64,000 bases of DNA from Nitrospira sp. (lineage in GTDB: Bacteria > Nitrospirota > Nitrospiria > Nitrospirales > Nitrospiraceae): assembly GCA_030692565.1 (NCBI GenBank), contig JAUYAO010000006.1, positions 1-64,000 on the forward strand. Reading direction: 5' to 3'. This document shows positions 1 through 64,000 of this stretch, piece by piece. A program made the translations under genes and the position numbers. Each line of letters starts with the position of its first letter. Within the stretch, counting starts at the first letter, position 1. The notes under the pieces are model-generated. The model did no database searches. It saw nothing but the letters and a program-made list of their open reading frames with translations, and was not told the origin of the DNA.

Positions 1-101
1 GCGAACTCTTCTACAACCGCCAGCGGCGACATTCCCGGCTGGGGAATCTCTCGCCGGTCGCATTTGCCCAGCAGTGGGCCCGTCAACAGCCGGCGGCATG
101 A
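1..101 (+). pseudogene. IS3-family transposase OrfB, C-terminal end (cut by window edge)
   Basis: The first 33 codons read ELFYNRQRRHSRLGN..., followed by LSPVAF and a TGA at 99-101. This is the conserved tail of the IS3-family OrfB integrase (rve domain), where FYNxxRxHSxLG precedes the stop. Only the end is inside the window, so completeness cannot be judged. A possible right terminal repeat lies at about 123-144 (CTCTTGACGACCGGGGTCAA region), just before the polymerase gene, but its left partner is not visible. The element ends 56 bp from the 3' end of the family B polymerase gene. Confidence 0.75.
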
Positions 102-157
102 GGCTGCAACCTATGGCGTCCACTCTTGACGACCGGGGTCAAACAACACCCTAGACC

Positions 158-2443
158 TTAGCTCTTCCGCCTTTTGCTTTGTCCGATACAGACATCCCGG
201 TTTCTCCTCCCCCTAGGATCCACATCCTTTACGGCGACTTCCAAAGGAGCGAGCAACACCGAGACGGCCTTCTGAATCAATCTCACATAGGCGTCGATAT
301 CGTAGGCAATGGTGCCATCGCCTCCGGCCACGGCGCGCACGCGATCTTCGGGCAAGGCCGCCTTGCTGGCGCTGATCACGTAGTGAATCGTCTCTCCCGG
401 TTGGACCGGCACACCGCGACGCTGGAGCTCTTTTGCCGCAATACTGGTCTGCGTCGCATGGCGATAGCGCTCCGGCGCTTGCGTCAGCGTTTTTCCGATC
501 GCCACCTCTTCAATTGACGCGCGCCCCTCGCGCAAATACCGGCAATAGTCCTCGGTCAATGCCTCGATCTCCGGAATTTGTCTCCGCAACTCCGCAATCG
601 TCTGCCCCTGCCCCATCCGCTGCAACACCTCCGATTGAAACCGTTTCACAATGAGCGGGGCATCGGATCGCCGCACTTCAAGTCCGCGCACCTTCATTCG
701 CCCGTTGTCGAACAGTCCGACGAACTGATTGTGTACCGGCATGCGCGGGTTGACGCGCGACGGAAGAAAGCCAATCCACCGATACAGGCCTTCGACGACA
801 ATCGGCAATTCTGTTTGCGTACTGATGTCAGCGGCCAACCGGTCGTAGTCGTCTCGCCCGGCGCCCCGCTTCTGCAGCCAGAGCGAATCGACGATGGCGT
901 GCAGAAAGCGAAGCCCCTGCGACTCGGCGATCTCTTTGGCGCGCAGCAGCACCTCGCGGCTATAGGCCGTGACCGCCTCATGCGCTTCGATTCTCCCGAA
1001 GCGCGCATTCTTGTACCCGAGGTAGCCGAATGACACGACCAGCAGCCACTTCAGCGCCGTCTGGCGCTGATCGATGATCTGCCGCATCGCGTCATCGGGC
1101 GTCGTCTTGAGCTGCTGTTTATACTGCGCCCGTTTGGCGAGGAGCGGAGCCAGCGTCCGGGGAATCAACCCCTGCGAGATCCGGCAGGTGTGATGGGCGA
1201 TCTCCGGCACGCGCGCGGCTGGATCCTCCGCGCAACATCGGCAATTGACCGTCTCCGGCGACACATTGAAGCGGGTCATGATCGTGGGATACATCGAGGC
1301 GAAATCCAGCTCGCCGACGCCTTCGTGATAACCGGAGATTGGCGCATAGGTCAGTCCCCCCTGATCCGTCTCCAGAAACTCCACCCCGGTCTTGAATTCC
1401 TCCGCCTGCTGCTTGCGATAGGGAATGAGAACTCCCGCCCGATGGGCCTGTTCGAGTTGCATGGACGTGATCCCGGTCCCGGTGGTCGTGCGGGCCATCT
1501 GCTGAATCGGCCCTTTCGTGACGCGCGATTGCTCGAACAGTCCGGCCAGGCCTGTCTCTGACAAGGCGAAGGAGTTCCACCGATCGAGGTGGAGCCGGCC
1601 ATAGAGCGTCCGCTCGCCGGCGTGAGCCAGCACCCGGCCGTACGACACATAGGAGCGCGACGCGCGAGGGCCGGTCGCATGAGCCGGATCACGATTCAAG
1701 CTCAGCGGCATGCGCATCTGCGCTGACATTCGCAGCAGGCGGGGCAGAATGTAGGAGTCTCCCCAATCGGTCAGCAGGATATCCGGATCATGCCGCTGCA
1801 GCAGGGCCTCGACGGTCTGGAGAAATTCCGCCGGATCGTCTCCATTAAGAACTCGCTCCTCGCCCTCGACTCGGACCGACAACTGGACCACCCCGCCATG
1901 ATTCGGATTCGGAGAAGCCCCCTCCAAGAGAAACTCCATGATCCGGAGAGGCGGCAGACGATAATCCGTTTCCCAGGGCGACTCGCTCGCCGCAATGGTC
2001 CGCACGACCGCATCGGCCGTGATCTCGACTTCACAACGGCAAAGGGGAAAGAGTCCGCGATCATAGAAATAACGCTGCGGTAACCCGACATCGGCATGAT
2101 AGAAATGCAGTTCGGGCACATCCTCCATGAGCCGTTTCACCGCCTCGCGGAATCTGGTCGGCTGCAGAATCGACACGTCGCAGACCGGAATCGTGTCAAC
2201 CGACCAGAGCTCACGGCGCTGGTCGCGGTTCACCCGATAGGAGATTCGCCGGCCCGTGAGGAGGCGCCAGGCTGCGGCAAGATCAGTTGATGACCCGGCG
2301 AGATAGAACGACGGACGATAGGGATCGACCAAACGGCAGCGGATTCCCTCGTCGCCGAGAATCCAGATCGCCATGCCATCGTGGACAGGATAAGCATCAA
2401 GGAGCCACCCCGTCAGGCGGCGGGAGAGAAGACCGGACATCAT
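158..2443 (-). CDS. Family B DNA polymerase, exonuclease motifs degenerate
   Basis: A 761-aa family B (Pol II-like) DNA polymerase. Motif A is intact (DFASMYPTI, near residue 380). Motif B is recognisable but altered (K...VVSFGYLGY near 465-477, where KxxxNSxYG is usual). Motif C reads HAIVDSLW near 515-521 instead of YGDTDS, so the second, essential Asp is kept and the first is replaced. A Cys/His-rich insert (CRCCAED...HHTC) lies between A and B. In the N-terminal half the DxE and Nx3(F/Y)D exonuclease signatures are not found; the matching stretches read IMEFLLEG and TDWGDSYILPRL. The start is the ATG at 2443, with AGGCGG 9 nt upstream; TTG at 2452 is an alternative. It is the last gene of the lexA-headed operon and overlaps the 96-aa gene. 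It is probably a repair or translesion polymerase; that role is inferred. Confidence 0.88.
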   Translation of the reverse strand: MMSGLLSRRLTGWLLDAYPVHDGMAIWILGDEGIRCRLVDPYRPSFYLAGSSTDLAAAWRLLTGRRISYRVNRDQRRELWSVDTIPVCDVSILQPTRFREAVKRLMEDVPELHFYHADVGLPQRYFYDRGLFPLCRCEVEITADAVVRTIAASESPWETDYRLPPLRIMEFLLEGASPNPNHGGVVQLSVRVEGEERVLNGDDPAEFLQTVEALLQRHDPDILLTDWGDSYILPRLLRMSAQMRMPLSLNRDPAHATGPRASRSYVSYGRVLAHAGERTLYGRLHLDRWNSFALSETGLAGLFEQSRVTKGPIQQMARTTTGTGITSMQLEQAHRAGVLIPYRKQQAEEFKTGVEFLETDQGGLTYAPISGYHEGVGELDFASMYPTIMTRFNVSPETVNCRCCAEDPAARVPEIAHHTCRISQGLIPRTLAPLLAKRAQYKQQLKTTPDDAMRQIIDQRQTALKWLLVVSFGYLGYKNARFGRIEAHEAVTAYSREVLLRAKEIAESQGLRFLHAIVDSLWLQKRGAGRDDYDRLAADISTQTELPIVVEGLYRWIGFLPSRVNPRMPVHNQFVGLFDNGRMKVRGLEVRRSDAPLIVKRFQSEVLQRMGQGQTIAELRRQIPEIEALTEDYCRYLREGRASIEEVAIGKTLTQAPERYRHATQTSIAAKELQRRGVPVQPGETIHYVISASKAALPEDRVRAVAGGDGTIAYDIDAYVRLIQKAVSVLLAPLEVAVKDVDPRGRRNRDVCIGQSKRRKS

Positions 2444-2687
2444 GATCGGCAACCGCCTGCGATAATCGTTGTAATTGTTTCTGTTGTTCCAGCATCATCG
2501 ATAGCAACATCACCTCGAACGGTGTATCCCGAGCCAGATAGGCTCCGGCGGCAGAGTGACGCCGCGCCGCCGCGAACAATTCATCCAACGCCTGCTGATC
2601 TTCCGCCCGCAACGCGCGCCGGTATCGCCGCCAGGAGGCGATCTCTTGCTGGACCAACTGCGTGAAGGTCGTCAGTGTCCGTCCCAT
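2397..2687 (-). CDS. Small helical protein of the lexA-polB cassette, unknown function
   Basis: A 96-aa protein that I do not recognise. It begins MGRTLTTFTQLVQQE, is predicted largely helical with many Gln, Arg and Leu (MLEQQKQLQRLSQAV), and ends in a Pro-rich tail. The ATG at 2687 is preferred over upstream starts because it lies 4 bp after the stop of the RadA-like gene; longer versions would run through that gene. Its end overlaps the polymerase start by 47 bp, so translation is probably coupled. Position suggests an accessory subunit of the polymerase, analogous to small mutasome factors, but nothing in the sequence proves it. Confidence 0.6.
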   Translation of the reverse strand: MGRTLTTFTQLVQQEIASWRRYRRALRAEDQQALDELFAAARRHSAAGAYLARDTPFEVMLLSMMLEQQKQLQRLSQAVADHDVRSSLPPPDGVAP

Positions 2688-2691
2688 GAAC

Positions 2692-3423
2692 CTACCGGGA
2701 CTCCAATACCGTCCGGGCGACCTCCCATACCTGGCCGGCCTCTCGGCCATCCGGCTCTTCCTCAAGCCTGATGATCCCCTGGCCCTGCGCCTCGCCGACA
2801 CGAATGACACGATCCGCCTGGCCACAGAGTTGGTCGATGAACCGATGCCGTGACGGCATGACCGCCGGGATCGGAGGACAGAGGCACACGAGCACATACC
2901 CCCGTTGGGCTATCCGACGCAGGCGCTGCATCATTCGACTAGCCAGCCGCGCGGCTTCCTGAGACGGCACGGCCTCATCATAAAATGTTTCAAATAACCC
3001 GGAGACAACGGCGATTCTGGCCTGGTACCGCACCAGCGCCTCCTCCAGGCAATCCGACACCAACCGCTCCATTTGATGACACGTGAACGCGCGGGCGACA
3101 TGGACCAGAGAGAGAATCTTCCGGGGAACCTGGCGACGCGCTCTGGCCAAGCGCCCGATCACAAAGGGGTCGAACGTGTTGGCCCCGTCAAGGTACACCA
3201 CCGGCTCTCCGGCCAACGCACGATCCGCAGCCGCATGCAACCCGAGTCGCAACACCAACGGGTGGCCATGCAACACCATCAAGCTGTGATCGGTGCGAAA
3301 AGGGATCGGCGCATGACGCAGCGTCAGGAGCCATTCACTGGATGCATCGGTTCGTTCCCGACACGTCAGCGGATTATCCACCCCATCAGGAAACAGCAAT
3401 AGACTTGATGCGGTCGCCGACAT
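2692..3423 (-). CDS. RadA/Rad51-like RecA-fold protein lacking a Walker A motif
   Basis: A 243-aa protein. Residues around 80-140 (VVYLDGANTFDPFVIGRLA, then ILSLVHVARAFTCHQ) align by eye with the Rad51/RadA core that normally reads YIDTEGTFRPERI...VARAFNTDHQ. The Walker B-like strand is IAVVSGLFETFYDE. Where the P-loop GxxxxGKT should be, the protein has HGHPLVLRLGLHAA, so ATP binding through a normal P-loop is unlikely. The start at 3423 (MSATASS) has a GAGAGGGAGAGG ribosome-binding site. It sits 17 bp after the zinc-ribbon gene and 4 bp before the 96-aa gene. By analogy with ImuA and SulA, which are also RecA-fold proteins in LexA operons, it may couple the polymerase to RecA filaments. That role is inference. 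Confidence 0.65.
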   Translation of the reverse strand: MSATASSLLLFPDGVDNPLTCRERTDASSEWLLTLRHAPIPFRTDHSLMVLHGHPLVLRLGLHAAADRALAGEPVVYLDGANTFDPFVIGRLARARRQVPRKILSLVHVARAFTCHQMERLVSDCLEEALVRYQARIAVVSGLFETFYDEAVPSQEAARLASRMMQRLRRIAQRGYVLVCLCPPIPAVMPSRHRFIDQLCGQADRVIRVGEAQGQGIIRLEEEPDGREAGQVWEVARTVLESR

Positions 3424-3440
3424 TTCCCTCTCCCTCTCTG

Positions 3441-3623
3441 TTATCCACAACAGCCCGCATGAAATACCTGCCGCTGTCGATAGGCGTTCCAGCACGTCGC
3501 ACAGAGCTCCACCGTCGAATGGGTAGCCGCATCGACACAGGCCATGCGCGGCTCAACAAGCGCACCACAATCTGCACAGGATCCGCTCACGACACGATCG
3601 ACATTACGCTCTTGAACGACCAT
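3441..3623 (-). CDS. Small CxxC...CxxC zinc-ribbon-like protein
   Basis: A 60-aa protein with the pattern CADCG...C...CATCW, i.e. two CxxC knuckles about 20 residues apart, typical of a zinc ribbon or treble clef. It ends HAGCCG. The ATG at 3623 is preceded by AAGGTGGTG and overlaps the end of the 82-aa gene by 20 bp, so the two are probably translationally coupled. It is followed after 17 bp by the RadA-like gene. No family was recognised. Metal binding is inferred from the cysteines; a DNA- or protein-binding adaptor role in the cassette is speculative. Confidence 0.6.
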   Translation of the reverse strand: MVVQERNVDRVVSGSCADCGALVEPRMACVDAATHSTVELCATCWNAYRQRQVFHAGCCG

Positions 3624-3852
3624 GGGACACCACCTTTGTGTTAGGGCGCACATTTCGATTGCAGACCGTCGACATATAGTCCTGCTCGGATCTTCCGCCC
3701 ACCAGATTGCGCCACAACCTGATCGGCAACGGCTCAACTTTGGCGTGCCCGAGTTCCCATCGCACGTCCCGAAGCTGCCCGTTCAATGCATCAATCGTCT
3801 GCTCAAGAGAGACTAACCGGTCCGTCACCAACGTTCGTCCGCCTGTCAGCAT
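3604..3852 (-). CDS. Small coiled-coil protein after lexA, unknown
   Basis: An 82-aa protein starting MLTGGRTLVTDRL, with a short heptad-like helix (LVSLEQTIDALNGQLRDV) likely to form a coiled coil, and a basic C-terminal end. The ATG at 3852 is chosen because AAGGAGGGG lies just upstream; a longer ATG start at 3882 would overlap lexA. It starts 19 bp after the lexA stop and overlaps the zinc-ribbon gene, so it belongs to the same transcript. I do not recognise the family. Confidence 0.6.
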   Translation of the reverse strand: MLTGGRTLVTDRLVSLEQTIDALNGQLRDVRWELGHAKVEPLPIRLWRNLVGGRSEQDYMSTVCNRNVRPNTKVVSHGRSRA

Positions 3853-3871
3853 GGTCCCCTCCTTGGTTGAA

Positions 3872-4417
3872 CTAAATCGCACAATGGCGAATCACGCCGA
3901 TCAACAGTCCTTCGATATGGAAGTGATCGTTCGGCCCGACTATGATCGGCTGCATCGCCGTATTGGCCGGATGCAGTTCGATGTGCGTCTCTTTCTTGAA
4001 GTAGGTCTTGATCGTCGCTTCCTGATTCACCAATGCGACGACCGTCTGCCCGTTGCGCGCATGTTCCTGCTTGCGCACGATCACCAGATCGCCCGGCAGA
4101 ATACCGTCATCTTTCATCGACTCCCCTTTCACGCGCAGCGCAAACGTATCGCCCCCGCGCAACATGCTCGGCGGGACATCGATCAGATCGGATTGCGGCA
4201 CGGGTTCAATCGGCGATCCGGCCGCCACGATTCCCGCCATGGGAATTTCCGCCCGGCGCTGAAGCTGCTCTAACGCCACACGCACCATCCCGGGAATTCG
4301 GCGCATTCCGGCTTCGTACCGCGCCACCGACACACGGGTCGTGCTCAACGCCTCAGCCAATTGCTGCTGCGTCAGCCCCAATCCTTCTCGAATCCGCTTC
4401 AGATCGTTTGATTTCAT
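3872..4417 (-). CDS. lexA: LexA-like self-cleaving repressor (XRE helix-turn-helix plus S24 peptidase)
   Basis: A 181-aa repressor. Residues 5-38 form a Cro/CI (XRE)-type helix-turn-helix (LTQQQLAEALSTTRVSVARYE) rather than the winged helix of E. coli LexA. The C-terminal half is a peptidase S24 domain with the Ala-Gly cleavage site in VAAGSP (A66-G67), nucleophile Ser100 (GESM) and general-base Lys137 (ATIKTYFKK). All the residues needed for RecA-stimulated autocleavage are therefore present. A perfect 17 bp palindrome sits directly upstream, which suggests autoregulation. It heads an operon ending in a family B DNA polymerase. A phage-type CI-like repressor is an alternative name, but no phage genes are nearby. 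Confidence 0.85.
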   Translation of the reverse strand: MKSNDLKRIREGLGLTQQQLAEALSTTRVSVARYEAGMRRIPGMVRVALEQLQRRAEIPMAGIVAAGSPIEPVPQSDLIDVPPSMLRGGDTFALRVKGESMKDDGILPGDLVIVRKQEHARNGQTVVALVNQEATIKTYFKKETHIELHPANTAMQPIIVGPNDHFHIEGLLIGVIRHCAI

Positions 4418-4419
4418 GA

Positions 4420-4457
4420 TGTAACCAATGGTTACACAGAAGAATCACCGCTGTCAA
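4420..4457 (-). promoter_or_regulatory. Probable LexA operator and promoter of the lexA-polB operon
   Basis: TGTAACCA-A-TGGTTACA at 4420-4436 is a perfect inverted repeat with a single central base, 2 bp upstream of the lexA start codon. Reading leftward, TTGACA (4452-4457) is a consensus -35 box. A -10 box 17 bp downstream would fall inside the palindrome, so the repressor would occlude the promoter. There is no Shine-Dalgarno sequence between operator and ATG, so the transcript may be leaderless or nearly so. The palindrome is seen; its binding by this LexA is inferred. Confidence 0.6.
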
Positions 4458-4776
4458 GCGGGAAAATCGCCGCGCTTTCCTCAGAAATTCGAGTATCCTG
4501 TGCATAACTCCCGCGCCAATAGCAGCAATAGGCGTAGCTCGCCACAGGATTTCAGGCTCTAACCCAGGATTGGATGATTTCTCAGACAAGTCGGCGGAAA
4601 GGCCCAATATCTAGTGGTAGGCCGATGTCCTGATTCAATGACTAAAAACTAGGCAAGCTGTCAGCTGGATGGTGGATTCAAGCCTATCACGCGGCCAAGC
4701 GAACGTTGTGAACAGACTTATCCACAGAAGCTGGGGAGATCGAAAAGAAGGCAGAAATGTGAAGAGAACGATGCCG
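4438..4776. other. Intergenic region between lexA and modC
   Basis: It holds the lexA -35 box at its left end and one DnaA-box-like TTATCCACA at 4718-4726. The single copy, without neighbouring copies, dnaA/dnaN or AT-rich repeats, does not indicate an origin. No convincing gene, RNA or terminator was seen. Confidence 0.5.
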
Positions 4777-5865
4777 TCATTGGCGCGAAATCAGATGCAC
4801 GGAACCGGCTTTGAATGCCGCTCGGACCGGTGCTCCGACAGTCAATCCCAGCTCTGTCAGCGCCGATCGCGTAATGACTGCGACGAGCGGAAACCCGCAT
4901 TCGATCGTGACCCGCGCCAGAGCTCCGAGCGAGGCAATGGCACCCACGGTTCCCTGGAGATGATTCCGCGCACTGGTGAGCCCGGCGTCCGCCGGTTCGA
5001 GGGTCACATCCTCCGCCCTGATGCAGACGAATACGTCGGAGCTGACATTCTCGGCAGCCACCGCCGTGAGAGAAATTTCCCCCACTCGCACCGTCGCCAA
5101 CCCTTCACAGGCATTGACCAGTGTGCCCTGCACGACGGTTTCAACACCGACCACTCTCGCAACATCCGCATTGGCCGGACGGCTGAACACCTCCTGAGGC
5201 GTGCCCACTTGCAGAATCGTCCCCTCGTGCATTACCGCCATGACATCGCCCAGCGTCAGCGCTTCGGCCCAATCGTGCGTGACAATAATTGAAGGAAGCG
5301 CCAATTGCTTCAGCAACCCCCTGAGCTCCCCACGCAGTTGCGCGCGAGTCGGCGCATCTAACGCGGACAGGGGCTCATCCAACAGCAACAACTGCGGTCG
5401 AGGCGCCACGGCGCGAGCCAGCGCCACGCGCTGCTGCTGTCCGCCGGACAATTCGCGCGGCCTGGCTTCCTCCAATCCAGTCAGATGAAACAGCTCCACC
5501 ATTTCCTGCACACGCTTCGTTCGTTCGACAGGCGTAAGATCTCCCAATCCATAGGCAATGTTGCCGGCAACCGAATAATTGGGAAACAGCGCATAGTCCT
5601 GCGCCATGTAACCGATATGCCGGTCCTGCGGCGATACTTTGACGCGCGAACCCGTATCCAGCCAGGTTCTTGAGACAAACTGTATCGTCCCTTCTTCCGG
5701 CCACTCCAGGCCCGCAATCGAACGCAAAATCGTCGTCTTGCCGGACCCGGACGGCCCAAACAGGATCAACACCGTCGCGGACTCAACCGGATAGCGGAAA
5801 CTGGCACGAATAGACGTTCGCCCGGGAAAGGTCTTCGTCACCTCGACGATTATTTCTGCGGCCAT
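4777..5865 (-). CDS. modC: Molybdate ABC transporter ATP-binding protein
   Basis: A 362-aa ABC ATPase that powers molybdate (or tungstate) import at the inner membrane. Walker A is GPSGSGKTT near residue 36, the Q-loop follows (YMAQDY), the signature is LSGGQQQR, and Walker B is LLLLDEPLSALD with a following His switch (IIVTHDWAEA). The C-terminal 130 residues match the MOP/TOBE oxyanion-binding domain typical of ModC (for example VCIRAEDVTL and the ending AAFKAGSVHLI). Length is normal for ModC. The start overlaps the end of modB by 16 bp. It is the last gene of the leftward operon. Confidence 0.9.
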   Translation of the reverse strand: MAAEIIVEVTKTFPGRTSIRASFRYPVESATVLILFGPSGSGKTTILRSIAGLEWPEEGTIQFVSRTWLDTGSRVKVSPQDRHIGYMAQDYALFPNYSVAGNIAYGLGDLTPVERTKRVQEMVELFHLTGLEEARPRELSGGQQQRVALARAVAPRPQLLLLDEPLSALDAPTRAQLRGELRGLLKQLALPSIIVTHDWAEALTLGDVMAVMHEGTILQVGTPQEVFSRPANADVARVVGVETVVQGTLVNACEGLATVRVGEISLTAVAAENVSSDVFVCIRAEDVTLEPADAGLTSARNHLQGTVGAIASLGALARVTIECGFPLVAVITRSALTELGLTVGAPVRAAFKAGSVHLISRQ

Positions 5866-6524
5866 ACCGCCCAGACCTTTCGATTCATGGCATAGACCAA
5901 CAACAGGACGAGATAGGAAATCACGAGGAGAAACGCGGCAGTCTTCGCCGCTCCGGCATAGTTCAGCGCCTGCACCTCATCATAGATATCGATCGAGACG
6001 GTACGCGTCACCCCTTCGATATTGCCGCCCACCATCAACACCACCCCGAACTCTCCCAACGTATGGGCAAAACTCAAGACGGCGCCGGTAATAAGCCCCG
6101 CTGTCGACAACGGCAGAATGAGCTTGAAGAACGTCCTCACCTTTGACAGCCCCAGGGTCCACGAGGCTTCGATCAATTTCCGATCGACCTGTTCGAACGC
6201 GGTGGCAAACGGCTGGACGGCAAACGGGAGGCTGTACAAGATCGACGCGAGGAGGAGACCTTCAAATGTGAATGGCAACGGGTGGCCGACAAGGTCTGCA
6301 TAGAACCGGCCGACGGGACTATGGGGACCGATGGCCACGAGGAGGTAAAACCCCAGCACGGTCGGCGGCAGAACCAGCGGCAGCGCGACGATCGATTCAA
6401 CGACAAATTTCCATCGCCAGGCTGAATAGGCCAGCCAATAGGCAATCGGTAATCCGATCACCAGCAACGCGCCAGCCGTCAGGCTCGCCAATTTGAAGGT
6501 GACCCAGATGGCGATCCAGTTCAT
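5850..6524 (-). CDS. modB: Molybdate ABC transporter permease
   Basis: A 224-aa inner-membrane permease with about five transmembrane segments and the BPD_transp_1 EAA loop (EASWTLGLSKVRTFFKLILPLS). It also has the ModB-type stretch ALPLVLPPTVLGFYLL and the FGVVLMVGGNIEG region. The start MNWIAIWVTF at 6524 gives the usual ModB length; an in-frame ATG at 6632 would add an unrelated hydrophilic leader and overlap the preceding lipoprotein gene. It is followed by overlapping modC. Confidence 0.9.
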   Translation of the reverse strand: MNWIAIWVTFKLASLTAGALLVIGLPIAYWLAYSAWRWKFVVESIVALPLVLPPTVLGFYLLVAIGPHSPVGRFYADLVGHPLPFTFEGLLLASILYSLPFAVQPFATAFEQVDRKLIEASWTLGLSKVRTFFKLILPLSTAGLITGAVLSFAHTLGEFGVVLMVGGNIEGVTRTVSIDIYDEVQALNYAGAAKTAAFLLVISYLVLLLVYAMNRKVWAVWPQK

Positions 6525-6537
6525 CTGAGGACAAGTC

Positions 6538-6867
6538 CTACTTGCATATAAACTGCATCCCCCACCGCCGGCCGGTCGCTTCTCCCTCTTGCCCTTCCAC
6601 GCTGGACATGCTGCCGTACCCCTGCACTTCACCTTCCTTCAGGACGACATAACCCGACGGACACTTCTTCTCCATCACCTTCAATGCGCCCTTCCGATGA
6701 GGGGACCCCATCGGCCCGCCGCGCTCTTCTTTGAAGAGGTAGGTCACCACGCCGCTCGTCGCCGTCTCTTTGACCATCGTGACCGCATCGGAACATCCGG
6801 CGATCGCGCACAGCAACGCGACAACCACCGCCGCAGTGACCGCATTAGTTCGGCAACAGAAATCCAT
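6538..6867 (-). CDS. Small lipoprotein inserted between modA and modB
   Basis: A 109-aa protein with a signal peptide ending in the lipobox AIAGC (Cys at residue 25), so it is probably a lipoprotein. The mature part has no recognised domain; two later cysteines (KKCPSGY and QFICK) could form a disulfide. It overlaps the modA end by 23 bp and ends 13 bp before modB, so it is embedded in the molybdate operon. An accessory role in oxyanion capture or transporter assembly is possible but unproven. Confidence 0.7.
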   Translation of the reverse strand: MDFCCRTNAVTAAVVVALLCAIAGCSDAVTMVKETATSGVVTYLFKEERGGPMGSPHRKGALKVMEKKCPSGYVVLKEGEVQGYGSMSSVEGQEGEATGRRWGMQFICK

Positions 6868-7606
6868 ACCGCCTCATAATGTCCTGCCCTTGCGGGCCTT
6901 TCAAGAATTCCAAAAAGCGCCGGGCCGCTTCCTGATTCCTGGATTGTTTCAAAATCACCGCCCCTTGCTCCAACGGAGGATAGGCCTCGACTGGAATCTC
7001 CCAATAGGCCCCTTTGCCGCTCATGGCCGGAGACAGCGCCAGAGACAGTGCGATGATCCCGATCTCACAGGCGCCGGATTCAATGAACTGCGCCGCCTGT
7101 GAAATATTCTCTCCCAGAATCAGCTTCTCTCTCACCGATTCATAGACGCGGGACGATTCCATCGCCGCCACCGCAGCACGACCATACGGGGCGTGCTTGG
7201 GATTGGCAATCGCAATCTTCTTGATGCCGGGCTCCCGCAGGACATCCAGTCCCTTGGACACATCCAGGCGCGACGCGGTACCGGCCCACAACACGATCCG
7301 TCCTACCGCATATCGATAGAGCGATCCGGACACGGTGAGCCCGGCTTCCTCCAACTTCCTGGGGTATCCGATATCAGCAGAGAAATAGAGGTCGAACGGC
7401 GCACCGTTCTGAATCTGCGCATAAAAATTCCCCGACGAGCCTAAGGAGAGTTTCACCTGATGCCCGGCAATCTTTTCATATTCAGCCACGAGATCTTTCA
7501 TCGCAAAGTTCAAATCGGACGCCGCCGCAATCGTGATCTCCTCCGCGAACACACCGTTGACGCCGGCCCCGATGCACAGGATGACAGTCAAAATGAAACG
7601 AATCAT
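6845..7606 (-). CDS. modA: Molybdate-binding periplasmic protein
   Basis: A 253-aa class II solute-binding protein. It has an N-terminal signal peptide (ending GVFAEE) followed by the ModA hallmark ITIAAASDLNFAMKDL and, later, LSLGSSGNFYAQIQNGAPFDLYFSAD, which carries the Ser residues that hold the oxyanion. The start at 7606 is set by AGGGGGATC upstream and by the signal peptide. It delivers molybdate or tungstate to ModBC encoded downstream. It lies 11 bp from the porin gene. Confidence 0.9.
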   Translation of the reverse strand: MIRFILTVILCIGAGVNGVFAEEITIAAASDLNFAMKDLVAEYEKIAGHQVKLSLGSSGNFYAQIQNGAPFDLYFSADIGYPRKLEEAGLTVSGSLYRYAVGRIVLWAGTASRLDVSKGLDVLREPGIKKIAIANPKHAPYGRAAVAAMESSRVYESVREKLILGENISQAAQFIESGACEIGIIALSLALSPAMSGKGAYWEIPVEAYPPLEQGAVILKQSRNQEAARRFLEFLKGPQGQDIMRRYGFLLPN

Positions 7607-7617
7607 GACAGATCCCC

Positions 7618-9333
7618 CTAGAAAAATATTTGATACTGAACTCGAATCGCGTTCTCGATCAAAGTCCTGGCATTGAGGTCCAACGGCACCGTTCCGGACG
7701 GGAACGTCGCCCCGACCGCCGGCAACGGTGCGCTGCGCCCGATTGCAAATCCCCCCTGCCCCATCGCAATATTGCTGTACGTCAGCATGATCTGGTGATC
7801 GTAAGTCCCGCTGAGGAACCAGTTCAACGACACATTGACTTCCTTGATGAGATCTCCGCCCGACCTGGTATCCGGATCCCACCAGGCATAGCGGGCGGCC
7901 ACTTCGACCTTCCGCGGAATCAGGTAGTAGCCGGATTGCACATACCAACCTGTCGCATTGCCGAACTGGCCGGGAGCGAAGACCGTGCAAGGCCCTCCCA
8001 CAACGGCCGTCTGCATACAGGGCAGCTCCTTGCTATGCCTGGTCACGTTTCTAAACCAGTATTCGGCCTGCAACGAGAAGCCACGGTACTTGAATGCAGA
8101 GTCGAGCGTCCAGGTGGAAAAGTCGACGACTCCCTGCCCCAACATGCGCCCGTTCCCGTGTTGGGCAAGCGCACGGCGAACGGTCAGATTCGCCAGGTCA
8201 ATGCCGACAAAGGCATTATTGGTGCTGGTATCGATCGCCGGATTGTAGGCATACCCGCCACCGATGGCCATTTGAGGCGTTTCAGAATAGGCCAGATCGC
8301 CTTCCCCATACCCGGCCCGTCCCATGAGATTCGCCTGCAATCTCGCCACATACATCAGCTGATTCACGCTGGTCCGGAGATTTCCATTGAGATTACGCTG
8401 ATTAGGCTGACATCCGCCCGGGGACGGAAAGGGATTCCCGCCGGTTTGACCGCCAGGACAACCGACTGTCGGCTCCTCGCTGGAAAACTGCACGAAACGG
8501 TTCACTAGCGGGCCGGAGCCGTTAAACACCCCGAAATAATAATTGACCGGATAGATCTCTTCATCGTTCATGATCGTGATGCCGACATCACGCCGGTTCA
8601 GACCGCTGGCGGTAAAGGCTTCCATCACCTGCGCCCGGCTCGCAAACTGCATCGAGGCGGTCGAATTGATCTGCGCCCGGTTGAAATACACTTTGTATTG
8701 GCCCACCTGCACATTGAGCCAAGGAATGTGGGTACTCGTCACGTTGAGATCCAGCATTGTGATTGCCCCAGGCGCCTGGGCATTTTCAGCCGTTTCACCG
8801 GCTAACTGCATGTAGTACTTCAAATCGGGATTAAAGAGATGCCCCATGAAATAAATCCGCGCCGTTCTCAAATTGAACGTTGACGATTCATTAATTGATC
8901 GGCTCGCCCGATAGTCGCCGAACACTCCCAAGAGCTCAGGGTAATTTTTTGAGTCTCCGGACTCCCGATAGGCATCGTTTCTGTAGCGCTGCGTGAATCT
9001 GGTGGCAAACCGGCCGCGGATCTTGAGAAAGAAGTCGTTATCGTTCATCGAAAAGTTGAACCCGCGGTCGTACCAGGCCTTGAAGCTGGGCTGCAGCAGA
9101 TAGGTCCGCTCCTGCGATTCCCTGACGACATTGTCGTACTCTTCCTGCGTGATCGTGCCCTGCTTGACGGCCCGCTGCAGCAGCAGCCTGGTGGCCGGAT
9201 CCATGCTTTCGACAAACACATAGCGCCCGTCCTTTTCGACGAGCTTGCCGGCATCCGCCGCCCAAGCCGGGCTCATACACAGACCCAACAGCACCATATA
9301 CCCGGCAACGAACCATCGAGCGCGATGAGACAT
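7618..9333 (-). CDS. Outer-membrane porin of the oxyanion uptake operon
   Basis: A 571-aa outer-membrane beta-barrel of the phosphate-selective porin O/P-like type. It has a signal peptide ending SPAWAAD, a short N-terminal segment (KLVEKDGRYVFVES then TQEEYDNVV), many alternating aromatic strands such as FFLKIRGRFATRFTQRYRN, and a terminal Phe (VQYQIFF) as expected for BAM recognition. The start at 9333 has GAGGAGATC upstream. It is clearly paralogous to the porin at 12725. The operon places it as the outer-membrane route for the anion taken up by ModABC. Confidence 0.82.
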   Translation of the reverse strand: MSHRARWFVAGYMVLLGLCMSPAWAADAGKLVEKDGRYVFVESMDPATRLLLQRAVKQGTITQEEYDNVVRESQERTYLLQPSFKAWYDRGFNFSMNDNDFFLKIRGRFATRFTQRYRNDAYRESGDSKNYPELLGVFGDYRASRSINESSTFNLRTARIYFMGHLFNPDLKYYMQLAGETAENAQAPGAITMLDLNVTSTHIPWLNVQVGQYKVYFNRAQINSTASMQFASRAQVMEAFTASGLNRRDVGITIMNDEEIYPVNYYFGVFNGSGPLVNRFVQFSSEEPTVGCPGGQTGGNPFPSPGGCQPNQRNLNGNLRTSVNQLMYVARLQANLMGRAGYGEGDLAYSETPQMAIGGGYAYNPAIDTSTNNAFVGIDLANLTVRRALAQHGNGRMLGQGVVDFSTWTLDSAFKYRGFSLQAEYWFRNVTRHSKELPCMQTAVVGGPCTVFAPGQFGNATGWYVQSGYYLIPRKVEVAARYAWWDPDTRSGGDLIKEVNVSLNWFLSGTYDHQIMLTYSNIAMGQGGFAIGRSAPLPAVGATFPSGTVPLDLNARTLIENAIRVQYQIFF

Positions 9334-9405
9334 GGCGATGATCTCCTCAAGCAACACGAAATGAAGATAGAGAATGAAAGACGGCGACAACGATGAAAAT
9401 AATGG

Positions 9406-10068
9406 TTACGGCCCTGGAGACGAGCCGACTTTCGGCGCGTTCAAGAACGCGCGGTAGTCCAGCGCCGGCAAGCCCTTCTGGTCGGCAGCCCAAAAGCGCC
9501 CCGGTTCAAAGTACAGCAGGTACTCGGCAGGCGGTGGCGGCGGGGTGGGATAGTTATAATCGTAGAGATCCGCCTTTCTCGTCGGGATCTGCACATGCAC
9601 ATATTCAAGCGTGAGATAGAGAGAGGACTCACGGACGGCCACCCATCCGCCGACGACATCGCGACGGACGCTGGGATTAAGACCCGGCGCCCGCAGTTCG
9701 AAATGCACGCGCTCGCTTGGTCCGGCGGCACGGAGTCCTTCTGAAAGACGACCGGCCAGCGCCTCCAGTTCATCCGGACGAAAGACCGGTTTGGGAGGAT
9801 TCTCTTCCGCAAACCACCGTAGCGGCATGCGCTGCTTGGGCCGGAATGAAAACCCTTGCAAGATACTCGTCAGCTCTGCCGGCGTCAGTTGCACCGGATG
9901 CGAATAAGCCGAAGCTTCAACGGCCTGTTGAAGGACAACGACCACGCGAGCGTCCTCGTGCACGACTTTGGTCGTGTAGGGCAGTCGCGCACAGGAAGCG
10001 GACAGCCCCACAACAACCCCACAGAGAACGATCCGACAGAATATGAAAACTCGGTATCGGTGACGCAT
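9406..10068 (-). CDS. Lipoprotein, paralogue of the 15204 lipoprotein
   Basis: A 220-aa lipoprotein with lipobox LSASC at about residue 25. The body contains the stretch SHPVQLTPAELTSILQGF, which matches SHPVTLTPTEIGTLLRNV in the protein at 15204. Both also share a region LxEGLRAAGPSERVHF / LSKGLAQATAAQRVHF and a YRAFL / YREAL ending. No named domain is recognised. The start at 10068 has GGAGAG upstream; a start at 10128 would overlap the upstream gene. Its repeated association with porin and ModA genes points to a role in anion uptake at the envelope. Confidence 0.72.
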   Translation of the reverse strand: MRHRYRVFIFCRIVLCGVVVGLSASCARLPYTTKVVHEDARVVVVLQQAVEASAYSHPVQLTPAELTSILQGFSFRPKQRMPLRWFAEENPPKPVFRPDELEALAGRLSEGLRAAGPSERVHFELRAPGLNPSVRRDVVGGWVAVRESSLYLTLEYVHVQIPTRKADLYDYNYPTPPPPPAEYLLYFEPGRFWAADQKGLPALDYRAFLNAPKVGSSPGP

Positions 10069-10124
10069 ACATGCTCTCCGTTGATATAGAAAGAAGCCGC
10101 CAGTACCCTTGTCCAATCGCCCAC

Positions 10125-10982
10125 TCACGGGATAGGGACGCGCACCGGAGATTCAGGCGATTTCCCCGGTCCATACCCCAACCGTTTCAACACCGACTGC
10201 CCGTCCGGACTCGTGACAAACCGCAGAAACTCCTCGCAGAGCGGACGATCCGGGCAATATCTTTCCATTGAAATGGAATGAGGAATCGACTTGTACAGAC
10301 CGGTCGGAGCCGTGGCCACGACACGCACGCGCTGCTGAACCCGGACCGCATCCTGACCGAACATGATGCCGACATCGGCCTGGCCACTCAGCACGTGATC
10401 GAGAATCCCGGCTTGATCGTTGGCGAGATCAATTCGTTTTCCTTCCGCGCTTTTCAGTCCCAACGCCGACAGCAACCGGTCGGTTTCCACGCCCAGTCGA
10501 GTCTTCTGATCGGCAATGGCAATCCGCACCGATGGCATATTCGCCAGGGCTTCAAACGATTCCGGCGCCTCGCTCAACGACTCCGGCGCCACGAGGACCA
10601 GACATTCCGTCGCATAGAGGGCTTTCGCCTCCGGCAGCAGATAATATTTCTGCTCCATGCGGGTGATCACCTCATCCCCGCCCGGCGCCACAAGGTGAAT
10701 CGGCCCTGAGCCGATGAAGGACTTGCCCCGATTCTCCATCGCGGCAACGGTCCGCCGAAGATCGAGCGACGTATCGACCGAGAGCTGAACGTGCACCCCC
10801 GGGTGACTCGCCTCAAACGCCTGCCCTAGTTGCGCCATGGCTTCCTGCACCGACGGCGACGTGGCGATCACCAGTACCCGCTCCATGCTCGGATCTCGAA
10901 CCGGACGGGACCCCGGAGCACAACTCACAATGTACGCCATACAAATACCCACCGTGGCGGCACTCATCCATTGAGCGGTCAT
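10125..10982 (-). CDS. ModA-like substrate-binding lipoprotein
   Basis: A 285-aa periplasmic binding-protein fold anchored as a lipoprotein (lipobox IVSC near residue 21). VLVIATSPSVQEAMAQLGQAFE and the later RIAIADQKTRLGVETDRLL correspond to ModA/PstS-like segments, and QADVGIMFGQDA matches the hinge region of ModA relatives. It differs from the ModA at 6845 in the ligand-loop Ser residues, so the ligand may differ. The start at 10982 has GAGGGTGG upstream. It lies between the regulator and the lipoprotein gene. Confidence 0.75.
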   Translation of the reverse strand: MTAQWMSAATVGICMAYIVSCAPGSRPVRDPSMERVLVIATSPSVQEAMAQLGQAFEASHPGVHVQLSVDTSLDLRRTVAAMENRGKSFIGSGPIHLVAPGGDEVITRMEQKYYLLPEAKALYATECLVLVAPESLSEAPESFEALANMPSVRIAIADQKTRLGVETDRLLSALGLKSAEGKRIDLANDQAGILDHVLSGQADVGIMFGQDAVRVQQRVRVVATAPTGLYKSIPHSISMERYCPDRPLCEEFLRFVTSPDGQSVLKRLGYGPGKSPESPVRVPIP

Positions 10983-11001
10983 GCGATGTCCACCCTCATC
11001 A

Positions 11002-12186
11002 TTACAACGCCTGAAGCTTGCCCGTGTCCGTCGTGTCATACCCGCCGATGGCGGCGATCTCGGACCGGAAGGGACGGCTGGCCAACGTATCGAAGAGATG
11101 ATGCAAGGAAGGATGACTGGAGAGATAGGCTTTGGGCACCACTAAATCGTACCGCGCCGACTGGAGCGGAATGAAGTCAAGGCCGTAGGATTGTGCGGCG
11201 GATCTGATTCCCATCCCCACATCCGCCTGCCCTTCCAAGACCAGACGGGCGACATGGAGATGGGACGCCGCCGTGCGATCATACCCTTTCACCTGCGCAC
11301 CGACGAAACCCGCGGCACGCAGCCGCTGATCGAGCAGCAGGCGCGCCCCGGCACCCTCTTCCCGATTGATTACCGTCACATCATCGCGCACGAGATCGGC
11401 GACCGATCGAATCTGCTTGGGATTGCCCGGACGGACGACCAATCCTTCTTCCCACGTCGCAAACGTAATCACCTCATACGCACTCACCTTCAAGTGCCGA
11501 CGAAGAAACGGCAAATTGCTTTCACCGGTCGAATCGTCAGTCAGGTGAATGCCCGCCACATGCACTTCGCCCCGCTGTAAGGCCTGGAGCGCCGCCGTGC
11601 TCCCCATCGTCCACCCGACCACACTCGTCTGATCCTTCCGGCGTCGAAGATGTTCACCCGCCAAGAAAATCGCCGGATCGCACCCTGCTACCGCAATTTC
11701 TTGCTCAATGGAATCCCGATCACGGGAGAGCCGCACCTGCACGACCGGCGCATCCGACCGCCCGCGACGACCCGCCTCCCGCGATTCAAGAAACCCATCG
11801 GCCGCTACCGTATAACTCAACACTTCGCCGAGACCTGCGACAGGTCTCGCACAATACCGGCCATTCACCTTCACAACTTTGACGCGAGGCAGTGGACCGG
11901 AAGCACTCGCCGACCGAGGCACATCAATCAATCTGGCTTCAATCACCTCACCGGCGGATTGCAGCGAGAACAGATCCTCAACGGAGCTGTTCAGCACCCG
12001 CGCAAGCTGAAGCGCCACGAGCGTGGTGGGGAGATACCGATTGGCTTCGATTGATGAAATGGCCTGACGAGTTACCTCGGCCCGCGCCGCCAGCTCTCCC
12101 TGCGAGAGCCCTCTGGCAGTACGGACTTCCTTGAGTCGATTCAAACAAAAAGACGGAACATTGGAGGATGATTTGCGCTGCAACAT
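11002..12186 (-). CDS. One-component regulator: XRE helix-turn-helix plus periplasmic-binding-protein-like domain
   Basis: A 394-aa cytoplasmic regulator. Residues 17-72 are an XRE helix-turn-helix (LSQGELAARAEVTRQAISSIEANRY). Residues about 150-390 form a PBP-like domain (AVAGCDPAIFLAGEHL...VVGWTMGSTAALQALQRGEVHVAGIHL), the arrangement of molybdate-responsive regulators with PF12727-type sensor domains. It probably controls the leftward operon it heads and perhaps the divergent one. No Shine-Dalgarno precedes the ATG at 12186, which follows an AT-rich promoter. The ligand, molybdate or a related oxyanion, is inferred from neighbours. Confidence 0.82.
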   Translation of the reverse strand: MLQRKSSSNVPSFCLNRLKEVRTARGLSQGELAARAEVTRQAISSIEANRYLPTTLVALQLARVLNSSVEDLFSLQSAGEVIEARLIDVPRSASASGPLPRVKVVKVNGRYCARPVAGLGEVLSYTVAADGFLESREAGRRGRSDAPVVQVRLSRDRDSIEQEIAVAGCDPAIFLAGEHLRRRKDQTSVVGWTMGSTAALQALQRGEVHVAGIHLTDDSTGESNLPFLRRHLKVSAYEVITFATWEEGLVVRPGNPKQIRSVADLVRDDVTVINREEGAGARLLLDQRLRAAGFVGAQVKGYDRTAASHLHVARLVLEGQADVGMGIRSAAQSYGLDFIPLQSARYDLVVPKAYLSSHPSLHHLFDTLASRPFRSEIAAIGGYDTTDTGKLQAL

Positions 12187-12401
12187 GAAAAAATAAATAG
12201 CAATGATGCTTTACAATTGTCAATCATTAAATACATCAATCAACAAAAACATTAGACATATTTTGATGCAACAATATTCATTCAGAAAATATCAGCGATT
12301 CAATAAATATATTATTGACAATGTGACTCCATTTACTGTATTTAATCGCTATTCAATCTTGATCGGATTTAAGTATTTTGAAATACGCCTGACTTATCAC
12401 C
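12187..12401. promoter_or_regulatory. AT-rich divergent promoter region between the two uptake modules
   Basis: This 215 bp stretch is far richer in A and T than its surroundings. Leftward, a TTGACA box (12221-12226 on the opposite strand) lies 18 bp from TATTTA, about 15 bp before the regulator start. Rightward, TTGACA at 12315-12320 lies 16 bp before TGTATT, suitable for yezD and the porin. The boxes are seen; promoter activity is inferred, and the -10 matches are only moderate. Confidence 0.45.
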
Positions 12402-12584
12402 ATGGAACTCAACGGAAGAACCCTAAGGGACGCAGACGAAATCCTTCGGTATGCCCTCAAGGACATCCGGTTTGGGTCCATTGAAATCGTCATCCATGAC
12501 TCGAAGATCGTTCAAATCGAACGGAAGGAAACATTCCGTTTGGACCTCACCTCAACTCAGACCCCACCGGTGAGACGCCCATGA
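12402..12584 (+). CDS. yezD: YezD-family (DUF2292) small protein
   Basis: A 60-aa protein matching the DUF2292/YezD pattern, in which a short helix is followed by LRYALKDIRFGSIEIVIHD and then KIVQIERKE. The length is typical of the family. Family members are commonly found beside sulfur-compound uptake and assimilation genes, which fits the SsuABC-type transporter 3.4 kb downstream. No clear ribosome-binding site precedes the ATG. It is the first gene of the rightward module, 140 bp before the porin. The biochemical function of the family is not known to me. Confidence 0.8.
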   Translation: MELNGRTLRDADEILRYALKDIRFGSIEIVIHDSKIVQIERKETFRLDLTSTQTPPVRRP

Positions 12585-12724
12585 CCACCTCACATCGCTG
12601 CTGCCGACGCTCACGCTAACCACCGGCCATCCGGACAACTGGAGGCACGTCACCGACGCATTCCATTTTCACGCAATAAACTGACCGCACTCTCGGAAGT
12701 GTTGCAAGCCCAAGGGGAAAGATC

Positions 12725-14341
12725 ATGAGATTGTCCGCGGTATTTGCGCTCATCATGACCGGCCTCACGCTGCTGACCGGCGCCACACATGCACTGGCGG
12801 TCGAAGAAGGCCAACTCGTCAAGAAGGACGGCAAGTGGGAGTACTCCTCAGGCGAAGACCCTGGCTTGAAGTATCTCTATCTGAAAGGACTGATCAGCCA
12901 GGAGGAATACGATAAGGGCCTTAAAGTGATCGAGACGAAGGAGCGACTCTCTAAACCAAACTTTAACATCGACGTCAATAACGGCCTCAATATCCGCGTC
13001 GGAGAAAAATTCTTTTTGAAGCTCCGGCTCCTCACCCAGGTCCGCTATAGCTATCGCACCTATAACGCAGCCTGGGGCTCGATCGGAGACTCGCGCAATC
13101 CCGAGATCTTGGGAGGCCAGGTCGAATTTCGGGCCGTACGCCACCAGAGCAACACCAGCGAATTCTCCGTCCCGCGCGCACGGCTCCAATTTCTCGGCTA
13201 TGCGTTTGATCCGGATTTTCGCTACAACTTCTCCTGGGCTTTAGATCAAACAACCTGGAATCAGGAGGGCGGCAGCGGAACGTCCAGGCTGCTCGATGCC
13301 TACATTGCGTCCTGGCACATCCCCCTCGCAACCGTCCAAATCGGCCAACAGCGCGTCTGGTTCAACCGCTCTCAGATCAGCTCAATCGCCACGTCGACCT
13401 TTGCAGACAATATGAGAGTGCAAAACGCCTTCGCGGCAAACCTCGTCAATAGCCGAGATATCGGCATCAGCATCCTGAGTGACGAAGATCAATACAAGCT
13501 CAACTACGCGGTCGGAATCTGGAACGGAGCCGGAACCAATCTTGCGCGGGAAGGCACGGCCATCAGCCAAGCGCTGGACACCAATGCAAGCCTTCCGAGT
13601 CCGCAACGTCGAACGTTCAATTACGACACCCGCCTCTTTACCAGCGAAATGATGTACACCGCCCGGCTGCTCTACAAAATCTCCGGCAATCCCGGGTATG
13701 GCCAAGGCGACATCTTAAACTCGCGCACCCCGCAAGTTGCGATTGCTTTCGGCTATGCCTATAACCCGGCACAAAACTACCTCAGTTCAATCCGGTCAGA
13801 CATTGTCGACCGGGCGTACCGCCAGGCCGTCACTAAGAACGGCAACGGACGGCTCCTCGGGGGAGGGGTCTACGATTTCCAAACCTATGAAACCGATTTC
13901 ATTGCCAAGTACCAAGGCTGGTCGCTTCAAGCGGAAGGCTATTTCCGTCACCAGCGGGTGCGTAATACCGATGCGGGCAGTATTCCTTTCGACCCGGCAA
14001 CGGCAGTGGTGTTAGGCCCGCCGGTCAGCCTCGGTCAGGCCTGGGGCTGGTACGCACAGCTGGGGAAATATGTCATTCCTCGTAAACTCGAAGTGGCCGT
14101 CCGGTATGGCGTGATGGACCCCTCGACAAAACAAAAGCAGGACCTGACCAAGGAGTTCGGCGCCGCCATCAGCTATAGCTTTGACGGCACCTACAATAAT
14201 CGTCTCGTGATCGACTACTCCAATATCACGATGGGAAGCGGCGGACGCGCCCCGGACCGGTATCCGTTCGAAAGCTTGCCAGGTTTCGGGCAGGCGCTCA
14301 TCGAAAACCGCGTCAATGTGCAATACCAGCTCTATTTCTAA
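12725..14341 (+). CDS. Outer-membrane porin of the rightward uptake module
   Basis: A 538-aa beta-barrel protein with a signal peptide (ending ATHALAVEE), the same N-terminal signature as the porin at 7618 (QLVKKDGKWEYSSGEDPG, then SQEEYDKGL), many amphipathic strands, and a terminal Phe (VQYQLYF). GGGGAAAG precedes the ATG. Matching stretches throughout (for example VQIGQQRVWFNRSQISSIA against VQVGQYKVYFNRAQINSTA) show the two porins are paralogues. It probably admits sulfonates, molybdate or another anion for the downstream transporter. Confidence 0.82.
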   Translation: MRLSAVFALIMTGLTLLTGATHALAVEEGQLVKKDGKWEYSSGEDPGLKYLYLKGLISQEEYDKGLKVIETKERLSKPNFNIDVNNGLNIRVGEKFFLKLRLLTQVRYSYRTYNAAWGSIGDSRNPEILGGQVEFRAVRHQSNTSEFSVPRARLQFLGYAFDPDFRYNFSWALDQTTWNQEGGSGTSRLLDAYIASWHIPLATVQIGQQRVWFNRSQISSIATSTFADNMRVQNAFAANLVNSRDIGISILSDEDQYKLNYAVGIWNGAGTNLAREGTAISQALDTNASLPSPQRRTFNYDTRLFTSEMMYTARLLYKISGNPGYGQGDILNSRTPQVAIAFGYAYNPAQNYLSSIRSDIVDRAYRQAVTKNGNGRLLGGGVYDFQTYETDFIAKYQGWSLQAEGYFRHQRVRNTDAGSIPFDPATAVVLGPPVSLGQAWGWYAQLGKYVIPRKLEVAVRYGVMDPSTKQKQDLTKEFGAAISYSFDGTYNNRLVIDYSNITMGSGGRAPDRYPFESLPGFGQALIENRVNVQYQLYF

Positions 14342-14382
14342 AACCCATGAATCGACTCATTCACTCCATTACGAGGAACTCC

Positions 14383-15207
14383 ATGAAATACAGAACCTAT
14401 CTCACAACGCTCTTACTGGGACTCGGCGTCATCGCCTCTGCACTCGCCGGAGCGCCATCGGTGCATGCACAGCCCGAGACCCTGACCATCGCCGCGGCCA
14501 ACAGCATCAAGGATGCGTTACGGAAAATTTTGCCGATATTCGAGTCGCAGCATCCTGAACTCAACATACGGGTCATCTATGGCCCGTCCCAAACACTCCG
14601 GAAACAAATCGAAGAGGGCGCTCCGGTAGATGTGTTTCTCCCCTCCTTATTTGAGGAAATCGACCAACTCGAAAAGAAGGGCCTCGTCATTCAAGGCAGC
14701 AAGCGCATCTACGCCGGCACATCGCTGGTACTCATCACCGGCACGACCCTTCCCGCGCCGATCGGCTCGATTCAGGACCTCCACACGGTTCCGATCCGGC
14801 GCATCGCCATCGGCGACCCCAAGGCATCATCCGTAGGAAAAGTGGCACTCCAATTCATCAAGTACAGCAAGCTCGAACCCCAACTGAAAGCCAAGCACGT
14901 GTACGGCGAACATTCCCGAGCTGTGCTGGATCTGGTGGCCAAGGGCGAGGCCGAAGTCGGCATCGTCTATCGGACGGATGCCGCGTCGGATGAACACGTC
15001 CGTATTCTCGATACCGCCCCTGAAGACTCGCACACCCCGATCCGCTATGGCGTGGCCGTGGTCTGGACCGCCAAGAATATTTCAGGAGCGGGGGATTTCA
15101 TCGAATTCCTCCTGGCGCCCCGGATCCAAACGCAACTCAAAGAACATGGGTTCGACCAAGCTTCACATAACCTCGGCATCGCTCAACAGCAGGAGGCTAA
15201 ACCATGA
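14383..15207 (+). CDS. Second molybdate-type binding protein (ModA-like)
   Basis: A 274-aa periplasmic protein with signal peptide (cleavage after SVHAQ), then LTIAAANSIKDALRKILPIFE and YGPSQTLRKQIEEGAPVDVFLPS, which match the two oxyanion-holding loops of ModA. The start at 14383 (MKYRTYL) has GAGGAACTCC upstream; an ATG at 14347 has none. It is an orphan here: no ModBC follows, and the next transporter genes are SsuABC-type. It may feed the ModBC encoded at 4777-6524. The stop overlaps the start of the lipoprotein gene (ATGA). Confidence 0.82.
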   Translation: MKYRTYLTTLLLGLGVIASALAGAPSVHAQPETLTIAAANSIKDALRKILPIFESQHPELNIRVIYGPSQTLRKQIEEGAPVDVFLPSLFEEIDQLEKKGLVIQGSKRIYAGTSLVLITGTTLPAPIGSIQDLHTVPIRRIAIGDPKASSVGKVALQFIKYSKLEPQLKAKHVYGEHSRAVLDLVAKGEAEVGIVYRTDAASDEHVRILDTAPEDSHTPIRYGVAVVWTAKNISGAGDFIEFLLAPRIQTQLKEHGFDQASHNLGIAQQQEAKP

Positions 15208-15929
15208 ACCGTACAACACGTTCGGCACAACAGCACTATCCCTGGACAGTGAGCGGACTGTTTATTCTGGCAGGAGCGGTCTTGCTCTCCGGTTGCACCA
15301 CGCAGCCCGTTTCGGCACCGAAGGCAATCTATGAATCCGGCCTCAATACGATCAGGCTGGAAGGAGACCCCGATTCATCGGTGAATTCACACCCGGTCAC
15401 ACTCACACCGACCGAAATCGGCACACTGTTGCGAAACGTCCGGGTGTGGGAACGGCGAAACATGATCCACCGCTTATTGAGCGGCGATGCCGACCGGACC
15501 CGTGCCTTCAGGGACGAAGAAATCATGCTGCTGGCCCCGCACCTGTCGAAAGGATTGGCCCAAGCCACAGCGGCTCAGCGGGTACACTTTCGCCTGAGTC
15601 ACGCCACAGACCAGGGGGAAGAGGAAACGACGGCAGGATGGCTCTCCGTTCGCGGGAATATCCTCGTCCTTGCCCTGAGCGAGGTGCACGATCGGCATAG
15701 CCCCGGGCCAGACATCAGCAAGTACGACCGCCAGATGCCGAATGTCCCGGAACGATCCGCGGCCTTCGATGCGGCCTTCGAGCCGGAAGACTATCTGGCC
15801 AAAGTCAGTTCAGGCGGCCGCCTCTTCGCCCCGGATCAACAGGAAGAACTGCACATTCGTTATCGGGAAGCCCTGGCAGCCCTTCCCGTCTATCCAGGAC
15901 TGGAACAGGGACGTCAGCTGCGTCCATAA
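15204..15929 (+). CDS. Lipoprotein, paralogue of the 9406 lipoprotein
   Basis: A 241-aa lipoprotein with lipobox LLSGC (Cys near residue 32). SHPVTLTPTEIGTLLRNV, QRVHFRLS and the C-terminal YREALAAL align with the protein at 9406-10068. The start overlaps the upstream ModA-like gene by 4 bp, so translation is probably coupled. Function is unknown; its position again ties this family to ModA-like proteins and porins. A strong hairpin follows the stop codon. Confidence 0.72.
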   Translation: MNRTTRSAQQHYPWTVSGLFILAGAVLLSGCTTQPVSAPKAIYESGLNTIRLEGDPDSSVNSHPVTLTPTEIGTLLRNVRVWERRNMIHRLLSGDADRTRAFRDEEIMLLAPHLSKGLAQATAAQRVHFRLSHATDQGEEETTAGWLSVRGNILVLALSEVHDRHSPGPDISKYDRQMPNVPERSAAFDAAFEPEDYLAKVSSGGRLFAPDQQEELHIRYREALAALPVYPGLEQGRQLRP

Positions 15930-15933
15930 GCAC

Positions 15934-15966
15934 CCGCCGGGAGCAGAGAATACCTGCTCCCGGCGG
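15934..15966 (+). terminator. Strong 13 bp intercistronic hairpin
   Basis: CCGCCGGGAGCAG (15934-15946) pairs perfectly with CTGCTCCCGGCGG (15954-15966) around a 7-nt loop, immediately after the lipoprotein stop and 28 bp before the ssuA-like gene. No T-tract follows, so it may be a partial terminator or an mRNA-stability element that sets different levels for upstream and downstream genes. Confidence 0.55.
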
Positions 15967-15994
15967 ACATCACCTCGAATCGACGGGAAGCATC

Positions 15995-16978
15995 ATGAAA
16001 CGATTGTCATCGACAGCTTTTGCACTTCTTGCACTGATATGGGGGATCGACACGTTCATACCACCCAACGCGCTCGCAGCCGACACTATCCGGGTCGGGC
16101 ATTTTCCCAATATCACCCACGTCCAGGGATTGGTCGCCCAGCACCTCTCACGAACCGGACACGGCTGGTTTGAGGAACGGCTCGGCAAAGATGTGAAGAT
16201 CGAATGGTACATCTACAACGCCGGACCGAGCGCCATGGAAGCCCTCCTGGCAGATTCCATCGACCTCACCTATGTCGGGCCGAGCCCGGCCTTGAATGCC
16301 TACACCAAATCAAACGGCGAGGAAATCAGGATCATTGCCGGCGCAGCAATCGGAGGCGCCGCGTTGGTCGTCCAACCGGATTCCGGGCTCAAACAGCCCG
16401 CCGACTTTCGTGGGAAAACCATCGCGACGCCGCAACTGGGCAATACGCAGGACGTCGCCTGCCGAGCCTGGCTGGCCAACGGCGGGTTGAAGATCACGCA
16501 AACCGGCGGAGACGCCTTCATCGTCCCGACCCCCAATCCGGATCAGCTCTCGCTGTTTCAGCAAAAAAAACTCGACGCCGTCTGGACGGTCGAACCCTGG
16601 ATCTCACGCCTGGAACGCGATGCCGGAGGCAAGATCCTGCTCGAACAATCGAAGGACAGCATCACGGTCCTGGTATCGAGCGTGAAGTTTCTCAAGACCA
16701 AGCGTGAACTCGCCAAGAAGTTTGCACAGGCTCACCGTGAACTCACCGAGTGGATCCTCGCGCATCCGGTAGAGGCCAAGCAGATGGTCCAGCAGGAACT
16801 GGCCGCAGAGACGCAAGCCAAGGTCTCAGCCGAATTGATCACACAGGCCTGGACACGCATTGGCCTCACTACAGAAGCCTCACCCGACGAATATCGGCAA
16901 TTTGTCGCCAACGCACAGCGCGCCGGATTTATTCGCACGGCCCCCGACTTGTCCCGCTTGATCGAAAGGCTGAACTGA
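15995..16978 (+). CDS. ABC transporter substrate-binding protein (sulfonate/nitrate/taurine type)
   Basis: A 327-aa periplasmic binding protein of the SsuA/TauA/NrtA family. It has a signal peptide (ending ALAAD), then IRVGHFPNITHVQGLVAQ, GPSAMEALLADSIDLTYVGPSPALNAYTKSNG and TIATPQLGNTQDVACRAWL. The order and spacing match SsuA. GGGAAG precedes the ATG. The specific substrate cannot be read from sequence; neighbouring YezD favours an organosulfur compound. It is followed 1 bp later by the ATPase gene. Confidence 0.85.
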   Translation: MKRLSSTAFALLALIWGIDTFIPPNALAADTIRVGHFPNITHVQGLVAQHLSRTGHGWFEERLGKDVKIEWYIYNAGPSAMEALLADSIDLTYVGPSPALNAYTKSNGEEIRIIAGAAIGGAALVVQPDSGLKQPADFRGKTIATPQLGNTQDVACRAWLANGGLKITQTGGDAFIVPTPNPDQLSLFQQKKLDAVWTVEPWISRLERDAGGKILLEQSKDSITVLVSSVKFLKTKRELAKKFAQAHRELTEWILAHPVEAKQMVQQELAAETQAKVSAELITQAWTRIGLTTEASPDEYRQFVANAQRAGFIRTAPDLSRLIERLN

Positions 16979-16979
16979 C

Positions 16980-17786
16980 ATGCTGACATCGGAAGGCCCA
17001 TCGGCCAACACCGCCTCCAGCAAACTCGTCCTTGAACATATTTCGAAATCCTTTCAGACAAGTTCGTTGACTGTGCAGGCGCTCGATGACGTGACACTCC
17101 GCATCGCCGAAGGAGAGTTCGTGTGCCTCGTCGGCCCCAGCGGCTGCGGCAAATCGACCTTGCTCAACATCATTGCCGGGCTCGACCGGCCTGATCGCGG
17201 GCTGGTTCAGGCCGACGGCCAGACCATTATCGGTCCCGGCCCTCACCGTCTCATGATGTTTCAAGAAGCCGCGCTCTTCCCGTGGCTGACGGTGTTGGGC
17301 AACGTCCTCTTCGGCCTGAAACTCAGCAACGGATTGAATGCTGCGGAACGTCAGGAGAGAGCCGAATATTTCCTGGAACTCGTCGGCCTGAAGCGGTTCA
17401 TGCATTCCAATGTCCATGAACTCTCCGGCGGCATGAAACAACGCGTCGCCCTGGCCCGAGCGCTGGCGCCGAACCCCAGCGTGCTCTTGATGGACGAACC
17501 CTTTGGAGCACTCGACGCCCTCACCCGAGAACAACTCTACGGCGACATTCAACGCATCTGGAACCAACATCGCAAGACCATCGTCTTCGTCACGCACAAC
17601 GTGCGAGAAGCCGTGTGTCTTGGAGACCGCGTGATCTTGTTTTCGCCGAATCCCGGGAGGATTCGTGAAGAGTTCGCCATTCCCCTGCCGCGCCCGCGCG
17701 ATATCAACAGCGTGGATTTAGCGCGCTACGCCACGGAAATTACCCGTGTGCTCAAAGGCTACGTCAAGACCGAGGTGGCGGGATGA
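16980..17786 (+). CDS. ABC transporter ATP-binding protein (SsuB/TauB/NrtD type)
   Basis: A 268-aa ATPase with Walker A GPSGCGKST near residue 57, signature LSGGMKQR, Walker B LLMDEPFGALD and the His switch VFVTHNVREA. The family-specific D-loop FGALDALTREQ is present. It starts 1 bp after the binding-protein stop and overlaps the permease start by 4 bp. It powers import through the permease at 17783. Confidence 0.88.
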   Translation: MLTSEGPSANTASSKLVLEHISKSFQTSSLTVQALDDVTLRIAEGEFVCLVGPSGCGKSTLLNIIAGLDRPDRGLVQADGQTIIGPGPHRLMMFQEAALFPWLTVLGNVLFGLKLSNGLNAAERQERAEYFLELVGLKRFMHSNVHELSGGMKQRVALARALAPNPSVLLMDEPFGALDALTREQLYGDIQRIWNQHRKTIVFVTHNVREAVCLGDRVILFSPNPGRIREEFAIPLPRPRDINSVDLARYATEITRVLKGYVKTEVAG

Positions 17787-18553
17787 TCGTACGGTGGCTG
17801 TCCGCCTCGCTGTTTTTCCTGGCTCTCCTGGCGGCGTGGCATCTCGCAGTGGAAGCCAAAATCTGGTCGCCCCTCCTCTTGCCCTCCCCCGTGAGTGTCT
17901 TCGACTACCTGCGGTCAGCCGCGGAAGACGGCACGCTCTGGGAGGCCACCGTCGTTACGGTACGCCGTCTCCTCATCGGATACGGGCTCGGCATCCTCGC
18001 CGGGATTCCCTTGGGACTCCTCACCGCCTCATCCCGCTGGTCACAAGACACCATCGGCGTCCTCGCGCTGGGACTCCAAACACTCCCTAGCGTCTGCTGG
18101 GTACCGCTCGCACTCCTCTGGTTCGGTCAAACCGAATCCGCCATGCTCTTCGTCGTCGTAATGGGAACCCTCTGGTCGTTGATTCTCGCCACCGACAACG
18201 GCGTGCGGACAATCCCCCCCATCTATACTCGCGCAGCCCGCAGCATGGGATCGACCGGACTGCATACCTGGACCCATGTCGTTCTTCCGGCCTCGCTTCC
18301 GTTCCTCCTGAGCGGCATGAAGCAAGGCTGGGCATTCGCCTGGCGGTCGCTGATGGCGGCAGAGATCTTCGTCACGATCCTGACCGGATTCGGCCTCGGA
18401 CATCTGTTGCATTATGGACGCGAACTTAACGCGATGGATCAAGTCATTGGCATTATGTTGGTGATTGTTTTTATTGGGCTGGCCGTCGATAAAACGCTCT
18501 TCGCGCCTATCGAACGGGTACTCCACCGCCGATGGGGAACCGGACGACCATAA
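17783..18553 (+). CDS. ABC transporter permease (SsuC/TauC/NrtB type)
   Basis: A 256-aa inner-membrane permease with about six transmembrane segments. The EAA loop is AARSMGSTGLHTWTHVVLPASLPFLLSG, and GIPLGLLTASSRW and ALLWFGQTESAMLFVVVMGTLW are typical of SsuC/TauC. Its start overlaps the ATPase stop (ATGA). It is the last gene of the rightward uptake module; 77 bp separate it from the histidine kinase. Confidence 0.88.
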   Translation: MIVRWLSASLFFLALLAAWHLAVEAKIWSPLLLPSPVSVFDYLRSAAEDGTLWEATVVTVRRLLIGYGLGILAGIPLGLLTASSRWSQDTIGVLALGLQTLPSVCWVPLALLWFGQTESAMLFVVVMGTLWSLILATDNGVRTIPPIYTRAARSMGSTGLHTWTHVVLPASLPFLLSGMKQGWAFAWRSLMAAEIFVTILTGFGLGHLLHYGRELNAMDQVIGIMLVIVFIGLAVDKTLFAPIERVLHRRWGTGRP

Positions 18554-18630
18554 CGTGGATGACATGACATCCCCGCCCCTCTGGGATCAGATCGGCTGAC
18601 ACCCGTTCACGCCCTGTGGTACCGTACGCC

Positions 18631-20190
18631 ATGTCATCTGCACCGCCCGGATTCATCGCCCGTCTCTCCATCGGCAAGAAACTCGCCGTCGCCTTCGGCT
18701 TGATCTTGCTGCTGCTCGCCGGCAGCTTCTCCGCCACACTCGTCTATCTGTCCCGCGTGAACAGTTACGTCGACCGCCATCAGCGCATTACCATCCCCGG
18801 CGTGATCACTGCGTCAGAGATGCTCCGCAATGTGGGGGAGATTGAAACCCGCATGCACCATGTCCGTGAACATCTCTCCGGCACAGAGAGAACCGCGGGA
18901 TTCGAGGCCATTGCCGCAATTGAACGGCGGACCCTCGCCGCGCTCGATACCTATCAGGCTACCCACGCCGCCCGCACGCACCCGATTCTCTATGGCATGC
19001 TGGAACACCATGGCCGGACCGACTTGGCCGTACAGGAAGATCAGGCGATCGTCGCCATTGCGGACGGCATCACCTCCCTGCGCGCACAGCGGGAAGATCT
19101 GGCGGCTGCACGCCCGCCACATCCCGCCGAACCGATCGCGGCGGAAACGACCTATGAGCACGCAGCCGCGCGCACGCAGGAAGCCATCGCCTCCTTGATC
19201 GAGGTGCACCGGAAGATCGACGTGGAAATGAAGGTCGAGGGCGATCGATTGGTCGATCAGGCCCGCACGATGGTGGTTGGAATCCTCGGCGTCCTCGGAC
19301 TGCTGATCGTGACCGTCTATGCGATCATGAAGCGGCAAGTGGCGAATCCGCTCAGGCGACTGGCGGCGACCGCCGATCGTGTCGCCCACCACGACCTTGG
19401 CGCGCAATTCGAGCCCTGGCCCAGCCGCGACGAAGTCGGCGCGCTCGCCGGTTCGCTCACCACGATGCTGACGAGTCTGCGGGATCACAGTACGGCGTTG
19501 ATACGAAAGACCAAAGAGCTGGAAGCCTTCACCTATTCCATCGCCCACGACCTCAAAGGCCCCTTACGGGAGATCGAAGGGTTTTCATCTCTACTGGAAA
19601 AGCAGTTCGCCGATTCGAACGACGCGCAACTCCGGCATCACATCGGCATTATCCGCGCCTCTGCCCTCCGCCTCACTCATATGATCGACGCCCTGTTGAA
19701 GTACTCGCGGTTGGAACAACAGAATCTGCCCCGCCTTCGCTTCAATGTCATGGAGACGATCTCGAGCCTGCTGGTCGATCGCCACCAGCTCCTCGCGGGA
19801 AGCAAAGCGAAGATCACCGTCAATCTGCCCTACTCTGATCTCTATGGCGAACCGGTCAGTGTGCGCCAGGCCTTGACCAATCTCCTGGACAACGCGCTGA
19901 AGTTTTCCCGCCACGCCGCGGCGCCGGCCATCGCCATCGGCGGACAACAAACGGCGACCGAACATATTCTCTGGATTCGCGACAACGGAATCGGCTTCGA
20001 TGCCGGCCAGGCCGACAAGATTTTCGGCCTCTTCGAGCGGCTCCACAGTCCCGGCGAATACGAAGGCACCGGCGTCGGCCTCGCCATCGTGAAACTAGTG
20101 ATGGAGAAGCACGGCGGGAGGGTCTGGGCGGACTCCGTTCCCGGTCAAGGCAGCACCTTCTTCATCGCGTTTCCCAGCCAGGTCCACTGA
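18631..20190 (+). CDS. Sensor histidine kinase, membrane-bound
   Basis: A 519-aa kinase. TM1 (VAFGLILLLLAG) and TM2 (VVGILGVLGLLIVTVYAIM) flank a helical periplasmic sensor of about 175 residues resembling four-helix-bundle MCP sensors. A HAMP domain follows (NPLRRLAATADRV), then HisKA with the phospho-acceptor His in SIAHDLKGPL (near residue 306), the N box NLLDNALKFS, and G boxes DNGIGF and GTGVGLAIV. The ATG at 18631 is taken; a GTG lies 15 bp upstream, and neither has a clear ribosome-binding site. It overlaps its response regulator by 1 bp. Confidence 0.85.
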   Translation: MSSAPPGFIARLSIGKKLAVAFGLILLLLAGSFSATLVYLSRVNSYVDRHQRITIPGVITASEMLRNVGEIETRMHHVREHLSGTERTAGFEAIAAIERRTLAALDTYQATHAARTHPILYGMLEHHGRTDLAVQEDQAIVAIADGITSLRAQREDLAAARPPHPAEPIAAETTYEHAAARTQEAIASLIEVHRKIDVEMKVEGDRLVDQARTMVVGILGVLGLLIVTVYAIMKRQVANPLRRLAATADRVAHHDLGAQFEPWPSRDEVGALAGSLTTMLTSLRDHSTALIRKTKELEAFTYSIAHDLKGPLREIEGFSSLLEKQFADSNDAQLRHHIGIIRASALRLTHMIDALLKYSRLEQQNLPRLRFNVMETISSLLVDRHQLLAGSKAKITVNLPYSDLYGEPVSVRQALTNLLDNALKFSRHAAAPAIAIGGQQTATEHILWIRDNGIGFDAGQADKIFGLFERLHSPGEYEGTGVGLAIVKLVMEKHGGRVWADSVPGQGSTFFIAFPSQVH

Positions 20191-21533
20191 TGCGCACGCT
20201 GATCATCGACGATGAGGAATATGTCCGTCTGGTGCTCGAACAGGCCCTGCGTGAGGAAGGCTGCCAGGTCACGGCCGTGAAACACGGCCAGGCTGGCATC
20301 GACGCGCTGCACGCTGCGCCGTTCGATTGCGTCATTACGGATCTGCGGATGCCCGGCTTGGACGGGCGGGCGGTGCTGAAGTGGATCGCCGAGCATCAGC
20401 CCGATGTCGACGTCCTCATGCTGACCGGCCACGGTGATGTGAAAGATGCGGTCGAGGCGATCAAGCACGGCGCCTGGGATTTCCTCGTGAAAGAGACCCC
20501 CTTTGACGCCGGCGTGGTGAAAGCGGCGCTGAGCAAGCTCAAGACCGTCCGCGCGCTAAGAAAAGAGAACCTGGCGGCCCGCCATGGCGGCTTCACCCGT
20601 GACGTGATCGTGGAAGGCCCCAGCAAAGCCTGGCACATCCTCAAAACTCAGATCGCGCAAGTCGCGCCTTCCAACGCGCCGGTCCTCATTCAGGGGGAAA
20701 CCGGTTCCGGCAAGGAAGTCGTCGCCCGGCTGCTCCACGAGCTGAGCCGGCGAGCCAACGGCCCGTTCCTGGCCATCAACTGTGGCGCTGTCAGCCGCGA
20801 GTTACTGGAAAGCGAACTGTTCGGCCATGAAAAGGGAGCCTTCACCGGCGCCACCGGCGCCAAGATCGGCCTGATCGCCGCGGCAGAAGGCGGCACCCTC
20901 TTTCTGGATGAACTCGGCGAGATGCCGGGACCGATGCAGGTCAGTCTGCTTCGCTTTCTCGATCGCAACGAGTATCGCCCGGTCGGCAGTACCCGAACAC
21001 GTCAAGCGGATGTGCGTATCGTCGGAGCCACGAATCAGGATATTCAAGAACTCGTCCATCAAGGCCGCTTCCGCGACGACCTCCTCTATCGCATCAATAC
21101 CGTGACGCTCCGCGTCCCGCCGTTACGTGAACGAACCGAGGATCTGCCTGCGCTGATCGATCACATTCTTCAGACGCTCCGGATCCCTGGAGCCACCAAA
21201 CGAACGGTTGCCCCAGCCGCCTTACAACGGCTAACCGCCTATGCGTGGCCCGGCAACGTGCGTGAGCTGAGAAATGTGATCGAACGGATGATCTTGATGA
21301 GCACTGGAACCGGACCCATCACCCACGCTGAGGTCGAGCACGTGCTGCCGAAGTCCTCAGGCGCTCCCCGGACAGACGATCCCACAGAACTGACGTTGGA
21401 CGAAATCGAGCGGCGACACATCCTGCGCGTGCTCGACGCGAGCGAGGGGAACAAAACCGCGGCCGCCAAGACCCTGGACATCGATTACAAAACGCTGCTG
21501 ACCAAGCTCAAGAAGTTCTCTATCACCAACTAG
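20190..21533 (+). CDS. NtrC-family sigma54-dependent response regulator
   Basis: A 447-aa activator. The receiver domain spans 1-120 with phospho-acceptor Asp51 (ITDLRMPGLDG), the switch Thr (MLTGHG) and Lys (VKETPF). The AAA+ domain (about 140-370) has Walker A GETGSGKE, the sigma54-contact loop GAFTGA, Walker B GGTLFLDELGEM and the arginine-finger region FRDDLLYRI. A Fis-type helix-turn-helix ends the protein (GNKTAAAKTLDIDYKTLLTKL). It is co-transcribed with the kinase through a TGATG overlap. It should activate sigma54 promoters; I found no clear -24/-12 site nearby, so targets are unknown. Confidence 0.9.
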   Translation: MRTLIIDDEEYVRLVLEQALREEGCQVTAVKHGQAGIDALHAAPFDCVITDLRMPGLDGRAVLKWIAEHQPDVDVLMLTGHGDVKDAVEAIKHGAWDFLVKETPFDAGVVKAALSKLKTVRALRKENLAARHGGFTRDVIVEGPSKAWHILKTQIAQVAPSNAPVLIQGETGSGKEVVARLLHELSRRANGPFLAINCGAVSRELLESELFGHEKGAFTGATGAKIGLIAAAEGGTLFLDELGEMPGPMQVSLLRFLDRNEYRPVGSTRTRQADVRIVGATNQDIQELVHQGRFRDDLLYRINTVTLRVPPLRERTEDLPALIDHILQTLRIPGATKRTVAPAALQRLTAYAWPGNVRELRNVIERMILMSTGTGPITHAEVEHVLPKSSGAPRTDDPTELTLDEIERRHILRVLDASEGNKTAAAKTLDIDYKTLLTKLKKFSITN

Positions 21534-21688
21534 CGACTCCCGCTATTCCCGGCGACGCTCGCCGCTCGAACACATTCGCTCAACATGCTCCCCATCACGC
21601 CACCCTGGCCGCGGAGCAAGCCAAAACATCAATTCCCTTGGCAACCAGCCGATCGTTTCTTATGATGCCAGTGAGTTTGGGAGCACCG

Positions 21689-22069
21689 ATGTCTCAGCCA
21701 ACCGGACCGTCTAAGCGCATCATCGACCTGCGGAAACATCAGCGCATTGTCACGCCGTCGAGCGCGCTTTTTTCCTTCAGACAGCTTATCGTGCCGGCCC
21801 AACTCCTGGACGATGTCGAAGGTGAAGGCGCCCTGATCGATCTTTCACTCGGAGGATGCCGTCTTCTCAGCGACACCCCGCTCGCCCTTGGTCAGGAATA
21901 TCACCTGATTCTGCAGATCTCCGTTGAACGCCCGCCCATTCCGGTCGAAGCCGCGGTCGTCCGCTGGACTGAAGACAATACCTACGGTCTCAAGTTCACC
22001 TCGATCGACACGCACGACGAATCTCTGCTCCGGGATCTCCTCATCGAGATCCGCCGGCCCATCAGCTAA
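21689..22069 (+). CDS. PilZ-domain protein
   Basis: A 126-aa single PilZ domain, a c-di-GMP receptor fold. The two binding motifs are present: RKHQR near residue 14 and DLSLGGC near 50. The start at 21689 has GGGAG upstream; earlier in-frame ATGs at 21638 and 21662 lack one. Its partner is not evident. Three further PilZ domains occur in this window, at 57107 and in the cellulose synthase at 42562. Confidence 0.8.
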   Translation: MSQPTGPSKRIIDLRKHQRIVTPSSALFSFRQLIVPAQLLDDVEGEGALIDLSLGGCRLLSDTPLALGQEYHLILQISVERPPIPVEAAVVRWTEDNTYGLKFTSIDTHDESLLRDLLIEIRRPIS

Positions 22070-22314
22070 CTCGGCCCCTCGCCAGGACTGATCGCTCTCT
22101 CGCCTCAGACACGGGGTACGCCCTGTCAATACGGAAAGAGGCTTCCCCCGCCAAAGCACGCACGTCAAGAATACACGCGTCGACCATCTCCGGACTCCGC
22201 CCTCACCGCTGACAGATCGGACACCTTACGACTCGATTCGACAATGGCCCCCTATCTATTAGAAAATGGGCCACACCTCACCGTGTCATGCCCTTCGGGC
22301 AAGGAGCCTCGCCT

Positions 22315-22923
22315 ATGAACCGGCCGGACGTCTCAGGAGAACAGCAGGCGCAAGAGCAGTTCGGCACGGCAAGTCGAGCGGCGGCCTTTCAGGCCAATCA
22401 AGTCCTGGATCATTTGAATGGTCCGATGCAGCAGTTCGTTGCACGGCAGGAAATGGCCTTCATTGCCACGGCCAGCGCCAGCGGCGCATGTGACTGCTCC
22501 TTTCGCGCCGGCACCAGGGGATTCGTCGCCGTGCTGGACGAAAAGACGCTCGTCTATCCGGAATATCGAGGCAACGGCGTGCTGGCCAGTGTGGGCAACA
22601 TTTTAGAGAACCCCCACATCGGCATAATCTTTCTCGATTACTATCTGACCACGATGGGCCTGCACGTCAACGGCAAGGCTCACGTCCTGACTCCGGGCGA
22701 GATGGAAAGCATGCCGCATCTCCCCCCAAGCATTCTCGAATCCATGCAGGTCAAAGGCGGCCGTCGACCGGAAGCCTGGATTCTGGTGAACGTCGAAGAA
22801 GCCTATGTCCATTGTTCCAAACACGTGCCGCTCATGAAGCGCCTGGACAAACACATCGCCTGGGGCAGCGACGACGAGTTCGTCAAAGGCGGAGATTTCT
22901 TCAGGACGAAACCCATTACCTGA
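22315..22923 (+). CDS. Pyridoxamine 5'-phosphate oxidase-like flavin-binding protein
   Basis: A 202-aa split-barrel protein. FIATASASGACDCSFRAG, then GFVAVLDEKTLVYPEYRGNGVLASVGNI and IGIIFLDYY, match the PNPOx-like family that binds FMN or F420, commonly annotated as pyridoxamine 5'-phosphate oxidase family. The start at 22315 has AAGGAGCC. It stands alone, between the PilZ gene and the convergent MOSC gene. True pyridoxamine oxidase activity is not implied; many members are general oxidoreductases. Confidence 0.8.
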   Translation: MNRPDVSGEQQAQEQFGTASRAAAFQANQVLDHLNGPMQQFVARQEMAFIATASASGACDCSFRAGTRGFVAVLDEKTLVYPEYRGNGVLASVGNILENPHIGIIFLDYYLTTMGLHVNGKAHVLTPGEMESMPHLPPSILESMQVKGGRRPEAWILVNVEEAYVHCSKHVPLMKRLDKHIAWGSDDEFVKGGDFFRTKPIT

Positions 22924-23012
22924 CCGTAACGCTAGGACGCAATCCCATTTTCCAGCAACTACCTTCAGATATCAGGCTAAACTTGGCCCACCATAGTCAG
23001 ACCGCTACAATC

Positions 23013-23828
23013 TTACTCCTCTAGGCGAACGACATCCCCCGCACGCACCGCCCCAGGTGTCACGACTGTTGCTAAGACACCCACGTTGCCGTGGTTATGC
23101 TGAACCGCCGTCCGCAGTATCGCCAAGTCCTGAGGCAAGCCCTGTTGCGGCAAAGTCGTCATGACACATCGCGCACAGAAGCTGGTCACCGCCAAACGAA
23201 CGTGAGAGCCAATCGTTACCATTCGCCCTTTCCAATCGTTCTCTAGAAACATAGGGGGCGATGCCCCTGTATCAATGACCACATTGGGGCGAAATCGCCG
23301 TGCGTCAAAACGCCCATCCGGACAGTGCGACTGCAACGCGTGGAGCGTCGCCGTCGTCAAGAGATGAACCGGTGCCTCATCGAAGAAAGTCGTCGGAGGA
23401 ATCTTTACCGTCGTCTCGCTGTCCCGTTCGGACAAGCCCTCCAGGTTAGGCGCATATTGCTCCAGCACCGGCTGCGCCGGCGGCACACTCGTGAGCCTGA
23501 CCTTTCGTCCGAGCCGCTCAGACAGGACGACGTCCACATCTCGCATGGATTCCGTCATGACCTGTCCATCCGGAAACGTGATCTCTACACTCATTGAGGA
23601 TCCAGCAATACAACGAGCCTGAAACGTAAACAGGGAGGGCCATCGGCGGGGATTCTTCGCACTTACCACATGACCCGTCTCTACGTCGATCAACGCATAC
23701 TGGCGGTCGCCCTGCAGTCCTCGTTCCGTCACAGTGGCCGTTACCAACGGCTCTCCCAACATCGACTTCACGGGATACCGCCACAGCTCACGAACGGACC
23801 AACTCTCTGCCCCCTTCTCAACCTGCAC
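23013..23828 (-). CDS. MOSC-domain protein (YcbX-like)
   Basis: A 271-aa protein with an N-terminal MOSC beta-barrel domain (VRELWRYPVKSMLGEPL, then GDRQYALID) and a C-terminal MOSC domain, whose FCARCVMTT carries the conserved Cys. MOSC proteins handle molybdenum cofactor or its sulfur; YcbX-type members reduce N-hydroxylated compounds together with a partner. FDARRFRPNVVID is also characteristic. Its presence fits the molybdate uptake genes of the window, but it is not in an operon with them. Confidence 0.85.
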   Translation of the reverse strand: MQVEKGAESWSVRELWRYPVKSMLGEPLVTATVTERGLQGDRQYALIDVETGHVVSAKNPRRWPSLFTFQARCIAGSSMSVEITFPDGQVMTESMRDVDVVLSERLGRKVRLTSVPPAQPVLEQYAPNLEGLSERDSETTVKIPPTTFFDEAPVHLLTTATLHALQSHCPDGRFDARRFRPNVVIDTGASPPMFLENDWKGRMVTIGSHVRLAVTSFCARCVMTTLPQQGLPQDLAILRTAVQHNHGNVGVLATVVTPGAVRAGDVVRLEE

Positions 23829-23931
23829 AATTGCCTCCTATCGCCTAAACACTATAGAACCCAGCCGAATAGCGCCCCCCTCACAACTTCGGCGCTATTC
23901 GGAAAGGAAATCTCTCGACACACTCACACGA

Positions 23932-24528
23932 CTAGTAGTCGCCTTCTTTCACATAGGGATGACTCCAGAGAATCACCTGCAACAGCACGGACTTGATCCA
24001 CGCTTGATGCATCGCGTCCACCTCGGCCTGACTATGCCCCTGTTTGGCCAGAAAGGGCCGAAGTGTGGCCGTCACGGGATACAGCAATGCCGGAATATAC
24101 CGAAAGGGAATGTGCGGAACAGCGGCGACCTTGTCCGTCGCATTTTTGCCGATACGGTGATGGCGGCGGCCGATCTCGAACTGATAGTCCAGCCAAGCCT
24201 GGTCATATTGAGCGCCGGCCGTATCCAGAATCCACTGACCAAATCGCTTTCGCACAGCTCCTAAGTAGTCCGTATCCGGCTGGCCATCCGACACCCGGGT
24301 AAACGTCTGCACCAAGTGAGGATTCGATCCGACAAAGCCGTACCATACGTCGAGGATGGCTTCTACCTCTCCCTGCACCACAGCTTTCGACTGTTGCAGC
24401 GCTTTCACATCCTCATCCGTAAACAGTACCGTTTTCTTCAACAACTCAAATTCCTCCAACGAGATCGATGCGCGCGGCAAGGCTGCCGTGCCATATGTGT
24501 ATCCGGGAATCGCCGGTCTGCTGCTCAT
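23932..24528 (-). CDS. Protoglobin-domain heme protein
   Basis: A 198-aa single-domain protoglobin (globin-coupled-sensor fold). IGRRHHRIG near residues 119-127 matches the IGxxHxxIG signature, making His123 the probable proximal heme ligand. The N-terminal IPGYTYG and the Trp/Tyr-rich helix VWYGFVGSNP fit the family. There is no signalling domain, so it is probably a cytoplasmic gas-binding protein (O2, NO or CO). It lies 144 bp downstream of the truncated hemoglobin in the same direction. Confidence 0.85.
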   Translation of the reverse strand: MSSRPAIPGYTYGTAALPRASISLEEFELLKKTVLFTDEDVKALQQSKAVVQGEVEAILDVWYGFVGSNPHLVQTFTRVSDGQPDTDYLGAVRKRFGQWILDTAGAQYDQAWLDYQFEIGRRHHRIGKNATDKVAAVPHIPFRYIPALLYPVTATLRPFLAKQGHSQAEVDAMHQAWIKSVLLQVILWSHPYVKEGDY

Positions 24529-24630
24529 CGTCTGCCTCCCTGTGTTTGTATCTTAGGATTGTGCTCGCGCTGACTATCGTTTGATTGAGACCATGAACTT
24601 TGACGCACGCAACAACATTACGAAGCACTC

Positions 24631-24665
24631 AGGTGCAGGAGATCTCGCGGTGATCTCCCGCACCT
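24631..24665 (-). terminator. Hairpin after the truncated hemoglobin gene
   Basis: AGGTGC-a-GGAGATC (24631-24644) pairs with GATCTCC-c-GCACCT (24652-24665) around a 7-nt loop with one mismatch. It starts 8 bp after the globin stop. There is no strong T-tract on the leftward strand, so termination may be incomplete and the protoglobin may share some transcript. Confidence 0.55.
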
Positions 24666-24672
24666 TGAGGCA

Positions 24673-25116
24673 TTACTTCTTTTCGACGATATCGCTCTTC
24701 ATCGGGCCGAGGACGCCCAGCAATTCATCTTTCTCCGTCTTGCCGACCTTGTGGTGATCCAGCGCGGCCACCAGATCTTCCACCAGCGCACCGAAGGCCG
24801 CATCGGTCACACCCATGCCGGCATGCGTCTGCGTCATCGTGCGACCGCTGTACTTGCAAGGCCCGCCGCTCGCTTCGCAGATCTGATTGACGAGATGCAT
24901 CTTGAGCTTCGTGAGATCCGTACTCGTGAAATATCCGTTGATCCGCTTATCGCCTCCGACATTCCCCACAAACGTCTCGACCACCGCCGTGATCGCGCCC
25001 TTGCCCCCCAACCGGTCATAGAGCGACTTGCCTTGAGCTGGGTTCCCCGCGCAGACCGCCCCCGCCATCAGCACCACACTCAAGACCGCCATACTCATCA
25101 CACTCTGCATCTTCAT
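24673..25116 (-). CDS. Exported group 1 truncated hemoglobin
   Basis: A 147-aa protein with a signal peptide (ending GAVCAGN) followed by a group 1 truncated globin: [20 protein letters not shown], then [15 protein letters not shown] and TMTQTHAGM, where His98 is the expected proximal heme ligand. Export to the periplasm is unusual for globins but recurs in nitrifiers and methanotrophs; an NO- or O2-related role is inferred. It starts 33 bp after the MarR gene and is probably co-transcribed with it. Confidence 0.87.
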
Positions 25117-25149
25117 CGCACACCTCCAGTATTGATTAATAAATAGGGC

Positions 25150-25818
25150 TTACCGCCCCTCCCCACCACTCACGAACGCCTGCCACCGACGCAGTTGATC
25201 GGCTTCTCGCCCTGGAACAAAGTCAGGACAATCGATCCGCAATTGCCCCTCGCCCATCGGCTTATTCACCAGTCCGCAATGGTGCGGCCTGGCGGCATCG
25301 GCATGGACATAGGGTTGAAAATAGGCGCACCCTGCGCACATCCTCGCGACCGAAATCACCCCCTGGCCCTGCAGCGAATGAATCACCTTGGTGAGCCCTC
25401 GCAGGAATATCGCCTGCTCGTCCGGCGTGAGACTTTTGACGCCGGCATCGACGACCTCAGTCCATCCCCTTGTCTCGCGGACTTCGCGTCGCCCCGCTGC
25501 CGTGAGCGTCAGCACGAGCGCCCGCTGGTCTTCCGCCAAACGTTCTTTCTTGACCAACTGCTTCTCGACAAGCGTGATGACGGCATCGCTCGCTGTCGCC
25601 GCCGACAGGCACAGTGCGGACGCCACGTCGTTCAGCCGAACTGATTGGCCGTCCCGTTCCTCCAAGAGGACCAGGATTTGCCCCTGTGTCGGAGTGAGCT
25701 TACGCGCCGTGCCACCCTCCCAAGCCTGGCTTCGCAATGCAGCGGCGACTTTGGTCAGGCCCGCCGTAATATGATCAACTATGGTCTTTTCACCGTGCAT
25801 CGGAAGGCGTTTCCCCAT
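25150..25818 (-). CDS. MarR-family regulator with a four-cysteine C-terminal tail
   Basis: A 222-aa regulator. Residues about 40-115 form the MarR winged helix (LNDVASALCLSAATASDAVITLVEKQLVKK, then LTAAGRREV). The C-terminal 60 residues add CAGC (161, 164), Cys181 and Cys197, a CX2C-X16-C-X15-C pattern that could hold zinc or an Fe-S cluster. The start at 25818 follows AAAGGAGCG; a longer version would overlap the upstream gene. It sits between DUF2024 and the globin genes, and an inverted repeat lies in the promoter. Redox or NO sensing is inferred. Confidence 0.82.
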   Translation of the reverse strand: MGKRLPMHGEKTIVDHITAGLTKVAAALRSQAWEGGTARKLTPTQGQILVLLEERDGQSVRLNDVASALCLSAATASDAVITLVEKQLVKKERLAEDQRALVLTLTAAGRREVRETRGWTEVVDAGVKSLTPDEQAIFLRGLTKVIHSLQGQGVISVARMCAGCAYFQPYVHADAARPHHCGLVNKPMGEGQLRIDCPDFVPGREADQLRRWQAFVSGGEGR

Positions 25819-25829
25819 TGGACGCTCCT

Positions 25830-26084
25830 TTACGCAGATAAGGACACAATGAATCCGCCGGTTTGCCGGAACTCCTTCTGCTGATGCTCCGTAAACATGA
25901 CCAAGGGCTCCTGGTGGCAGAACCGGCACTCCTCCGCCGTGACCGCAACCGCCGCATACCCCTGGGCCGCCACATACTCATTCGCCAATCTGAGAGCCGT
26001 CGCCTGATCCCCCGTCATAACGTCAAAGTGCAGGGTCTTTCCCGGCACCTCCACCCACGTATCGAACACCTTCACCGTATCCAT
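25830..26084 (-). CDS. DUF2024-family protein
   Basis: An 84-aa protein matching DUF2024: VKVFDTWVEVPGKTLHFDVMT near the start and EECRFCHQE with the conserved CxxC-type pair. Length is typical. AAGGAGCTAGGG precedes the ATG. It is the first gene of the unit DUF2024-marR-globin. No function is established for the family as far as I know. Confidence 0.85.
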   Translation of the reverse strand: MDTVKVFDTWVEVPGKTLHFDVMTGDQATALRLANEYVAAQGYAAVAVTAEECRFCHQEPLVMFTEHQQKEFRQTGGFIVSLSA

Positions 26085-26120
26085 CCCTAGCTCCTTTCCA
26101 ATAACACTTGCCTACTATTA

Positions 26121-26150
26121 AGGACTCCTGATTATATAGCAAGGAGTCCT
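26121..26150 (-). promoter_or_regulatory. Inverted-repeat operator over the DUF2024-marR promoter
   Basis: AGGACTCCT (26121-26129) and AGGAGTCCT (26142-26150) form a perfect 9 bp inverted repeat with a 12 bp spacer. The spacer read leftward contains TATATAAT, a good -10 box, and a TTGACG lies 18-20 bp farther upstream as -35. This is the placement expected for an autorepressing MarR protein, and the marR gene is second in the operon. The repeat is seen; the binding is inferred. Confidence 0.65.
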
Positions 26151-26504
26151 ACCGTGCGTCAATCCCCCCTCTTATGTGGGGACATGAAACGAATCGCACG
26201 GCCTGCCGCCGCAGCCCTGCTACTTGATCGATGATGGAAATGAACCTTACGTGAAGAGGAGGCGCGGCAATCCTGCCCAACACCATGACGAGCCCGGATC
26301 GCTTCTGAACCTCACCCCTGCGGCAACGCTACGAGCCGATGAGTAGGAAAGATCGACCGTGAGGAGAGGCTTGCAATGAGAACACAACGGAGCAATACGC
26401 AGTTTCTACTTGAAAGCAACCGATGGGGGGACCTGCCACCGTGCTGACAGGCCCCCGCCACGGCCGTCTCCACTTCGATCGACGGCCGATTCCGGACAAT
26501 CAGA
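26151..26504. other. Intergenic region between DUF2024 and tex
   Basis: It includes the -35 region of the DUF2024 promoter at its left end. A GGCCGTC/GACGGCC hairpin at about 26463-26488 lies beyond the tex stop but has no T-tract. No gene or RNA recognised. Confidence 0.45.
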
Positions 26505-28928
26505 CTATGACGACTTCTGCTTGGCGCGCGCTAAGGCTAATGCCATGGCCATCGTCCCACCGGGCGGTGGCTGCCGATCCACAGGACGTTGAGCCATTGG
26601 CTGGCGCCGCCCCTGCGACTCGGGCGGCACGCCCGCACCGGCCTCGCCCGATGACGGACGCGAAGAAGCCGCACTCCCTGGCGCGTCATCGAGACGCATC
26701 GTCAAGGAGATGCGCTGACGCTTCACGTCAACCTCCATCACCTTCACCTTGACGATTTGACCCGGCTTCACCACCTCATGCGGATCCTTGACGAACGTGT
26801 TGGCCAGCGCCGACACATGCACAAGCCCGTCCTGATGGACACCGACATCGACGAAGGCCCCAAACGCCGCCACGTTCGTCACGACGCCTTCGAGCACCAT
26901 ACCCGGATGCAAGTCGGTCAAAGACTCGACGCCTTCTTGGAATGTGGCCGTCTTGAACTCCGGGCGCGGATCGCGACCGGGCTTTTCCAGCTCCGTCAGG
27001 ATATCGCGCACGGTCGGCACGCCGAACTTCTCATCGGTAAATTCAGCCGGCGACAACCCTTTCAACAACGCCGGCTGCCCCATGACCTCCGTAATGCCTT
27101 TGCCGACACGCGCGAGAATGCGCTCGACCACCGGATAGGCCTCCGGATGGACCGACGAGCGATCCAAGGGATTGTCGCCGTCGTTGATCCGCAAGAATCC
27201 GGCTGCTTGCTCAAACGTCTTCTCGCCCAACCGAGGCACCTTGCGCATCGTGATGCGGTTCCGGAACGGCCCATTGGCATCGCGGTATTCGACGATATGC
27301 TTTGCCAACAGCTGATTCAGACCGGACACCCGCGCCAGAAGCGGAACCGACGCGGTATTGACGTCGACTCCGACGGCGTTCACGCAATCTTCCACCGTCG
27401 CATCGAGCGAGCGCGCCAGCAAGTGCTGATTGACATCATGCTGATACTGACCGACGCCGATCGCTTTCGGCTCAATCTTCACCAATTCGGCCAGCGGATC
27501 TTGCAGACGACGGGCAATGGAGACGGCACCCCGCAAACTTACATCCAACGCAGGAAACTCGGCCGCGGCAAACGCCGACGCAGAATAGACCGAGGCCCCG
27601 GCTTCACTGACGACAATCTTCGCCAGTTTCTGCTCCGGCTTCTTCGTCGCAATCAGCTTCACCAACTCCGTCGCCAGCTTATCGGACTCGCGGCTGGCCG
27701 TGCCGTTCCCGATCGATATCAGCTCCACTCCGTGCTGCAGCACCAATCGCCCCAGCGTCGCCAACGACTCTTGCCACTCATTGCGCGGCTGGTGCGGATA
27801 GATCGTCGCCGTTTCCAGCAGCTTGCCTGTGGCATCGACGACCGCCACCTTGCAACCGGTCCGAAGCCCTGGATCGAGACCCAGCACGGCCTTCGGACCG
27901 GCGGGCGCCGCCAACAGCAGTTCATGCAAGTTGCGGCCGAAGATTCTGATCGCTTCCGCTTCCGCCGCTTCACGCAGCTGCAACAATAATTCCGTACTGA
28001 GATGCAGATGAATTTTCACGCGCCAGGTCCAGCGACAGACATCGGCCAGCCACTTGTCGGCGGGCCGGCCGCGATCCGCGATCCCGACATGCCCCGCGAT
28101 CATCGCGGCACAGGGATGCGGCACCATCGCCTCCAGCTGCTCACTGAGCCCCAGCTCAACCTTCAAGACGCCTAACCCCCAGCCGCGAAACAGGGCGAGC
28201 GCACGATGGGATGGAATCGTGCGGATTGTCTCGGAGTAGGCATAGTAGTCGCGAAATTTTTCTTCCTCCGCCGTCTCTTTCCCCTTCACCACGGTCGAGG
28301 TGACGTAGCCCTGCTCCCAGAGCCTCGTCCGAAGCGCCGCCAGCAACTCGGCGGTCTCCGCAAAGCGCTCGACCAGAATGTCACGGGCCCCTTCGCGCGC
28401 CGCCTTCGCATCGGGGACATTGATCGCCTCAACCCCGTCGCTAGCCGGCTTGACGATCACGTACTTGACGGCTTCCTGTTCGGGATCCAGCATGGGATTT
28501 GCGAGCAACGCATCGGCCAACGGCTCCAACCCAGCCTCGCGGGCGATCTGCGCGCGTGTGCGCCGCTTGGGCTTGTACGGCAGATATAAATCTTCGAGCG
28601 TCTGTTTGGTCGCCGCCGATTCGATCGTCCCCCGCAAGTCCTGTGTCAGCTTCCCCTGCTCCTCGATCGACGCCAGAATCGTCGCCCGCCGCTCTTCCAA
28701 CTCGCGCAGATAGCGCAACCGTTCTTCCAGCGTGCGGAGATGTGTGTCGTCTAAATTTCCCGTGGCTTCTTTCCGATAACGCGCCACGAACGGCACAGTC
28801 GAACCTTCATCAAGCAATGCCACCGCTGCGGCCACCTGATGGGCGCCGACGCTGAGCTCTGTCGCAATGAGGCGAACAATCTTTTCCTGAGCTGAATCCG
28901 ACACAACGACCTTGGGTGAAGAAGCCAT
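26505..28928 (-). CDS. tex: Tex-family RNA-binding transcription accessory protein
   Basis: An 807-aa protein. The N-terminal Tex domain ([18 protein letters not shown]) is followed by the YqgF/RNase H-like domain ([18 protein letters not shown]), helix-hairpin-helix motifs ([19 protein letters not shown]) and a C-terminal S1 RNA-binding domain ([21 protein letters not shown]). Length and order are those of Tex, apart from a Pro/Gln-rich tail of about 50 residues. It binds nucleic acid and affects transcription in other bacteria. It is monocistronic here. Confidence 0.93.
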
Positions 28929-29037
28929 AGAAATGTACGCCGGCGCTTTCCGGAAGCGGTCTGATTGAGAAGCCCCTCAGGCCCCAATCACGCGCGCGTT
29001 CCTCTGTCTGATGGTGGATGAAAAATCGAGTGTATAG

Positions 29038-29230
29038 CAGGATGCTCAAAAAGTCCGTTCAGCAAGGCCGCAGCGAGTGAAGAGCCGAGGAGGTACATAC
29101 CAAGCTTCGCTTGACCCGCTCGCTTCTATCACATGCGAGCGGATAGGCCCTTCGCCTCAAGTCGACTCTTGTATACGGTGAGCCTCTGAGTGAAGCGAGA
29201 ACCCCGCTGGCGGACTTTTTCAGCATCCTG
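29038..29230. repeat. 193 bp inverted-repeat (MITE-like) element
   Basis: CAGGATGCTCAAAAAGTCCG at 29038-29057 and CGGACTTTTTCAGCATCCTG at 29211-29230 are 20 bp terminal inverted repeats with one mismatch. The interior (GCAAGGCCGCAGC..., GACCCGCTCGCTTC...ATGCGAGCGG) also contains partial palindromes. There is no credible gene inside. I associate this sequence type with repeated intergenic elements in Nitrospira genomes. It lies between tex and the J-domain gene, where the T- and A-rich ends could also act as bidirectional terminators. Nothing else was recognised in the 28929-29409 gap. Confidence 0.75.
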
Positions 29231-29409
29231 CCGGGCGCGAATCTATCAGATGCCTTCCCTCGCGGCAACTTATCAGGCAGGCCCTCTGATCAGCGATCAG
29301 CCCCCCACAGACTCCCCCTCCAGCAGGCCCTGAGTACCGCTTACACGGTAGATCTCTACGCCCTAACTCCGCTACACTCGCCCAAAAGAGAACCTGTCAG
29401 GGGAATCGC

Positions 29410-30279
29410 ATGCTCACGTACTATCAAGTGCTCGAACTATCGCCGACGGCCACCAGCGAAGACATTAAAAAGGCCTGGCACGAACAACTCCAAGTCTGGC
29501 ATCCGGATCGATTCACCCATGCGCCGGTCCTGCAGCGCAAAGCCGAAGCCCGCACGACCTTAATCAATCAGGCGTATCAAACGCTCAACGACCCGACCTC
29601 TCGCCAGCGCTACGACGCCACGACCAGTTCCACGCCCGTACGCCCGCACACCACCGCCTCCCCGACTCCCCCACCGCGCGCGCCGACCTCTGTGCACCCG
29701 CAAACGCCGCCGCCCCGATCGCGCAGCGAACAACGCGGACCGCACCTTCCGATCATGCTGTCTCGAAAGAATCAGCCCAAAATCGCGGTGCCGGCCATTC
29801 ACATCCTCGTCGACACCCGCGAACACATGCCCTACATCTTCTCCGGCCTAAGCAGAATTGCCGGCACCAGCCGCCAAACCCTCCAAGCCGGCGACTACGC
29901 CATTGCCGAAGCGCCGGACATCTTTCGTGTCGAACGGAAGCGCGCGGAGGAACTCAATACGATTTTCTCCAACCCCTCGGAAAACCGGCAGCGATTCATG
30001 CGCGAGCTGGAACCGCTCCTCACGATCCCTCATCGTTTCCTGGTGATTGAAGGCGCGCTTTTTCAGCGCCTCGCCAGCGGACGCCTCGGCCAGTATCACA
30101 AGAACGGCTTGCTCGATTTTCTGGATGCGCTGACCGCGCGCTTTGGGCTGCAGATTATTTATGCGGAGCATCGAGACGAGGCGGAAGAGCGCGTCGCCAA
30201 CCTCGCGACACTGCACTATGCCTATTACTACGCTGAGCAGGAAGGGCTCGGGCGCTACCTGGCCGACAACGACGTCTGA
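29410..30279 (+). CDS. J-domain/ERCC4-type nuclease fusion
   Basis: A 289-aa two-domain protein. Residues 1-70 are a DnaJ J-domain with HPD at 31-33 and a typical helix IV (LNDPTSRQRYD). A Pro/Thr-rich linker of about 50 residues follows. Residues 128-260 are an XPF/ERCC4-type nuclease: VDTRE (134-138), GDY (161-163) and ERKRAEEL (175-182), matching the family's GDxnERKxxxD core with Glu in place of the last Asp. It probably cuts branched or damaged DNA, with Hsp70 recruitment suggested by the J-domain. AGGGG precedes the ATG. Confidence 0.82.
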   Translation: MLTYYQVLELSPTATSEDIKKAWHEQLQVWHPDRFTHAPVLQRKAEARTTLINQAYQTLNDPTSRQRYDATTSSTPVRPHTTASPTPPPRAPTSVHPQTPPPRSRSEQRGPHLPIMLSRKNQPKIAVPAIHILVDTREHMPYIFSGLSRIAGTSRQTLQAGDYAIAEAPDIFRVERKRAEELNTIFSNPSENRQRFMRELEPLLTIPHRFLVIEGALFQRLASGRLGQYHKNGLLDFLDALTARFGLQIIYAEHRDEAEERVANLATLHYAYYYAEQEGLGRYLADNDV

Positions 30280-30297
30280 CAGACACCCTCGCCCTGA

Positions 30298-30762
30298 CTA
30301 TCGACACCCCTCGAATCCCGTCTGCCGCAAGGCTTCATAGAGCACCACCGACACCGCGTTCGAGAGATTCAAACTGCGGCTCTCGGGCCTCATCGGCACG
30401 CGAATACGCTGAGCCTCAGGGACCGCCTCGATAAGTTCGACCGGCAACCCCCGGGTTTCAGGGCCGAAGAGAAAGACATCCCCCGACGCATAGACATTCA
30501 GGTCATAGCGGCGCGTCCCTTTCGTCGAGGCCGCAAAGATTCGGCGATGCGTAAACTTCTCCGCACAATCCGCCCAGCTCTCGTGCACGGTGATCGTGGC
30601 AAACTCGTGATAGTCCAGCCCGGCGCGCAATAGCTGCTTGTCCTCCAGCGAAAAACCGAGCGGCTTCACCAAATGCAAGCGAACGCCCGTGTTCGCACAC
30701 AGGCGGATGATATTACCCGTGTTGGGGGGAATTTCAGGCTGATAGAGAATGAGGTCGAACAT
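30298..30762 (-). CDS. trmL: tRNA (cytidine/uridine-34 2'-O)-methyltransferase
   Basis: A 154-aa SPOUT methyltransferase. FDLILYQPEIPPNTGNIIRLCANTG at the start, LFGPETRGLP and the C-terminal RSLNLSNAVSVVLYEALRQ are the TrmL motifs that form the SAM-binding knot. It modifies the wobble base of certain tRNA-Leu species. The start is MFDLILYQ at 30762, the family's usual N terminus. It converges with the J-domain gene. Confidence 0.93.
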   Translation of the reverse strand: MFDLILYQPEIPPNTGNIIRLCANTGVRLHLVKPLGFSLEDKQLLRAGLDYHEFATITVHESWADCAEKFTHRRIFAASTKGTRRYDLNVYASGDVFLFGPETRGLPVELIEAVPEAQRIRVPMRPESRSLNLSNAVSVVLYEALRQTGFEGCR

Positions 30763-30904
30763 GTGGAACGTGAGTGACCGATCAGAAGATGACAATTGGG
30801 ACGCAGTCTACCACGGCCGCCCCGAAGACCATCACTACTTTTCTAGGCAACCCGACCGGAAGAGGAAGAAAACCTGTTCATGGAAAGACGGGCCGGAAAG
30901 ATCA

Positions 30905-31924
30905 TCAGGCGGCATACCCCTTCGGATTCGTACTCTGCCAACGCCAGGCATCGGCGCACATTACATCCAATCCCCGTTCGGCGCGCCAGCCCAATTGCGC
31001 CAGCGCCTGCTTCGGATCGGCATAGCAGGAGGCAATGTCGCCGGGACGCCGGGACGCGACCTGATATGGAACCGGCTTTCCGCTGGCTCGCTCAAACGCC
31101 CGCACGATTTCCAACACGCTATACCCGTTCCCCGTTCCCAAATTCACCGTCAAGCACTCCTTCATCTGCTTGGACCGCTCCAGCGCCTGCAACGCCTTGA
31201 GATGCCCGAGAGCCAAATCCACCACATGAATGTAGTCTCGAACACCCGTTCCGTCCGGAGTGGGATAGTCGCCGCCCCAGACATTGAGACTCGCCCGACG
31301 CCCCACAGCGACCTGCGCCACAAAAGGAAGCAAGTTATTCGGTACACCACGGGGATCTTCTCCGATCAACCCGCTGGCATGGGCGCCCACCGGGTTGAAG
31401 TACCGCAGAATGCAGAGCCGCCAGGATTGATCGCTCCGCTGCAAGTCGCGCAAGATTTCCTCTACCATCAACTTTGAGCGGCCATACGGATTGGTCGCCG
31501 AGAGAGGATGATCCTCCGTCAAGGGTAACCGTTGCGGGTCGCCGTACACGGTGGCCGACGAGCTGAACACCAATTGCTTTACCCCGCACTCACTCATCGC
31601 TTCCAACAGGCGTAATGTACCGACCACATTGTTATCATAGTAGGACAGCGGCTGTTCCACCGACTCGCCCACGGCCTTCAGCCCGGCAAAGTGAATCACC
31701 GCTGTGGCCTTGCTCGTGCGCAACGCGGCAACCAGAGCGGCACGATCGCGGCAGTCGCCGCGGACCAGCGGGACAGGCTTTCCGGTGATGCGCTGCACGC
31801 GCGCCAACGCTTCAGGGTGGCTGTTGCTGAAATTATCGAAAACAGTGACCTCAAATCCGGCTTGCAGCAACTCCACACAGGTGTGAGAACCAATGTAACC
31901 CGCACCGCCAGTAACCAGAATCAT
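30905..31924 (-). CDS. galE: UDP-glucose 4-epimerase
   Basis: A 339-aa SDR-family epimerase that interconverts UDP-glucose and UDP-galactose. The NAD-binding motif is GGAGYIG at residues 6-12, the catalytic Ser lies in SSSATVYG and the catalytic Tyr/Lys in NPYGRSK. IHFAGLKAVGES is the GalE-specific stretch. Length is typical. It provides sugar nucleotides for envelope or exopolysaccharide. Confidence 0.93.
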   Translation of the reverse strand: MILVTGGAGYIGSHTCVELLQAGFEVTVFDNFSNSHPEALARVQRITGKPVPLVRGDCRDRAALVAALRTSKATAVIHFAGLKAVGESVEQPLSYYDNNVVGTLRLLEAMSECGVKQLVFSSSATVYGDPQRLPLTEDHPLSATNPYGRSKLMVEEILRDLQRSDQSWRLCILRYFNPVGAHASGLIGEDPRGVPNNLLPFVAQVAVGRRASLNVWGGDYPTPDGTGVRDYIHVVDLALGHLKALQALERSKQMKECLTVNLGTGNGYSVLEIVRAFERASGKPVPYQVASRRPGDIASCYADPKQALAQLGWRAERGLDVMCADAWRWQSTNPKGYAA

Positions 31925-32291
31925 TGCCAGCCCTCCCCTGAATCGGCCCGGTCATCGGCATCTCGCCGGAGCACATCATTTCCCTCAGCCAAGCACGCAT
32001 TCGACGGTCTCAACAAACGCCTCACGCTTCTCATAAGAAACCGTCGCCTCACCCGTGACCAGCTTATCAAACTGGGAACCAGCGTCAAACGGTGCGTGTC
32101 ATTCTTCCCGCTACCCGCTCTCGGTTTTTGAGTCAAGTCGGACCAGGGCACTGTTGCGGAGCGACCTCGCCAAGGAAAGTGAATCCCTTTCAATATGACG
32201 GTCTCTCATACGCCAGGCCGGCTCATCCCGATAGCCCGGAGTGGTGAATTTCAGAATCCCGGTGTATCTTGAACCATCGACCTCCAGCTTA
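31925..32291. other. Divergent intergenic region between galE and the TPR gene
   Basis: About 370 bp must hold promoters for both divergent genes. I could not pick out convincing -35/-10 pairs, and no gene or RNA is recognised. Confidence 0.4.
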
Positions 32292-32301
32292 GAGGAGCAG
32301 G

Positions 32302-34071
32302 ATGTTCGGAAACAGCGCTGTCGTATTGCACAGGCCTCAGACCATCCCCGTACTCCGTTGCCGATACGGGATCGTACTTCGGATCGTCTGGCTCACGGCG
32401 ATCCTCGCGACAACCACTGCCGCATGGGCACAGGATCCACAGCACGTGTCCCCTGAGCGCTTGGCGGAACAGGCCAAGGCCGTGTGGGAAAGCGGCGCCA
32501 TTGTACCGGCACTCGATTTGATCGAAGAAGGGATTCATCACCACCCTCGGGCTCTCACGCTCCATAAATTGCGCGGGGACATCCTCGCCGCCGCCCGTGG
32601 CCCTCAGGAAGCGGTGCAGGCCTACGAAACCGCCCTCGCCCAACAACCGACCGCCCTGGATGTCCGCTGGGCTAAATGGAGTGTGTTGATGCGCTGGGGG
32701 CAGGCGGAGGAATCGCTGGCTGAGCTGCAGCGCATTGAAAACATCGACCCCCAGAATCCACTCGTGCATCTGCGCCTCGCTCAGGAGCTCCGTAAGCTCG
32801 ACCGTCTGGAAGACTCCCTGATGTCCTATCAGAAAGCCGTGGCGCTCGCGCCAGAGCTCCTTGGCTGGAGACTGGCGATGGCCCGGGCGCGCTTCGACAT
32901 TCTGGACTATCGCGGGGCCGATGCCGACGTGCAGTACGTCCTCAACAAAGTGCCCCCGGGCTCTCCGCTGGAGCTCCCGGCCAAGAACCAACTCGCGCAG
33001 CATTACGAGTCGATGGAGCGGGGCCGCCGCTTTACCCCCGCGCTCACGCCGGATGCGACCGAGAAACAACTGAAAGAATGGGCCGCGATTCGCGCCGATG
33101 CCTGGAGACTCTTCTCAGCCGGTCGCTATCAGGAAGCCGAGCCGATCTACCGGCGAATCATGACGCTCAACCCCAGAGACACGCTGGCCACCCATCAATT
33201 AGGACTGACCCTCATGCAGCTCGGGCGATGCAAAGAGGCGCTGGCCATCTTCGGCAATGTACTCAACATGAATCCCAGCGAGGACGACTACGCCGATACG
33301 GTGTTTCGCATGGGAGTCTGCCTCGTGGAACTCGAGCAGTGGGAAGACGCGTTCGTGCATTTTCAAACGCTCTATGACACCGCCGTGGAGTTTGAACAAA
33401 ACAACAAAGATGTCCAACTGCCCGCCGGCACACGCGTGCTCGCAAAGGACAAACTGGCCCGGTGGCTCGACAAGATCCGTCCGCATGTCCCTGAATTAGC
33501 CCAGATGAAAGCAGCGGAAGCGGCGGCGGCTGCCGCCCCGCCCCGAGAAAAATCCCCGTCCACGGCGCTGGCGGAAGAAGCCCTGTTTGAAAAAGCTCTG
33601 GAACGGCTCACACCGCAGAAGGCGTTAGATCCGCAGGCCTCACTGATGGGCCGGGACGCCGATTTCAGCTGGTTTCGCTTTGTCATATCGGCCGGCAAGG
33701 TCATCCGTGACGATTTCCCGACCGGCGCGCACGAATTCATTCCGCTCAATCCGAATGACACCTTCCCCTCCACACAACCCGAGATCTACCTGGTGTTCGG
33801 ACTCGTATCGGCGTCGTACGATGCCATCCCGCTCTCCGCTCACTGTTTTCTGGAGATCGCTGAAGTCACCGGCGACGCGCCGCCCGTCGCACAAGACCAG
33901 GTCATGATGGCCATGAATGACCAGTCCGGCTACTTCCGCCTCCCGGCTCCTAGGACCGGCTGGACGCCAGGGCTCTATCGCTGTGGATTATTCGCCGGTG
34001 AACGCACCTCCGCCTATACACAGGCCGACGAGGTGCGCTTTCGAATTCTCCGGCCGACACCACCCAACTAG
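32302..34071 (+). CDS. Exported TPR-repeat protein
   Basis: A 589-aa protein with a signal peptide (cleavage after AAWAQ) and about eight tetratricopeptide-like repeats between residues 50 and 390, for example AWRLFSAGRYQEAEPIYRRIMTLNPRDTLATHQLG. An Ala-rich linker (residues 395-420) leads to a C-terminal domain of about 150 residues (SWFRFVISAGKVIRDDFP...FRILRPTPPN) that I do not recognise. GAGGAGCAGG precedes the ATG. It probably acts as a periplasmic scaffold. Confidence 0.72.
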   Translation: MFGNSAVVLHRPQTIPVLRCRYGIVLRIVWLTAILATTTAAWAQDPQHVSPERLAEQAKAVWESGAIVPALDLIEEGIHHHPRALTLHKLRGDILAAARGPQEAVQAYETALAQQPTALDVRWAKWSVLMRWGQAEESLAELQRIENIDPQNPLVHLRLAQELRKLDRLEDSLMSYQKAVALAPELLGWRLAMARARFDILDYRGADADVQYVLNKVPPGSPLELPAKNQLAQHYESMERGRRFTPALTPDATEKQLKEWAAIRADAWRLFSAGRYQEAEPIYRRIMTLNPRDTLATHQLGLTLMQLGRCKEALAIFGNVLNMNPSEDDYADTVFRMGVCLVELEQWEDAFVHFQTLYDTAVEFEQNNKDVQLPAGTRVLAKDKLARWLDKIRPHVPELAQMKAAEAAAAAAPPREKSPSTALAEEALFEKALERLTPQKALDPQASLMGRDADFSWFRFVISAGKVIRDDFPTGAHEFIPLNPNDTFPSTQPEIYLVFGLVSASYDAIPLSAHCFLEIAEVTGDAPPVAQDQVMMAMNDQSGYFRLPAPRTGWTPGLYRCGLFAGERTSAYTQADEVRFRILRPTPPN

Positions 34072-34200
34072 CACAGCATCTCGCCGGCAGAACATCGCCG
34101 GTCGCAGAGCCTGCTAAGCCGAGACCGGTCTATTGCCGATTAGACAGCGCGCGTGAGCCCCCCATCAGCAGGAACCGGAGAGGCGCGACGAGGTGAGGAT

Positions 34201-34566
34201 CTATGGAATCGTTCGGCTTTGCTCATTGGAGAAGGGGCTTTCATTCCCGTTGGTATCGTAGGCCGACACCGCAAAGAAGTAGGTCGCACCCTTCGTCAGA
34301 TTCGTCATCTGATAGGTCGTGGTGGAAGCAGGCAAGGTGGCAATCGGATTTCCGTAGGTCCCAGCGGTTGTCGATCGATAAATCTTATACCCGGCCAGGT
34401 CCGATGCGGCGACCGGATCCCATTGAAACGTCAACGACGCCGTGGCGGCAGGAGCTTGCGCGGCCGGAGGCGCACTGTCGCCCCCTCCCCCGCCGGTACA
34501 CCCACCAAGGACTGCTCCGACAGCCGCCACTATCACCAATCCCAATCCGAACGATGCTCGTACCAC
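34201..34566 (-). CDS. Fibronectin type III lipoprotein
   Basis: A 121-aa lipoprotein with lipobox VLGGC, a Gly-rich spacer and one fibronectin type III domain (LTFQWDPVAASDLAGYKIYRS, then FFAVSAYDTNGNESPFSN). It starts with GTG, preceded by GAGGGAG. A single-domain surface or periplasmic adhesion module; partner unknown. Confidence 0.8.
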   Translation of the reverse strand: MVRASFGLGLVIVAAVGAVLGGCTGGGGGDSAPPAAQAPAATASLTFQWDPVAASDLAGYKIYRSTTAGTYGNPIATLPASTTTYQMTNLTKGATYFFAVSAYDTNGNESPFSNEQSRTIP

Positions 34567-34970
34567 TGGCTGACTCCCTCGTTCAGTCGACTGCTCACGA
34601 TCTCAATTTACCGCCTCGCCAAACAAGAGGCAAGGACGGTGCCGAGGGTGCCACTCTCAGCCAGCGAGAATTCCTCCCGGCATAGCGCACTTCTGCCTGC
34701 TAGTTGGGGACCATCCCGACCCGGCGATGTTCTCCCGGCTCCGTCATCACTGATTGTCCCGGCCACCAGCAGAGCCCTCTTTTGTACAGTGATCGCCCCG
34801 GCCCTCCCCCGCTTCACCGCAATTCCAAAGGCTTCAAGGTGAACTGATTCAGTCCTCTCAGGCATATCCCTTGCGGTGTACCAGGCCGGCAACTGACGGA
34901 CGCCCATATTGCATCGCCTCGACAAATAAGGCACCCTTCCCCAACCTCATCGTTGCAAGAGGATCACCGT
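34567..34970. other. Divergent intergenic region before the metalloprotease gene
   Basis: It must carry the promoters of the fibronectin-III lipoprotein and protease genes. Possible reading frames here have unlikely composition and no ribosome-binding sites, so no gene is called. Confidence 0.4.
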
Positions 34971-36383
34971 ATGGCCCCCGCACAGTCGACACTGGTCCCC
35001 ACACAAGTCCGTCGTCTGTGCGGACTTCTCTTGTCAGGCCTTCTCTTTTTCACCGCCGCGCTTGGAACAACGGGTCTCGCAGAAAGCGACGGATCGATTC
35101 CGGCTCTGGCCCCGACCCCGCTATTCACAACGGCCCCTCCGCAGCGGTCCGCACCGTTGGCCCAGGCAAGCACCCCGCGCAAAGCCAGGGGACGCTGGGT
35201 TCGGGATCAGCGTTCCGTCAACATCACCGCAGACGCGCTCCGTGCCCTCAATCCAATCAGTCCGGCACAACACACCGAATTCACGATCGACCTTTTTTCC
35301 GCCGGCACACAACTAGCCGATCTCAGCCCGGGAAGCGACCCGCAACGAACGCTCCACCACCAAACATGGACGGGACGGTTGAAGCAGGATCAGGACAGCG
35401 ATGTCACGCTTGTCATGAAGGGCGCGGCTGTCGCGGGAACGATCCGAAAGGGGCGCACAATCTATGAGATCAAGCCCAGCGCTGACGGCACCCATGACGT
35501 GACAGAAATCGACAGCGAGTTGCTTCCTAGCGACCACCATCCGGTCCCCGTGAGTCCTGACGAATCGGCAGCGGGAGATGTGGCTACCGGCCTGGCCGCG
35601 CCCATACTTCCCTTCGCCGCAGCCGCAGATAGCAGCACATTGATCGATCTCCTGGCGGTCTACACCACAACCGCGAAGAACGCGAATGGTGGACAAAACG
35701 GCATTGAAGCCCTGATTGCCCTCGGCATTTCTCTGGCGAACACCGCCTTCACCAACAGTCAGATCAACACCCAATTCCGGCTCGTCCATACCGCCGAAAT
35801 CGCGTATCCCGAATCCGGCAACTACAACACGGATTTGAGTCGCCTGCGAAATGCGACGGATGGATTCCTGGATGACGTGCATACGCTGCGGAACACCCAC
35901 AAGGCGGATCTGGTCACGCTGATTGCAGACAACATCGGAGATGCCTGCGGAGTCGCCTACGTCATGAGTTCTGTCAGCCCCAGCTTTGCAAGTTCGGCGT
36001 TCAGTGTGGTCGAAGATGCCTGCATCTCCGGCTACACTCTCGCCCATGAGCTCGGCCACAATATGGGGTCTATGCATGATCGGGCCGAGGGAGGGACCGG
36101 CGCCTACCCCTACTCCTTCGGGCACAAAGAAGCAGGCAAGTTTCGGACGATCATGGCCTATCCCTGCAGTCCCTCCTGTCCGCGTATCAATCATTTCTCA
36201 AACCCCAATGTCAGCTATCAAGGAAGCTGGGTCACCGGCGTAGACCACAACACGAGCCCTGCCACCTCGGCGGACAACGCCAGAGCCTTTACCAATGCCT
36301 TGAGCACCGTGGCGAATTTCCGCAACAGCGGCGATACGACCGCTCCCCCGGCCCCCGCCAATTTCCGGATCATCAGCCCGTAG
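34971..36383 (+). CDS. Secreted reprolysin-like zinc metalloprotease (metzincin)
   Basis: A 470-aa secreted protease. A signal peptide (LCGLLLSGLLFFTAALG) is followed by a propeptide of about 150 residues (SDVTLVMKGAAVAGTI region) and a catalytic domain starting near residue 220 (LIDLLAVYTTTAKN). The zinc site is HELGHNMGSMHD near 360-371, the HExxHxxGxxHD metzincin motif, and the Met-turn is TIMAYP. The start at 34971 has AAGAGGATC; a TTG lies 18 bp upstream. The C terminus (PPAPANFRIISP) may be the start of a lost fibronectin-III module. It is followed by a gene resembling its propeptide. Confidence 0.87.
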   Translation: MAPAQSTLVPTQVRRLCGLLLSGLLFFTAALGTTGLAESDGSIPALAPTPLFTTAPPQRSAPLAQASTPRKARGRWVRDQRSVNITADALRALNPISPAQHTEFTIDLFSAGTQLADLSPGSDPQRTLHHQTWTGRLKQDQDSDVTLVMKGAAVAGTIRKGRTIYEIKPSADGTHDVTEIDSELLPSDHHPVPVSPDESAAGDVATGLAAPILPFAAAADSSTLIDLLAVYTTTAKNANGGQNGIEALIALGISLANTAFTNSQINTQFRLVHTAEIAYPESGNYNTDLSRLRNATDGFLDDVHTLRNTHKADLVTLIADNIGDACGVAYVMSSVSPSFASSAFSVVEDACISGYTLAHELGHNMGSMHDRAEGGTGAYPYSFGHKEAGKFRTIMAYPCSPSCPRINHFSNPNVSYQGSWVTGVDHNTSPATSADNARAFTNALSTVANFRNSGDTTAPPAPANFRIISP

Positions 36384-36406
36384 CCATATGAGAAGGAGTC
36401 TGCTTC

Positions 36407-36904
36407 GTGCGTAATCGAATCACCTGTCGCGGCCTTCTTCGTGTCGGACTGACGGCACTTCTCCTCTGCACCCTCGGCATGGCTCCCCGTCCTTCCTCTG
36501 AAACGCACCTCTGGGAATTGGTCTCTGCGCCCTCGTCTCCCGATCAACGCCAAACGCCCCGTCAACCCTGGATCATCCGGGAGCAGAAAATCCGCCTACA
36601 CCAAACGATCCTGGATGCGCTCCGTGATCCCGCAGCTCCCGTTCCTTCAGGAATCATTCTTGATCTGACCGGCGAGACCAGTCACGAACTGGTCGTCGAT
36701 TCAAAGACTCCGGGTGCGCTTTCAACCACAGTCATTCAAGGCCATGTACAGACAGCCGCCCCTTCCGACATCACCCTCGTCATCAAAGACAGGTCGATGG
36801 CCGGCACGATCCGCATAGACAGACGGGTGTTCAGGATCCAATCCATAGGAGACGGCGAGCACCTCCTCGTTGAACTCGACCCTGAGAAACTCCCGCCCGA
36901 CTGA
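36407..36904 (+). CDS. Free-standing propeptide-like exported protein
   Basis: A 165-aa exported protein (signal peptide LLRVGLTALLLCTLGMA). Its C-terminal 50 residues (SDITLVIKDRSMAGTIRIDRRV and EHLLVELDPEKLPPD) align closely with the propeptide of the upstream metalloprotease (SDVTLVMKGAAVAGTIRKGRTI and VTEIDSELLPSD). It lacks any catalytic domain. It starts with GTG after AAGGAG, 24 bp from the protease stop, so it is in the same operon. A chaperone or inhibitor acting in trans on the protease is a reasonable hypothesis; a decayed duplicate is the alternative. Confidence 0.7.
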   Translation: MRNRITCRGLLRVGLTALLLCTLGMAPRPSSETHLWELVSAPSSPDQRQTPRQPWIIREQKIRLHQTILDALRDPAAPVPSGIILDLTGETSHELVVDSKTPGALSTTVIQGHVQTAAPSDITLVIKDRSMAGTIRIDRRVFRIQSIGDGEHLLVELDPEKLPPD

Positions 36905-36985
36905 GGCCATTCCCTGATAGCAGGCAGAGCCCGAGGGCGCGGACGGCCCGCCTCAAGAATCGTTCATGACCGGCTGATGGAGGGG

Positions 36986-38059
36986 CTACGCTGCAACGAA
37001 GGGATTGAGTTGGCCGCGGATCGTCCTGGCAAGAGTGTCATACTGCTCTGAGATCTTCAGAAAGTGGTGCCTTCGGATATCCTCACCGGCCCGCGCGGCA
37101 GCCTGGTCATACGTACGCGCGGCGCTCTCATACACCGACGCCAGAGACCAGCGAATCGGCGCCTGGCGCATCTGGCGCTTGGCGACAAACTCATGGAGCG
37201 GCTGCCGGGCCACCGTGTCCAGCAGTGCTTGCGCCCGATGCAAGCTGGTATGGGCCGCCATAACCGCCTCATATCCCTGCCGGGCGATGGCTTTCCGCTC
37301 GGCCGGATGCGCACGATAATAGTCGGTGATCTCGATGATGTGATCGACATTTCCCTTCTCATACAGCGCGCAATGCGTCCGGTCCTGGAACAAGTCGCTG
37401 AAACCGTTCCCCACACGCTCCGTCAGCAACAATGCGCCGCAGGCCATGGCCTCGAACGTCCTCAAGTTCACGTCGTTCGCCACGGATTGATTCAAGACCA
37501 TCATCGATCGGTTGAAGATCTCATCGTACGGCCCCGACTGCACGACAATCGGATACTGAGTCTGTAGGCGCAGGATCAGGTCGACACGATCGGGATTTCT
37601 GGCGGCATCGAGTGTACCGATGAACGAGAGCGGAATCTCTCTGGCGAATCCAAGATCGTGAGACCCCTGGCAGAACAGCGGCATCCAGGAGACATGCTGC
37701 CGGTCTCCGTCAAGCTGATAGGCCGGCACCCAGTCTTTCTGCGCAACCAGAATCACATCGAATGCCGCGGCGTAATGCATGTGCCAATTGGCATGGATGT
37801 GCGAATCGATTGCATACCAGACCACCGGCACCGGAAGAGTCTCCAGTCCCAGCACCAACGGCTGAGTACTCTCGTCCCCCAGCACGATCAGGTCCGGATA
37901 CCAATGGGGCGGCAGTTGCGTCAGCAGACTCCTGGCATCGAGAAGCGAGCGCGTGAGCGGGATGTCGGCAGTCCGATGGTACCCGGCCCATTTCACATCA
38001 TGACCGAGCAGCCGGAACGATTCCTGAAAGTAGGCGTTTCCTAGATGAAGAATTCTCAT
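36986..38059 (-). CDS. Glycosyltransferase, CgeB/DUF3880-like
   Basis: A 357-aa GT-B-type protein. MRILHLGNAYFQESF starts a Rossmann-like N-terminal half. The C-terminal half carries NQSVANDVNLRTFEAMACGALLLTERVGNGFSDLF, the sugar-nucleotide site of the Glyco_trans_1_2/CgeB group. The start MRILHLG at 38059 is preferred over 38110. The last 90 residues are helical. It is probably involved in protein or polysaccharide glycosylation; no sugar cluster surrounds it. Confidence 0.75.
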   Translation of the reverse strand: MRILHLGNAYFQESFRLLGHDVKWAGYHRTADIPLTRSLLDARSLLTQLPPHWYPDLIVLGDESTQPLVLGLETLPVPVVWYAIDSHIHANWHMHYAAAFDVILVAQKDWVPAYQLDGDRQHVSWMPLFCQGSHDLGFAREIPLSFIGTLDAARNPDRVDLILRLQTQYPIVVQSGPYDEIFNRSMMVLNQSVANDVNLRTFEAMACGALLLTERVGNGFSDLFQDRTHCALYEKGNVDHIIEITDYYRAHPAERKAIARQGYEAVMAAHTSLHRAQALLDTVARQPLHEFVAKRQMRQAPIRWSLASVYESAARTYDQAAARAGEDIRRHHFLKISEQYDTLARTIRGQLNPFVAA

Positions 38060-38500
38060 GGTGACTCGACGATCGTAAATACCAGGCAGCCCCGCAATCC
38101 CATGAGCCAAGAGCGACGCAGGTCAAAGCCTCAGCCTTGATCCTGACTTAATCGGCGCTGATAGCTCTCCAATCGGCTGGAAAGCCAGCGAACTTGAGAG
38201 CCCCCTCTCAGCGGACAGGTCAGAGAAGAACGCTGTGCTCCTTCCCTGCCCGATGGCTTCGCCGGGGAATGAATTTATTGCCTACTCTGACGACCGAACG
38301 GCTCCTCAGCCGGCAATTTCTTCCGGGGAACGATTGCGGCAGGCTTAATCGGGAACCGGCTCCCCTCAGATGGTATGAATCGCCGCGGCGGTGAAACGGA
38401 TAATTCGCCCATCATTCCTGCTCCCCCCTATTGACTCATCATCTGATTCTCGCTAGCCTTCGCTCATCGAAATCCTGCACGTTGATAAGGAGGAGGAATC
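38060..38500. other. Divergent intergenic region
   Basis: About 440 bp separate the glycosyltransferase and DUF4412-type genes. Small hairpins such as GCTGG-aaag-CCAGC near 38175 are present, but no known RNA family or gene was recognised. Confidence 0.4.
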
Positions 38501-39250
38501 ATGACACCGTCGCGTTATGCCGTTCTGCTGTTGATGGGAATGTTGGTGCCCTCGACGGTCCTCGCCGCCGCACCGCCCCGTGAGTCACGAGCCGAATATT
38601 CAGCCGACAGCACAATGGAGTCGGACGGTGGCATGAGCATGAAATCCCGCGTCTACCACACCCCCGACAAGGACCGGACGGAAATGGGCGGTGCGGGCGG
38701 CAGCATCATGATTATACGCAGGGATAAGAACGTGATGTGGCAGCTCTTCGGCAACATGTATATGGAGTCGCCGCTGGCCCAGTCGAACGCGGGCGGCATG
38801 GAAGACATGGAAATTCTCGAACAGAAGGACGTCGGGGAAGAACCGATCAACGGGGTCAAGACGACGAAATCCAAAATCGTCGCGGTAAAAAAGGACGGAA
38901 CCAAATTCGGTGGATTCTTCTGGACAAGTCGGGAAGGCATCACGGTGAAAATGGACCTCCTCTCGAAGGAGGGCGACAAAAAAATCCGCATGGCCAGTGA
39001 ACTGACCAACCTCAAGATCGAGAAACAGGATCCGGCCCTTTTTGAGATTCCCGCCGGCTACACCAAAAACGACATGGGCGCCATGATGGGCCAGGGGGGC
39101 ATGCCCAATCTGGACGAGATGATGAAGAATGCGGGAGAAGAGCGGCCAAGAGAGAGGCGGCCTGCGAGAGAGAGCAGCCGGAGTAAACCCGCCGAGAGTG
39201 AGAGCCCCGTGGACGTGAACAAAATGCTGAAGGGCATCTTCGGTCGATAA
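38501..39250 (+). CDS. Exported DUF4412-like protein
   Basis: A 249-aa protein with a signal peptide (ending TVLAAAP). The body (RAEYSADSTMESDG, MSMKSRVYHTPDKDRTEM, IIRRDKNVMWQLF, FEIPAGYTK) resembles the DUF4412/LolA-like outer-membrane lipoprotein-carrier fold. The C-terminal 50 residues are Arg/Glu/Ser-rich and probably disordered. AAGGAGGAGG precedes the ATG. It is 14 bp from the next secreted-protein gene. Confidence 0.7.
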   Translation: MTPSRYAVLLLMGMLVPSTVLAAAPPRESRAEYSADSTMESDGGMSMKSRVYHTPDKDRTEMGGAGGSIMIIRRDKNVMWQLFGNMYMESPLAQSNAGGMEDMEILEQKDVGEEPINGVKTTKSKIVAVKKDGTKFGGFFWTSREGITVKMDLLSKEGDKKIRMASELTNLKIEKQDPALFEIPAGYTKNDMGAMMGQGGMPNLDEMMKNAGEERPRERRPARESSRSKPAESESPVDVNKMLKGIFGR

Positions 39251-39264
39251 GGGAGAGTGGCACG

Positions 39265-40242
39265 ATGAACAGGCGCAAAGTCTTCGGCTATACCGTCATC
39301 CTATTGGCCCTGACCGCTCCATCCGTCTACGCGGACGATCCCTGCCTGGGCGACGATGAAGAGAAAGCGACCAAAGCCCAGGTCGCTGCGCTGCGCAAGG
39401 CCGAACAATCCGGCCAAGCGGCCGCCCTGTTCGTCGCCTACCGATCCATCATGGGAAACGACTGTATCGATCGATACGACAAAAGTGCCCTGGCCACGGC
39501 GAAGGCGAATCTGCCGAAGCTCGGCCGGGATCTCGCCAAAGCAGCCGAATCGAAGGGGGTCTTGTACTCCTCGGAACCGGTTCGATCGGATGGACAGACA
39601 TCGGCATTCCGCTATTACGAAGCCATCGGGGACTATCCGGAAGCCAACCGGGTCATGTTGAAAGCCGCGCAGATGAAGCCGGAAGATCTGCAGTTGTTCA
39701 AAACAGCCTGGTCCGTCGACCAGGGCCGTTACGGCCTACGAGATCCCCAAACCGGCGAACGACCGCCCTATGCCTCTCCGCCAGCCTATCGCCAGGAACT
39801 CACGAAGATCGCATCGGCGAACGCTGATCGGCTCATGAAAGCCGAGGAGAAAGACGCACCAGGCCTGTCCGGTAGCGCCGCCAATGTCGCAACGTCGACC
39901 ATGAATTCGCTCCAAAAGCTGAGGGCTGCCGCGGAGTGGATGAAGTATGTGCCGGGGGGCGACAAGCCAGCGAAGGATCGCGCCGACCAGCGCGGCGACA
40001 CCATCATGAAGCGCCCCGATCCCACGTTTACCCACATGAATGCCTCCATGTACTATGAATTCTCAGGCTCACCCAAAGGGAAAGAAGTTGCGGCCCAGAT
40101 TAAGAAGAAAGGGGAGGAGTCTCAGCGAGCCATGGAGAAGGCCGGTGAGAAAATGAAAGGCGCGATCACGGAACAGAGCGAGGCGGATCAGAAGAAGTTC
40201 GACAAGAAGAAGGCCGACCTCGAAAAGGAATTGGGATTCTAG
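39265..40242 (+). CDS. Exported helical protein of unknown function
   Basis: A 325-aa protein with a signal peptide (ending SVYADD). Two cysteines (near residues 28 and 68) may form a disulfide. The middle has a TPR-like helical pair (AFRYYEAIGDYPEANRVMLKAAQMKPED). The last 70 residues are charged coiled coil (KKKGEESQRAMEKAGEKM...KKADLEKELGF). No family was recognised. It is co-transcribed with the DUF4412-like gene. Confidence 0.65.
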   Translation: MNRRKVFGYTVILLALTAPSVYADDPCLGDDEEKATKAQVAALRKAEQSGQAAALFVAYRSIMGNDCIDRYDKSALATAKANLPKLGRDLAKAAESKGVLYSSEPVRSDGQTSAFRYYEAIGDYPEANRVMLKAAQMKPEDLQLFKTAWSVDQGRYGLRDPQTGERPPYASPPAYRQELTKIASANADRLMKAEEKDAPGLSGSAANVATSTMNSLQKLRAAAEWMKYVPGGDKPAKDRADQRGDTIMKRPDPTFTHMNASMYYEFSGSPKGKEVAAQIKKKGEESQRAMEKAGEKMKGAITEQSEADQKKFDKKKADLEKELGF

Positions 40243-40384
40243 CTGCCGGCCTCCTGATCCACTCGCCGGCACGCGCCTTTCCCCAAGCGTATTTCCAGCA
40301 TCATCTATCGCTCAGCCAGTTCAACGGAGGGGAAACCACCCGCACGGTTGCCTTCCCCTCCTAACTCAACAGGCCTATCACGCC

Positions 40385-40933
40385 ATGCCGGACGCCCCTT
40401 CTTTCAAGACCGCGCGGCTGCTCCTCCGGCCGTTTCAACTCTCGGACGCTCCCGACATAGAGCGCCTCGCGGGGGCAAAAGAGGTTGCCACCGGCACATT
40501 TCTTCCGCACCCGTACGAAAACGGCATGGCCGAGCGATGGATCGCGGATTGGAAACGAGCCCATGAGGACGGCACCGCCGTCAGCTTCGCCATCACCCTT
40601 GCGGACAATGCAACCGTCATCGGATCGATCAGCCTGGATATCGTCCAGATCCACCGGCACGCGCGGCTCGGCTACTGGCTCGGCGTTCCCTACTGGAATC
40701 AGGGCTACGCTACCGAGGCCGTGCACGCGGTCCTTCGCTACGGCTTTATGCAACTGAATCTGCACCGCATCTACAGCCCGCATTTCGAGGGCAACGCTGC
40801 ATCAGGCCGAGTGCTACAGAAAGTGGGGATGACCTACGAAGGCCGGATGCGAGAACACTACGTCCGGTTCGACCGGTTTGTCGACCTGGAACTCTACGGC
40901 ATGCTCCAGCGGGAATTCACTGACAGAACTTGA
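40385..40933 (+). CDS. GNAT N-acetyltransferase (RimJ/RimL type)
   Basis: A 182-aa acetyltransferase. FKTARLLLRPFQLSDAPDIERLA starts the fold, RLGYWLGVPYWNQGYATEAVHAVLRYGF is the acetyl-CoA motif A, and NLHRIYSPHFEGNAASGRVLQKVGM is motif B of the RimJ/RimL-like group. It acetylates a protein N terminus or a small molecule; the substrate is unknown. It converges with the cellulose export gene. Confidence 0.87.
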   Translation: MPDAPSFKTARLLLRPFQLSDAPDIERLAGAKEVATGTFLPHPYENGMAERWIADWKRAHEDGTAVSFAITLADNATVIGSISLDIVQIHRHARLGYWLGVPYWNQGYATEAVHAVLRYGFMQLNLHRIYSPHFEGNAASGRVLQKVGMTYEGRMREHYVRFDRFVDLELYGMLQREFTDRT

Positions 40934-40961
40934 GAGTAACGATCCCGTCGAAACGATCCTG

Positions 40962-42548
40962 CTAGTAAAACGTGTAGACCAACAGCCCATTCACCTGGAT
41001 CCGCATATAAATACTGGCGATCTGCGTATAATCCGCCATCACCTTGAAGAGCCAGGGCTTGGAAATATGTTTCGTATAGACCATGTGCGCATCACCGCCG
41101 ACGCGGAACACGGCTGACTTCGTCGCCTCATCGATATATTGGAGAGCGGGACCGGCGGCAACATAGAGTTCGTCCTTGTTCTCCATACTATAGGTCGCCG
41201 CCAGCCGGGGGATCTGATTGATGAACACGTCCGGGCTGAAATAGCCGCCCGCGAACGGCTCCCGCTGGCTCGGCTGGAGTCCTCCCTGATTCTCCCCATA
41301 GTGAGTGAGATAAAACAGATACTCGCCGGCGATCTCCCAGTTGTCCTGCTGCCAGAGCGGCAACGACAATTTTGTATCCACTCCGACCTGATCGTTCGAC
41401 TTCAGCTGCTCCGCCGTCACCCATCCGACAAAGGGCGTCACGGTCACATGCAACGCGGCCACGTCGAACGCCACTTCACTATAGAACTGCGTCGACCGCG
41501 CCAAGCCCACCAGCTGGCCGGCACTGCGCGACCCGGCCAAGGCCGCGAACGAATCGTACCGGAACTCCCGCTTGACCCCGGGACGAATGGAAAATGATCG
41601 TCCATCGTAGGCATATTCGAACTTATAGGCCATCCCGTCGCCGCGCGGCGCGCCATGATATTCCAGCACCGCATCGAATCGATTCGACGGATTGAACCGC
41701 ACTTGATTGCCCAGGGAGAGATAGGCGCCGGAGCGATTCTCCGACGAGTTCCAGAAATGCTCGGCCCCGACCTCCACTTTGGTCGTCGTAAACGGCGTGA
41801 TATCGAATTTTCCGCGTGTGCCCATCCGGAACCCGTACAACTCATAGGGCTTCTCCGGCTGCGCCAGCACCCCCATCACCCCTTCGACGGCCGGCTCCCG
41901 TCCCTTCGACATGTCCTGACGGAGCGCCGTCAGATCGCCCGATTCATGCTTCGTCTGCTGCCGCGCCAGATTCGCGTGATACAAGGCCAGATCATTCTGC
42001 CCCAGCCAGGCATAGGCTTTGGCCAGACCCCGGTGGGCCTCGGCATTGCGCGGCTGCGTCTCCAGCACCTTGTCGTACTGTGCCACGGCTTCCTGACTGG
42101 TTTCTTTGTGGCTGGCCAGATGTGTCGCATACCGGAGCCGCAGCGCCGGATCGTTTGTTCGCTTCAAGCCCATCCGGTAATACTTCAGCATGTCTTTCTC
42201 GCGATAGGCGTAGCGCGACCATTCCAACGCCCGCGCTTGGGCAAACGCGATGTCGGCATCGTCGTCCCAACGGGCGAGATACCGGTCGAACTGCTCGATG
42301 GCCTTGTCCTTCAACCCCTGCTTTTCGTAGGCGACGCCCAGGCTCCGCATGGCTTCACGGTTGCCCGGATCACGCTCGACGACTTTTTCGAAGGCTTCGA
42401 TCGCCGCCTTGTAGTTTTCAATCTCCAGATTCGAACGCCCCCGGGACATATACCAGGACTCCACAAAATCATCGGCCCCCGCGGGAACCGCCGCCCAGCA
42501 CGAGATGAACAGGAGCACACTCAGGGCACACGACCGGCGACACCACAT
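40962..42548 (-). CDS. TPR/beta-barrel outer-membrane export protein of the cellulose locus
   Basis: A 528-aa protein. A signal peptide (ending AGADD) is followed by about six TPR repeats (NYKAAIEAFEKVVERDPGNREAMRSLGVAY and others) in residues 30-230. A C-terminal beta-barrel of about 260 residues has alternating aromatic strands and a terminal aromatic residue (GLLVYTFY). This is the BcsC/PgaA-like layout, though much shorter than BcsC. The start at 42548 has AAGGTG, 13 bp after the synthase stop. It probably passes the polysaccharide through the outer membrane. Confidence 0.75.
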   Translation of the reverse strand: MWCRRSCALSVLLFISCWAAVPAGADDFVESWYMSRGRSNLEIENYKAAIEAFEKVVERDPGNREAMRSLGVAYEKQGLKDKAIEQFDRYLARWDDDADIAFAQARALEWSRYAYREKDMLKYYRMGLKRTNDPALRLRYATHLASHKETSQEAVAQYDKVLETQPRNAEAHRGLAKAYAWLGQNDLALYHANLARQQTKHESGDLTALRQDMSKGREPAVEGVMGVLAQPEKPYELYGFRMGTRGKFDITPFTTTKVEVGAEHFWNSSENRSGAYLSLGNQVRFNPSNRFDAVLEYHGAPRGDGMAYKFEYAYDGRSFSIRPGVKREFRYDSFAALAGSRSAGQLVGLARSTQFYSEVAFDVAALHVTVTPFVGWVTAEQLKSNDQVGVDTKLSLPLWQQDNWEIAGEYLFYLTHYGENQGGLQPSQREPFAGGYFSPDVFINQIPRLAATYSMENKDELYVAAGPALQYIDEATKSAVFRVGGDAHMVYTKHISKPWLFKVMADYTQIASIYMRIQVNGLLVYTFY

Positions 42549-42561
42549 GCCTGACACCTTT

Positions 42562-45500
42562 CTATTGCTGAGAGATCGAATCATCGGACAAAATTGTAGG
42601 CCGTATTCCGGCCCGCCAGATCCAGAGCCATCGTCGTCGCACATACAGGGGCTCATACCGCCCCTTCTCCTCACCCATCAACCAGGGACCAGCGGACTCA
42701 GCGGGTCGCCCGAACAGCAGCACGCCCATGCCACGGGAGGAACGATCGCGCAGGAGCCCCCACTGCCTGGCGTGACCGATCTGAATCCGCACGGGAACCA
42801 GACACCGACGGCGCGGAATCCGGCGCCGCCTGGTGACCGGCGCCTTCACTGACCGGCAAAAGCCCGCAAACAAATGACCGGCCATCAGCAACGGACTGCG
42901 CACACGCGCGTCGTGCGCCCGCTCCCAGGTCGCCGGATCGCCGAACAGGTTTATCACAAGCCACTGCCGCTGCGCTGCCTGCAGATCCAGAAACTCCGCC
43001 CCGCAGCGAATCCGCTTTCCGGGCAGAATCTCGTGATACAGCACCCTCGCCCGGCAGGTCATCGGCGTCCGTCCCTGCAGCGTTACGTCAAACGTGTCCG
43101 GAATCGGATCTGCAGAGGTCGTGAGAAACGAGAGCCCCGACAGACTCAGGTCATCCGTAACCGCCTGGCACTGAAACCCCTGAGCCTCCACCCCACAGTC
43201 GAACTGCCGGCCGACTCGCTCTTCCCCCCGCCGCTGCGGCCGCTCCCACGCCATGCTCAATCCGATGAGCAGCGTCACCAGATTCACCCCGGCCCAACTG
43301 AGGTTGAAGAAGTAGGCGTCCTTTTCGATTTCGAAAAACCAGAATTCCCACAGACCCTTGGCGATCGCCCCCATGGTGATCACCGTGGCGGCCAACAGAC
43401 TCAACGACGACCGCCAATCGAATGTCCGGTGGGCCGACGTCAACCCCTTCGGCGTCACCTTGAACCCCAGCCGCTTCGGCAGAAACAGATCGAACATGGA
43501 ACGAAACAGCGGGAACGCGACCGTCGCCTCGTAGGTGGATGACCAGAGCAACCGCGGCCATCCCGGCAACAGCACCGAAGACAGCAACGGCAACATCAAC
43601 ATAAACGGCAACACATAGGCGACCAGGATCGACACATCGGACAAGATCGGGTGGAGATGAAACAAGAGAAAATAGAGCGGCGTAATCCAGAATACGACGC
43701 GGGCCAGGGGAAAGAGGAAATAATATAAGGAGGCGAAGTAGCCCACCCGATGCCGCAGAGACAGCCCCCGGCAGAAGAGCGGGTTGTCCTTCAGGAAGAT
43801 CTGCAGGCACCCCAGCATCCAGCGCCGGCGCTGCACGATATACGACGAGAGGTTCTCCGCCGTCAGCCCCACCGCCAGATCTTTATCGACGAAGGCGGAT
43901 TTCCATCCCTTGGCATGCAGATGCTGGCTGGTATGGATATCCTCGGTAATGCTCATCAGATTGAAGCCGTTCACCTCCTGAATCGCGGTCCGCCGGAACA
44001 CAGCCCCGCTGCCGACGAAGAACGCTCCCCCCCAATGATGCCGCCGTCCCTGAATGGCATGATTGAAGAGATCCTGCTCATTGGGAATCCGGACTCCGGT
44101 ACCGAGGGCGCGCTGAAAAATGTCCTGATTGTAGAAATGGTGCGGCGTCTGCACGAATCCCATGCGCGGATCGGCAAAGTGCGGCACCGTCTCGGCTAGA
44201 AACGTCGAGACCGGGATATGATCGGTATCAAACACTACGATCAATTCGCCGTCCGTCTGAGTCAGGGCCTGGTTCAAATTGCCCGCCTTGGCATGTCGCC
44301 TCGGTCCTTGGAAATAGGTCGCCCCATACCGTTGCGCGAGAGCGCGCACGTCGTCACGATGGCCATCGTCCAGGACAAAGATCCGCTTCTTCCCATATGC
44401 AATCGCTTCGGCGCCGATCAAGGTCTTCTCAAGAATCTCGCAGGACTCGGAATAGATCGGGATCAAGATATCGACCGACGGTTGGAAGTCTGTCGCGACC
44501 GGAGGCGCGCTGGCTGCGGCTGATTTCCGGCCCACCCCGACTTGCACGAGCAGAAGAGCGACCGTCGAAAAGGCATAGAGTTCGGCACACCAGAGAGACA
44601 GACTGATGAACGGCCCGCCGGCCTCGACCCAATTCAGAGTCTCGTGCGCGCGCCAGTCGAGATACCGCACACAGAGCGCAAATCCACAGACCAGAAACGC
44701 CACCTTCAAGACCCAATGCCATCGCGCCAGGAGAAACAGGACCAGCGTGACCAGCACCAGCTCCCAGGCGAAATGCGCGGAGAATCCGGCCACATCAAAC
44801 GGGCGCAAGAAGGCAAAGTACTCGTCGTATCGCCGTACGTGATCCAGTTCGACGGCCCGATCGAACCACAGCCAGTTATGCAGATAATACGGCGTGCTCT
44901 TGCCGGCCAACGCATTGGCATGGAGCAGCGGAAGCTTCAGCTCGGACAACCGCCGGGCCAGTTCCGGCAGGTCCTGAGAGGCCAGCGCATGCACCGTCGC
45001 ATACAACGGCAGCCCTTCCAGCGTCGAACGAGGCTCGCCCGAAACCGTGTAGCGATCCACGAACTTTCCGCGCGCCTTCCACTCCACCCAAAAGACGCCC
45101 AGCATCTTCTCACGCAGCCCCGCTTCTGAACGGCCGAACCACTTGGCATCCAGCGCCACGCGCCAAAAAAGCGGGAACGCATCGTAGCTGAACTCCGCCG
45201 CCGGTCCGGCCTTGGGATGCGTCATGACCAACCGGCCGGACAACTTGTCGAGATAAATGAGTTCGGGCGGAAGCGAAACCTGTCGTTCATCGTAGAGCCA
45301 ATGTAAGACGGCGTAGGAACTCTCAATGAGCTTCCGCCAGTCGCGCTTGCGATCGACGGAGGCGAAGACTTCATAGGCATAGGGCGCGAGGTAGGCCACG
45401 TGGATCGTCGGATAGGCTTCATGCACCGCCCAGTTTCCCGCCGTGACATAGGAACCGGTGCTCAGATGCAGCACCTCCAGGTCCCAGATGGAAGCAAGAA

Positions 45501-45960
45501 TCGCGAGGGCCTCCTGCTCATACCGGGGAATATCGAACCGGCGCGACGCGAGAATAAGAGCCAGCGCAATATCCGTGTCGGCATCGGTCGCGGCATCCGG
45601 CGACAGAACCTTGCCCTTCCACTTCCAGGCAAAGAGCTTATCCGGTCGTACCTGCAGATACGCTTGCGTCCAGCGCCACACTTCGTCAAACGTGCGGCGA
45701 TCGTTCGACCAGACCGCCCGCAACATCGCATAGCCCTGGCCTTCGGACGTCGTGACGCCCTGTTCATCCAGGCTGATCACGCGCCCGTCGCGGATGTAGG
45801 CCTGCCGATAGAAGCTCCAGAGGGCGGACAGCTCGTCTTGTTGCCGGATCAACCGGTCGCTGGACGTGGTCGAGGGCTTTGCATCAGCCGTGAACCCGAG
45901 CGGGGATAGCAGACAGCACAGACAGAGCAAGACGATCGTGGTGAACCGATGGCAAAGCAT
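42562..45960 (-). CDS. GH8 endoglucanase-cellulose synthase-tandem PilZ fusion
   Basis: A 1132-aa membrane protein. After a signal peptide, residues about 30-370 form a glycoside hydrolase family 8 domain (BcsZ-like) with the proton donor in TSEGQGYAM (Glu73) and the acidic site DADTD (126-130). Transmembrane helices at about 385-470 lead to a BcsA-like GT2 domain: LDDG, FDTDH (about 576), TED and QRRRW (about 710). More transmembrane helices and a PilZ domain follow (RGEER...DDLSLSG, about 900-1000). A second, shorter PilZ-like domain ends the protein (RRIPRRR...DRSSRGMG, about 1045-1130). Joining BcsZ and BcsA in one chain is unusual, and no BcsB is nearby. Confidence 0.87.
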   Translation of the reverse strand: MLCHRFTTIVLLCLCCLLSPLGFTADAKPSTTSSDRLIRQQDELSALWSFYRQAYIRDGRVISLDEQGVTTSEGQGYAMLRAVWSNDRRTFDEVWRWTQAYLQVRPDKLFAWKWKGKVLSPDAATDADTDIALALILASRRFDIPRYEQEALAILASIWDLEVLHLSTGSYVTAGNWAVHEAYPTIHVAYLAPYAYEVFASVDRKRDWRKLIESSYAVLHWLYDERQVSLPPELIYLDKLSGRLVMTHPKAGPAAEFSYDAFPLFWRVALDAKWFGRSEAGLREKMLGVFWVEWKARGKFVDRYTVSGEPRSTLEGLPLYATVHALASQDLPELARRLSELKLPLLHANALAGKSTPYYLHNWLWFDRAVELDHVRRYDEYFAFLRPFDVAGFSAHFAWELVLVTLVLFLLARWHWVLKVAFLVCGFALCVRYLDWRAHETLNWVEAGGPFISLSLWCAELYAFSTVALLLVQVGVGRKSAAASAPPVATDFQPSVDILIPIYSESCEILEKTLIGAEAIAYGKKRIFVLDDGHRDDVRALAQRYGATYFQGPRRHAKAGNLNQALTQTDGELIVVFDTDHIPVSTFLAETVPHFADPRMGFVQTPHHFYNQDIFQRALGTGVRIPNEQDLFNHAIQGRRHHWGGAFFVGSGAVFRRTAIQEVNGFNLMSITEDIHTSQHLHAKGWKSAFVDKDLAVGLTAENLSSYIVQRRRWMLGCLQIFLKDNPLFCRGLSLRHRVGYFASLYYFLFPLARVVFWITPLYFLLFHLHPILSDVSILVAYVLPFMLMLPLLSSVLLPGWPRLLWSSTYEATVAFPLFRSMFDLFLPKRLGFKVTPKGLTSAHRTFDWRSSLSLLAATVITMGAIAKGLWEFWFFEIEKDAYFFNLSWAGVNLVTLLIGLSMAWERPQRRGEERVGRQFDCGVEAQGFQCQAVTDDLSLSGLSFLTTSADPIPDTFDVTLQGRTPMTCRARVLYHEILPGKRIRCGAEFLDLQAAQRQWLVINLFGDPATWERAHDARVRSPLLMAGHLFAGFCRSVKAPVTRRRRIPRRRCLVPVRIQIGHARQWGLLRDRSSRGMGVLLFGRPAESAGPWLMGEEKGRYEPLYVRRRWLWIWRAGIRPTILSDDSISQQ

Positions 45961-46107
45961 AGGTCACATTGAATCAACCCCGGCAAAGGAAGGCGCGACA
46001 AGCCTTTTCAGCCGTCCAAGGTTGTCGTCAATGTACGGTGCTGACCGGGCGGAAGGCAACTGCGGGAAAAGGTTGAAATACAGCTGCCGCTGGACGAATG
46101 AGATGGA

Positions 46108-47064
46108 TCAGGACTCGATCCGGTGGCGGATCCTGTAGCGGCCGGAAAAGTGCTCCCCGGGAGCCAGCCGTTTCAAACCCCATTCAGGATGGTTGAAGGC
46201 ATCCGACGCGCAGGTCATCGGCTCGATGGCGAACGCGCGGCGCGGCGCATCGGAGATGGCATCGCCGGTATACACCACAATCGCGGAGAAGGAACGGTCC
46301 ATCGTCACATCAACCACCCGGCCGCTTGCGGCATGCCGAAGCGACGCCGTCGCCATCCCCTCCGCATCGCGAACGAGTTGCACGTAGCAATGATTAAACC
46401 GCTTCGTGCCGATCCGCCGGAAGTCGCGACAGTCCCACTCAGTGCCTGCTGCGGGAAGAATCGTTCCCGTCGGGGTGAGCTGGTCATTGAACTCCAGAAA
46501 GCCCGCGCCGGGAATTCTCGCCTCGGCTTCGTCAATCACTCCAGTGCCAACCGTGAAATAGGGATGAAAGCCGATCCCGACCGGCGCCGGTCGCGTCCCG
46601 GCATTCTGCACAACGAAGGAGCAGGACAATCCCTTGTCGTCCAAGCCATAGGTCACTTGAATCGCGAGTGAAAACGGATAGCCCTTGCGGCCGTATTGCT
46701 CGGCCTCCAGGCGAACAGCCAACACCACGCGGCTCCCCTCGGTACGAACCACCTGCCACGGCAGCGTCCGGACGAAACCGTGAATCGCATTCGGACCTTC
46801 TTTATCGTTCCGTTCCAGCTGAAACACTTCGCCGTCGAACGAATAGCGGCCCTCGGCGATGCGACCGGGGAACGGAATCAAGACATCCCCCTGCCCGCCC
46901 TTCTTCTGACTGCCTCCCGAATAACCCCAGACAATATCGACCTCGTTGCCGCCGGCTTCCACCAGGAAATACCGGCGTAAGGATGCGCCCCGGGGTGAGA
47001 CAACCGCCCGCTGGTTGCCGGAGGAAAGCATGATTTCTGTGTCGGGAGTCGTGGTCATCGTCAT
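46108..47064 (-). CDS. Aldose 1-epimerase-like protein
   Basis: A 318-aa galactose-mutarotase-fold protein. GDVLIPFPGRIAEGRYSF, NAIHGFVRTLPW (the catalytic His region), VGIGFHPYF and the C-terminal RAFAIEPMTCASDAFNHPE (the Glu region) match aldose 1-epimerases. The start at 47064 is chosen because a TATACT -10 box lies only 8 bp upstream, which would make the mRNA leaderless. It lies 147 bp upstream of the cellulose synthase on the same strand. Confidence 0.85.
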   Translation of the reverse strand: MTMTTTPDTEIMLSSGNQRAVVSPRGASLRRYFLVEAGGNEVDIVWGYSGGSQKKGGQGDVLIPFPGRIAEGRYSFDGEVFQLERNDKEGPNAIHGFVRTLPWQVVRTEGSRVVLAVRLEAEQYGRKGYPFSLAIQVTYGLDDKGLSCSFVVQNAGTRPAPVGIGFHPYFTVGTGVIDEAEARIPGAGFLEFNDQLTPTGTILPAAGTEWDCRDFRRIGTKRFNHCYVQLVRDAEGMATASLRHAASGRVVDVTMDRSFSAIVVYTGDAISDAPRRAFAIEPMTCASDAFNHPEWGLKRLAPGEHFSGRYRIRHRIES

Positions 47065-47221
47065 GGAACCGGAGTATAGCATTGAGACCGGGCGGGCTCG
47101 CACCGGAGTTCAATTTTTATGCAGGGGCTCCAGAAGAGTGAAAGACCATATTCCATTTGAGATCGACTACAGGCAAGATGAACCCACGCGTGTTATCGCA
47201 GGACATTGAGGAATCGCAGAG

Positions 47222-47509
47222 ATGTGGGTTGTCTATATCGTCGAATGTGCCGATCGCAGCCTCTATACCGGCATTACCAATGACCTGGACCAACGAATGG
47301 CTGCCCACGAAACCGGCAAAGGCGCCAAGTACACCAAGCATCGCAGACCGCTCACTCTTCGCTATACCGAAACGGCAGATTCAAAAGGAGAGGCGTTGCG
47401 GCGGGAAGCGGCGATCAAAGCCCTCGACCGGGCAACCAAACTGACACTCATCGCCGCTTACAGCGGACAGGCTGCTGAGCACGTCCCGCCTGCCAAAGCC
47501 GGTCACTAA
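47222..47509 (+). CDS. GIY-YIG nuclease-fold protein
   Basis: A 95-aa single GIY-YIG domain of the YhbQ/UPF0213 type: WVVYIVECADRSLYTGITNDLDQRMAAHE, then GAKYTKHRRPLTLRYTE and the Glu in EALRREAAIKAL. The conserved Tyr, Tyr, Arg and Glu are all present. It may be a small DNA- or nucleic-acid-associated nuclease; the substrate is unknown. Confidence 0.9.
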   Translation: MWVVYIVECADRSLYTGITNDLDQRMAAHETGKGAKYTKHRRPLTLRYTETADSKGEALRREAAIKALDRATKLTLIAAYSGQAAEHVPPAKAGH

Positions 47510-47722
47510 AAGAAACTGCCCCTGCCATACAATCCGCCGGGACACCCGTGGGACACACATTCGCGTACTTGCGTAGTATTCGCGCGACAGCCCCTTGCCG
47601 GCGTCAGGGACGGACTCCCTATGAAGAATTCTTCATCTTCGCTTCATAGACCTCTCATCCTGAACGGGTAGTCTGAGCACATGGCACAGTGCAGTTATCC
47701 ATTCACCTTAGGAGGTTCCATC

Positions 47723-48037
47723 ATGAAACAGCTCATCATCGCCGCCTGTGTAGCCGTATCGCTCACCGCGTTTTCCGGTCTGGCGCTCGCCGACAAGGGC
47801 CACAAGACGATCGCCAAGACAGCCGTCTCAATAGAACAGGCGATCAAGGCCGTTACTGACAAGTACCCCGGCCGGGTCATTGAGGCCGAACTGGAGGACG
47901 AAGACGGGAAAGCGGAGTATGAAATCACCGTCGTGAGCAACAGCGGAGAAAGCCGGGAATTCATGGTCGACGCGCAATCCGGCCAGGTGTCCGAGGACAC
48001 CAAAGACGCCAAGCACGAATCCGGCAGCAAGAAGTAA
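47723..48037 (+). CDS. Exported PepSY-domain protein
   Basis: A 104-aa protein with a signal peptide (ending GLALADK) and one PepSY domain: AVSIEQAIKAVTDKYPGRVIEAELEDEDGKAEYEITVVS. The start at 47723 has AGGAGG. PepSY domains bind and inhibit proteases or sense metals, and small ones often precede OmpR-type two-component genes, as here. It is the first gene of a set continuing with DUF2231 and the two-component system. Confidence 0.85.
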   Translation: MKQLIIAACVAVSLTAFSGLALADKGHKTIAKTAVSIEQAIKAVTDKYPGRVIEAELEDEDGKAEYEITVVSNSGESREFMVDAQSGQVSEDTKDAKHESGSKK

Positions 48038-48125
48038 GCATCATCCTTCAGGGAACGCCGCGGTCCGGTCGGACTCATCCGGCCGGACCGCATCGTACCA
48101 GGACCCGGACAAAGGAGCCTCGACC

Positions 48126-48596
48126 ATGGACTTCCCCCTGCATCCCATCCTTGTTCATTTCCCGATCGCCCTCTTATTCGTGAGCGTCTTCTTTGATCTC
48201 CTGGGAACAAGCCTGTCGCGTGACAGTTTCCGCGAAGGGGCTCTCTGGCTGCTCGGGCTCGGCCTCACCGGTGGGATCGCAGCCGCCGTTGCAGGCAGGA
48301 TGGCGGAGGATGCGGCAGAAAAGGCGGGGATCGCCGAGTCCCTGATCGAGGCCCACGAAACCTGGGCACACATCACGCTCGTGATCATGGCAGTCCTGCT
48401 GCTTTCCCGCCTGCTGCTCCGCAACCGCTTCAGCACACGAACATTCGCGGCCTATCTGGCAATAGCAACCGTCGGGCTGCTCACACTCATCGCCACCGGC
48501 CACACCGGCGGAGATCTGGTGTACAAGCATGGCGCGGGCGTCACGACCACCCCGCACGCATCACAGCCGATTGCTCAGAGTCTGCACGGGGGTTAG
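48126..48596 (+). CDS. DUF2231 membrane protein
   Basis: A 156-aa protein with four transmembrane helices and the DUF2231 signature HPILVHFPIALLFVSVFFDLLG. His-rich features (ETWAHITLVIM and TGHTGGDLVYKHG) near membrane ends suggest heme or metal binding, as proposed for the family. AAGGAG precedes the ATG. It lies 21 bp before the response regulator gene. Confidence 0.87.
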   Translation: MDFPLHPILVHFPIALLFVSVFFDLLGTSLSRDSFREGALWLLGLGLTGGIAAAVAGRMAEDAAEKAGIAESLIEAHETWAHITLVIMAVLLLSRLLLRNRFSTRTFAAYLAIATVGLLTLIATGHTGGDLVYKHGAGVTTTPHASQPIAQSLHGG

Positions 48597-48617
48597 AATC
48601 CTGAAAAAGGAACCAGC

Positions 48618-49295
48618 ATGCGCATTCTGATTGTGGAAGATGATCCGGATCTCGCGGGATTCATTCAAAAAGGACTCCGCGAAGAACGCTACGCCGTTGA
48701 TTGCGCCCATGAGGGGGAAGAGGGCCTCCTCATGGCGAGCACCACGCCGTACGACCTCATCATCCTTGACGTCATGCTCCCCAGCCTCGATGGATTCACC
48801 GTCTGCCGCCGGCTTCGTGCCGCCGGCAACAAGACACCGATTCTTCTCCTCACCGCCCGCGGAACGGTTGAAGACCGTGTCACCGGACTCAACATCGGAG
48901 CCGATGATTACCTCACGAAACCCTTCGCCTTTGCGGAACTCCTGGCACGGATTCAGGCGCTGATCCGCCGCAGCGGGACCGAGCAATCGCCGCGCCTCGC
49001 CGTCGCGGACCTTGAGGTCGACCCGGTCGCCCATCGTGTCTGGCGGGCGGGCCGTGAACTCATCCTCACGAACAAGGAATATGCGTTGCTGGAATATCTG
49101 TTGCGGAATCCTGACCGGGTGCTGACCAGAACCGCCATCATCGAACATGTGTGGGACATCCACTATGACGGCATGACGAATATCGTCGATGTGCACATCC
49201 GCGCATTGCGCGCCAAGGTAGATCGCGAGTTTTCCACGTCCCTGATCCACACTGTCCGTGGCGCCGGGTACGTCTTGAAGACGCCGGGAGCCTAA
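48618..49295 (+). CDS. OmpR/CopR-type response regulator
   Basis: A 225-aa regulator. The receiver has Asp51 (LIILDVMLP), the switch Thr (LLLTARG) and Lys (YLTKPF). The C-terminal winged helix is LTNKEYALLEYLLRNPDRVLTR followed by VDVHIRALRAKVD and the wing HTVRGAGYVL. The sequence is nearest to heavy-metal-type regulators (CusR/CopR). The kinase gene follows after 3 bp. Confidence 0.92.
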   Translation: MRILIVEDDPDLAGFIQKGLREERYAVDCAHEGEEGLLMASTTPYDLIILDVMLPSLDGFTVCRRLRAAGNKTPILLLTARGTVEDRVTGLNIGADDYLTKPFAFAELLARIQALIRRSGTEQSPRLAVADLEVDPVAHRVWRAGRELILTNKEYALLEYLLRNPDRVLTRTAIIEHVWDIHYDGMTNIVDVHIRALRAKVDREFSTSLIHTVRGAGYVLKTPGA

Positions 49296-49298
49296 GCC

Positions 49299-50705
49299 AT
49301 GGTCGCATTCCGCACGCGTATTCGTCGATCGGCCATCGCCCTCGTCCTCATCCTATTGACCGCATTTTCCATCTTGATCTATACCGGCCTTTCGACGCTC
49401 CTGGCACAGCATGTCGACCGTGAACTCCTCACGCTCGCCGAGCAGGAAGCCGCACGAGTCGAGTTGACGACCGGAGCGCTCACTACATTGGATGACGACG
49501 AGAAGGATGAGACGCGCGAGGCCGCCCGATCGGCGGTGGTGCTCAGTCCGTCTGGAACGATGCTCTGGAAGGGAGCGGCAAGCGCGCCCCGCCCTCCCCT
49601 GTCTGCCGCACAACTGGCCGACCTGCAGCACGGCCTTACCCTATATGACACCATCACGCCGCCGCACGATGGCGCGATCCGGCGGATCTCGTTTCCCGTC
49701 ACGCAGGCCGGATCCGTGCGATACCTCCTCCAGATGGACACATCGCTTCGACTTGTCGACGATACCCTCCGCCTGCTGATGCTCCTCCTGGCCACTCTTG
49801 CCGGAGCGATGATCGTCGTCGGATGGGTCGGCAGCCGCTGGCTCGCGCGGGAAGCGTTGCGCCCCGTTGAAGCCTTGACCGCCACAGCCGAACAGATCTC
49901 CGTTCCATCGTTGAAAACGCGGATGCCATTAGCAGCGCCATACGAGGAGTTTGCGCGGCTCGCCCAGGTCTTCAACGCCATGCTGGACCGGTTGCACCAG
50001 GTGTTTGAGGGGCAACGCCATTTCATCGCCGACGCGGCCCATGAGATCCAAACGCCACTGACAGTGATCAGAGGCACCATCGAAGTCGCCTTGCAGAAAA
50101 GCCGCACGGACGAAGACTATCGCGACGCCCTGGTGACGAACCTGGAACAGGTCGAGCGACTCGGCACCTTGACCCGCTCGCTCCTCACCCTGGCGCAATT
50201 CTCCGGAGACCGCCCTCCGGTCACACTCACACCCCTCGTGTTGGAACCGCTGGTGAAGAATCTGGTCACCGAATTGAGCCCACTGGCGGAAGACCGCAAG
50301 ATCAGACTGTCGATGGAGGCCCAGCCGGTATCCCTCGTACAAGGCGACGCGGGGCGGCTGACGCAATTGCTCGTCAACCTGCTCGACAATGCCCTGGCCT
50401 ATACGCCGCCGGAAGGCCGCATTACGATCCGACTCAAGCCGATACCCGCACACGTGGTGCTGGAGGTGGAGGATTCGGGGTCCGGCATCGCACAGGAACA
50501 TCTGCCGCGATTATTTGAACGGTTTTACCGGGCTGATCCCGCGCGAGCCAGAGAATCGGGCGGAACAGGACTCGGGCTGGCCATCGTGAGGGAAATCGCC
50601 GAAGCCCACGGAGGTACGGTCGCAGTAGAGAGCACGCTCGGACAGGGCACGCGGTTCACCGTCACCCTGCCCGCTTGCGCAAGCGGTGATGCTTCCGCTG
50701 GCTGA
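49299..50705 (+). CDS. Sensor histidine kinase (OmpR-type partner)
   Basis: A 468-aa kinase with TM1 (SAIALVLILLTAFSILIY) and TM2 (LMLLLATLAGAMIVVGWVG) around a periplasmic domain of about 130 residues. HAMP and HisKA follow (ADAAHEIQTPLTVIRG, phospho-acceptor His), then the N box NLLDNALAYT, DSGSGIA, the F box RLFERFYR and GGTGLGLAIV. GGGAG precedes the ATG. It overlaps the convergent DUF2127 gene by 44 bp. The signal may be a metal or envelope stress, inferred from neighbours. Confidence 0.9.
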   Translation: MVAFRTRIRRSAIALVLILLTAFSILIYTGLSTLLAQHVDRELLTLAEQEAARVELTTGALTTLDDDEKDETREAARSAVVLSPSGTMLWKGAASAPRPPLSAAQLADLQHGLTLYDTITPPHDGAIRRISFPVTQAGSVRYLLQMDTSLRLVDDTLRLLMLLLATLAGAMIVVGWVGSRWLAREALRPVEALTATAEQISVPSLKTRMPLAAPYEEFARLAQVFNAMLDRLHQVFEGQRHFIADAAHEIQTPLTVIRGTIEVALQKSRTDEDYRDALVTNLEQVERLGTLTRSLLTLAQFSGDRPPVTLTPLVLEPLVKNLVTELSPLAEDRKIRLSMEAQPVSLVQGDAGRLTQLLVNLLDNALAYTPPEGRITIRLKPIPAHVVLEVEDSGSGIAQEHLPRLFERFYRADPARARESGGTGLGLAIVREIAEAHGGTVAVESTLGQGTRFTVTLPACASGDASAG

Positions 50706-51138
50706 TGAGATATCCCACGATGACCAGATTCAGCAGCAGGGCCCCGACGCGCAGGAGAGTGACCCGGTCGATGATTTCGTAGAGCTCCACGGGAATCAGG
50801 AGACTCGTCGACACCACCGTCAGATACGCGGCCCAGGAGAACTCCAGCCACAGGCCGACTCCCTCAACCACCATCAGCCCTGCATAACCTAGACTGATCA
50901 GACCTGCTACCAGCACACTGTGCGGCTGAAGTGCATCCACCTTTAGCACCAGCCCATGAATGAGATGCGAGTCGGCATTGAGATGAAGGGCTTCAATCAG
51001 GAGAGAAAACAATGTGGCGATCTCGGCATGCACCAACTTGAGAAGGCCCAACCCGAGAAGAAGCAGCAGCACACCCTTCACCATCTTGAGGACCGCAATC
51101 GCAGCCAGTCCGGTATGGTGTGTGCGCGTTGTCATCAT
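50662..51138 (-). CDS. DUF2127 membrane protein
   Basis: A 158-aa protein with four transmembrane helices matching DUF2127: LAAIAVLKMVKGVLLLLLGLG at the start, AGLISLGYAGLMVVEGVGLWL and FSWAAYLTVVSTSLLIPVELYEI. Function unknown. It converges on, and overlaps, the kinase gene. Confidence 0.85.
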   Translation of the reverse strand: MMTTRTHHTGLAAIAVLKMVKGVLLLLLGLGLLKLVHAEIATLFSLLIEALHLNADSHLIHGLVLKVDALQPHSVLVAGLISLGYAGLMVVEGVGLWLEFSWAAYLTVVSTSLLIPVELYEIIDRVTLLRVGALLLNLVIVGYLISQRKHHRLRKRAG

Positions 51139-51390
51139 GGAAGAGTTTTACAACGCACTGTATACGCGCCAATGACTACGAACAATTGATTCGACTATTG
51201 CGCACAGCCAGTCAAAGAATCGCCCACGCTGTCACAATGATCCCACTCTGACGTACGGCAGTACCTAGAAGCCCGACCCCACCGCCTTTAGGCACTAGCT
51301 CCCGGTCTCAAGCCATGGCATAGTACCTCCCCGTGTCGCAGGATTGAAACAGGCATAGTGCCCGATCCCAGTCTACCCAGGAGCCCGTAC

Positions 51391-51813
51391 ATGGCATACT
51401 TACTGTCGCTTGCAAAAATCGTTCAGTCGCTGCTGGAGCCGGGATCCGTGGTGCCGGCGCGCCTCCGGGATCGCATGGATGAAGATACGGCCCAAGCAGT
51501 GGAACGGGCCCTGCGCGCCCTCTCGGAAGTGGCGATGCAACAGCATCATCAGGCGCGGGCCTCAGGCACCTACGCGGCCATCCAGGAAGAGCAGGACACC
51601 CTCCTCGGCGAGATCGCGATTCACACACGAGCCGTCAGATCGGACCTCACCCTCACGCCCCAGGAAGCCGTCCGCCGGATTCTCTTGATCGTGGGATTTG
51701 CCAGGACCGTTCTGGATAATGATCCGCAGCTTGAAGAGCAGCTGGGTCCCGGCGTCGGCGCCTTTTTTGAGAAATTGGACCGGGCGGAATTCAGAGGCGG
51801 GGCCGGCGCCTAA
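51391..51813 (+). CDS. Small helical protein of unknown function
   Basis: A 140-aa, Ala- and Leu-rich helical protein without a signal peptide or recognised domain. The start at 51391 (MAYLLSLAKI) has CAGGAG upstream; an upstream start at 51358 adds a Pro-rich leader without a ribosome-binding site. It lies 119 bp before the PEP mutase gene. Confidence 0.6.
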   Translation: MAYLLSLAKIVQSLLEPGSVVPARLRDRMDEDTAQAVERALRALSEVAMQQHHQARASGTYAAIQEEQDTLLGEIAIHTRAVRSDLTLTPQEAVRRILLIVGFARTVLDNDPQLEEQLGPGVGAFFEKLDRAEFRGGAGA

Positions 51814-51932
51814 GAAAAAAGAGCCGCTGCGGTACGCCGCCGCAAATAGCCGCGTGATTTCTCTCAGAAAAACCGGTATCCTTTCCGACCGACGCTGGCA
51901 CTGTCTTCCAGCCGGCACAAGGAAGGGAATCC

Positions 51933-53567
51933 ATGAGCTCGACACCCGGTCTTAGCACCACCACACAGTTCCGCAACCTCCTCCTGTCCGACCAGCTGGA
52001 ATTCATCTGTGAAGCCCACAATGGCCTGAGCGCCAAGATCGTCCAGGAAGCCGGCTTTAAAGGCATCTGGGCCAGCGGCCTGTCGATCTCGGCCCAATTC
52101 GGCGTGCGCGACAACAACGAAGCGAGCTGGACTCAGGTGCTCGAAACCCTCGAGTTTATGTCCGACGCGACCACGATTCCGATTCTCCTCGACGGCGATA
52201 CCGGCTACGGCAATTTCAACAACATGCAGCGCCTCGTCCGCAAGCTGGAGCAGCGAAAAATCGCCGCAGTCTGCATCGAAGACAAACTTTTCCCCAAAAC
52301 GAATAGCTTCATCAAAGGCGACGCCCAACCCATGGCGGACATGCATGAGTTCTGCGGCAAGATCAAAGCCGGCAAAGACGCCCAGAGCGACCAGAACTTT
52401 TCCATCATCGCCCGGGTCGAAGCCTTCATCTGCGGCTGGGGGCTCGCCGAAGCGCTGCGCCGCGCCGAAGCCTATCGCCAGGCCGGTGCCGACGGCATCC
52501 TCATCCACAGCGCCCTGGCGGTGCCCGATGAAATCCTGGCGTTCAAGCAGGAATGGGGCAGTCGCTGCCCGGTCGTGATCGTCCCGACGAAATACTACGC
52601 CACCCCGACCGATGTGTTTCGCCAGCACAACTTCTCGATAGTGATCTGGGCCAACCATCTGCTGCGCAGCTCCGTCACGGCGATGCAGAAGACGGCGCGC
52701 ACGTTGAAGGAACAGGAACATCTCTTGTCCATCGAAGATAAAGTCGCGCCGGTGTCGGAAATTTTCCGGCTGCAAAACGCCGCTGAACTGCAGGAGGCGG
52801 AAGACCGCTATCTGCCCAAAGGCGCCGAAGATACTTGCGCCATCGTCCTGGCCGCCTCGCGCGGCAGCGAATTGGGCGAACTCACCGAACACCAGCCCAA
52901 GACGATGGTCAAAGTCCAGGGCGCGCCCATCCTCACCCGCATCGTCGACGCCTACAACGCCGTCGGCGTGAAAGACATCGTCGTCGTCCGAGGCTATAAA
53001 AAGGAGACCGTCAATCTGCCCAATCTGACCTACGTCGACAACGATGAGTATGCCGACACCGGCGAACTGTTCTCTCTCCTCAAGGCCCTGCAGTCGCGCA
53101 AGGGCCGCGCCCAACAGACCCTCATTTCTTACGGCGACGTGCTGTTTAATAAGTATATTCCCCAGTCCCTCTGCCAGGAATCTGATGACTGCGTGATCTT
53201 CCTCGACAGCAACTGGCGGGAGGAGACCAGCTATGCCCGGCTCGGCGGATTCGCCGAATGCACCATCCCCAATTCGCGGCGCGCCTTCAACGCCAAGGTC
53301 TATCTCAAGCAACTGGGCAATGAGATCCCCGAAGCCACCACCCACGGCGTCTGGATGGGCTTCCTCAAAGTCTCGCCGTCCGCCGCCGCACTCATCACCA
53401 CCGTCATCACGGAACTGCTCGCACGCCCCGGCAACCGCAAGGCCACAATTCCGCAACTGCTCCAGGAGCTGCTCACGCGTCAGCAACCCATCCGTGTCCT
53501 CTACACCGTCGGCCACTGGCTCGACATCAATAGTCTGGAAGATGTCGTGCAGGCGGGCGAGTTTTAA
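51933..53567 (+). CDS. aepX: Phosphoenolpyruvate mutase fused to a nucleotidyltransferase
   Basis: A 544-aa two-domain enzyme. Residues 1-300 are a PEP mutase, which makes phosphonopyruvate by forming the C-P bond; the key motifs are [13 protein letters not shown] (86-97) and [10 protein letters not shown] (116-125). Residues about 305-544 are an NTP-transferase-like domain ([26 protein letters not shown]) that in relatives adds CMP to 2-aminoethylphosphonate. Its [10 protein letters not shown] differs somewhat from the usual LAAGxGxRLG. AAGGAAGG precedes the ATG. No phosphonopyruvate decarboxylase or transaminase is adjacent. Confidence 0.9.
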
Positions 53568-53890
53568 GCGGACGTCAGCGCGCAGCAGAGCCGCCTCAAT
53601 TGCAGTGAGCCCAGCTACACCGAGATTCTGCCCGCCAAGGAGGCATGACAAGGTCACGGTAAAAGGCCAGGTGATTGAATGCCAGAGCTTTGAGATCGTA
53701 GTGGTCGACCGTACCTCGACCGTGGCCCCTGACAGAGATAGAACCCTCTTCCCCCTGGCCCAAGCGGCCGCCGCCCCATACGAACGTACTAGTGTGCCGG
53801 CTGAAATCCATTCCGCATAATCCAAACTCCGGCAGGCTCGATATTCCTGACCGGAATGACGATCGCCCCTACGGAATGGAGTCTGCCGCA
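53568..53890. other. Intergenic region after aepX
   Basis: About 320 bp without a recognised gene or RNA. An upstream extension of the OmpA-like gene reaches 53792 but lacks a signal peptide at that start. Confidence 0.4.
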
Positions 53891-54637
53891 ATGGCTATCC
53901 GCAGCACCCCACGATTCTCACGAACGCTATTGCTGCTCAGTGCCCTGCTCACGAGCTGCAGTTCTCCTCCGCCGCCCGCCGCCACTCCTGCTCCCGTCAG
54001 CCAGGACGTGCAATTCCGAACCATGTGGGACGACATCTACGAACGACTCAAACCAGAGATCCAAAACGGCTCCATCGTGGTAGAGCGCGGGAAAGCCGGC
54101 ACGGCGTCACTGTTGCCGGCCGGTCCGCACATGGTTCGGCACGATGTCCGCACCTCTTCGACCACTCACGCCAGCATCGACGACACCCCGCCGGTCATTC
54201 CCGCCGACCACACCCCGGAGGCAGCCGTGGCCCTCCTCGGCGACGCATCGACCGACGAGTACATTCGAATCCGGTTATCCGATCGGGTCCTCTTCGCATC
54301 CGGAGACGATCGCATCAGTGAAGAAGGCATCACCGTCCTCGCGCGGCTCGGCGCGATTCTAAAAGACGAGGCGAATATCCAGATTGCGATTCAGGGGCAC
54401 ACCGACAACAAGCCGATTCGCGACCGGCTCCGCCATCGTTTCCCGGATAATCAGGCGCTGTCACAAGCCAGAGCCACGAATGCCGCGTCCATATTGGAAC
54501 GCAGCGGAGTACCCATGCCCTGGCTCAGCCTGCAATGGTTCGGCGAGAGCCACCCCATTGCAGCCAACGACTCGGAAGACAATCGCCGAAAGAATCGTCG
54601 TGTCGAAATCCTGATCACGCCGAAAGAACACCGGTAA
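53891..54637 (+). CDS. OmpA-family lipoprotein
   Basis: A 248-aa lipoprotein with lipobox LLTSC. The C-terminal 110 residues are an OmpA-type peptidoglycan-binding domain: FASGDDRISEEGITVLARLGAIL, then IAIQGHTDNKPI, LSQARATNAASIL, LQWFGESHPIA and NRRKNRRVEI. The start at 53891 has GGAG; 53876 is an alternative. It links the outer membrane to peptidoglycan. It is 27 bp from the next TPR gene. Confidence 0.87.
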   Translation: MAIRSTPRFSRTLLLLSALLTSCSSPPPPAATPAPVSQDVQFRTMWDDIYERLKPEIQNGSIVVERGKAGTASLLPAGPHMVRHDVRTSSTTHASIDDTPPVIPADHTPEAAVALLGDASTDEYIRIRLSDRVLFASGDDRISEEGITVLARLGAILKDEANIQIAIQGHTDNKPIRDRLRHRFPDNQALSQARATNAASILERSGVPMPWLSLQWFGESHPIAANDSEDNRRKNRRVEILITPKEHR

Positions 54638-54664
54638 CCAACGATCGCAGGGGAACCCGCCGCC

Positions 54665-55618
54665 ATGCCAGGCCCGTCTCAGTCATTTCGCCGTGTAGGT
54701 ATCGTACTCCTGGCACTCGTCGTCCTGGGGGTTCCGGCCGGCCGGAGTACTCTCGCTGCGACGCTGGCATCCCTGACCACTGAATCGGCTCCTCAGATGC
54801 TGCAGAAGAACGGCCAGTCCGAAACAGATCCCGCGGTCACACTCCTGCAACAAGGCATCGTGCTGATGGACAAGAAGAATCCCGAAGCCGCGAGTGCGGT
54901 CCTGGAACGCTCCGTGACCCTAGCCCCCGACCTCGTAGAGGCACACTATCAGCTCGGGCTTGCCTGTGAAGAATTGCACGATCCCCGACGAGCCATCACG
55001 CAGTTTGAGACGGTTTCCAGGTTGGCACCGGAACATATCGAAGCCCACTTTCGCCTCGGCCTGCTGTATGCGCAACAAGACGACCCGAGTCAGGCGATTC
55101 AATCCTTCAGCGCGATTCTTCGCATCAATCCACAGCATCACTCTGCGCGATACAGCCTCGGACTCGTGCTGAAGAAAGCCGGCCGACCTGATCAAGCCCA
55201 ACGCCATTTCGAACTCGTCTTGGCGCAGAATCCGTCCCACGCCGGCGCCCATACCAATCTCGGCAACCTCTGGCACGACAAGCAGGAGCTTCAGCGCGCC
55301 GTCGCTGAATACCGGGCCGCCCTGCTCACCACGCCCGACCACCTGATGGCCCGCCGCAATCTGGCGATGGTGCTCCTCAAACAAGGAGAGATAGAAGAAG
55401 CCGTCGCCGAGTATGCCCGGGCGATTGCGCTCCATCAAAACGACCCCGTGCTGCACGCCGAGTATGCCGCGCTCTTACGCCGGGCCGGGCGCACGTCTGA
55501 AGCGGAACTCGCCTATCGCCGAGCCCTGGCGCATCTACCGCTTACCCCGGAACAGTCCGACCGCCGGATGCAGATCGAGGCCGGCCTGCGCGAACTCTAT
55601 ACCTCCCAAATCGAGTAG
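54665..55618 (+). CDS. Exported TPR-repeat protein
   Basis: A 317-aa protein with a signal peptide (VGIVLLALVVLGVPAG) and about seven consecutive TPR units from residue 65 to 300, for example PDLVEAHYQLGLACEELHDPRRAITQFETV. It probably acts as a periplasmic scaffold with the OmpA-like lipoprotein encoded just upstream. Confidence 0.75.
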   Translation: MPGPSQSFRRVGIVLLALVVLGVPAGRSTLAATLASLTTESAPQMLQKNGQSETDPAVTLLQQGIVLMDKKNPEAASAVLERSVTLAPDLVEAHYQLGLACEELHDPRRAITQFETVSRLAPEHIEAHFRLGLLYAQQDDPSQAIQSFSAILRINPQHHSARYSLGLVLKKAGRPDQAQRHFELVLAQNPSHAGAHTNLGNLWHDKQELQRAVAEYRAALLTTPDHLMARRNLAMVLLKQGEIEEAVAEYARAIALHQNDPVLHAEYAALLRRAGRTSEAELAYRRALAHLPLTPEQSDRRMQIEAGLRELYTSQIE

Positions 55619-55792
55619 TACCGGCACAGCCTGCGCGAGCCTGCCGGCTCCCTACAGGCCCGCTCATGGCCGGTCCGCCCCTACCGGGGAAAGTCGGAAC
55701 ACCATCACGTGATCGACTAGGAAGCGGGAGCCTTGCTGAGGTACCGCGCCCGAGAGTACAGACATAGTCATCTCCTGTCGGGGGATCGCGCG

Positions 55793-56878
55793 TCAGGGAG
55801 CTTTCTGTTTCACGACGATCGCGCGGAGCAGTGATTCGAGCTTGGCCCTGGCGTCCTGGCTCGACCCGTTCGAGGTCAGCGACGCATGGAGATCGATCCA
55901 GGTTCCCGCCTGCACCCAGTGCGCATGGAGGTGGGAATTCGTGATATTCGGCACCGCGCGCTCATAGGCGATCGTCTCCCAGTTGCCCAGACGCCCGAAG
56001 ACCACGCGCTCCGCGTCAGCGAGCCCATTCTTCTTCGACACCGTGACCTCGTCCGCCCAGATTTTCTGGAGGCCGGGAAACGCCTGGTCCGACTCGAACC
56101 ATCCCGAAATGATCACCTGTTTGGCATCGTCGCGAAAATGAAAGTAGCGCGGATTATTGGAGGATCCTCCGATCGCGCTGTTCGTGAGCGACAAACCGCC
56201 GAGGGGAAGGCGCATGACCAGCCGGCTCGCCGGAACCGTAAGCACATGGGCCTGTTCGGTTGAGGTGATCTGAAGTGCATCGGGACGAACGGAATGCTCC
56301 TGTGCCCCCGGCGCAGCCGTCTGCCTGGTGGCCTGCGCCGCCCCTTCCAGCATCGCTGTCGCCTGCTGGTTGACCGGATCCGCCGCATCCTGCGACAAGA
56401 TCGTGAACGACACCAGCAAGTCTCCCACCCGCAACATCCCCTGTTTCATCCGCTTGAACTCGCCGGGCTTCGGGGCCCGATCGGTCACCGCATAGTGGTA
56501 GCCGAGTCCCGTCGCGCCTTTCATTTCCACCACCGCCACATCGGTTTCGAGCGCCTGGGCCTTGGCCTGCGCCGCCGCCTGCTCAACCTTCTTTCGGAGG
56601 TCCGCGGCGACCGGAAGCACGGCGCCGGAACGGTCGGACCAGATGGGTGTGAGCAACACTCGAAACGCTGCGCCGCTTTCCGGAACGAAGGCAATCGTCG
56701 GAGGAAGACCGTTCGGCGGCTGCGTGACATTGTCTTTCCAGGTAGCGGGAACCTTGAGCTGGAGACTACCGTGCTGACCCAGCGCATAGTCCCGTGAAAC
56801 CGTCGATTCGGCAAATACCGGGGCCGCTGCCACCATCAGACCAAGCATCATCAACACTCGAATCGCAGTGAACCGCAT
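55793..56878 (-). CDS. Exported protein of unknown function
   Basis: A 361-aa protein with a signal peptide (ending APVFAES). SLQLKVPATWKDNV and FRVLLTPIWSDRSG resemble small PsbP/DcrB-like beta folds in the N-terminal half, and a second similar region starts near SRLVMRLPLGGLSL. This similarity is weak. The start at 56878 follows GGAGGTAGG. It is monocistronic. Confidence 0.65.
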   Translation of the reverse strand: MRFTAIRVLMMLGLMVAAAPVFAESTVSRDYALGQHGSLQLKVPATWKDNVTQPPNGLPPTIAFVPESGAAFRVLLTPIWSDRSGAVLPVAADLRKKVEQAAAQAKAQALETDVAVVEMKGATGLGYHYAVTDRAPKPGEFKRMKQGMLRVGDLLVSFTILSQDAADPVNQQATAMLEGAAQATRQTAAPGAQEHSVRPDALQITSTEQAHVLTVPASRLVMRLPLGGLSLTNSAIGGSSNNPRYFHFRDDAKQVIISGWFESDQAFPGLQKIWADEVTVSKKNGLADAERVVFGRLGNWETIAYERAVPNITNSHLHAHWVQAGTWIDLHASLTSNGSSQDARAKLESLLRAIVVKQKAP

Positions 56879-57106
56879 CACCCTACCTCCAAGAAATCAG
56901 GGAACCCACAGAGCATCATTGCTAAATGCTATCTACCCCCGCATTTACAGAGGCCAACAGTACACGAGATCGAATACGAAACCTACTCCCTCCCCGCAAA
57001 CAACAACGGCAAAGATGATTCAGTACTCGACGCGAAGAGCATTGATCCAGGCTGGTTCGTGCGGGGAAGACTAGGCACACGTGTGCGGCCAACGAGGCTT
57101 CACATG

Positions 57107-57505
57107 TCAAACAGAGCCTACTGTCGAACTTCCCGGATCAAGCCATCCCGGGGATTCGCGTCGGCCTGAACGAACCTTCAGCAGATGAATGAGCTCGGTT
57201 CGCAGCCGGCGATTGAGCCGTTGCCTGGTCTCATCAGGCAGGCGGAGAAACTCTACACCGAACTGATGGCCCTCGACCCATTTGATCGTGCCGCACTCAA
57301 TGGTCAGCGCGTGGGCCTGATCCGGAAGCAGGATACTCACACGCACGTCATTGCCACAAAGGACCTCGCGGTCGCACAGGACCGAGCACCCCTGAAACGA
57401 CAGATTCGTCAGCAGCCCCTCGCCGACAAACGGCGCCCCGCCGAAGATGACCGGACAGTGGAGCGGATACCGGGGATAGGTCCGGCCATATGAAAGTGCA
57501 GCCAC
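57107..57505 (-). CDS. PilZ-domain protein
   Basis: A 132-aa PilZ domain with the c-di-GMP motifs RTYPRYPL (RxxxR) and NLSFQGC (D/NxSxxG), and the C-terminal strand KWVEGHQFGVEFLRL. The GTG at 57505 has GGAGG 5 nt upstream; a GTG at 57544 is a longer alternative. It lies 72 bp after the membrane-protein gene on the same strand. Its target is unknown; the cellulose synthase is a possible functional neighbour. Confidence 0.8.
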   Translation of the reverse strand: MAALSYGRTYPRYPLHCPVIFGGAPFVGEGLLTNLSFQGCSVLCDREVLCGNDVRVSILLPDQAHALTIECGTIKWVEGHQFGVEFLRLPDETRQRLNRRLRTELIHLLKVRSGRRESPGWLDPGSSTVGSV

Positions 57506-57577
57506 GGCAACCTCCGTACCCGCGGATTGTACCGAGACCGGCACGGCGGCGGTATCCTACCTAGGAAGGGGGAGGCA

Positions 57578-58027
57578 TCAGTGCGTCGCTCCAGCCGAAG
57601 CCTCACCACGACGCAGCACCCGCAGCATCCACAAATTCCCTACATACAGGAGCGTGGAGTGGAGTGTGAACAACACCCGACCCGCGAAAAGCTGCTCAGG
57701 GTAATTCGGGTCGGTCGCCATAAACAGGAAGGGCCAGGACAACCCGATCACAATCCAGGCGAGCATCAGCAACAACCCCGTCATCAGAATGCCGTAGCCG
57801 GATGCGCGCGCCCACAGCGCAACATCAACGGTCGACATGACGGCTAGGACCAGAAAGGCATAGGCGTACAGCATGAACATGAGAAACGGCGCGCCGCTGG
57901 GTCCGGACGAATCCAGGCAGGCGTAGTAGGCGGTGCCCATCATGGCCAGAAACAGGGCGAACAACACCCCGTGCCACCAGGGCCAGGTGCCGCCTCCGAA
58001 CAGGATGGACGGCCACCTGTCGTTCAT
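57578..58027 (-). CDS. Four-helix membrane protein, unknown
   Basis: A 149-aa protein with four predicted transmembrane helices (for example WWHGVLFALFLAMMGTAYYA and ILMTGLLLMLAWIVIGLSW). No family was recognised. It is in a leftward run with the PilZ gene and a secreted protein gene 28 bp upstream. Confidence 0.65.
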   Translation of the reverse strand: MNDRWPSILFGGGTWPWWHGVLFALFLAMMGTAYYACLDSSGPSGAPFLMFMLYAYAFLVLAVMSTVDVALWARASGYGILMTGLLLMLAWIVIGLSWPFLFMATDPNYPEQLFAGRVLFTLHSTLLYVGNLWMLRVLRRGEASAGATH

Positions 58028-58055
58028 TCTTGCGCCTCCGGCAGGAAAGACTCCC

Positions 58056-58448
58056 TCAATCGTTCACGCCGATCTCAGTGAACCGATAGCGCCCGTTCAC
58101 CAGCCCGAACACAAAAATCTGCTCCCCGCAGACGACGGAATACCCGTCGAGATCGTGAACGGGTGTGACCTTCTTGAAACAACGACGCATCACCGGGCTA
58201 AACAACGTCGGATACTCGCGGAGGAAGGCCGAGCGGTCGTGCTCGATCCCGTCCAGAAGAAATGGCAACCTGGTAAGGTCGGCGACGGTCCCCCGCTGGT
58301 CCTCGACCACCGCCTGGCTGAACTGCTTCCAGAACACCCCGAACGTGTGGGCATCGGCATCCTGGGCGGCTCCGGCGACGTGGGGAAGCCCCAGCCACAA
58401 CAAGAGCGTCAGACCGATGATCCATGTCCAGGCTCGTGAAACGATCAT
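58056..58448 (-). CDS. Exported protein of unknown function
   Basis: A 130-aa protein with a signal peptide (WIIGLTLLLWLGLPHVAGAAQ), then FWKQFSQAVVEDQRGTVADLTRLPFLLDG, a pattern seen in small periplasmic NTF2-like or DUF4440-type proteins; the resemblance is weak. Two cysteines (RRCFKKV, VVCGEQ) could pair. The start at 58448 is set by the signal peptide. Confidence 0.65.
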   Translation of the reverse strand: MIVSRAWTWIIGLTLLLWLGLPHVAGAAQDADAHTFGVFWKQFSQAVVEDQRGTVADLTRLPFLLDGIEHDRSAFLREYPTLFSPVMRRCFKKVTPVHDLDGYSVVCGEQIFVFGLVNGRYRFTEIGVND

Positions 58449-58692
58449 GGCACCCCGCCCCTTCCAGAGCCCTGTGGGACACCGAAAGAATCGGCTGGCA
58501 GTATACTGAATCGCCGCGCCAGCCGAAAGCCGCCATGGATGGCGCATTCACGCGGCATGAGCCCCTCAACTCCAATCCATGCCACAATGCACGCCCTCAC
58601 GATGAAGCGCGCGCTTCCGGCAGCCGATTGAAAACAACCCCACGCCTGTACGACAATCGCCGAACCATTCTACTCCGCGAAAGGACACATTC

Positions 58693-59109
58693 ATGGAAAC
58701 GCCCTTGCTCGAAACACCGCCCGACAATGCGGTCCACAGCTTTGTCCAGCTCGGATACATTGCGGCCTACGATGCGCCGTTGAATTGCGATTTCGCCTTC
58801 CTCGCATACAAGGAAACCGACAAGGATTCAGGCAACTGGCGGGTGCGCATCCGCTCGACGCAGACGGTGGGGGCCGTCCTTGAAGCCCCGATGATCGCGA
58901 GCAAAGCGCGGGAAGCCGGAGCCCAAGGGAAACCGTTTTTTCTCTGGGGGTACAAACTGGAACCCAGCGCGGCGGATCAGCGTCACATCGAGTTTCGCGT
59001 CTATCAGGAAGGTGGCACACCGAAAGAACTCGAAATCTTCGTCCGGCTGAGAACGTTCGACCAGAGCGCCGACACACCGCAGAGCCTCCGCGTTCCGTGG
59101 CCGGCATAA
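58693..59109 (+). CDS. Soluble protein of unknown function
   Basis: A 138-aa protein with no signal peptide or transmembrane segment. It is predicted to be mainly beta-strand (FAFLAYKETDKDSGNWRVRIRST). AAAGGA precedes the ATG, and the opposite-strand reading frame has unlikely composition, so this frame is preferred. No family was recognised. It converges with the secreted-protein gene at 59124. Confidence 0.6.
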   Translation: METPLLETPPDNAVHSFVQLGYIAAYDAPLNCDFAFLAYKETDKDSGNWRVRIRSTQTVGAVLEAPMIASKAREAGAQGKPFFLWGYKLEPSAADQRHIEFRVYQEGGTPKELEIFVRLRTFDQSADTPQSLRVPWPA

Positions 59110-59123
59110 CCCCGGGCCATGCG

Positions 59124-60026
59124 TCAGCGTCCTTTCGCGGGTTTCAGCAGTCCGCGGAACGTCGCCCCGTCGGGATAATGCAGATCGTCCACCCCCCACG
59201 TCGTGCCCGATAATTGCAGCCGATACTCGACGAGTTTATAGCGGCCTTCCTCATCGAATCGCACTGGCACCGTCGCGCGCGAGCCGACACGCAGGACGGC
59301 TCCCACGGTAAAGCCGGTCGGATACTCCTGTGAATTGGTAAAGGGATCGCCGTTGATCACCGGCACCTCATCCTGAGGAACAGGCCGGGCGAAATAGGCA
59401 GCGATAGCCTTCGTGAGACTGTCGGTCAACATGGATGCCTTCTTTGCCACGCTGCCCTTGGTGAAGGCCATGTCTCGCGTCATATGCTGGCGTAAGAGTT
59501 CGAGCACGGCCGCTTCAGGCGAGAGCTCCAGACTGGTCCGCCGCACTTGCCACACCACATGATCCAGCCCAAGCATCGCCTCCTGCTTCGAGAAGAGATG
59601 GTAATCGAAGGATCCGTTCCGACAGGTCATGCGCCAGGTGAGAACCGGCATGGAGGTCAGACCAAGGGCTCGTGCCGCCCGCCCGGCTGGAGCCGGCAAC
59701 CCCCCTTCAAAAAGCCCTTCAGCCGGCATCACGATGAACGTATTTTGCGCCTGCTCACAGGCCAAGGGATGGGGCGCCGTGACCGCTTTGCCCTCGACCA
59801 GAATGGCCTGCCCCGCTAATCCGGCGTTCTCCAACGCGGTGGTTCCAGGTTTTGCCCAAGGCGCCACGCGGCCGGATTCAATCAGCCATCGTTCCTGCGG
59901 CTGCCACGGCTCAAAGGCCCAGACCGATCCGCCCACACCGCCCAACTGTAACGTGAGCAGAGCTGTAGCCGTGCAGAGGGCACCCTCCAACCGACGACGA
60001 CGACCGATAGAAATCCCCAATGACAT
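59124..60026 (-). CDS. Exported protein of unknown function
   Basis: A 300-aa protein with a basic N terminus (ISIGRRRRLEG) and a signal peptide ending GSVWAFE. The C-terminal part (ATVPVRFDEEGRYKLVEYRLQLSGTTWGVDDLHYP) resembles the DUF3828/NTF2-like secreted fold, weakly. Two cysteines lie at CEQAQ and TCRNG. Monocistronic. Confidence 0.62.
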   Translation of the reverse strand: MSLGISIGRRRRLEGALCTATALLTLQLGGVGGSVWAFEPWQPQERWLIESGRVAPWAKPGTTALENAGLAGQAILVEGKAVTAPHPLACEQAQNTFIVMPAEGLFEGGLPAPAGRAARALGLTSMPVLTWRMTCRNGSFDYHLFSKQEAMLGLDHVVWQVRRTSLELSPEAAVLELLRQHMTRDMAFTKGSVAKKASMLTDSLTKAIAAYFARPVPQDEVPVINGDPFTNSQEYPTGFTVGAVLRVGSRATVPVRFDEEGRYKLVEYRLQLSGTTWGVDDLHYPDGATFRGLLKPAKGR

Positions 60027-60137
60027 GCTCCCACCCTTTTTCAGTCAGCCAACCAATCACAATTCTACTGATAGTCGTGGCAAGGAATGAGCAGCCTGGC
60101 CTCGCAGAATAAGTTTCCCGCCGCTTGTATTGAATTT

Positions 60138-60398
60138 CTACTTCGGTTTAGGAACAACCGGCCCTTTCGGCTCGCTCTGCGCCCGTTCTATCTTGCACTC
60201 GCCGTCTTCACAGGTCTTCGCCTGGGCTTCCTTCTTGTCCGCGCAAGACTTCTTGTCTTCCTGACTGATCGCATTCTCAAGGCACTTCTTAAACTCCGCA
60301 CGAACAGCCGCGAGACAATCCAGGCAAGGGCTTTGGGCAGCAAGAGGCGCTGCGAAAAAGAACAATGTGAGTACCGCGACTGCAACCGTGCCACTCAT
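60138..60398 (-). CDS. Small exported cysteine-rich protein
   Basis: An 86-aa protein with a signal peptide (ending PLAAQ) and a short mature part with six cysteines (CLDC, KKC, KSC, KTC, GEC) and a Pro/Lys-rich tail. The pattern suggests a disulfide-stabilised helical hairpin. No family recognised. The long opposite-strand reading frame here has no homology by eye and is not called. Confidence 0.62.
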   Translation of the reverse strand: MSGTVAVAVLTLFFFAAPLAAQSPCLDCLAAVRAEFKKCLENAISQEDKKSCADKKEAQAKTCEDGECKIERAQSEPKGPVVPKPK

Positions 60399-60648
60399 GA
60401 CAAAACCTCCTCTGCGAAGAGACGACGAAACACCGGTCGTTCACCGACGGATGCGTCAGGCAACTTCATTCGACAGGTATGTATAAGAGTATGAACTTAT
60501 GCCCGGTAGGGAGATAGATCAAGAATGAGCACAGAGCAGCGGCGGTTCGGAGAGGAGCGGCCTGACTCCCCTTCAAGATCTCACCGACGGGTTCAGCCCC
60601 GCTTTTACGGACACCTAGTTACGGCTCATAATGGGTCAGGAGGGTGTC

Positions 60649-60936
60649 ATGACACAGAGGCGGAGGTTTTCAGCCGAGTACAAACGTGAAGCGGTGGCGA
60701 TGCTCGACGCGCCCGGTGTGAACGTCAGCCAAGTCGCCGCAGAGCTGGGGACTGGAGCAGGTGTCTTAGGGCGCTGTCGGCACGAGCTGCGTCAGGCCCG
60801 GAGGCAGGCGTTTCCGGGGCACGGGCGCCCCCGCGAGGAGGAACTGGCGCAGCTCCGTCGGGAATTAGCGCGCGTGACGAAGGAGCGGGATTTTTTACGA
60901 GAAGCGGCCGCGTTCTTCGCGAGAGCGTCGCGATGA
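60649..60936 (+). CDS. IS3-family transposase OrfA
   Basis: A 95-aa helix-turn-helix protein: [20 protein letters not shown], then [22 protein letters not shown] and the Leu-zipper [24 protein letters not shown], which is the standard IS3 OrfA. GGAGGG precedes the ATG. It overlaps orfB (ATGA), as needed for programmed frameshifting, but orfB is interrupted and truncated, so the element is dead. Confidence 0.87.
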
Positions 60937-61170
60937 AGTATCGGATGATCCAACGATGCCGCGAGTCGTTTTCCATCCGGATGATGTGCCGGTGTTTGCG
61001 CGTCTCTCCCAGCGGATACTACGGCTGGGCCACACGACCGCCGAGTCCGCGCGCTCAAGCGAATGCCCGCTTACTGACCTAGATTCGACAACTCCATGCC
61101 GACCAAGAAGGCGTCGTGGGGAGCCAACGAGTCTGGGAGGACCTCCGCTACATTGGGGACGGTGTGGCCG
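60933..61170 (+). pseudogene. IS3-family transposase OrfB remnant
   Basis: The first codons read [20 protein letters not shown], then [18 protein letters not shown], the conserved OrfB N terminus. An in-frame TAG sits at 61080-61082, where related proteins have Glu. The frame continues IRQLHADQEGVVGSQRVWED to about 61160, then the homology stops abruptly and a different transposase begins. The rve catalytic domain is missing. Confidence 0.82.
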
Positions 61171-61776
61171 TCATTGGTGCGCTACCTCCACCTCAACCCC
61201 GCCCGACTGCAGACCCCGCTCAACCCATGGACCTACCCCTGGAGTAGTCATGCGGCGTATCTGGGAGGCGCTGGCCCCGTCACAGTCCAGACGTCGACGG
61301 TCTTGGAATCGTTGCATCGGCAGGTGGGTCCTGCTCGGCAAGCCTACCGCCGCTTTCTGAAGGACGGATTAGCCCACGGACACCAAGAACGGTTCTATGA
61401 GACCGTGGATCAGCGGTTTCTCGGAGATGAACGGTTTATCGAAGAAGCCGATCGGCGCACCGCCGCGACACGGGAGGTCTCGGTCCGCCCCCAGCGGGTG
61501 GCGTTCGCGACGCTCCTCGCTGCAGTGGCCACCGCCTACGAGGCGACACCGCAGGCGATTCTCGCGCCCGGTCGGCACCGGGCATTAGTCCCGGCCCACG
61601 CCACGCTGGTGGGACTGGCACGGAGATGGAGCCTCCTGACCACTCGGGAATTGGGGCGGCGGTTGCACCGCGATCCGTCCATGATCAGCCGTCTGGCCGC
61701 TGCCTATGCAGCCCACCCCGCTATGAAGATTGAAGCGCAGATTCACCGATCCATCCAACCTGGATACCCCTCATAA
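61171..61776 (+). pseudogene. REP-associated tyrosine transposase (Y1/RAYT), C-terminal remnant
   Basis: From SLVRYLHLNPARLQTPLNPW and YPWSSHAAYLGGAG onward, the frame matches the second half of RAYT/Y1_Tnp proteins, followed by a DnaA C-terminal-like helix-turn-helix region (GLARRWSLLTTRELGRRLHRDPSMISR). The N-terminal HUH motif and catalytic domain are absent. An open frame begins at 61096 inside the IS3 remnant, so a chimeric protein could be made, but transposase activity is not expected. Confidence 0.78.
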
Positions 61777-62000
61777 GTCCATACTCATGCCTGCCCCCGG
61801 TAAGACCATCAGGCCGAGGTGGCCCCCCTGCATGAACCTCTAAAAAGAGGCGCAAACGCGCAAACCACAGACCGGCCAGCGTCATGATTGCGGCTTGCTC
61901 GTCGCCTTTAGTCGGTCTAGCTTAATACCAGCATTTGTATGCGATCTGCCCTGCGTCATGCTATTCAGTAAGAACCAAATCTTGTTGATTGGGGATAGGA

Positions 62001-63548
62001 ATGGGAAACCATATTGCACCTCAACTCCTGATCGGGCTTGATGCTATGGAGTGGAATCTCGTCGAGAGATGGGCAGCCGAGGGAAAGCTTCCGACTTTTC
62101 AACGATTGCTTAAAGAAGGCCTACACGGAGAATTGAGGACAACTTCCGCGCAGTTGCCGGACACCGTCTGGGCCTCGATTTGTACCGGAACGAATCCTGG
62201 CAAGTTTGAGAAGTACTTCTATGCCCAGTACGACCCTCGTTCCGGAAACCTTAGAAACGTTCCTGATGATGCTATCCATGGAGTCCCCTTCTGGGAGTAT
62301 CTGAGTGAATCCGGTAAGAGGGTCAGTATCGTTGACGTTCCCAAGTTTCCTTTGAGCCGACGGATCAACGGGTTACATCTCACCAACTGGGGCGCGCATG
62401 CCACGAAGACGGCACGTGCCTCATCTCCCGAATCTTTGCTTGGCGACATCGATGGATTATTCGGACGTCATCCCGTTGGAGATTGCGACGCGGTCGATGA
62501 AAAGCCTCAGGCCTTATACGACCTACGACGGCGAACTCTAGCGGGGCTGCGATTGCATGGCGAGCTGTTCCGCTGGCTGATGGAGAAAGAACCGTGGGAT
62601 ATTTTTTTCGCGGGGTTTTCGGCGCCGCATTGCATCGGCCATCACTTCTGGCATTACATGGACCCGGACCATCCCCGCCATGACCCCTTAGATCCTCATA
62701 AGCTGAACGATACCATCGAAGTGATATACCGTGCGCTGGACAACGAGATCGCAAAGATGCTCACGCTGGCGGGAGACAATGTCCAGTGTCTCATAGTAGC
62801 GGGACACGGAATGGGGCCCATGTATCATGCGTCCTGGCACCTGAATGAAATATTGGATTTACTGGGCTATGGTCAGGCTTCTAAGAGGGGATTAACTACC
62901 CAGAAGATTCGGGAAGGGCATGTGAATCCCTGGCGATTGTTAAAGATGATCCTGCCCGGCAAGGTGCAATACGCCATCAAGGCGGTACTACCTCAGCGCC
63001 TGCAGGATGAGCTTATTTTTAGATGGTATGCAGGCGAACGCAATTGGGCGGGTCGCCGGGCTATTGCAGTGCCCAACAACGACTCTGTGGGTGCTATCCG
63101 CATCAATGTTGTAGGCCGTGACAAGTACGGCGTCGTACAGCCTGGCGAGGAATATGAGCGCGTATGCCGTGAGATCTCGGATGCATTGTATGAAATACGC
63201 GATCCTAAGAGCGGCCGGAAGGTGGTCAAGCATGTCACCTTAACGCATCAGGAGTTTCAAGGACCTTACCTGGATCAGCTCCCCGACCTGACCGTGTTAT
63301 GGGACCAATCTTTCCCTTGGGATTCGGTTCAATCCGTCCGCTTAGGCACGTTGCATCTTCGACGACAGGATGCGAGAAGCGGTAGTCATTCGCCTCATGG
63401 CTTTCTTTTGATGCACGGGCTGGGAGTGCCTGCAGGCCGTGCGGTCTACGGACACTCAATATACGACATTGCTCCGACTGTGCTTCAGCTGGCAGGCATA
63501 CCGATTCCCCGTCATATGGACGGAAAACCTCTCGATCTGTGCTACTGA
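62001..63548 (+). CDS. Alkaline-phosphatase-superfamily phosphodiesterase/nucleotide pyrophosphatase-like protein
   Basis: A 515-aa protein of the AP superfamily (type I phosphodiesterase/nucleotide pyrophosphatase type). LLIGLDAMEWNLV holds the first metal-binding Asp, and TTSAQLPDTVWASICTGTNPGKF the nucleophile Thr/Ser region. FAGFSAPHCIGHHFWHY and LIVAGHGMG give the other metal ligands, with Gly where Asp-His is usual (SDHG). The start at 62001 has GGGGATAGG. No signal peptide is seen. The DNA here is less GC-rich than its surroundings and follows a transposon scar, so acquisition by transfer is possible. Confidence 0.8.
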   Translation: MGNHIAPQLLIGLDAMEWNLVERWAAEGKLPTFQRLLKEGLHGELRTTSAQLPDTVWASICTGTNPGKFEKYFYAQYDPRSGNLRNVPDDAIHGVPFWEYLSESGKRVSIVDVPKFPLSRRINGLHLTNWGAHATKTARASSPESLLGDIDGLFGRHPVGDCDAVDEKPQALYDLRRRTLAGLRLHGELFRWLMEKEPWDIFFAGFSAPHCIGHHFWHYMDPDHPRHDPLDPHKLNDTIEVIYRALDNEIAKMLTLAGDNVQCLIVAGHGMGPMYHASWHLNEILDLLGYGQASKRGLTTQKIREGHVNPWRLLKMILPGKVQYAIKAVLPQRLQDELIFRWYAGERNWAGRRAIAVPNNDSVGAIRINVVGRDKYGVVQPGEEYERVCREISDALYEIRDPKSGRKVVKHVTLTHQEFQGPYLDQLPDLTVLWDQSFPWDSVQSVRLGTLHLRRQDARSGSHSPHGFLLMHGLGVPAGRAVYGHSIYDIAPTVLQLAGIPIPRHMDGKPLDLCY

Positions 63549-63800
63549 AAACAAAGGGGTCGGGAGTCTTTTCCTGCCTGGGCGACGAGATACAATCCAG
63601 CCCATCCCCGTTTGTCAGCACGCATCCTGACTTCTCCTGCCCTGCCCCTCCTCCGCGGACTAATAACTCAATCGTCAAGCCGTGCTGAACGGAATAGACC
63701 CGATAGCCAGGCATACATTCCTAAAACTCCCCTACTCAATCCCCTCAAGATCCCAGCCGATAAGGCCATTGTCGTATCACCACTTCATTGGGAGGAATTC

Positions 63801-64000
63801 ATGTCGAACATCCTTGAGCAGATCGACAAAGCCATCGGCGCGCATGGGGCCTGGAAAGTGAAACTACGCCAGAACATCGACGGGACCCTGAGCCTCGTCC
63901 CGGCGGAAGTCAGCGTCGATAACCGATGCGAGTTCGGCAAATGGCTATACAGCCTCACCGGCGCGCAGACGTCTGACCCGCATTACAAAGAGGTGCTGGC
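63801..64000 (+). CDS. CZB-domain protein, N-terminal part (continues past window)
   Basis: GGAGGAATTC precedes an ATG at 63801. The 66 visible codons (LEQIDKAIGAHGAWKVKLR, then DNRCEFGKWLYS and DPHYKEVL) match the chemoreceptor zinc-binding (CZB) domain, with the first zinc ligands His15 and Cys54. Further ligands would follow beyond the window. CZB domains sense zinc or hypochlorous acid and often attach to diguanylate cyclases or chemoreceptors. Confidence 0.85.
   Translation, partial: MSNILEQIDKAIGAHGAWKVKLRQNIDGTLSLVPAEVSVDNRCEFGKWLYSLTGAQTSDPHYKEVL

Follow-up and report, generated by a model that had tools for sequence, protein, structure and literature searches.

A free-standing homologue of a metzincin propeptide encoded next to the protease zymogen in Nitrospira

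Described partner proteins of metzincins and the Nitrospira locus

In Pseudomonas aeruginosa, BamI (gene pair PA2782–PA2783) forms a complex with the M72-type metzincin Mep72, and its coexpression relieves the toxicity of the protease in E. coli (excerpts of PMC4334185). The same excerpts describe BamI only as an inhibitor, natively unfolded by prediction in several regions, state that Mep72 is exported by the type II system, and contrast BamI with AprI, another small inhibitor encoded with a metzincin (AprA) in this species, whose structure is well defined. CpaB, a secretion chaperone with an N-terminal membrane anchor, blocks the catalytic site of CpaA with its C-terminal tail (PDB 6O38), and CpaA depends on it for stability and secretion (excerpts of PMC7542363). 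In switch zymogens, such as profragilysin-3, astacins and pro-ADAM17, an Asp or Cys residue caps the zinc in cis and precedes a cleavable linker (PMC9629494, in part). The MEROPS I29 proteins (CTLA-2, crammer and BCPI) are free-standing homologues of protease propeptides that inhibit the mature enzyme (PMC4089206, in part), but they act on cysteine proteases in animals and offer a functional parallel rather than membership of the same family. Both kinds of protein, the propeptide-like inhibitors of cysteine proteases that stand alone and the partners of M72 metzincins, were already known.

The window analysed here is a 64,000-nucleotide stretch of a Nitrospira genome of 4.17 Mb, and it carries a metzincin gene followed by a small gene encoding a propeptide homologue (Table 1). 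Nitrospira bacteria are nitrite oxidisers and comammox organisms, and the closest named relatives for this locus were Nitrospira MAGs and N. moscoviensis. The protease consists of an N-terminal export signal, a propeptide and an M12B-type catalytic domain, in that order, and its start codon is consistent with those of its relatives (protease alignment A1). An export signal was also found in the small protein, as the initial annotation had stated, both signals being read by eye. That annotation also placed the small gene 24 bp downstream of the protease gene; the order and the shared strand were borne out, but the gap is 23 bp (36384–36406). Promoter and terminator scans at the locus found none, and such scans prove nothing either way. 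A 121-aa lipoprotein-like ORF with fibronectin-III-like sequence (34201–34566, −) is divergent to the protease gene, and a similar 134-aa ORF is likewise divergent to the protease in genome G189 (L044 798–1202, −). The C-terminus of the protease, DTTAPPAPANFRIISP, resembles a linker preceding a fibronectin-III-like domain.

Table 1. Positions of the protease gene, the small gene and their features in the window
Feature	Position	Strand	Description	Basis
Protease gene	34971..36383	+	470-aa exported M12B-type metzincin zymogen, ATG start	ORF and translation
Cis propeptide domain	35178..35564	+	About residues 70–198, beta-rich	Alignments A1 and A4, AlphaFold2 model
D188 codon	35532..35534	+	Predicted zinc-switch residue (E179-I-D181 + 7)	Column conservation
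Zinc-binding motif	36045..36077	+	HELGHNMGSMH, residues 359–369	Sequence
Ribosome-binding-like sequence	36393..36398	+	AAGGAG, 8 nt before the GTG of the small gene	Read from sequence
Small gene	36407..36904	+	165-aa exported free-standing propeptide homologue, GTG start	ORF, translation, homology
D165 codon	36899..36901	+	C-terminal Asp homologous to D188, stop codon directly after	Column conservation

The locus resembles the BamI/Mep72 pair in that a small partner adjoins the metzincin and that the BamI-like proteins examined here appear to be homologous to propeptides. However, bamI lies upstream of its protease whereas the Nitrospira small gene lies downstream, and the Nitrospira protease is a full zymogen whose partner is a second copy of its propeptide. 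We suggest, with slightly more belief than doubt, that the small protein acts as a propeptide in trans, docking as the cis propeptide does and placing its terminal acidic residue over the zinc as a cap, and that it guards the cell from early activation of the protease.

Homology with the cis propeptide and with BamI-like proteins

BLASTP with the whole proteins aligned the small protein with the protease at 29% identity over 172 aa (E 2e-12), the alignment spanning residues 18–188 of the protease and 9–165 of the small protein. The homologous stretch begins at the Trp before the propeptide (W76 in the protease, W55 in the small protein) and runs to the end of the small protein. In a search of its own genome, the small protein matched the propeptide at E 1.7e-9, and a comparison of the profiles of 30 small proteins (A2) and 40 propeptides (A4) gave 99.6% (E 4.2e-24, 119 columns). 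The homology between the two regions, for which alignment had been proposed as a check, is significant in both pairwise and profile–profile comparisons, and the shared segments pointed out in the initial annotation were confirmed (SDVTLVMKGAAVAGTIR / SDITLVIKDRSMAGTIR; ELLPSD / EKLPPD). The small protein also lacks a catalytic domain, as annotated, with no Pfam or NCBIfam match at E ≤ 1. The description of the protein as a copy of the protease's own propeptide holds for the homology, but the copy is old: in the tree, the Nitrospira small proteins, together with the orphans described below, formed one clade (support 100/99) apart from the cis propeptides. Neither the protease nor the small protein matched a Pfam propeptide family at E ≤ 1, and the 40 propeptides matched none at E ≤ 0.1. 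A search of plasmids with the small protein yielded no match, and a search of the PDB yielded two matches only, at E 0.87 or worse. The small protein modelled by itself gave a mean pLDDT of 43.7 and a pTM of 0.27, and this model was set aside.

The protease scored 72.8 bits for Pfam Reprolysin_4 (cut-off 22) and 72.6 bits for Reprolysin_5 (cut-off 27). Its assignment to M12B follows from the zinc motif HExxHxxGxxH and from a catalytic part matching adamalysin-type structures; H359, E360, H363, G366 and H369 were invariant across 67 proteases. With the Mep72 equivalog NF052434 it scored 141.3 bits, below the cut-off of 645, and over the catalytic part only. Structure prediction, also proposed as a check on the two regions, gave a confident AlphaFold2 model of the zymogen (67 sequences; pLDDT 84.7, pTM 0.84), with pLDDT values mostly above 90 for residues 101–190 of the propeptide. 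In comparisons with VIA-align, CpaA was the closest PDB match (Z 26.0, 203 residues, rmsd 2.0). The matches to profragilysin-3 (Z 20.4, 287 residues, rmsd 4.4, model 47–445) and pro-ADAM17 (Z 19.8, 296 residues, rmsd 4.6, model 72–453) took in both the propeptide and the catalytic domain, and the model arranges the two domains as the switch zymogens do. The protease profile also matched the ADAM17 prodomain over about 40–48 residues, a match that is weak taken alone.

A Mep72 family search of 390 genomes from the order of G648 gave a match at E ≤ 1e-60 in 27 genomes, nine of them over the curated cut-off. Mep72-type proteases of Pseudomonadales often have an ORF of about 230 aa upstream, placed as bamI is in P. 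aeruginosa. In the nine loci over the cut-off, the match to the catalytic model starts at residue 24–44, which leaves no room for a cis propeptide. A BamI-like set (A3) was assembled from 13 aligned ORFs picked from 20 loci (L203–L222), six of them beside Mep72 proteases over the cut-off (L203, L204, L206, L208, L209 and L210) and seven beside relatives below it. The omitted loci were L207 and L211 (close copies of L206 and L209), L205 (for which no ORF was picked upstream), L212 (without the catalytic part) and L219, L220 and L222 (without an upstream small ORF). With hhalign, A3 matched the propeptides of A4 at 95.6% (E 1.2e-8, score 59.4, 109 columns); the scores of the controls were 12.2 for the reversed profile, 16.8 for the best column shuffle and 22.2 for the best block shuffle (n = 100 each). 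Directly against the Nitrospira small proteins (A2), A3 reached 5%, and the reversed control of A2 against A4 reached 5.3%. Profile similarity thus suggests that the BamI-like partners are homologous to propeptides, and P. aeruginosa BamI, from its gene position, would belong to the same type of set.

In the PDB, the BamI-like profile matched CpaB at E 2.3e-4, the next matches being titin, at 2.3e-3 and worse; no direct similarity was seen between CpaB and either the Nitrospira small protein or the propeptide profile. CpaB is thus distantly similar to the BamI-like proteins. This likeness would fit a small protein that is a dedicated folding and secretion chaperone like CpaB, binding and stabilising the protease in the periplasm and handing it over to a type II system, with any block of the active site as a by-product. 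The dependence of CpaA on CpaB, the export of Mep72 by a type II system and the presence of GspD-like secretins in the source genome point in this direction. However, the GspD matches were all below the family cut-off (best 290 vs 351 bits), the usual intramolecular chaperone, a cis propeptide, is already part of the protease, and two genomes carry the protease without the partner. Furthermore, CpaB is membrane-anchored, whereas most A2 small proteins show an A-x-A-like signal-peptide end (by eye). We consider a dedicated chaperone unlikely, but this function and that of a trans-acting propeptide may both be true at once.

The C-terminal residue and the predicted zinc switch

The last residue of the small protein was found at the same column in 50/50 distinct small genes, as D in 41 and E in 9, and this column lies seven residues after the D of an E-[LIV]-[DN] motif. 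The 50 genes comprise 27 paired genes, 22 orphans and one second copy in G189; 51 rows corresponded to 50 genes, because one G189 gene was present in two loci, and its Q-I-D end was read by eye. All 36 named paired small genes, a set partly overlapping the 50, also have a terminal D. The corresponding residue was D in 39/39 Nitrospira zymogens (window included; this list differs from that of the 39 Nitrospira loci below), and in 55 propeptides of other groups it was E in 23, C in 12, D in 9, H in 1 and others in 10. C, D, E or H therefore occupied the column in 45/55 of these propeptides, as compared with 18/55 at offset 6 and 10/55 at offset 8, and the anchor D of the motif (offset 0) was present in 50/55. 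Since the column holds D in Nitrospira and mostly C, D, E or H elsewhere, we marked it as the predicted zinc "switch". The zymogens continue past this residue with a conserved H-P segment and then a linker, whereas the small protein ends on the predicted switch residue itself.

The P-x-C context of the Cys residues recalls the cysteine switch of ADAMs. The Asp recalls the aspartate switch of astacins and fragilysin-3 (PMC9629494, in part), and, judging from the similarity of the zymogen model to switch zymogens, D188 would contact the zinc. The alternation of Cys, Asp, Glu and, once, His among related bacterial zymogens suggests a repeated exchange of switch chemistry within one protease family.

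For the small protein, we infer a course of export, docking, zinc capping, inhibition and release. It would be exported to the periplasm, as the cis propeptide is, fold as an ADAM/fragilysin-type prodomain and dock on the catalytic domain at the site of the cis propeptide, where its terminal Asp (Glu in some orphan copies), at the switch position, would cap the catalytic zinc. Known switch zymogens carry their switch residue in cis, ahead of a cleavable linker, whereas in the small protein the corresponding residue is the C-terminus of a separate chain. As the chain ends at this position, there would be no downstream linker for the protease to cut, and the small protein would not be consumed as the cis propeptide is. 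Protease matured prematurely would be kept latent in the cell, and the small protein would let go after secretion or dilution.

The homology, the conserved adjacency of the genes, the fixed acidic C-terminus, the switch chemistry, the zymogen fold and the BamI-like link argue for a trans-acting propeptide, as do the separate copies that arose independently next to proteases in Acidobacteria and in a second Nitrospirales family. Against a dedicated inhibitor, the protease already contains a complete cis propeptide, and either gene may occur without the other (the small gene in 18/45 genomes, the protease in L099 and L118). The low direct match between A3 and A2, the ends of the copies in L135, L147 and L171, which are off the switch residue, and the higher dN/dS of the small gene (0.35 vs 0.16 for the protease in the same genome pair) also count against a trans-acting propeptide. 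Together with the low identity to the cis propeptide, this dN/dS could instead indicate a duplicated propeptide without a role in latency, such as a periplasmic binding protein keeping the fold. We consider such a reuse of the fold highly improbable, given that the C-terminus never departs from the predicted switch residue and is acidic in all 50 distinct genes, and given the detached propeptide copies also found beside proteases in L135, L147, L171 and L184.

A literature search covering titles and abstract openings found no paper linking BamI to propeptides or describing the Nitrospira pair. As far as this literature goes, new elements are the pair itself, a zymogen accompanied by a second copy of its propeptide in trans, a C-terminus that is acidic and fixed at the switch column, and a sequence relationship connecting propeptides with BamI-like proteins. 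They offer a testable structural rationale for BamI, and perhaps CpaB, which look like propeptides moved to a separate gene. If the terminal Asp caps the zinc, the small protein would serve as a natural inhibitor of M12B-type metzincins, encoded in the genome and armed with a very simple warhead, and Nitrospira would have an uncharacterised secreted protease system.

Occurrence of the small gene with and without the protease

In a phylum sample of 295 genomes, the small protein was matched in 45 and the full-length protease (a match of at least 364 bits) in 27, all from one family. In 27/27 of the latter, the small gene was the next gene downstream on the same strand, with an intergenic gap of 23–164 bp, except in G189, in which the automatically chosen ORF start overlaps the protease. 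G189 has a second small gene (L082 7942–8430, +), about 2.4 kb downstream of the protease, in addition to the paired copy. A set of named genomes, which shares some genomes with the phylum sample, so that the counts were not summed, provided 80 loci, 39 of them from Nitrospira (L094–L129, L132, L136 and L153), and the small gene was present in the locus in 36/39. L111, titled Nitrosospira, was counted among the 39 because its protease and small gene group with those of Nitrospira, and L135, from Nitrospirales OFTM51, lies outside them. In L129, where the protease is split, and L128, where its catalytic end is broken, the small gene is intact, and both were counted as paired; L136, in which a contig edge falls inside the protease and the small gene is on another contig, was counted as unpaired. 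The complete genome of N. moscoviensis NSP M-1 (L096) has the pair, with an 11-bp gene overlap.

The remaining two loci, L099 and L118, are from genomes (completeness not given) in which a genome-wide search found no small gene beyond the protease's own propeptide. The absence of the small gene from relatives that keep the protease, named in the initial annotation as grounds for rejecting a partnership, is therefore true of 2/39 named Nitrospira loci, against the 36 in which the pair is kept. L099 and L118 correspond to Nitrospira RSF11 and RSF48, and their protease is at the methyltransferase locus; in L118, the 741-aa C-terminal part of the ORF is altered, which may be an assembly problem.

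The small gene was found without a full-length protease in 18 of the 45 genomes, three of which (G153, G208 and G276) encode a sequence distantly related to the catalytic domain. One such orphan is present in the source genome of the window (G000:C54:41476-41925; L007 5462–6010, −); it encodes 182 aa, ends ESKE and adjoins TfoX-like and methyltransferase genes. The ending [SP]KE was found at 8/22 orphan loci, all eight having, by motif, a methyltransferase and a TfoX-like gene as neighbours, and two further orphan loci are beside the methyltransferase, giving 10/22. In 11/37 named loci, this methyltransferase stands upstream of the protease, so that a single locus carries the small gene with the protease in some lineages and only the small gene in others. 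The orphan genes are open reading frames, and the dN/dS of nine orphan pairs was 0.15–0.40, except for one value of 0.51 with a dS of only 0.03. The orphans therefore look selected on sequence evidence, and the small protein is probably of use even where the protease is lacking.

A pure self-protection system, as the initial annotation envisaged, does not predict the 18 genomes without the protease. They would be expected if the small protein, once a partner of the protease, now mainly blocked foreign metzincins, from competitors or predators, at the envelope, the adjacency being partly historical. The open, apparently selected orphans are in keeping with this, and at loci that share the methyltransferase neighbour, the small gene may be what remains after loss of the protease. 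However, the small gene is directly downstream of every full-length protease in the phylum sample and no foreign target is known, and we regard a shield against foreign metzincins as distinctly unlikely. A broader scheme would join this function to the trans-acting propeptide: ADAM/fragilysin-type propeptides would have split off repeatedly as latency proteins, BamI and CpaB included, and Nitrospira would have an "aspartate switch in trans", in which an unprocessable C-terminal carboxylate caps the zinc, outliving the protease in many lineages as an envelope guard against other metzincins. We put this scheme forward as a rather doubtful one.

Free-standing propeptide copies were also found outside Nitrospira: downstream of the protease in L135 (Nitrospirales OFTM51), upstream, as bamI, in L147 and L171 (Acidobacteria), and tail to tail with the protease in L184/L263 (Acidobacteria), where the copy ends ...FPRD. 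Among the 41 non-Nitrospira named loci, the locus DNA revealed a propeptide-copy neighbour only in L135, L147 and L171, and none of these three copies stops precisely on the switch residue. The copy of L135 grouped with its own propeptide in the tree (100/96), and those of L147 and L171 were placed in an Acidobacteria clade (98/97). On this alignment, more than one origin is forced for the separate propeptide copies, the details of the tree being unsure with few columns. Photobacterium, Pseudoalteromonas and Rhizobium plasmid loci showed no propeptide-like copy beside the protease in their gene tables; the upstream neighbour in the Rhizobium locus is another metalloprotease.

Several other candidates for free-standing copies were set aside. 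L156 and L262 are frameshift artefacts, with the propeptide in one reading frame and the catalytic part in another, L259 is an ambiguous case of tandem propeptides with overlapping ORFs, L264 runs into the contig end, L261 is an 87-aa fragment only, and L266 and L267 are weak short frames. Exported propeptide-like proteins for which the locus DNA showed no catalytic domain are also encoded in the Acidobacteria genomes G427 (L186 1435–2199, −; L265 3538–4302, −) and G469 (L260 3511–4056, −). The L186/L265 protein has Cys at the switch position (LPEC), and these proteins are possibly orphan cysteine-switch versions, with Cys at or near the switch.
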